Both the position numbers and the translations under genes were made by a program. Below, piece after piece: positions 1 through 21,393 of a DNA stretch of 21,393 nt; position 1 is the first letter of the stretch, and each line of letters starts with the position of its first letter. A model generated the notes under the pieces. That model searched no databases, had not been told where the DNA came from, and worked only from the letters and a program-made list of their open reading frames with translations. The DNA comes from a virus. Where the stretch lies: positions 1 to 21,393 of the IMG/VR virus record IMGVR_UViG_3300005602_000012. The stretch is one strand, 5' to 3'.

Positions 1-1210
1 TACTCTACTAATTCCAGGCCAAATTTATTTTATCGGTTCATTTAATGGTACGACTTTTAAAGTTTATTTAACATTGTCCGATGCATTAAGCCAAACAAAC
101 CCACAAAACGTTGATTCATCGGGAATTTTTAATACAACAGCATGGCCGATTACTAGCCCTTACTTGGGATTGATTCAAACAAAGCCTGACAATACTCAGG
201 CAGTAGTACGTTTTCCTTCTCGTGGGAACATGGTGATGGTCATGGGCTCTATTGTAACTGAATCATGGTTTGATACTGGTACTCAGTTATTCCCTTATCA
301 AAGAAACAATCAATTTAACGTAGATTATGGATGCATATCCCCTGCCACCGTTGCCTACATGGATGAATTAGTCGTTTGGCTTGCTCAAAATGAAAAATCT
401 GGCCCCATTATTCTAGTGAGCGATGGTGGAACGCCAAAAAAAATTACCACAGACGGAATCGATTATTTATTTTCAACGCTCCAGCATCCAGAAGATTCTC
501 AAGCATTTTTATATAGACAAGATGGTCACCGTTTCTATCACATTAACTTCTATTCAGACAATTTATCTTTGTTCTATGACTTTGACACAGAAAAATTTTT
601 TCATGCGAGCGACCAAAATTTAAATTATTTCATCGCTTCAGAAGTAGCGTTCATAGGAAACCAATACTATTTTGTTTCGAAGAATAGCGGTAATCTGTAT
701 GCGTTTGACACGCAATACACAACCTACAATGATGTTGAAAGCAACACACAGCATACAGCCAGGGATTTCATTATTCCTCGTATAAGAATTTGTAAAAATG
801 TAAGGCTTCCTTCTCAAGATTATTTTATCGCGAATGACGTAGGCTTTACAATTGAATCAGGTCAAGCGAATTATGTAGAGCAGCAAGAAACCACCCAGGC
901 TAATTTATTTCAACTTTTGAATGGTCAGCAATTTAATTTATTGAATGGATTGCCTTTCGCTTTATTAGGGGAAGAAGATTTTCAATTAATGAATGTGCCT
1001 ACTACGCCTCAGGTCTTTTTATCTGTTTCATACGACGGTGGACAAGTTTTTGGTTCAGAATGGGCTTATTCATTACCTGCGATTGGCTATAGGCGTAATA
1101 AACTTATTTTTTGGCAACTAGGGATTTGCAATGATTTTGTGCCAAAGTTCAGATTTGAGTCAATTAGTAGAATTGTTGCAACCGATGGCGTTTTAAACAT
1201 AAGGCTATAG
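1..1210 (+). CDS. P22 gp10-like tail hub / DNA stabilisation protein (5' partial)
   Basis: The reading frame is open from the first bases of the window to the stop at 1208-1210, so this is the last 402 residues or so of a longer protein. A TTG at 74 could be called as a start, but upstream residues (LLIPGQIYFIGSFNG and on) continue the fold, so TTG is not the real start. The protein resembles the P22 gp10 packaged-DNA stabilisation family: a beta-rich protein that joins the gp4 adaptor to the tail needle and plugs the portal after packaging. P22 gp10 has 472 residues, which suggests about 70 are missing. Motifs seen include FPSRGNMVMVMGS, RQDGHRFYHINFYSDN and FHASDQNLNYF. It heads a + strand run of virion genes. 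Family assignment is by recalled similarity and is fairly sure. Confidence 0.8.
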   Translation, partial: TLLIPGQIYFIGSFNGTTFKVYLTLSDALSQTNPQNVDSSGIFNTTAWPITSPYLGLIQTKPDNTQAVVRFPSRGNMVMVMGSIVTESWFDTGTQLFPYQRNNQFNVDYGCISPATVAYMDELVVWLAQNEKSGPIILVSDGGTPKKITTDGIDYLFSTLQHPEDSQAFLYRQDGHRFYHINFYSDNLSLFYDFDTEKFFHASDQNLNYFIASEVAFIGNQYYFVSKNSGNLYAFDTQYTTYNDVESNTQHTARDFIIPRIRICKNVRLPSQDYFIANDVGFTIESGQANYVEQQETTQANLFQLLNGQQFNLLNGLPFALLGEEDFQLMNVPTTPQVFLSVSYDGGQVFGSEWAYSLPAIGYRRNKLIFWQLGICNDFVPKFRFESISRIVATDGVLNIRL

Positions 1211-1211
1211 A

Positions 1212-1718
1212 ATGGCTGCACAAACCAAACAACCACAATCGATTTTCCCAGATTTGCCGAGGCAAGTCCCTGTCATTGGAGAATCTGGTGATTTTACATC
1301 CTTATGGTCATTGGGATTCTCAGCATTATTTCAAGCATTACAAGACAACTGGAAAAATGAAGGTATTATCTTTCCTCCGCTTACAGCTGCACAAATGACT
1401 GAAATTCAAAATCTTTATGCGAGTTATGTTGGTGGAAGCTACAATAATTTAACTAGAGCATTACCTGATATAAGCGGCCAAACTGTTTACGATAAGACGA
1501 CTCAAATCTCTAATCAATTTGTGATTGCCCAAGATGGCGCAGGAAATGTAATTTTAGCTGAATGGGTGCCCTTTTCTATGATGCTTACCAATTCTGGAGA
1601 CCCAAATGGACATGTTGCAGGCGTTTTAAATTGGTTATGCTATGATATTGCTAATAAAAAACTTTATGCGTGTACAACGGCTGGAAATGCGGCTAATGCG
1701 GCTTGGACTCCAATTTGA
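1212..1718 (+). CDS. hypothetical phage structural protein
   Basis: This 168-residue protein starts one base after the gp10-like stop, with AAGG about 7 bases before the ATG. I do not recognise a named family. The C-terminus (NWLCYDIANKKLYACTTAG then AAWTPI) follows a pattern seen at the ends of many phage neck and tail proteins, of the type LCYDT-x-LYVCTTAG-xxxxAVW. The middle is rich in Asn, Gln, Ala and small residues with no membrane segment. Position between gp10-like and gp7-like genes suggests a minor virion or tail-associated protein. The role is inferred from context only. Confidence 0.7.
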   Translation: MAAQTKQPQSIFPDLPRQVPVIGESGDFTSLWSLGFSALFQALQDNWKNEGIIFPPLTAAQMTEIQNLYASYVGGSYNNLTRALPDISGQTVYDKTTQISNQFVIAQDGAGNVILAEWVPFSMMLTNSGDPNGHVAGVLNWLCYDIANKKLYACTTAGNAANAAWTPI

Positions 1719-1727
1719 GGAACGATT

Positions 1728-2357
1728 ATGGCTCTTGACAAAAAAATGATTATGAGGCTATTAGGATATGGTGGCGCAGGCGCTCTTGAAGCAACAGGTG
1801 GTTTTTTTAATAAAAGTCCCACTAAGGAAGCCAATAAATATTTGAATCAAATTCCAGGTCAAGCCGGAAATTATTTAAATCCTTACATAGATGCGGGAAA
1901 AAATTCACTTCCACTATTACAAGATCAATACACATCTTTACTTAATTCACCAGGTCAAAAACTTAATGATATTGGTCAAAATTATCAGCAATCGCCTGGA
2001 TTTAAATTTGCCTTAGACCAAGCATTAGGCGCTGGTAATCGTTCATCTGCCGCCGGAGGAATGGCCGGAAGTCCTGCGGCGCAACAAGCGAACATGGCAA
2101 CAGCTACAGGACTTGCAAATCAAGACTATAATAATTGGCTGACTAACGCTTTAGAACTATATGGACAAGGATTAACTGGACAGCAAGGAATGGCTCAGAT
2201 GGGACAAAATAGCGCCACAAGTATGACCGATTTGATTTCATCAATTCTCGCTCAGCAAGGCAATATGGCATACGGAGAACAATCGGCCGAGAACCAAAAT
2301 TGGGGTGATATATTTGGAGATATCGCGGGTTATTTACCACTTATTTTAGGATTATAA
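1728..2357 (+). CDS. gp7-like DNA ejection (injection) protein
   Basis: A 209-residue protein with GAGGAA just upstream of its ATG. It is rich in Gly, Ala, Gln and Asn. The central block (QSPGFKFALDQALGAGNR, then a Gly/Ala stretch, then ANQDYNNWLTNALELYGQG) matches a pattern common in phage internal virion proteins: SPGYxFxLxQGxxAxxNSAAAxG, then DYxNxxxRLxxLxxxG. P22 gp7, one of three proteins ejected ahead of the DNA, has 229 residues, close to this length. Hydrophobic segments at both ends (LLGYGGAGALEATGG near residue 11 and IAGYLPLILGL at the end) fit a protein that inserts into or crosses the host envelope. The neighbours downstream are probably the other ejected proteins. Confidence 0.65.
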   Translation: MALDKKMIMRLLGYGGAGALEATGGFFNKSPTKEANKYLNQIPGQAGNYLNPYIDAGKNSLPLLQDQYTSLLNSPGQKLNDIGQNYQQSPGFKFALDQALGAGNRSSAAGGMAGSPAAQQANMATATGLANQDYNNWLTNALELYGQGLTGQQGMAQMGQNSATSMTDLISSILAQQGNMAYGEQSAENQNWGDIFGDIAGYLPLILGL

Positions 2358-2359
2358 TA

Positions 2360-3634
2360 ATGCAGATACCTACTTGGGACTATAGTAAGCCTAATCCTGA
2401 AGCCTTCAATTCTTTTGCACATTTATTGCCAAAAGCGATAGAAGCATATTCCAAAGGCAAAAAAGCATCTTATTTGCCACAGCAATTAGAAGCCGAGTTA
2501 GCATTAAAAAAAGCCCAAGGGAATCTGACTGGAGAGCAAGCAAAATACTATGGCCAAAATGTGCAATCTCAAATGGGACTACGTGCCATTCAGCAACAAT
2601 TAGCTAAAGCTCAGGCCGGTAAATCAAGTGCTGAAGCTAATCAGTTGAAAATGATGATGGATTTTCTAAATAATCCTGAAGAAAATGACAATCAAGATAA
2701 AAATTCAACCAATCCTGAGGACGTAAATTTTAATCCTCAAGAATCATCTCCTGGATTTCAGAATGTATCTAATGACTCATTAAATATTGGCGGATATGAT
2801 TTTAATAATCCAAATTCTTTTCAAGAGGGGACAGATGCAAAACAAATTGCAGAACATATAAATTCAAACCCTTCCCGTTCTGCATGGGGAATTGACATAC
2901 CAAAACTGTCCAAAGAGGACATGAGAAATAAACTCTTATTTAAAACGGATACCTACACTCCATCTTTGAAGCAAGCTATCGAAAACCAAAATTTACAACA
3001 AAAAGGATATATAGAAAGAAGTGTTCAAAATAATAATGAGGCTAATGCTGCGACTGATTATAATCAGCTTTTAGACAGATACAATAATGCAATGGATAGA
3101 ACCCTATTAGCGGGACCTTATAAATCTAAATTCCCATTGACTACATCAGAAACTCAAGAAATCGATAATCTTTCAGAAGAAATGAGGAAAACAGGAATTC
3201 GCTCATTACAAAATGCCATGCACAATGCACGTTTTTCTAATTTAGATATGCAGATTGCAGGGAAATTAAAACCTGATAGAACTTGGACACCAGAAGCCAG
3301 GCATTTTTATACAGAGTTTACTAAAGCCATCAATCATAGACTATTAGAAAAAGCAAAATTTTATCAACTCGCTGGGAATCCTAAAATGGGTCTGTCATAT
3401 AATGATGCGGATTCCCTATGGCGAGCATACAATGAAAATCACCCCATTGTTAAATCTGAGAAGAGTCAAGAATTAAACGAATATAAAGACAATAATTGGA
3501 TGTCATACCTCACTCCTAAAGCAATAAAATCTATAAAATTTGGCACCTACAACCCCAGAGATAAGGGGCTAATCCCTCCTTTGGATGTACTAAAAGCAGA
3601 AAGAGAAAAACGCAATAAATCAAAGAGGGCTTAA
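2360..3634 (+). CDS. putative internal virion / ejection protein, 424 aa
   Basis: The start follows the previous stop by two bases, with AGGA upstream. Residues 25-110 are Gln/Ala/Lys-rich and helical-looking (LPQQLEAELALKKAQGNLTG, then QQQLAKAQAGKSSAEA), followed by an Asn/Asp/Glu-rich low-complexity linker at about 110-165. The C-terminal half is helical and charged and ends in basic KAEREKRNKSKRA. I recognise no named family. Helical N-terminus, Asn-rich linker and position after a gp7-like gene fit the gp16/gp20-type ejected proteins of P22-like phages, but that is an inference from context. Confidence 0.6.
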   Translation: MQIPTWDYSKPNPEAFNSFAHLLPKAIEAYSKGKKASYLPQQLEAELALKKAQGNLTGEQAKYYGQNVQSQMGLRAIQQQLAKAQAGKSSAEANQLKMMMDFLNNPEENDNQDKNSTNPEDVNFNPQESSPGFQNVSNDSLNIGGYDFNNPNSFQEGTDAKQIAEHINSNPSRSAWGIDIPKLSKEDMRNKLLFKTDTYTPSLKQAIENQNLQQKGYIERSVQNNNEANAATDYNQLLDRYNNAMDRTLLAGPYKSKFPLTTSETQEIDNLSEEMRKTGIRSLQNAMHNARFSNLDMQIAGKLKPDRTWTPEARHFYTEFTKAINHRLLEKAKFYQLAGNPKMGLSYNDADSLWRAYNENHPIVKSEKSQELNEYKDNNWMSYLTPKAIKSIKFGTYNPRDKGLIPPLDVLKAEREKRNKSKRA

Positions 3635-3636
3635 TA

Positions 3637-4524
3637 ATGACAGACGTATCGCAATTAAGTGACCAAGAATTGGATAGATTAATAGCTCGTCATGAAAAAA
3701 AAGGCAATCAGGATGAACCAGATTATAGTCAACAATATAAGCGTGGTTACTTAGACCCAGTTCGCGATTTAACTTATGGGGGCCTTCATTCTCTATTAGA
3801 AGGTGGGGAAACATTAGGAAATGTAATGACACTGGGGCATCTAAAAGACATTCCAGGTTATAATTGGTATCTTCCAAAATTAGAAAAAGGCATAGAAAAA
3901 ATTAAATCTCCCTATCCATCAAAATCAGGAGATTTATTAAAAATAGCTGGAGAATGGGCAATCCCTGAAGGAATCGGAGCCAATGTTGGTAGAAAAGCAA
4001 TTGTAAAAGCATTGAAAAAATATCCAATAGCTTTTACAGAGAAAGGCGCCACAAAAGGCTTAGAACGCCTAGGCATGGAGGCTTCAGAAGCAGGAGGTAA
4101 AGCTATTGCTCCAGAGACATCACAACAAGTCTTAGAAACATTAGACCTTCACCCCACTTCTGCCCTGACAAAAGGTCATATGCAAAAATTTTTAAATGAA
4201 GAGGGATTTAATCCAGCATTTGAAGGGCAGAAATTAATGGGGCAAACACACCGAGCCTTAACTAAATTTTCAGCCCCTCCGCATGATGTAACCCAAGGAA
4301 ATTTAATAAATATTGAAAGACAAAGAATGATTAAAGATATGATGAAATATTTAGAAGAAAAGGTTGCTCCAAATAAAGGAAAGGAAATGAGGCTCGAACA
4401 ACAGAGATATAAAAATTATAAAAAGTTGCAAAAAAATATTTATGAACCAGCTAAAAAATACGCAGCGCCTTTTGGCATTGGATATGAATTATTACATCTG
4501 ATATCTAAATTATTAAAGCATTAA
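3637..4524 (+). CDS. hypothetical protein, probable internal virion protein, 295 aa
   Basis: Two bases separate it from the preceding stop, with AGAGGG upstream, so it is the last gene of the + strand block. The N-terminal 15 residues (SDQELDRLIARH) look amphipathic and may be an assembly or signal tag. The middle (about 45-130) is rich in Gly and Leu with moderately hydrophobic stretches (GLHSLLEGGETLGNVMTLGH, EWAIPEGIGANVGRKAIV). The C-terminal 90 residues are Lys-rich, ending in a short hydrophobic stretch (IGYELLHLISKLLKH). I recognise no family. A role in DNA ejection is inferred from gene order and amphipathic character only. Confidence 0.6.
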   Translation: MTDVSQLSDQELDRLIARHEKKGNQDEPDYSQQYKRGYLDPVRDLTYGGLHSLLEGGETLGNVMTLGHLKDIPGYNWYLPKLEKGIEKIKSPYPSKSGDLLKIAGEWAIPEGIGANVGRKAIVKALKKYPIAFTEKGATKGLERLGMEASEAGGKAIAPETSQQVLETLDLHPTSALTKGHMQKFLNEEGFNPAFEGQKLMGQTHRALTKFSAPPHDVTQGNLINIERQRMIKDMMKYLEEKVAPNKGKEMRLEQQRYKNYKKLQKNIYEPAKKYAAPFGIGYELLHLISKLLKH

Positions 4525-4601
4525 ATATCTATATCTTTATTGCCGTTATTTGTCATGTAGACCAGCAATAACCAAACTGCTATACCTAACAATGCAAACA
4601 T
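4521..4601 (-). CDS. 26-aa single-membrane-span miniprotein
   Basis: This very short frame has GGAG eight bases before its ATG and encodes MFALLGIAVWLLLVYMTNNG followed by a polar tail (NKDIDI). Residues 2-16 are hydrophobic enough for one membrane helix. It is the last gene of the leftward accessory run, and its stop overlaps the stop of the convergent + strand gene. A clear ribosome binding site plus a membrane-like segment makes chance less likely, but at this size no homology argument is possible. The function is unknown. Confidence 0.45.
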   Translation of the reverse strand: MFALLGIAVWLLLVYMTNNGNKDIDI

Positions 4602-4639
4602 AATATTCTCCAAAAGTTAAATTCATGAGCATATTATGA

Positions 4640-4726
4640 TTATTGGCTTATCATGTCAATTGATATTTCATACTTATATACTATAGACTCTAGTATGTTT
4701 AATTCGTCATTTGAGACTTGGCTCAT
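4640..4726 (-). CDS. 28-aa hypothetical peptide, translationally coupled
   Basis: The ATG overlaps the stop of the DUF551-like gene (ATGA), the same 4-base overlap that links the other genes of this run. The product starts MSQVSNDELNILES and is acidic and helical-looking, with no hydrophobic span. There is no strong Shine-Dalgarno beyond AGAAGA, so translation would depend on coupling. The function is unknown. The overlap pattern is the main support. Confidence 0.4.
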   Translation of the reverse strand: MSQVSNDELNILESIVYKYEISIDMISQ

Positions 4727-4938
4727 TCTTCTATCTCAATTGGGTCGGGAATGCAGAAATGGGTTATTTTAAAATCATCCTCTTGTTCATCGCATGATGA
4801 ACTAAATGAACCATAATCCCAATAATCAGTTATCCATCGAGCTGTTATATATTCATCCCAACCGTCTTTGTGCCAAATTCTGCAAATGACCCAGGATCCT
4901 TCAAGAGGAAGATATTTCTTAACTGAATACCATTTCAT
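4723..4938 (-). CDS. DUF551-like phage accessory protein
   Basis: A 71-residue acidic, Trp-rich protein. The N-terminus (MKWYSVKKYLPLEGSWVI) fits the DUF551 pattern of W-x-S-V-x-x-x-L-P-x-x-G-x-x-V, and the C-terminus (ITHFCIPDPIEIEE) fits its ending V-T-H-W-x-x-L-P-x-P. DUF551 proteins are small phage accessory proteins of unknown biochemical role. The start overlaps the upstream stop by four bases (ATGA). It sits in an operon with another gene that has a DUF551-like N-terminus, at 5650-6084. Confidence 0.7.
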   Translation of the reverse strand: MKWYSVKKYLPLEGSWVICRIWHKDGWDEYITARWITDYWDYGSFSSSCDEQEDDFKITHFCIPDPIEIEE

Positions 4939-5219
4939 TCTATTTCCTTTATTAAGATTATTATCTCATCTTCTCTATAGAGGGCTGGTATTTTTCCCGT
5001 AATGACATCTTTAAATACCTCATAAATAACAGCTGCCTCATATCCAGAATCATCATCCATTTCGGCAGAGTATACCCGAAGGACTTCATTATCAGTCAAT
5101 AAGTTTACGTATTCCCACTTAGCATCATATGACCTGTATAAGCCAACTATCTTAGATAAATCAACGCAGCCTTCTGTATAATATCCCAAACTGGTTTCCC
5201 AAATTAAAAATTTTTTCAT
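4935..5219 (-). CDS. hypothetical accessory protein, 94 aa
   Basis: An acidic 94-residue protein (MKKFLIWETSLGYYTEGCVD at the N-terminus). It is joined to both neighbours by 4-base stop/start overlaps. I see no membrane segment or metal motif. The middle (YSAEMDDDSGYEAAVIYEVF) and the C-terminus (EDEIIILIKEIE) look like alternating beta strands and helices. I recognise no family. The operon position suggests an early or host-modifying accessory function, but nothing in the sequence identifies one. Confidence 0.65.
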   Translation of the reverse strand: MKKFLIWETSLGYYTEGCVDLSKIVGLYRSYDAKWEYVNLLTDNEVLRVYSAEMDDDSGYEAAVIYEVFKDVITGKIPALYREDEIIILIKEIE

Positions 5220-5653
5220 TTTTCTTCCTTGTGCTGGACAGCATTTATAGAAGGCGGTAAATCAAATTTAATTTCATACAATTTTTCTAAATCTTGTTTA
5301 GTTTTACATCTAAAAATATTTTTTTCACGATTAATATCACCAATTTTTATGTATTTTTTGTGATAATATCCAGGACCATCATCGTATTGACTTAATGTAT
5401 ATCCTTGATATTTCTTTTTTAGTACCAATTCAATTTTTAAATATCCACACGCTTGTTTGTATACGGAATCACGAATTAAGGGTTCTTTTTCCCACTTTTC
5501 TTTTAAATCTGTATCAGATCGCTTATTCAATCTGATAAAAGATGGATAATCAGATGGATTTATAAAAGGAGATTTAGAAGGCTTGCAGAATGCGGTTAGA
5601 TTAGAAATAAATAATTTACTAATATCATTAACAATTTTTTTCGTTGGTATCAT
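5216..5653 (-). CDS. hypothetical accessory protein, 145 aa
   Basis: A basic 145-residue protein whose start (AAGGA, 6 bases, ATG) overlaps the end of the upstream gene by four bases. It is rich in Lys, Ser and Tyr with a segment YQGYTLSQYDDGPGYYHKKY near residues 83-102. I recognise no family. The last residues (VQHKEEK) are written over the ribosome binding site of the next gene, which constrains the C-terminus. Confidence 0.65.
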   Translation of the reverse strand: MIPTKKIVNDISKLFISNLTAFCKPSKSPFINPSDYPSFIRLNKRSDTDLKEKWEKEPLIRDSVYKQACGYLKIELVLKKKYQGYTLSQYDDGPGYYHKKYIKIGDINREKNIFRCKTKQDLEKLYEIKFDLPPSINAVQHKEEK

Positions 5654-6084
5654 TCTGCTTCCTTGTGTTGATTAGCCCTAACTTCGGATAAAGATTCCAT
5701 CAAAACCTCTTCTATCATATCTAAGACATAAGGATATAATTTACTTTTAGGAGCTGCATATTTGTCTGTAAAGTCCAATAATAACTCTGTGATTTTTATT
5801 TTTAATCCAAATTTAGTTTCCTGTTTTAAGCTTTCTATTTCATCTTTATTTATATTAGTATCAATATATTGCCAATATAAAACTTGCTCTAAATCAAAAC
5901 CCATTCCAACAGGAAAAGGAAGAGGAGATGTGAACCATAGTCTCTTTCTTGCGGTGTCATTCTCGTATTCATAATTAAGTGAAACTACACAAAATGCATT
6001 AAATAAATTGTTATCTATATAAGCTAAAACTGGTCTTTTCATTTCTGGAAGAAGGGTTGTTGTTTTATTCCATGACATTATCAT
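5650..6084 (-). CDS. accessory protein with DUF551-like N-terminus, 144 aa
   Basis: First gene of the leftward accessory run. Residues 4-75 resemble a DUF551 domain: SWNKTTTLLPEMKRPVLAYI at the start and VLYWQYIDT at the end of the domain. The remaining 70 residues are helical and charged. Two start codons compete: ATG at 6084 lies only 3 bases after AAGGA, while ATG at 6078 (MSWNK) has a better 9-base spacing and gives 142 residues. The C-terminus NQHKEAE overlaps the next gene's ribosome binding site. The function is unknown. Confidence 0.65.
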   Translation of the reverse strand: MIMSWNKTTTLLPEMKRPVLAYIDNNLFNAFCVVSLNYEYENDTARKRLWFTSPLPFPVGMGFDLEQVLYWQYIDTNINKDEIESLKQETKFGLKIKITELLLDFTDKYAAPKSKLYPYVLDMIEEVLMESLSEVRANQHKEAE

Positions 6085-6122
6085 GCATCCTTATGTTGAT
6101 GGAAATTAATAAATAAGAATGG

Positions 6123-6151
6123 AGATTGTTGAAATTTAAAAAATTTGTCAA
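6123..6151 (-). promoter_or_regulatory. possible sigma70-type promoter for the accessory run
   Basis: TTGACA is a perfect -35 box on the - strand at 6151-6146. After a 17-base spacer comes only a weak -10 (CAATCT). It lies between the gp4-like stop and the first accessory gene. The poor -10 keeps confidence low; it may need an activator, or the genes may be read from the head operon. Confidence 0.3.
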
Positions 6152-6161
6152 GGACTATAAC

Positions 6162-7490
6162 TTAGGGTCTGTAGCCTTTTCCTAAATTTACATCCCCCCA
6201 TGAGTACCCAGGACTTTGATCAGATTGTAAAATACTTAACTTTTTCATGGATAGGTCGGGTGGGTCCATGTACATTAGTTTTCTTCTATAACTATTTAAT
6301 ATACGTTGTGACTCAGGATTAAACATAATTCCATACTCTGAGCACATATAAGCACTCAAAGTATACCTCAAATATTCGATGTAAGCTGTATCAAAACCTT
6401 GATTCGCATTATTAATAAAAGAGTAATAAGTAAAGTTAGGAATATTATTAGGATTAATCAGCGTCACGGTATTAATGCCAGTGCCAACGCTTGTAAACGG
6501 AATATATGTCCCAGTTTGGGCATTAAACAACGTTGTAGCCACGCAAAAGGTAGTGGCACTACTTGGCACCGCATAATAAATAACGCCTGCTGTAAGCCCT
6601 CCTGGCAGCGTTCCTGAAGGCACAGTCCCTGTAGGATTCGTAAAAATAATTTGGTCACCTAGCGTCAAATTCGTAGGCGCTAATAAACTAATAACCAAAG
6701 AGAAACTAATAACATTCCCGCTTCCTGCTGCGTAAGGTACAAATATATTAGCTTGTGCATTCGCCAATGAAGTCGCCACATAAAAGCTCGCTTGATTGAT
6801 TGGAACTGCATAATAAGTAGTGCTCAATGAAAGAGTTGCCGGGATACTACCTCCTGTAAACTGGACTTGTTGTCCAAAACACATGGATTGTCCTTTTAGG
6901 CTAGTCATTGTAGGCGGCGTATTAATTACTAAAGCGCTCGCATTTCCGCTAGTGGCATTAAACGCTGTTGTCAATTGAGGCGCACTAAACGTCTGAGATT
7001 GGCCTGCAGGCAGTGTTATATAGGTCAAATCGGTATTAAGACTAACATCAGTCAAAAATATTTTGGCTTTAAGCTTAATCGGATAATTTTGGTCTGGGAT
7101 AAAGTACATCCCTAACGTGCCTCCGCCTACTCCTCTTTCATAGTTCCAAGAAAAAGGTAATGTAGAGATATTATCAACCCGAGATGAACCGAAATAATTT
7201 GTACGACTTGTTTGAACCATCGGATAACGTACAACCCCTAAATTAAAGGTGGATGTTTCTATCTCGGCTACATAAGGCAAAAAATAAAATTCTTGTTCGG
7301 GAGTCGCATTAAACTCAATATATTGCCAATAAGGGATTAAATCGGTTTCAATTTGTTTGAAATTAAGCAAATCATTAAGCATTTGTAGACCATCGGCGAT
7401 TTGGTCTCCCGTGGGATATTGAAGATTTCGTGCAACGATTCCTGAAAGAAACCAGGAGCGTATTATTAAATCTTGTGCAGGATAGGTCAT
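6162..7490 (-). CDS. P22 gp4-like tail adaptor with inserted repeat domain
   Basis: The first 155 and last 77 residues together resemble the P22 gp4 tail accessory factor, which docks under the portal and builds the tail. Recognisable segments are DLIIRSWFLSGIVARNLQYP, GDQIADGLQMLNDLL, YFGSSRVDNISTLPFSW, TAYIEYLRYTLSAYMCSEYG and MDPPDLSMKKLSILQ. P22 gp4 has 166 residues, while this protein has 442. The excess is a block at about residues 157-365, rich in Thr, Ser, Ala and Gly. It contains two related repeats at about 208-266 and 278-345 (TYYAVPINQASFYVAT versus IYYAVPSSATTFCVAT) and looks like beta-sandwich domains. The start uses AAGGAG in the leader. Last gene of the scaffold-coat block. 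Confidence 0.75.
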   Translation of the reverse strand: MTYPAQDLIIRSWFLSGIVARNLQYPTGDQIADGLQMLNDLLNFKQIETDLIPYWQYIEFNATPEQEFYFLPYVAEIETSTFNLGVVRYPMVQTSRTNYFGSSRVDNISTLPFSWNYERGVGGGTLGMYFIPDQNYPIKLKAKIFLTDVSLNTDLTYITLPAGQSQTFSAPQLTTAFNATSGNASALVINTPPTMTSLKGQSMCFGQQVQFTGGSIPATLSLSTTYYAVPINQASFYVATSLANAQANIFVPYAAGSGNVISFSLVISLLAPTNLTLGDQIIFTNPTGTVPSGTLPGGLTAGVIYYAVPSSATTFCVATTLFNAQTGTYIPFTSVGTGINTVTLINPNNIPNFTYYSFINNANQGFDTAYIEYLRYTLSAYMCSEYGIMFNPESQRILNSYRRKLMYMDPPDLSMKKLSILQSDQSPGYSWGDVNLGKGYRP

Positions 7491-7508
7491 AACGCGCTCC
7501 TTTTAAAA

Positions 7509-7567
7509 TACCATTTCGTTATAATCAACGAAATGGTAGACCATATTCCTAACATCAGGAATATGGT
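7509..7567 (-). other. tandem perfect hairpins between structural genes
   Basis: Two perfect inverted repeats fill the gap. The first in transcript order is an 11-bp stem at 7540-7550/7557-7567 with a 6-base loop. The second is a 12-bp stem at 7509-7520/7527-7538, also with a 6-base loop, followed by ATTTTAAAA. Read on the - strand they lie just after the stop of the 287-residue gene and just before the gp4-like ribosome binding site. They could act as partial terminators, RNase III processing sites or 3'-end stabilisers that separate levels of the two products. Without a long T-run, full termination is doubtful. Confidence 0.7.
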
Positions 7568-7574
7568 TCTACGA

Positions 7575-8438
7575 TTAGAGGGCATAAGAAAACCCAGCCA
7601 CAGAAATGGCTACTGTATCGGAAGCAGAACTTACTTTATAACGTATCACTGGAGATAATACCGATGAAACAACCAAGTTATTAACCCAAACATCCGATAC
7701 TGTTGTCACTGGAACCGACCCGACTTGTCCGGTAATTTGTGCTTGAAAGTTACCGCCACCATCTTTATATACACCCGCTAATTGCAAATTATTTCCTGCG
7801 GCATTAGGAACATATGAAGTATAAATTTGCGCGATAAAGTTACCAATCGGCAACGGAAACGGCGGTGTATTTGTACTTTCTGCGCCTGGCTCTACTATCG
7901 GAACTATGCCCGTTAAATTAACAGTGGCATAAGATGTTGAAGACCCAGAAGCTATAGGAGTAGCAATCGGAGTGCTATAAATCATTCGTCTATAGGAAGA
8001 ATTCGCACTATAAGCAATATCTCCTACAACAAAGTTAGCACTTCCGTCTGTAGGCCAATATCCAATTAAACGATAGGAGTCATAGCCTAGTGGCATCAAT
8101 GGCTGCGTATTAGAAGCCAACGAAACAATCGCGCCTGTGGGCTGATAATAGCGAGAATCCCCAATCAAAAATATTGAATACATAGTATTTGCAGCAGGAC
8201 TTCCGGTATCTAAACCATTTAACCCATTTGCACCAATGTATATAGAAACTGGAGCTGGTGTTAGCTGGCCTGCAAAATTTGGACTTCCAATAACTAAATC
8301 CATAACATCGTTAGAATCACGACATTGTCCTGCCGTTAAATCTAAAGTTTGTGAAGCAGGATAAAGCAATTGTAAGCCAGTAATATATAAAAACGGTAAA
8401 TTATAAATTGGGTCATTTTGTACTTGTGGTGTAGCCAT
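7575..8438 (-). CDS. putative head decoration or fibre protein, 287 aa
   Basis: The longest open frame begins at 8558, but the likely start is ATG at 8438 (MATPQVQNDPIYNLPFLYI), with GAGGGG 7 bases upstream. This also avoids running through the hairpin after the coat gene. The protein is beta-rich and low in charge (LTAGQCRDSNDVMDLVIG, PLGYDSYRLIGYWPTDGSAN). This resembles an unnamed structural protein family I recall from podovirus head modules, placed beside the coat gene. No catalytic motif is visible. A decoration or head-fibre role is inferred from position and composition. Confidence 0.7.
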   Translation of the reverse strand: MATPQVQNDPIYNLPFLYITGLQLLYPASQTLDLTAGQCRDSNDVMDLVIGSPNFAGQLTPAPVSIYIGANGLNGLDTGSPAANTMYSIFLIGDSRYYQPTGAIVSLASNTQPLMPLGYDSYRLIGYWPTDGSANFVVGDIAYSANSSYRRMIYSTPIATPIASGSSTSYATVNLTGIVPIVEPGAESTNTPPFPLPIGNFIAQIYTSYVPNAAGNNLQLAGVYKDGGGNFQAQITGQVGSVPVTTVSDVWVNNLVVSSVLSPVIRYKVSSASDTVAISVAGFSYAL

Positions 8439-8472
8439 TTTTAATCCCCTCAAAATCGATGGTTTTAGAAAA

Positions 8473-8500
8473 CTGATGCGTAGTTTCCCAGAGGCATCAG
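8473..8500 (-). terminator. hairpin after the coat gene, possible weak terminator
   Basis: On the - strand CTGATGC (8500-8494) pairs with GCATCAG (8479-8473), followed at once by TTTTCT. The stem is 7 bp with a 14-base loop, so it is weak. It lies between the coat stop and the start of the next gene, and may partly reduce downstream expression or protect the coat mRNA end. Confidence 0.4.
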
Positions 8501-8508
8501 CCTTATTT

Positions 8509-9348
8509 TTAGCCTTGCGACAATGGTATAATAAACCGCATTGAGTACTCTGGTACAATCACAGAACCATGCGTCTCATCATAAATCATCCCCGTTTGGT
8601 TTTGACCGAAGATAGAACCATAGGTCAAACGCAATGAAGCACCTGTATCTGGATCATGCTCGTTTGCTGTCGGGAACGGTGACTGTTCTGGTAGCATCGG
8701 CATAGCGAGATACAGGGCCTCTCCGCCTAAAATACCACCGCATCTATGAGAGGGCAGTCCACTCACTTGCATGCCAGCTTGCAATGCATTATTTAAGTTT
8801 TGATTTTGACCACCAGCCCAGTTTAGAGCAGGGGTAATAGTGATGGTTACATCGCCACTACCATTGGAGGCTGCATTTGCCACAGCTCTAAATTGTGTTG
8901 GATTGGCGCTTGGAAAATGGCCAATCCATGTCAAGTAACGCATATTAGGCTTACCTGATACACCATCATTAAACTGGAATAAATCTCCAGCAAATACGGC
9001 ATTCGCATCACTGACACTTGCCCCACTAAATGTTAATTGTGTAACTGATTGTCCTGTAGGGTCATTAGTGCTAATCAATGTCAAAGTTTGTCCCAATACG
9101 CCAGTATTACCAGAAACGTGTATGGGCATTAAGTTGGATTGATAGTAATTGACTAAAGGTGTCCCGAAGTCACCGATTTCCCATGAGAGCGCGATGCTAT
9201 CATTTCTGTGCGGAACGAACTGATTTAGACCATTTCCTACAATACTTGGAACAACTGAATCAGGAAGATACACTTTCATGCCTTCAGCTACAGAGCCGTA
9301 GTTTTTGAAAAACATTACGGCCTGGGCGATTTGTTGGTCAATTCTGTT
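8509..9348 (-). CDS. major capsid (coat) protein, exon 2
   Basis: C-terminal 279 residues of the P22-type coat protein, beginning N-R-I-D-Q-Q after the intron's terminal G at 9349. A TTG at 9351 could be called as an independent start, but there is no ribosome binding site, and the frame upstream is closed by stops inside the intron. Typical segments include QAVMFFKNYGSVAEGMKVYL, GLNQFVPHRNDSIALSWEIG, DLFQFNDGVSGKPNMRYLTW and SMRFIIPLSQG at the end. Joined to exon 1 the protein has 440 residues, against 430 for P22 coat. It forms the T=7-type shell in that family. Confidence 0.85.
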   Translation of the reverse strand, partial: NRIDQQIAQAVMFFKNYGSVAEGMKVYLPDSVVPSIVGNGLNQFVPHRNDSIALSWEIGDFGTPLVNYYQSNLMPIHVSGNTGVLGQTLTLISTNDPTGQSVTQLTFSGASVSDANAVFAGDLFQFNDGVSGKPNMRYLTWIGHFPSANPTQFRAVANAASNGSGDVTITITPALNWAGGQNQNLNNALQAGMQVSGLPSHRCGGILGGEALYLAMPMLPEQSPFPTANEHDPDTGASLRLTYGSIFGQNQTGMIYDETHGSVIVPEYSMRFIIPLSQG

Positions 9349-9587
9349 CAAATGAGGTCGTTAATCTCAATCCGCCTTTCGGCTGCTTCTAGTCGCCTAG
9401 AAGTTCAGACTATATCTTCACCCTTTCGGGGCTCGGCGCTTCCACTCACTTGAGTGTACTCCCTTTCGGGATAGTCGTTGCACCTTCTGCTTTCGCAGCT
9501 TGGCTCAGGATTGTCTACTTGAGGTTTCCCCTGAGTTCACCGAGTTTCATCTGCCTATTTCTAAGCAGCGAGCCTACCATTTAAGCT
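9349..9587 (-). ncRNA. group I self-splicing intron (IA-type) in the coat gene
   Basis: All core helices are visible on the - strand. P1: TTAAGT at the exon end plus AGC pairs with GCTGCTTAG, with the U.G wobble at the splice site. P3: CTCGGT (9544-9539) with GCCGAG (9437-9432). P4: CTCAGG (9535-9530) with CCTGAG (9509-9504), the latter inside the Q-like AATCCTGAGCCAAG. P6 extension: CTGC-GAAA-GCAG. P7: GACTAT (9476-9471) with ATAGTC (9413-9408), inside the hallmark AAGATATAGTC. P7.1 (CCC-GAAA-GGG) and P7.2 (ACTC-AAGT-GAGT) mark subgroup IA. P8: CCCC-GAAA-GGGT. P9: CTTCTAG-GCGA-CTAGAAG. P9.1: GCC-GAAA-GGC. The intron ends in G at 9349. Splicing AGT to AAC keeps the coat frame exactly. There is no endonuclease gene inside. 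Confidence 0.93.
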
Positions 9588-10070
9588 ACTTAACGCCGTA
9601 CTACCATTTCCAAAATATCGATAAGGACCAGAAAACGTATTGGTGGTTCCATCTAACTGACTGACTACGCCTGAATCCCAGTTTAAGGCTATATTACCTT
9701 CTATTAACGCAGACAATTCAGCAATCGCACTCTTACCAAATACTCTCATATAATCCTCTTCACCTTTTTCTAAGTTGAAGATTCTTTGTTGAGCAGTTAC
9801 GGCAAAAGAAGTGTTGTTAGATTGGTCACAAGCAAGTGTTTGCACTCTTTGAACCGCTGGCTCAAATGATGCAACTAAACCTGCCGCAGTAGTAAAGCGT
9901 GGAGGCAAATCAAAGGTCACAGTAGAACCTAAGTTCGCTTGAATTTTATCAAAATCTTTGAATTTTGCATTTGCTGTTGCGATGTGACAGCATAAGTTTT
10001 GCAACAAAGCCAACCCTGAACGTTGATAGGTTTGGACCTGTTGGAGAATATTCGCTGGAAAAACTGCCAT
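9588..10070 (-). CDS. major capsid (coat) protein, exon 1
   Basis: N-terminal 161 residues of the coat protein, starting MAVFPANILQQVQTYQRSG with GGAG upstream. Family-like segments are FKDFDKIQANLGSTVTFDLP, FAVTAQQRIFNLEKGEEDYM and YRYFGNGSTALS, where the exon ends after the Ser codon AGT. Unspliced, the frame reads eight intron codons (SLNGRLAA) and stops at TAG, giving a 169-residue fragment that could not form a shell. The gene lies between scaffold and putative decoration genes, the usual P22-like order. Coat assignment is by similarity and position. Confidence 0.85.
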
Positions 10071-10123
10071 TTTAGCTACTCCTAACTATTTATTTAATAA
10101 TTCGGATAGCAAGCAGCTAATTA

Positions 10124-10831
10124 TCAAGCTCTATATTTTGCTTTTAATTCTGGCATCGATAACACGCTACTCGAATCCGTTCCGACGTTAGAAGAACGTT
10201 GCTGATTTAAAGGAGTATTCGTTTCTCGATGACCTGTCACACTTTCATTCTTTTTAATTGAGTCCGATAATCGGTTAAGTTCGTAGAGCGCCTCTTGTGG
10301 AAAGTCTCTAGCCGTTAACTCAATCTGGGCCAATTTAGAACGATTTTTGCTTAACTCATAAAGCACATCACTGGCATTTTCTAAATTCTCTGCAAGCATA
10401 TGTACCGTATTTGGAAAGCGTCTAAGCTCTAAGTCACCAGTCACTTTGTCAAAGTCATCATATTTCTGTTTTCCAACTTCAATCTTGTCGTAAAAATTCT
10501 TCACGATTCGCTTGGCAGCTTGCTCTTCGGCATTACTCTGAGCTTCTTGTATCCATTGGTCGCGCAACCGTTGTGCTTCTTCAGCCGCTAGTCGTCTAAA
10601 TCTTTCTTCATTAAATTCTGATGAAGACTCTTTATACACTGGTGCTGCTTGTGCCTCTTGCTGCATAGAGCGTTTATAGTTCTCTACCGCTCGATTGGCC
10701 GCTTCTTGTTTAGCTCGTCCAACGATTTCATTAACTTCAGATTGCCTCAACATCTTCTCTTGTGGAGTCGATGTTTCGCTGCTCGTCGGTGCAACATTAG
10801 TATCTGCACTTTGATTCAATACTTCTTCCAT
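10124..10831 (-). CDS. scaffolding protein
   Basis: A 235-residue, highly charged, Gln/Glu/Arg-rich, mostly helical protein placed directly upstream of the coat gene, as expected for a P22 gp8-type scaffold. The N-terminal 40 residues are Ser/Thr-rich and disordered-looking. Residues about 45-115 look like a long coiled coil (EERFRRLAAEEAQRLRDQW, AEEQAAKRIVKNFY). The C-terminus is polar and ends in a short basic segment (LSMPELKAKYRA), and in P22 a C-terminal helix-turn-helix binds coat. P22 scaffold has 303 residues, so this one is shorter. The ATG has AAGGA nine bases upstream. Confidence 0.75.
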   Translation of the reverse strand: MEEVLNQSADTNVAPTSSETSTPQEKMLRQSEVNEIVGRAKQEAANRAVENYKRSMQQEAQAAPVYKESSSEFNEERFRRLAAEEAQRLRDQWIQEAQSNAEEQAAKRIVKNFYDKIEVGKQKYDDFDKVTGDLELRRFPNTVHMLAENLENASDVLYELSKNRSKLAQIELTARDFPQEALYELNRLSDSIKKNESVTGHRETNTPLNQQRSSNVGTDSSSVLSMPELKAKYRA

Positions 10832-10857
10832 ATCACTTCGTCCTTAGCTGTTAACCC

Positions 10858-10973
10858 CGCAACGGTTCACCTCAATTGTCGATTGAGTATCGGGCTATTG
10901 CCCCACCACGGTGATTTCATCCCCGTTAACGCACGGGTTGCGATAAGGTGCTTCAATCCTAGAAACACCTTAT
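10858..10973 (-). ncRNA. structured leader RNA before the scaffold gene
   Basis: Nested complementary segments occur in transcript order on the - strand. A 12-bp hairpin (ATAAGGTGTTTC with GAAGCACCTTAT, 7-base loop) lies at 10973-10943. CGCAAC (10942-10937) can pair with GTTGCG (10863-10858). Inside that outer stem are CCCGT/ACGGG, then TCACC (10914-10910) with GGTGA (10871-10867), which encloses GGGC-AATA-GCCC and CTCAAT-CGACA-ATTGAG. GC content is clearly higher than in the flanks, and no good reading frame covers it apart from a 17-codon ATG frame. It ends just before the scaffold ribosome binding site. I do not recognise a named RNA family. Confidence 0.5.
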
Positions 10974-11002
10974 GTTGATAGAGTAGATATTCGTCTCATT
11001 GA

Positions 11003-11031
11003 TTGCAAAATTCTCTAAATGTTCTTATCAT
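11003..11031 (+). promoter_or_regulatory. sigma70-type promoter of the + strand regulatory cassette
   Basis: TTGCAA (11003-11008), a 17-base spacer, then TATCAT (11026-11031), a 5/6 match to the -10 consensus. It lies about 28 bases before the AlpA-like start codon. The -35 is self-complementary (TTGCAA), so it could also serve a leftward promoter for the scaffold transcript. The leftward -10 (TACTCT) is poor. Confidence 0.55.
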
Positions 11032-11058
11032 GTAGTAGTAAAATTATTAGGGAGTGAT

Positions 11059-11259
11059 ATGATTTCTATAATGGGGAAGGAATTTCTTACAGATAAAGAA
11101 GCCTCAGCAAGATATGGCTATTCACAAGCTTGGTTTATTAAAGCTCGGTCAGAAAAATATGGGCCTAAATATGTTCAAATGAAAGAGCATGGGAGAGTTT
11201 TGTACCCTCTAGAAGAAACCGATAAGTGGTTTAAAAACAAGATGGATGAAAAAGAATAA
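11059..11259 (+). CDS. AlpA/excisionase-like helix-turn-helix protein
   Basis: The frame is open from a TTG at 10999, but the real start is probably ATG at 11059, with GGGAG just upstream and after the promoter. The 66-residue product matches the small winged-helix family of AlpA and excisionases: FLTDKEASARYGYSQAWFIK forms helix-turn-helix, followed by a wing (HGRVLYPLEETDKWFKNK), typical of the helix-turn-helix type 17 domain. Such proteins bind DNA as prophage excision factors or transcription regulators. It leads a three-gene cassette on the strand opposite the late genes, so it could regulate that cassette or the divergent scaffold-coat operon. Confidence 0.75.
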   Translation: MISIMGKEFLTDKEASARYGYSQAWFIKARSEKYGPKYVQMKEHGRVLYPLEETDKWFKNKMDEKE

Positions 11260-11269
11260 GGAACAAGCA

Positions 11270-11695
11270 ATGCGCATAGACGAGCTACCAATAAGCGATG
11301 AAGTTATTAAAATTCTTATTAGAAAAGGCAAAATATTTGATGTTGAAGAATTATTAAAAAAGTCCAATAAGGAATTACTTGGAATACATGGGATTGGAAA
11401 ATCTCAATTGAAATATATCAAAAAAGCATTGTATTGGTTTATTAAATCTTCAGAAATCAAATTGCAAAAAGATAGGTTACTTTCTGAGATGCAAGCCATG
11501 TTTAAAGAATTCTCTATACCCTTAAAACATGAAATAAATGAATTACGCACAATATTGTTAGAACAATACAGGTTAATTCAAAGTATACAAATAGAAAAAC
11601 AACCAGAAGGAATAATGAAAATAATAAATGAAAAAATACCAGGATTTTCATCTACTATGTACGATATTTATAAAAAATTAGAAGAAAAAGAATGA
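11270..11695 (+). CDS. RNA polymerase alpha-CTD-like helix-hairpin-helix protein
   Basis: The frame also contains an ATG at 11246, but ATG at 11270 has AAGGA at a 7-base spacing and begins directly with the domain, giving 141 residues. Residues 2-54 follow the alpha C-terminal domain pattern: IDELPISDEVIKILIRKG, then VEELLKKSNKELLGIHGIGK and LKYIKKAL. The GIHGIGK turn is the helix-hairpin-helix. The helix that in E. coli alpha carries Arg265 and Asn268 reads SDEVIKIL here, so the classical UP-element contacts are missing. The remaining 85 residues are helical and charged, probably a coiled coil. It may bind DNA or compete with host alpha, but this is inference. Confidence 0.65.
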   Translation: MRIDELPISDEVIKILIRKGKIFDVEELLKKSNKELLGIHGIGKSQLKYIKKALYWFIKSSEIKLQKDRLLSEMQAMFKEFSIPLKHEINELRTILLEQYRLIQSIQIEKQPEGIMKIINEKIPGFSSTMYDIYKKLEEKE

Positions 11696-12252
11696 CAGAA
11701 TATGAATTTAAGCAAATGCTTGGAAAATATGCCGAATCTATTTTTATGGAGATTTGGGGGCCAATTGAAAGCAAAATATCATTACAAATACAAGATGTAG
11801 ATAAGTTGCTATCAGATTTTAGAGAAAAACTACAATCCATAGACCAAAGACAACGCCAACTTAGACGCGATTTTACTAAGTTAGATGATAAAATTAACAT
11901 ACAGCTAGATCACATGAGTGATGCAATAGAAAAACAAAAAGAACTTAACATCTCTCTTAGTGAGGAGATTCTAGAAGAAGTTAATGAAGATATTAAATTA
12001 GCTATTGAATACGGCAGAAAGATTGATGAACTCTATGAGAAAACATTGAAAATATCTAATGTAAGTCTTAAAGACTTCGATTCAGTAATACTTGAAGCAA
12101 AATCTGTTATTAAACATGAATGTGACCTAAGAATTATAGATATTCTTAATCTTGATAAGAATTTTAGAGAACTAGTGCGCCTTGCAGATAAAAGTTTGCG
12201 CGATCATCAGCTTTATAAAAATATAGAAGAACCAACTAAAATTATATTTTAA
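11692..12252 (+). CDS. coiled-coil protein of unknown function, 186 aa
   Basis: Joined to the alpha-CTD-like gene by a 4-base ATGA overlap, so the two are co-translated. The protein is charged and almost entirely helical. A strong coiled coil runs over about residues 25-85 (VDKLLSDFREKLQSIDQRQR, LRRDFTKLDDKINIQLDH). The C-terminal half has helices separated by short turns. There is no membrane segment or enzymatic motif. Its helical partner gene suggests the two proteins could form a hetero-coiled-coil, which is inference. It ends at a hairpin terminator. Confidence 0.65.
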   Translation: MTEYEFKQMLGKYAESIFMEIWGPIESKISLQIQDVDKLLSDFREKLQSIDQRQRQLRRDFTKLDDKINIQLDHMSDAIEKQKELNISLSEEILEEVNEDIKLAIEYGRKIDELYEKTLKISNVSLKDFDSVILEAKSVIKHECDLRIIDILNLDKNFRELVRLADKSLRDHQLYKNIEEPTKIIF

Positions 12253-12256
12253 ATAA

Positions 12257-12284
12257 GCCACTCCCACTTTCTTAGAGGAGTGGC
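12257..12284. terminator. bidirectional hairpin terminator between convergent genes
   Basis: GCCACTCC (12257-12264) pairs perfectly with GGAGTGGC (12277-12284) around a 12-base loop. It lies between the stops of the + strand cassette and the - strand fibre gene. On the - strand it is followed by TTATTTAAAATATAATTTT, a fair tail. On the + strand the tail is weaker (CCATGTTATTT). It probably ends the packaging-fibre transcript and limits antisense reading into the cassette. Confidence 0.7.
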
Positions 12285-12313
12285 CCATGTTATTTACAGA
12301 ACCGTAAAATCAA

Positions 12314-14128
12314 TTAAAACACTACATACGAAATTTCTATAGTTCCATCCAAAGGAGATACCCCAGAATTATTATAGATAGTTATGGTTGCAGAACCGCT
12401 GCCTGGTACACATTTTAGAGTAATGTTATTTTGAGTATTCGTTCCACCTGCATACTGAAGTATTACGCTATAGGTAGAGTCAAGAATAAAATCATTACTC
12501 CAAGCAATCGAATAACTTGCAGAAGCTCCTGTCGTTAACGAGGAAGTAGTAATTGTACCTGCTACTCCGTTCGCTGTTACAGACCCCGCCGCTTCCGTGC
12601 CATTAACTTTTGCAAGAATAATGCCAGAGCCGTCAGCCATTGCATTATTAGCAGTAAGCGACATGATAGCATTACCCGCAATGCCAGAATCAGCCAAAAC
12701 GGTGTTTGTGCCTAAATCAGCGATAACAACATTTCCACTGACTAAGGGAGCGGATGAGCTGATAACAGGTATCAAACCTGGCGTTCCAGAACCCAAGCCA
12801 GAGTCCGCCAATACGTAAATATTATCGCTAGCTAATCTAGTATCAGTGGTTAATGTTGTACTAAACCCACCAAAAGGAGTGGCCGCAACTGCAATCGTAA
12901 AATTACCTGTGGGAGAATTTGTGTTGAAAAGAATTACCTCTCCAGGCGCACCAGACCCTCCTGCATTCCCTACTACAAATGAGCCGTTCTGTAAATCTAA
13001 ATTCCCGGTAATAATGGTTTGATTGGCCCCAGGGTCTAACAATACAACATTCGTTGTAGTAGCTATAGTATCCACAGGAATACCAGAATCCATCATTTTA
13101 CCAGCGGTTCCGACGTTCATAGGAAAATTACCGTCGACAAACGGAGTTGTTGTGGCAGCTATCAATAACTGTGACTGTGCATTTCCTGGGTCTGGAATAT
13201 GAACCTGACTGGCCTGACCAAAAGCATCGTTTGTTAATTCAACCGCAAAATTTCCGCTGTTCGCTGTAGGCACAACTTCAAAAACGCCAGTATTAGCTAC
13301 ATCGTTGTTAAGGATTAAACTTCCACCTACAAATTCACTCCAAGCACCTACTGAACCTGCTTGAATATTACCACTAGTAATAGCTGTCCCAGGATTTTGA
13401 CCTAAATCTCCATTTGTATCTGTATAGGTCGCTATATGATTTAAAGTGGTCGGCGTTGTAACCGAGGGGATACCTGCAGCAGATTTTCCAGAATCCACCA
13501 TCTTTCCAGCGGTTCCGCTCGCAACTGGAATATTTCCAGAAACAAACGGAGTGGCACCTGCAGCCACTAATAGCTGACCAACCGCATTACCAGGGTCCGG
13601 AATATTAATTGTAGATGCTTGACCCATTGGGTTATTGCTAATTACAGTAGCTGTATTTCCTGTATTAGCAACTGCAGCTAAGGACAAGCTGCCTCTTGCG
13701 GCAGTACTAGGAAAGGAGGTTAATCTACCCGCAGTCCCGCTCAATCCCGCTTGAATATTCCCACCACTGATTGCAGTGGCTGGGTCTTCAGCTAAATGCC
13801 CGTTTGTGTTTGTATAAGTAGCAATATGATTTGCTGTAGTAGGCAGTGTAACGTCTCCAGCGCCACCAGTTGTCACGAGCACAATCTGACCATTTGAAAA
13901 CGTTACAGCAAACTGCCCAAATGTCCCGGACTGAGTCGTGGGATTAAAACTATACAAAATATTTAAAATATCTGTCGTAGCAAGCGGAAATCCTTCTAGA
14001 TTTTCAGCCGACAAATAGCCTGGAGTAGTTACCGTTGACAAATCATCTCCAACGACCATGTATTTAGTAGTTGGAAATACACCAGATGAACCCGCAAGAG
14101 CGAGCGGAAGTTGGAAGATATTAGCCAT
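12314..14128 (-). CDS. repetitive fibre-like structural protein, 604 aa
   Basis: A protein very low in charge, rich in Gly, Ala, Thr, Asn and Ser. Residues 1-85 form an N-terminal module (TVTTPGYLSAENLEGFPL) that is also found alone in the 91-residue gene at 14394-14669, and may be an attachment domain. Residues 96-348 hold two tandem copies of about 120 residues (NHIATYTNTNGHLAEDP versus NHIATYTDTNGDLGQNP, then INIPDPGN versus VHIPDPGN). Further partial repeats (VLADSG twice) follow. The last 80 residues (SYSIAWSNDFILDSTYSVIL to the end) look like a compact beta domain. A virion fibre or spike is the likeliest role; the receptor is unknown. No enzymatic motif is seen. Confidence 0.7.
   Translation of the reverse strand: MANIFQLPLALAGSSGVFPTTKYMVVGDDLSTVTTPGYLSAENLEGFPLATTDILNILYSFNPTTQSGTFGQFAVTFSNGQIVLVTTGGAGDVTLPTTANHIATYTNTNGHLAEDPATAISGGNIQAGLSGTAGRLTSFPSTAARGSLSLAAVANTGNTATVISNNPMGQASTINIPDPGNAVGQLLVAAGATPFVSGNIPVASGTAGKMVDSGKSAAGIPSVTTPTTLNHIATYTDTNGDLGQNPGTAITSGNIQAGSVGAWSEFVGGSLILNNDVANTGVFEVVPTANSGNFAVELTNDAFGQASQVHIPDPGNAQSQLLIAATTTPFVDGNFPMNVGTAGKMMDSGIPVDTIATTTNVVLLDPGANQTIITGNLDLQNGSFVVGNAGGSGAPGEVILFNTNSPTGNFTIAVAATPFGGFSTTLTTDTRLASDNIYVLADSGLGSGTPGLIPVISSSAPLVSGNVVIADLGTNTVLADSGIAGNAIMSLTANNAMADGSGIILAKVNGTEAAGSVTANGVAGTITTSSLTTGASASYSIAWSNDFILDSTYSVILQYAGGTNTQNNITLKCVPGSGSATITIYNNSGVSPLDGTIEISYVVF
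13085..13843 (-). repeat. two tandem ~120-codon repeats inside the fibre-like gene
   Basis: Copy 1 spans 13843-13487 and copy 2 spans 13453-13085. Matching segments include AISGGNIQAG/AITSGNIQAG, QLLVAAGATPFVSGNIP/QLLIAATTTPFVDGNFP and GTAGKMVDSG/GTAGKMMDSG. The middle parts have diverged, so the duplication is not recent. Confidence 0.8.
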
Positions 14129-14131
14129 TTT

Positions 14132-14380
14132 TTATGCCTTTCTAGGAGTTAATTGACCACCGCCACGCTTGAAACTACTGTGTTCGTGGCTACCTTTACC
14201 ATGCTTCCAACCGCCTGCCATGCTACCATTATGGCCTTCATAATCTAGTCTATCATGGCCATGTTGCATTACTCTTTTAATAGCAGCGTGAGAATCGCAT
14301 TGTATTTTACCTTTGCGTCCATGGTCATCATGAACCATTTTGTTATCTATCATCTTATGTTTTGAGCTATATTCACTCAT
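14132..14380 (-). CDS. His/Lys/Gly-rich small basic protein, 82 aa
   Basis: Starts with GGAG upstream and ends three bases before the fibre-like gene. It contains about a dozen His residues spread through the sequence (VHDDHGRKGKIQCDSHAAIK, QHGHDRLDYEGHNGS, KHGKGSHEHSSFKRGGG). No known domain is recognised. It may bind metal or nucleic acid, or be a minor virion component. It belongs to a cluster of small charged proteins between portal and fibre genes. Confidence 0.55.
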   Translation of the reverse strand: MSEYSSKHKMIDNKMVHDDHGRKGKIQCDSHAAIKRVMQHGHDRLDYEGHNGSMAGGWKHGKGSHEHSSFKRGGGQLTPRKA

Positions 14381-14393
14381 TTTAGGTCTCCTA

Positions 14394-14669
14394 TTACCAG
14401 CCGGCTAAAGTTATGACGCCATTGCCATCAATAGCGACAGAGAAAAAATCAAACCCATTATCAACAGAACCACCGTTTTGTAACGAATAATTATAAAACA
14501 TCATTATGATGCTATTATTGGATAAAGGAAAGCCTTCCATAGTAATCTCATTGAGATAACCGGGTGTCGTCACGGCATCATAATTATCTTGAGTAGCCAT
14601 GAATCGTAAGTCTGGAATGCATCCCGTAGTTCCGATAATGGGGGTTGGGGGCGTTACGATTCTAGTCAT
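14394..14669 (-). CDS. stand-alone copy of the fibre N-terminal module, 91 aa
   Basis: The sequence aligns with the first 85 residues of the 604-residue protein at 12314-14128: DNYDAVTTPGYLNEITMEGF here versus DDLSTVTTPGYLSAENLEGF there, followed in both by PL, a hydrophobic stretch, F-x-V-x-x-x-x-G-x-I-x-L. This product stops at the end of the module (VITLAGW). GAGG lies just upstream of the ATG, and the start overlaps the previous gene's stop by 8 bases. It may occupy the same site as the fibre base, act as a chaperone, or be a remnant of duplication. Confidence 0.65.
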   Translation of the reverse strand: MTRIVTPPTPIIGTTGCIPDLRFMATQDNYDAVTTPGYLNEITMEGFPLSNNSIIMMFYNYSLQNGGSVDNGFDFFSVAIDGNGVITLAGW

Positions 14670-14850
14670 GATGAGACCTCAGTTTTTTAAGAGTTTCTGC
14701 AAGAACAGCACGCTTTCTGAGTGTTGGATTTCTACTATGCTCAGCTTTTTTTAACTTTTTTTCAGGAATTTTTTTACCTTCTGGCACATGAAGACTTTTA
14801 TGCAATGCGCCAGGATGTTTTATTGCCTTCGAAATCCACTTTTCGCTCAC
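14662..14850 (-). CDS. conserved small basic phage protein, 62 aa, GTG start
   Basis: Start codon is GTG at 14850, preceded by AAGGAG six bases upstream. The product (KWISKAIKHPGALHKSLHVP, then GKKIPEKKLKKAEHS and LRKRAVLAETLKKL) matches a short phage protein I recall from many podovirus and siphovirus genomes with the pattern KHxGALHxxLGVPxGxKIPxxKLxxA. Its function is not known. Strong positive charge suggests nucleic acid or virion association. Confidence 0.7.
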   Translation of the reverse strand: MSEKWISKAIKHPGALHKSLHVPEGKKIPEKKLKKAEHSRNPTLRKRAVLAETLKKLRSHHD

Positions 14851-14852
14851 TT

Positions 14853-15038
14853 TTATCTCCTTGTGGTTTTCAAAATACCAGGCTTGACAATCTTTCGGCG
14901 TGTTTTATTAGTATCTTTAGCAACAGGCTTAACACTTTTTGCCGTGGCTTTTACAGCCGTTCTTTCTATTTTAGACTCGCGTCTGTTTTCGGGGACGGCT
15001 TTGCCTTTTCTTGAACTTCTTCTTGACGTAACATCCAT
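14853..15038 (-). CDS. histone-tail-like Lys/Arg-rich protein, 61 aa
   Basis: An ATG with GAGG eight bases upstream. Almost one third of residues are Lys or Arg, with Ala, Thr, Val and Pro between them (TAVKATAKSVKPVAKDTNKT), a composition like the tail of histone H1. It has no hydrophobic core, so it is probably disordered. The first 73 bases overlap the end of the next upstream gene in another frame. It may neutralise DNA or bind RNA, by inference from charge only. Confidence 0.5.
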   Translation of the reverse strand: MDVTSRRSSRKGKAVPENRRESKIERTAVKATAKSVKPVAKDTNKTRRKIVKPGILKTTRR

Positions 15039-15133
15039 TTTTCTATCCTCAAAAGTCGGTTATGGATAAAACTCAGTGCCTTTAGCATCTCTTCAATTTC
15101 TTCAGACTTCACTGTCTTATCTTTCTCATTCAT
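14966..15133 (-). CDS. small coiled-coil-like hypothetical protein, 55 aa
   Basis: The frame is longer, but ATG at 15133 is the likely start. It lies just after the previous stop and 12 bases from AAGGA, while upstream starts would run far into the preceding gene. The product (MNEKDKTVKSEEIEEMLKAL, then IHNRLLRIEKWMLRQEEVQE) is helical with heptad-like spacing. I recognise no family. Its 3' end overlaps the next gene by 73 bases out of frame. Confidence 0.5.
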   Translation of the reverse strand: MNEKDKTVKSEEIEEMLKALSFIHNRLLRIEKWMLRQEEVQEKAKPSPKTDASLK

Positions 15134-15137
15134 TTTT

Positions 15138-15347
15138 TTAAGCATTCCTTTTTTTTGATAAGTAAGCAGGATGACTTTCACCTTTAGATATTTTCTCTGC
15201 TTCTTTAACAACTCGTTCCCATTCATCAACTTGTTTATCTGTCATGGGAACTTCATACTTTTCTTTAGGTGTACCTTGTCTTTTTTTTCTGGCTTCAGTT
15301 TCGGCCATCTGTTTTTTAGCCATTTCACTAGGCTTAAACTCTATCAT
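15138..15347 (-). CDS. small charged hypothetical protein, 69 aa
   Basis: GGAG precedes the ATG. The protein is rich in Lys, Glu and Met (KPSEMAKKQMAETEARKKRQ) and ends in HPAYLSKKRNA. It is mostly helical with no hydrophobic core. The function is unknown. It lies within the cluster of small genes between portal and fibre genes. Confidence 0.55.
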   Translation of the reverse strand: MIEFKPSEMAKKQMAETEARKKRQGTPKEKYEVPMTDKQVDEWERVVKEAEKISKGESHPAYLSKKRNA

Positions 15348-15356
15348 GACAGACTC

Positions 15357-15665
15357 CTATTTCTTATGACTTTTTTTTGCATGATACTTAACCATTTTTA
15401 TATGATGCTTAAGCTCTTTTACATGGTGCTTTGCCATTTCTTTATGATGTTTATGCATTTCATGCTTGGCTTTATGTTCATGTTCTTTTTTGTGATGCTC
15501 TTTCTTTTCGTGCTCTTTTTTCATTTTATGTTCCCCTTTTGGATTCTTTCTGACATGCTCTGGTAAAGATTTAAAGTTTTTAGTGTGCGATGCAAATTCT
15601 TCGGCAATCTCTGGGTGCTGTGAAAACATGAAACGTTGTTGACTTTTAGAAACAAATGGCATCAT
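15357..15665 (-). CDS. small protein with conserved head and His/Lys-rich tail, 102 aa
   Basis: The start overlaps the upstream stop (TAATG), indicating translational coupling; ATG at 15665 or 15662 may be used. The N-terminal 25 residues (PFVSKSQQRFMFSQHPEIAE, then EFASHT) match a short conserved phage/bacterial motif with the pattern SxxQxRFMxxxHPEIAxxF. The last 58 residues are almost only His, Lys, Glu and Met with about 16 His. Such a tail could bind metal ions or form charged helices on DNA. The function is unknown. Confidence 0.65.
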   Translation of the reverse strand: MMPFVSKSQQRFMFSQHPEIAEEFASHTKNFKSLPEHVRKNPKGEHKMKKEHEKKEHHKKEHEHKAKHEMHKHHKEMAKHHVKELKHHIKMVKYHAKKSHKK

Positions 15666-15856
15666 TAACTCTTATTCTTAGAATCCCAAACATCCCCATA
15701 AAACTTACGTCTTTCTTGAGCATTCGCCCCATCCATATGGGTTCGCATACTTTGCTCAAGTTGATTATCATTTATTTTATATTTTTTTTTCAGTTCTGAC
15801 GAGTGATAATTGTGCAATTCATACCACGTTATTTTCTTCGTCTCTCTGTTCGTCAT
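15665..15856 (-). CDS. small hypothetical protein, 63 aa
   Basis: The longest frame starts at 15898, but ATG at 15856 (MTNRETKK) has GAGGA at good spacing, giving 63 residues. Segments are ITWYELHNYHSSELKKKYKI and ANAQERRKFYGDVWDSKNKS. It is hydrophilic and probably a single small helical fold. I recognise no family. The stop overlaps the next gene's start. Confidence 0.55.
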   Translation of the reverse strand: MTNRETKKITWYELHNYHSSELKKKYKINDNQLEQSMRTHMDGANAQERRKFYGDVWDSKNKS

Positions 15857-15959
15857 TTTCTTCCTCTTTTTCCATGTTACTATTAAAGAAGTCTTCAAAC
15901 GGTCTCCCCGTCATTTCTTCGATAAACTGTTTAAACGATATAATTTCACACAAACTCAT
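15819..15959 (-). CDS. small acidic hypothetical protein, 46 aa
   Basis: The most plausible start is ATG at 15959, two bases after the portal stop, with a weak AGGGT upstream. The product (MSLCEIISFKQFIEEMTGRP, then FEDFFNSNMEKEEEN) has a short helical head and a very acidic tail (Glu/Asp/Asn-rich). It overlaps the next gene's start by 38 bases. Support is the tight fit to the portal stop only, so it is tentative. Confidence 0.4.
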   Translation of the reverse strand: MSLCEIISFKQFIEEMTGRPFEDFFNSNMEKEEENDEQRDEENNVV

Positions 15960-15960
15960 T

Positions 15961-18045
15961 TCAAACCCTACTATAATTTTCTTTTTCACTATTATGCCGA
16001 TGATGCATGTCAATGTGCTTCATCTTTAAATCTGAATCAACTTTATAATGTTCGGTATGCGCTTTTACAAGCTGTACATGCGCTTGCTCTTTGCTAATTT
16101 CAATGTCTGCATCAACTTTTCTTTCTTCAAGTTCAAGTTTTTTCATTTCTACCATGTGCTCTAATGAATCTTTCTCTTTTTCATGCTGTAATTTTGCAAT
16201 ATCTACTTGCATTTTCATAGCTGCAGGATTTTGTTGCATTTCTTGTTCTTGCATTTGCATGGCTTTCTGCTTCATTTGTTCTTGCTCTTGCTGCCATTCT
16301 TTGACCATGGATTTTAATTGTTCTATTCCTTTGCCTTCCATGTTGTCTAGAACAAAAGATAATCCTTTGCTGGCGATAAATTGTGAAAATTCTGGCGACA
16401 TGCCCATCATTTCCTTGACCATCATGATCGTTCTTGACTTTTGAACCTGGAAGCTTGCGCCTGCTTTAACCACTACGTTTAATGCGTTGGTGTCAAAGTC
16501 AAAAGGCATCCCATCTTGAGTATTGAGCTTCACAAAATGGCGCTTACCTTCATCATCTAAAATTGGAAGCGTACGCGGGGTTTTATAATATTTAGGTAAT
16601 AAGTCTACATAGATTTGGGCGGCACGTTGTAAACCTTGCATAAATCCCACTACATATGGCATAGCGGCTGAATTTGATTGAGTTGCCCCCTCTACTATAG
16701 CCACGCCTGATAATTGATTGTTATTAATCCCTAATGCTGCATCATATGAGCCTAGTATTTGTTCAACTAATGAATCAGCGCCTTGAAACGCTTGCATAAT
16801 CTCAGGAGGCGCAGGAACCTTTTGTACTTCTCTGATTGGGTTTTGGATAGGTTGGTCTGGGTTTCCTTCGTGAACTGAGTTAAAGACGTAAACATTCGCA
16901 TGCTGCGGAGAATCGTAAGCGGCCTGAAACTCTTCTTCTTTAGGTAACGCCTCTTTAGCAACCATTAGTTTTGCTTGCGTTTCGTTTTCGATTTCGTTGG
17001 CTAAAGAAATACCTGAGAAGTTTTTAAGACGTTGTGCGCCTTTGGCATTATAGACATAAGGGCGAGTGACTTGCCGAACATTTCCATTAGTGGGGTCTTT
17101 AACCATGACGCTCGAACCATCCACGAACACCAACGGTAACATAGAATAATCCGTTTGAACATATTCAATAACTTGATTGTCGATAACTCTGTATCTATCA
17201 ATTCTGTCAAGGATAGTCTTTCTGGGCTTTCCGATTTGAGCAGGCGGCATTGTAATATCATCCCACTCATCTATCATCTTATTATATTTTTCGAGCGTCA
17301 TCACCTTGCCCATTTCATTATTATCGTCTCTGACTTTAACAATGGTCACTTCTTTTTTTATTTTTTCGTAGTAATCAGCGATTAATAGTATCTCGGTATT
17401 ATCATTCATATAAGACCAATTAAAGCCAGAAAAATCGCGCCTAAAGCTTAATGTGTTTACAGGAATGTCTGGGTACTCTTCTTGAAACTCATCTTTGCTT
17501 TTAGGGAATAATTCAGCGCAAAATTGTCCATCGCCTTTGTGAGAATATTTGGCAACCTTATCAAATACGCAAAGCGTAGGCTCGGCTCTATCTATTTTTA
17601 TTACTTGTTCCATGGACATTGCATTGGCATAATCGGTAAATACTTTTAATACCCCAAAGCCCCCTGCTAGAACATCTTTATAGACTTGGTATCGTGTATG
17701 ATGGTTGTCAATGTCTAGAAATAAATGACGCAAGTGCATTTCGACCACTTTTAGAGTAAGCCAGTCGTTTTGAAACTCATCATCGGCAGTCACAAGTATA
17801 TCAGGTTCTTGTTTGCTCATCTCGCCCAATAATCGACTAATTCTAGATTCAACGATGTTAAATTGAAGCTGCGGACGATTCATCGTTTGTAACATCGTCA
17901 CTTCATCATTGCTTAAAGATGATTCGAAAACGAACTTTATGAAATCGTTATAACGGTCATAGTTTTGTTTAAAATAATCATGCCCATTTCTAACACGCGT
18001 TTTGATTTTACTTAATCTATCTTGATGTTTTTGTGCTACTCTCAT
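15961..18045 (-). CDS. P22-type portal protein
   Basis: A 694-residue protein close to the 725 of P22 gp1, and recognisable as the P22-type portal family. It forms the dodecameric ring at one capsid vertex through which DNA is packaged and ejected. Typical segments are NRPQLQFNIVESRISRLLGE, YKDVLAGGFGVLKVF, SGVAIVEGATQSNSAAMPYV and VGFMQGLQRAAQIYVDLLPK. The last 110 residues form a long Gln/Met/Lys-rich helix (QQEQEQMKQKAMQMQEQEMQ), comparable to the P22 portal barrel that reaches into the capsid. It ends in a His-rich tail (MKHIDMHHRHN). The start has AAGGGACC upstream. Confidence 0.9.
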   Translation of the reverse strand: MRVAQKHQDRLSKIKTRVRNGHDYFKQNYDRYNDFIKFVFESSLSNDEVTMLQTMNRPQLQFNIVESRISRLLGEMSKQEPDILVTADDEFQNDWLTLKVVEMHLRHLFLDIDNHHTRYQVYKDVLAGGFGVLKVFTDYANAMSMEQVIKIDRAEPTLCVFDKVAKYSHKGDGQFCAELFPKSKDEFQEEYPDIPVNTLSFRRDFSGFNWSYMNDNTEILLIADYYEKIKKEVTIVKVRDDNNEMGKVMTLEKYNKMIDEWDDITMPPAQIGKPRKTILDRIDRYRVIDNQVIEYVQTDYSMLPLVFVDGSSVMVKDPTNGNVRQVTRPYVYNAKGAQRLKNFSGISLANEIENETQAKLMVAKEALPKEEEFQAAYDSPQHANVYVFNSVHEGNPDQPIQNPIREVQKVPAPPEIMQAFQGADSLVEQILGSYDAALGINNNQLSGVAIVEGATQSNSAAMPYVVGFMQGLQRAAQIYVDLLPKYYKTPRTLPILDDEGKRHFVKLNTQDGMPFDFDTNALNVVVKAGASFQVQKSRTIMMVKEMMGMSPEFSQFIASKGLSFVLDNMEGKGIEQLKSMVKEWQQEQEQMKQKAMQMQEQEMQQNPAAMKMQVDIAKLQHEKEKDSLEHMVEMKKLELEERKVDADIEISKEQAHVQLVKAHTEHYKVDSDLKMKHIDMHHRHNSEKENYSRV

Positions 18046-18071
18046 AAAAAAAGGTCCCTTGATATTTTTTA

Positions 18072-19613
18072 TTATTGGGAATAAGCAGCTTTTTTAAGTC
18101 TCGCTAGTTTATTATGATTGAATGTTAGTTTTTTTGCTAGCTCGTTGTAATCTGTTTGTGCAACTGATGCATTTATAATGGTTTTGTCGATTAATGCAAG
18201 CTTAATGGCATCGCAAAGGGTGTCCATAATGTCATCGTGTCTGTGTGTATCGTTTGCAGTAATCTTGCTGATATGATTTAAACACATCGTTTGGTGTCTA
18301 GCTCCATTAGTAATAGAGATTAATTTTGAGGCAATGTATGGCTGAACCTCTAAAAATCTTTGAGTTTTGCTTCCCGATGCTTTTGTGCGTTCTATTTGAC
18401 GTATTTGTAATCCACGTAATTCTTCCAAAACTGAAACCAGCGTTACGCCCGTGGATTTTTTTTCTATCGCAGCTATTAGCGGGGGCTTTGTGTGTATCAT
18501 ACATCCTTGCCAAAACTCTATAAATGTTGGCTTTAAATCTTTGGGTTCGATTCGAATTTCTAAACAGTCTAGCCAGTGTAAAGCATACTGCCCTGTTTTT
18601 TTGCCCATGGTTTCTACATTATAGATTCCCCAAAAACTAAATACGGTCGCGTCATTATATGATTTTGTAGTTTCCGCGGTGTCTGCCGTTATAAAAGTCA
18701 TCAGCATTTCTGGCTCTTGGTCTAGTAACGCTATCCACTCAGGCTTAAAGAGAGCGCCTCCAGCAGGAAGTGGGTTTTGCTGATATTGACTTGCGAAAAC
18801 ATATGGAGATTTATCTTTGAGAGCTAATAGTTTTTCTTTAGGTGTTTTTTCAGGATAAAGTGCGTTTCCTGCCTCATCTAAACTCAATAATATAACTGAT
18901 GTCCATTCATCGGTATCGTTTCCAGAAATTAAATAATTAGCCAGATCATCTTCATGTACCCGCTGTCCTATATGTATGATCGGAACATTCAAACCTCTAG
19001 CGCGCTGGCGGATAGTCACATCATAATTATCTATTACAGACTGCCTGATGGTATCACTACTTGCTTCTGAGGGCTTATGTGCGTCATCAACAATTACAGC
19101 CCCACTAAACCTCTTTTGGGCTGGATATCCGCCATCTCTACCCGTTACAGGCCCACCACTCCCGAACGCAGCCACAGCACCACCAGCAGTAGTTTCAAAA
19201 AACGCCTTAGCTTTGCTATCGTGCTTTATTGATACATCAAAAAGATATTTATAATGAGGCATCTGAATAATACGCTTAATAGTAGATGTATGGGTAGTAG
19301 CTAAGTCAACGGCGTAACTAATATATAAAAAACGACAATCTGGGTAATGAGTAAAGCACCATGCAGTCCAGAAAGAAAGCAATGTAGATTTTCCACTCCC
19401 TGGTTCAATATTGATATTTAATCGATGATTAGGTATTTCCAGTCGAAAACATTTTGTCAATTCGCGGCATATGGTTATATGATGTGATTCTCGACCCAAT
19501 GGATCGCTGATAATAAAAGGTCTTCCTGTCAATAAAGGATAAAAGAATTGTGTAAATCTAAGCAAGCTACCTCTGAGCTCGGATGCTAGCTGCTCTTTGT
19601 CTAAATCAATCAT
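18072..19613 (-). CDS. terminase large subunit
   Basis: A 513-residue ATPase-nuclease that drives DNA into the capsid and cuts it. The ATPase domain has Walker A EPGSGKST at about residues 70-77, Walker B AVIVDDAHK at about 172-180, and a coupling motif (IIHIGQR) near 212-218. The C-terminal nuclease shows the acidic residues Asp311 in FITADTAETT, Glu384 in AAIEKKSTG and Asp460/Asp464 in HRHDDIMD. It resembles the type 6 terminase family and is close to the P22 gp2 length (499). It lies between a 59-residue gene and the portal. The Shine-Dalgarno is weak (GGAC). Confidence 0.92.
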   Translation of the reverse strand: MIDLDKEQLASELRGSLLRFTQFFYPLLTGRPFIISDPLGRESHHITICRELTKCFRLEIPNHRLNINIEPGSGKSTLLSFWTAWCFTHYPDCRFLYISYAVDLATTHTSTIKRIIQMPHYKYLFDVSIKHDSKAKAFFETTAGGAVAAFGSGGPVTGRDGGYPAQKRFSGAVIVDDAHKPSEASSDTIRQSVIDNYDVTIRQRARGLNVPIIHIGQRVHEDDLANYLISGNDTDEWTSVILLSLDEAGNALYPEKTPKEKLLALKDKSPYVFASQYQQNPLPAGGALFKPEWIALLDQEPEMLMTFITADTAETTKSYNDATVFSFWGIYNVETMGKKTGQYALHWLDCLEIRIEPKDLKPTFIEFWQGCMIHTKPPLIAAIEKKSTGVTLVSVLEELRGLQIRQIERTKASGSKTQRFLEVQPYIASKLISITNGARHQTMCLNHISKITANDTHRHDDIMDTLCDAIKLALIDKTIINASVAQTDYNELAKKLTFNHNKLARLKKAAYSQ

Positions 19614-19706
19614 TATAATTTGTCCGGCAATTGCATCTAGTTTTCTAAATCCGAAGCATGTTTGAATCCATCAGAATATGTCATAAATAGGAGCGTCTAC
19701 ATAAAT

Positions 19707-19886
19707 TTATTTAACAGTATCAGAGAGATTAGCGTCGCTCAACAATCTTTCCAAATCTAAAAGAGCTGATTTGTATCCTACATTATAACCACAGGAGAAA
19801 CTAGCAGGTTCAGTATGAACGAGTGTAGGCAGTTTATTGGCTATCTCTGCTAATTTATTGTCTATCCAGTCGTTTATAATAGGCAT
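19707..19886 (-). CDS. 59-aa hypothetical protein between the terminase genes
   Basis: A complete frame from ATG at 19886 to TAA at 19707. The product begins MPIINDWIDNKLAEIANKLP and contains a short motif YNVGYKSALLDLERLL near its C-terminus, a Y-x-x-G-Y-K-x-A-x-x-D-L-E pattern often seen in small phage proteins. It looks helical. The ribosome binding site is poor. It explains most of the gap between small and large terminase genes. The function is unknown. Codon use and amino acid composition look like real coding sequence. Confidence 0.6.
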   Translation of the reverse strand: MPIINDWIDNKLAEIANKLPTLVHTEPASFSCGYNVGYKSALLDLERLLSDANLSDTVK

Positions 19887-20039
19887 AATAGGGTCTTAAG
19901 TTGGTTTATATAGATATCATCTTAGATATGATTTCTATTGATATCAAATGCCCATTGTCGCGCATGAGGGCTGCATGCTAAAAAATCTTATCCAGAATGG
20001 GTATAATGAGGTTTTTATCTAAATAAGATGCGCATCGGG

Positions 20040-20525
20040 TTAAAAATCCTTTTTGTTTTTTGCGTCTAGTTTTTCTTTGAGTTCTTGGAGTTCTTGTTTT
20101 AATCGGTCTCTGTCGGCGGTTAAGTCCTCGACCTGTTTAGCGTCTCCATATATTTTAGGCGCCATTTTAGACGCATGCCACCTAAGAATTTCGAAGTCTA
20201 ATTTAGCCTTTCCGAGCATTCCTGCGTCTATTTTATCGTTACCATCCTTATCCTCGTGAATAGGGATTTCGCCCGTTATATCAAGCATATAATCGGCTAA
20301 AACAGTGGCTTGGAGCCTGCGTGACTCTAAATATTGTTCGGAAAAACCTGGGACTTTTGCTATCCATTCGTATATTGTTGATACATTTGGGAATCTTTCG
20401 TCTCGGGCTGCTATTTTTCTTAACCCATGGGGACTAGTTGCTATAGCGTTACAAACATGCTCCGCAAGCTCAGGAGTATAAATACATGGTCTTCCTCTCG
20501 GATTTCCTGTTGGTTTACTGACCAT
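20040..20525 (-). CDS. terminase small subunit, Sf6/P22-like
   Basis: The longest frame begins with TTG at 20537, but ATG at 20525 has GAGG six bases upstream and gives 161 residues (P22 gp3 has 162). It follows the Sf6-type small terminase pattern: RGRPCIYTPELAEHVCNAIA and VSTIYEWIAKVPGFSEQYLE form the N-terminal DNA-binding helix-turn-helix, then LADYMLDITGEI and AKLDFEILRWHASKMAPKIY follow. A C-terminal coiled coil (RDRLKQELQELKEKLDAKNK) fits the oligomerisation stem. It recognises the packaging site and recruits the large subunit. The start overlaps the zinc-ribbon gene's end region. Confidence 0.88.
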   Translation of the reverse strand: MVSKPTGNPRGRPCIYTPELAEHVCNAIATSPHGLRKIAARDERFPNVSTIYEWIAKVPGFSEQYLESRRLQATVLADYMLDITGEIPIHEDKDGNDKIDAGMLGKAKLDFEILRWHASKMAPKIYGDAKQVEDLTADRDRLKQELQELKEKLDAKNKKDF

Positions 20526-20533
20526 TATAAACC

Positions 20534-20770
20534 TCAAGCTATTTTATAAAATTCAGATTCAAAAAGCTTTTCAGCCTCCACTTTATTCACATTGCTCTCA
20601 GAAACAATCTTTTTAATCGCGTCACGATATTCTTTGCTTCTTTTATCAATCTGTATATTTTTCTTTTCATTTTGAAGCTCATCATCATTTTGTTCATCAC
20701 AAGGACAATCTTCATAAATCATTCCTAAACCCATGACTTTTCCGCTTCCATAGCATTTTTGACACAACAT
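20534..20770 (-). CDS. small zinc-ribbon protein, 78 aa
   Basis: The N-terminus reads MLCQKCYGSGKVMGLGMIYE followed by DCPC: C-x-x-C-x-G-x-G and a second Cys pair, a DnaJ-type zinc ribbon half. The remainder is charged and helical (SKEYRDAIKKIVSESNVNKV). Short phage proteins with one such ribbon often sit upstream of the small terminase, with unknown role. It is the first gene after the leftward promoter at 20804-20832. The Shine-Dalgarno is weak. Confidence 0.7.
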   Translation of the reverse strand: MLCQKCYGSGKVMGLGMIYEDCPCDEQNDDELQNEKKNIQIDKRSKEYRDAIKKIVSESNVNKVEAEKLFESEFYKIA

Positions 20771-20803
20771 TTTTAACCCAATTTAATCTTTATTTATAGA
20801 TTT

Positions 20804-20832
20804 AGTATGCTTTATACATTTATTTACGTCAA
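20804..20832 (-). promoter_or_regulatory. sigma70-type promoter for the packaging operon
   Basis: On the - strand TTGACG (20832-20827, 5/6), a 17-base spacer and CATACT (20809-20804, 4/6) lie about 35 bases before the zinc-ribbon start. It probably drives the terminase-portal run. The DnaA-box-like pair lies directly behind its -35. Confidence 0.5.
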
Positions 20833-20838
20833 CTGAGT

Positions 20839-20861
20839 TTATCCACAAAATCTGTGAATAA
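20839..20861. other. inverted pair of DnaA-box-like 9-mers, possible origin element
   Basis: TTATCCACA at 20839-20847 and TGTGAATAA at 20853-20861 (TTATTCACA on the other strand) both fit the DnaA consensus TTATNCACA, in opposite orientation with 5 bases between. An AT-rich stretch (GATAATTTTTTTTAGATATT) follows at about 20869-20888. This sits in the only large divergent intergenic region of the window. It may be a replication origin part or DnaA-controlled regulation. No initiator gene is seen here. Confidence 0.5.
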
Positions 20862-20891
20862 GTTCGTTGATAATTTTTTTTAGATATTTTT

Positions 20892-20932
20892 ATGATACGT
20901 GGCTTGACATGCTATGATATATTGCGTATCAT
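20892..20932 (+). promoter_or_regulatory. strong sigma70-type promoter with overlapping inverted repeat (operator)
   Basis: TTGACA (20904-20909), a 17-base spacer and TATCAT (20927-20932) form a near-consensus promoter 33 bases before the DUF6948-like start. ATGATACG (20892-20899) and CGTATCAT (20925-20932) are perfect inverted repeats that flank the -35 and cover the -10. A third half-site, ATGATA, lies at 20914-20919. A repressor bound here would block polymerase. The likely regulator is not in the window unless it is the AlpA-like protein. Confidence 0.65.
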
Positions 20933-20964
20933 GTCCTGGTTAAACATAAAAACAGGAGAAATAA

Positions 20965-21276
20965 ATGAACAAGACAGAAATAGAAATAAATGGCGAACAA
21001 TATTATATCGTTCGTACTTACTCTGCGGGGGTATTTGCTGGATATATTGAATCACGTAATGGACACGAAACAGTAATGCGTAATGCAAGAAGAATTTGGA
21101 AATGGGCAGGAGCTGCTTCGCTATCTCAACTAGCCATGGAGGGAACTAGTGATCCCGATAATTGTAAATTTCCATGCGAGGTTAGTCGAATTATATTATT
21201 AAATACTATTGAGATTATAGAGGCTACAGAAGCCGCTAAGAAATCGATTCAAGAGGTGGCAATATGGAAGGCATGA
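20965..21276 (+). CDS. DUF6948-like phage protein, 103 aa
   Basis: Preceded by a clear ribosome binding site (CAGGAG). The protein (YYIVRTYSAGVFAGYIESRN, then ARRIWKWAGAASLSQLAMEG and CKFPCEVSRIIL, EIIEATEAAKKSI) matches a small phage family I recall as DUF6948, with the pattern RTYSAGVxxGxLxSRxGxxxxxxxARRIWxWxGAxSLxxLAxxG. The function is unknown. In other phages it is often followed by a Gly/Ser/Tyr-rich protein, as here. It is the first gene of a rightward operon under the promoter at 20892-20932. Confidence 0.8.
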   Translation: MNKTEIEINGEQYYIVRTYSAGVFAGYIESRNGHETVMRNARRIWKWAGAASLSQLAMEGTSDPDNCKFPCEVSRIILLNTIEIIEATEAAKKSIQEVAIWKA

Positions 21277-21393
21277 TTTATGACTATGGGAATGACGAAG
21301 ACTCTGGTGATGGGTCCGGGTCCGGCTCCGGGTCTGGCTATGGCTATGGCGGAGCCGATGGTGATGGCTATGGCTATGGCGCAACCAATGGCT
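21264..21393 (+). CDS. Gly/Ser/Tyr-repeat protein (3' partial)
   Basis: The ATG at 21264 overlaps the end of the DUF6948-like gene by 13 bases, with GAGGTGG just upstream. The 43 visible codons encode a short acidic head (MEGMIYDYGNDEDSGDG) followed by alternating Gly-Ser and Gly-Tyr (SGSGSGSGYGYGGADGDGYG). The gene continues past the window. Low-complexity proteins of this kind occur beside DUF6948 genes in many phages, with unknown role. Confidence 0.7.
   Translation, partial: MEGMIYDYGNDEDSGDGSGSGSGSGYGYGGADGDGYGYGATNG

What the first reader, a model, noticed from the sequence alone, without database searches (positions are those of the whole stretch)
9349..9587. Compact 239-nt group I intron inside the major coat gene
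Two head-gene fragments (169 and 280 codons as bare frames) are separated by sequence that folds into a full group IA core: P1, P3, P4, P6, P7, P7.1, P7.2, P8, P9 and P9.1, most capped by GAAA or GCGA loops. The P1 wobble and terminal G give unique boundaries, and joining AGT to AAC restores a 440-residue coat in frame. Most phage introns sit in DNA metabolism genes (polymerase, thymidylate synthase, ribonucleotide reductase), so a coat-gene intron without endonuclease is notable.
Basis: partly seen in the sequence, partly recalled or inferred. Interest (0 to 1): 0.88.

Follow-up and report, generated by a model that had tools for sequence, protein, structure and literature searches.

The report
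Self-splicing intron in phage coat gene

Summary
The intron is real: Rfam RF00028 matches 9593-9386 (-) at 75 bits (gathering score 50), and across 17 relatives 98.2% of core pair cells form standard pairs, with 24 of 42 pairs changed on both sides. The stated boundaries are wrong. 80 IMG/VR contigs carry the same coat gene uninterrupted; against them the proposed junction (AGT|AAC, 239 nt, 440 aa) adds two residues and loses an invariant Tyr. Excising 9583-9339 (245 nt) is the best of all in-frame excisions and gives the family's 438-aa coat...TALSSYQQIAQ.... A second phage (L089) has the intron at the same site, and its P10 covaries with the exon (ACCA/UGGU to AUCA/UGAU). There is no ORF in the intron. 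The rarity argument is weak: capsid introns are published (LittleE, Tuc2009, crAss-like phages). In a motif-based sample, 28 of the 37 closest introns lie in major head genes of several unrelated families and 5 in tail sheath genes, with up to six introns in one gene. Splicing itself is inferred, not shown. The intron is a new member of a known kind; the capsid-gene habit of its lineage is the interesting part.

The parts
9584..10070 (-). Coat gene exon 1 (487 nt, codons 1-162 and the first base of codon 163)
   Evidence: Homology to 80 uninterrupted relatives; best in-frame junction
9339..9583 (-).
   Evidence: Rfam RF00028 75 bits; junction enumeration; pair covariation; same site in L089
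8509..9338 (-). Coat gene exon 2 (rest of codon 163 to stop); spliced product 438 aa
   Evidence: PHROG 283 major head protein on the spliced protein
9571..9587 (-). P1: exon AGCU (9587-9584) plus UA pairs with UAGGCU (9576-9571); U9584.G9574 wobble marks the 5' splice site
   Evidence: Read from the sequence; kept in L089
9551..9568 (-). P2 hairpin (CUGCUU/UAGGCAG); a stop codon of the exon 1 frame (TAG, 9563-9561) lies in it
   Evidence: Read from the sequence; compensating changes in L089; stop
9538..9544 (-). P3, 5' strand (pairs with 9438-9432)
   Evidence: 4 of 7 pairs with change on both sides
9505..9534 (-). P4 (9534-9529 with 9510-9505) enclosing P5
   Evidence: Invariant in 17 sequences, so neutral as covariation evidence
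9483..9503 (-). P6 and P6a, GAAA loop
9472..9476 (-). P7, 5' strand (guanosine-binding helix; pairs with 9412-9408)
   Evidence: 2 of 5 pairs with change on both sides
9443..9470 (-). P7.1 (9470-9461, GAAA loop) and P7.2 (9456-9443)
   Evidence: All 8 pairs have double changes
9432..9438 (-). P3, 3' strand
9421..9430 (-). P8, GAAA loop
   Evidence: Weakest helix in the alignment, 80% of cells paired
9408..9412 (-). P7, 3' strand
9386..9403 (-). P9, GCGA loop
   Evidence: 5 of 7 pairs with change on both sides
9353..9383 (-). P9.1 (9383-9374, GAAA loop) and P9.2 (9369-9353)
   Evidence: Read from the sequence; P9.2 strands change together in L089 and L270
9335..9339 (-). Terminal intron G (9339) and the 3' exon ACCA (9338-9335) that pairs with guide UGGU (9579-9576) as P10
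   Evidence: Covaries in L089: AUCA with UGAU
10124..10831 (-). Head scaffolding protein gene just upstream of the coat
   Evidence: PHROG 8865, E 1.6e-5

Best explanation
A 245-nt ORF-less group IA intron interrupts the P22-like coat gene of an uncultured phage. In the transcript, P1 holds exon sequence AGCU against the internal guide so that a U.G pair marks the 5' splice site (after base 9584). A guanosine bound in P7 attacks there; then the last intron base, G9339, takes its place, P10 holds the 3' exon (ACCA) on the guide, and the exons join inside the codon of invariant Tyr163 to give a 438-residue coat. Shown here: a conserved, covarying ribozyme fold, the empty-site junction and the P1/P10 match. 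Inferred from what is established for group I introns: the two splicing steps, and that splicing happens in the cell. The intron belongs to a lineage found at many sites in capsid and other virion genes of unrelated phages; how it moves without an endonuclease of its own is not known.
For: Rfam hit with all core elements. Pair counts on 17 relatives: 98.2% paired, 24 of 42 pairs with double changes, 122 double-changed cells against 32 +/- 4 in shuffles and at most 31 in slid controls. 80 intron-free relatives show what the joined gene should read, and the 245-nt excision is the best of all in-frame excisions and ends U|...G|. Ser162 and Tyr163 are invariant in 30 relatives. L089 has the intron at the same site with compensating P10 and P2 changes. 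The unspliced frame meets a stop 24 nt inside the intron. Both exons encode conserved coat sequence. An identical copy lies in a second record (L082).
Against: No RNA or protein data: splicing and its efficiency are not shown. P4 is invariant and so is silent; P8 pairs in only 80% of cells. P1, P2, P9.2 and P10 were read by eye from two to four sequences. The alignment that gave the pair counts was made from sequences picked for similarity to the window intron.
Confidence: 0.93

Rival explanations
1. One reading: the same intron spliced at AGT|AAC (9587-9349, 239 nt), giving a 440-residue coat with NRID at the junction.
For: In frame, U|...G| form, and a P1-like pairing AAGU|AGC with GCUGCUU can be drawn.
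Against: Adds two residues and removes invariant Tyr163 against all relatives; scores below 9583-9339; its P1 destroys P2 and is not kept in L089, where P2 and P10 are.
Confidence: 0.03
2. A degenerate intron or broken gene: the intron no longer splices and the coat is made as two pieces or not at all.
For: No expression data; the window is a metagenome fragment.
Against: All core helices intact with compensating changes; coat protein about 86% identical to relatives while the DNA is about 75% identical, i.e. under purifying selection in both exons; the intron is at the same site in a diverged phage.
Confidence: 0.03
3. On history: the intron at this site is old in the clade and was lost many times, rather than acquired by transfer.
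For: Same site in two phages of the clade.
Against: Only two intron-bearing lineages were seen against 80 uninterrupted contigs, and each groups with an intron-free one (window with L003, L089 with L036). The intron is 87% identical between window and L089 while the exons are 74% identical, although constraint on the RNA could explain part of that. A core 85% identical sits at another site of a coat only 21% identical (L270), which needs transfer at some point.
Confidence: 0.2

Closest known systems
Mycobacteriophage LittleE major capsid intron (PMC3706429)
   Same: Intron in a major capsid gene, U before the 5' site and G at the 3' end, intron-free relatives show the junction; splicing proven by RT-PCR and N-terminal sequencing
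   Different: 819 bp with a LAGLIDADG-like reading frame; the authors call it most likely group I; different capsid family and site
Mycobacteriophage BAKA tail-gene intron (PMC3706429)
   Same: 265-bp intron without endonuclease in a virion structural gene; splicing confirmed by RT-PCR
   Different: Minor tail gene, not the coat
Group I introns in MCP genes of crAss-like phages (PMC7886860)
   Same: Major capsid gene as target, several introns in one MCP gene (ORF in five pieces)
   Different: Those were found through endonuclease domains; different phages and capsid family
T4 td and Twort-type phage group IA introns (own knowledge; Twort matches)
   Same: IA architecture with P7.1/P7.2; several introns in one gene known from Twort
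   Different: td lies in thymidylate synthase and carries an endonuclease gene
Intron in the split major head gene of phage C72C1, OQ984150.1
   Same: Compact core next to a major head CDS in a deposited phage genome (84% identical to the L237 intron)
   Different: Not annotated as an intron; different capsid family

Membership tests
Group I intron (Rfam RF00028) | Covariance-model match above the curated cut-off | tested here: met
   75 bits against 50
Group I intron (Rfam RF00028) | Conserved core P3, P4, P6, P7, P8 with P7 forming a pseudoknot with P3 | tested here: met
   Pair counts with P7 written as a pseudoknot: P3, P4, P6 and P7 100% paired, P8 80%
Group I intron (Rfam RF00028) | U.G pair in P1 at the 5' splice site, G at the 3' end, P10 with the 3' exon | tested here: met
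   Sequence reading with corrected ends; P10 covaries in L089; junction enumeration
Group I intron (Rfam RF00028) | Self-splicing started by guanosine | not testable with these tools
   Needs in vitro transcription
Subgroup IA | P7.1/P7.2 between P7 and the 3' strand of P3 | tested here: met
   Both hairpins present and covarying; no subgroup-specific model was run
Mobile (homing) group I intron | Intron-encoded homing endonuclease | tested here: not met
   No ORF of 60 aa inside 9339-9583; no endonuclease family in the window ORFs scanned or by HNH_3 and GIY-YIG search of the record. The record is a fragment
P22-like coat protein | Profile match of the spliced product | tested here: met
   PHROG 283 major head protein, E 8e-10 on the 440-aa version; no Pfam hit; PDB Gene 5 protein only E 0.005; L270's coat matches Pfam P22_CoatProtein, E 1e-19
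P22-like coat protein | HK97-type fold with inserted domain | tested here: inconclusive
   AlphaFold model of an intact relative too poor, mean pLDDT 41

The most novel reading that the evidence does not exclude
The window intron belongs to a lineage of small ORF-less group I introns specialised on capsid (and other abundant virion) genes across unrelated phages, moving between different capsid genes and sites, perhaps by reverse splicing into abundant late mRNA or with endonucleases supplied in trans, and accumulating up to six copies in one gene.
Probability: 0.35. Interest if true: 0.72.

Novelty: new member of a known kind. Interest (0 to 1): 0.5.

Why it matters
The intron itself is a new case of a known kind. 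The pattern behind it matters more: the introns closest to it lie mainly in major head genes, and head-gene insertions fall at about 28 sites in seven protein families. Capsid genes that look broken in virome data may therefore often be intact, and gene callers report them as fragments (deposited phage C72C1 is an example). It also makes testable how introns without endonucleases spread, and why the most heavily expressed phage gene tolerates several of them.

Tried and rejected
tblastn of the spliced coat found nothing in 50,697 phage records, so no close cultured relative. The coat's hits in bacterial genomes are four MAG contigs from unrelated taxa, so no host is assigned. AlphaFold of an intact relative was discarded (pLDDT 41). 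Co-conversion of exon flanks between window and L089: no clear signal. The second motif, GTGAAGATATAGTC, is short and partly matches by chance, so only loci confirmed by model R1 were counted. HNH_3 hits in the L270 and L003 records are not beside a coat intron, so no trans-homing claim is made. Rarity of coat introns was rejected as an argument by the literature and by the host-gene tally. Assembly artefact rejected: the same 6.8 kb with the intron is in a second record, and a diverged copy sits at the same site in L089.

Full report
OBSERVATION. On the - strand a 169-codon frame and a 280-codon frame are separated by just over 200 bases. Rfam places RF00028 at 9593-9386 with 75 bits against a gathering score of 50 and E 1.1e-17; nothing else in the window passes. 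The 245-nt segment folds at -77.5 kcal/mol against -60.4 +/- 4.3 for shuffles.

BOUNDARIES. The product has 438 residues, as most relatives do. Ser162, Tyr163 and Gln165 are invariant in 30 relatives; the intron sits inside the Tyr163 codon. P1 is AGCU|UA with UAGGCU (U.G at the site), and the guide bases UGGU pair with the 3' exon ACCA (P10). In L089, which is 74% identical in coat DNA and has the intron at the same place, the exon reads AUCA and the guide UGAU, and P2 has compensating changes. In L270, at a different site, the guide AUGA-GCCU matches exons AGGU^UCAU. These P1, P2 and P10 pairings were read by eye from the sequences.

RIBOZYME. I aligned the core of 17 similar introns and counted pairs: 98.2% of 713 cells are paired, 24 of 42 pairs have changes on both sides, and 122 cells are double-changed (shuffles 32 +/- 4; slid controls 31 or fewer). 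P7, the guanosine site, covaries at two pairs; P4 never varies and is silent; P8 is weakest at 80%. A model built from these (R1) hits the window at 189 bits (the window was one of its sequences) and gives no hit in 33 intron-free coat loci. RF00028 over 49 records finds introns above the cut-off only in the records of L082, L089, L270 and L279.

CONTEXT. The window is a 21,393-base IMG/VR record with an Sf6-type small terminase, a large terminase, a P22-type portal and a scaffold gene on the same strand as the coat. The spliced coat matches PHROG 283, major head protein; L270's coat matches Pfam P22_CoatProtein at E 1e-19. No close cultured phage: coat none, portal 24% identical at best among the rows shown. 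The same 6.8 kb, intron included, is in a second record, L082. No endonuclease was found in the window and the intron has no ORF; the record is a fragment, so one elsewhere is not excluded.

RELATIVES OF THE INTRON. R1 confirmed introns in these; 223 hits of 50 bits or more were used. Host genes were labelled through blastp clusters whose representatives were scanned against PHROGs. Of 37 introns at 150 bits or more, 28 are in major head genes and 5 in tail sheath genes; two of the rest are in a tail fibre gene (L279) and a tail tube gene (L310). At 110-150 bits it is 21 of 41, at 80-110 only 6 of 47, at 50-80 it is 42 of 98, many of the last being one capsid family. So the habit is marked near the window intron and mixed further off, where endonuclease-bearing introns in polymerase, terminase and nrd genes occur. 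Head-gene insertions fall at about 28 sites in seven protein families. In a tree of the cores, the window and L089 copies (L280 is the L089 contig) pair with support 0.98, inside a clade (0.96) with introns in three different head-protein families. Several genes carry many introns: L248 six, L159 four, L371 four, L186 three, each above the Rfam cut-off with collinear exons between them.

CAVEATS. Some loci are near-duplicates. In 50,697 phage records the best matches of this intron lie mostly in DNA polymerase, helicase and similar genes or outside annotation. Phage C72C1, a deposited genome, has a related intron just after a 'major head protein' CDS, with a second 'major head protein' CDS downstream.

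LITERATURE. LittleE has a capsid intron with an endonuclease frame, shown to splice; the same paper cites one in the capsid gene of Tuc2009 and describes an endonuclease-free tail intron in BAKA (PMC3706429). Group I introns are reported in MCP genes of crAss-like phages, one MCP being in five pieces (PMC7886860). I found no paper on an endonuclease-free intron lineage concentrated in MCP genes, but the held library is partial.

VERDICT. A real intron with corrected ends and of a known kind, in a setting of moderate interest; the lineage-level pattern is the part worth pursuing.

Noticed in passing
L248 3637-5845: One major capsid gene split by six group I introns, each above the Rfam cut-off, with collinear exons between them.
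   Followed up: partly
L159, L371, L186, L216: Further capsid genes with three or four group I introns each.
   Followed up: partly
L270 11114-11370 (-): An intron with a core 85% identical to the window's, at another site of a distant P22-like coat gene (21% identical protein); P1 and P10 fit exons AGGT^TCAT.
   Followed up: yes
L402 2165-3366 (OQ984150.1, phage C72C1): A deposited phage genome has its major head protein annotated as two CDS with an unannotated group I-like intron between them.
   Followed up: partly
L279 2725-3309 (+): A 194-aa ORF with an HNH-like look lies on the opposite strand next to an intron-bearing tail fibre gene; no Pfam match.
   Followed up: no
window 10999-12252 (+): Three small genes on the strand opposite to the head genes, next to the scaffold gene; one has a sub-threshold match to the RNA polymerase alpha C-terminal domain.
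   Followed up: no
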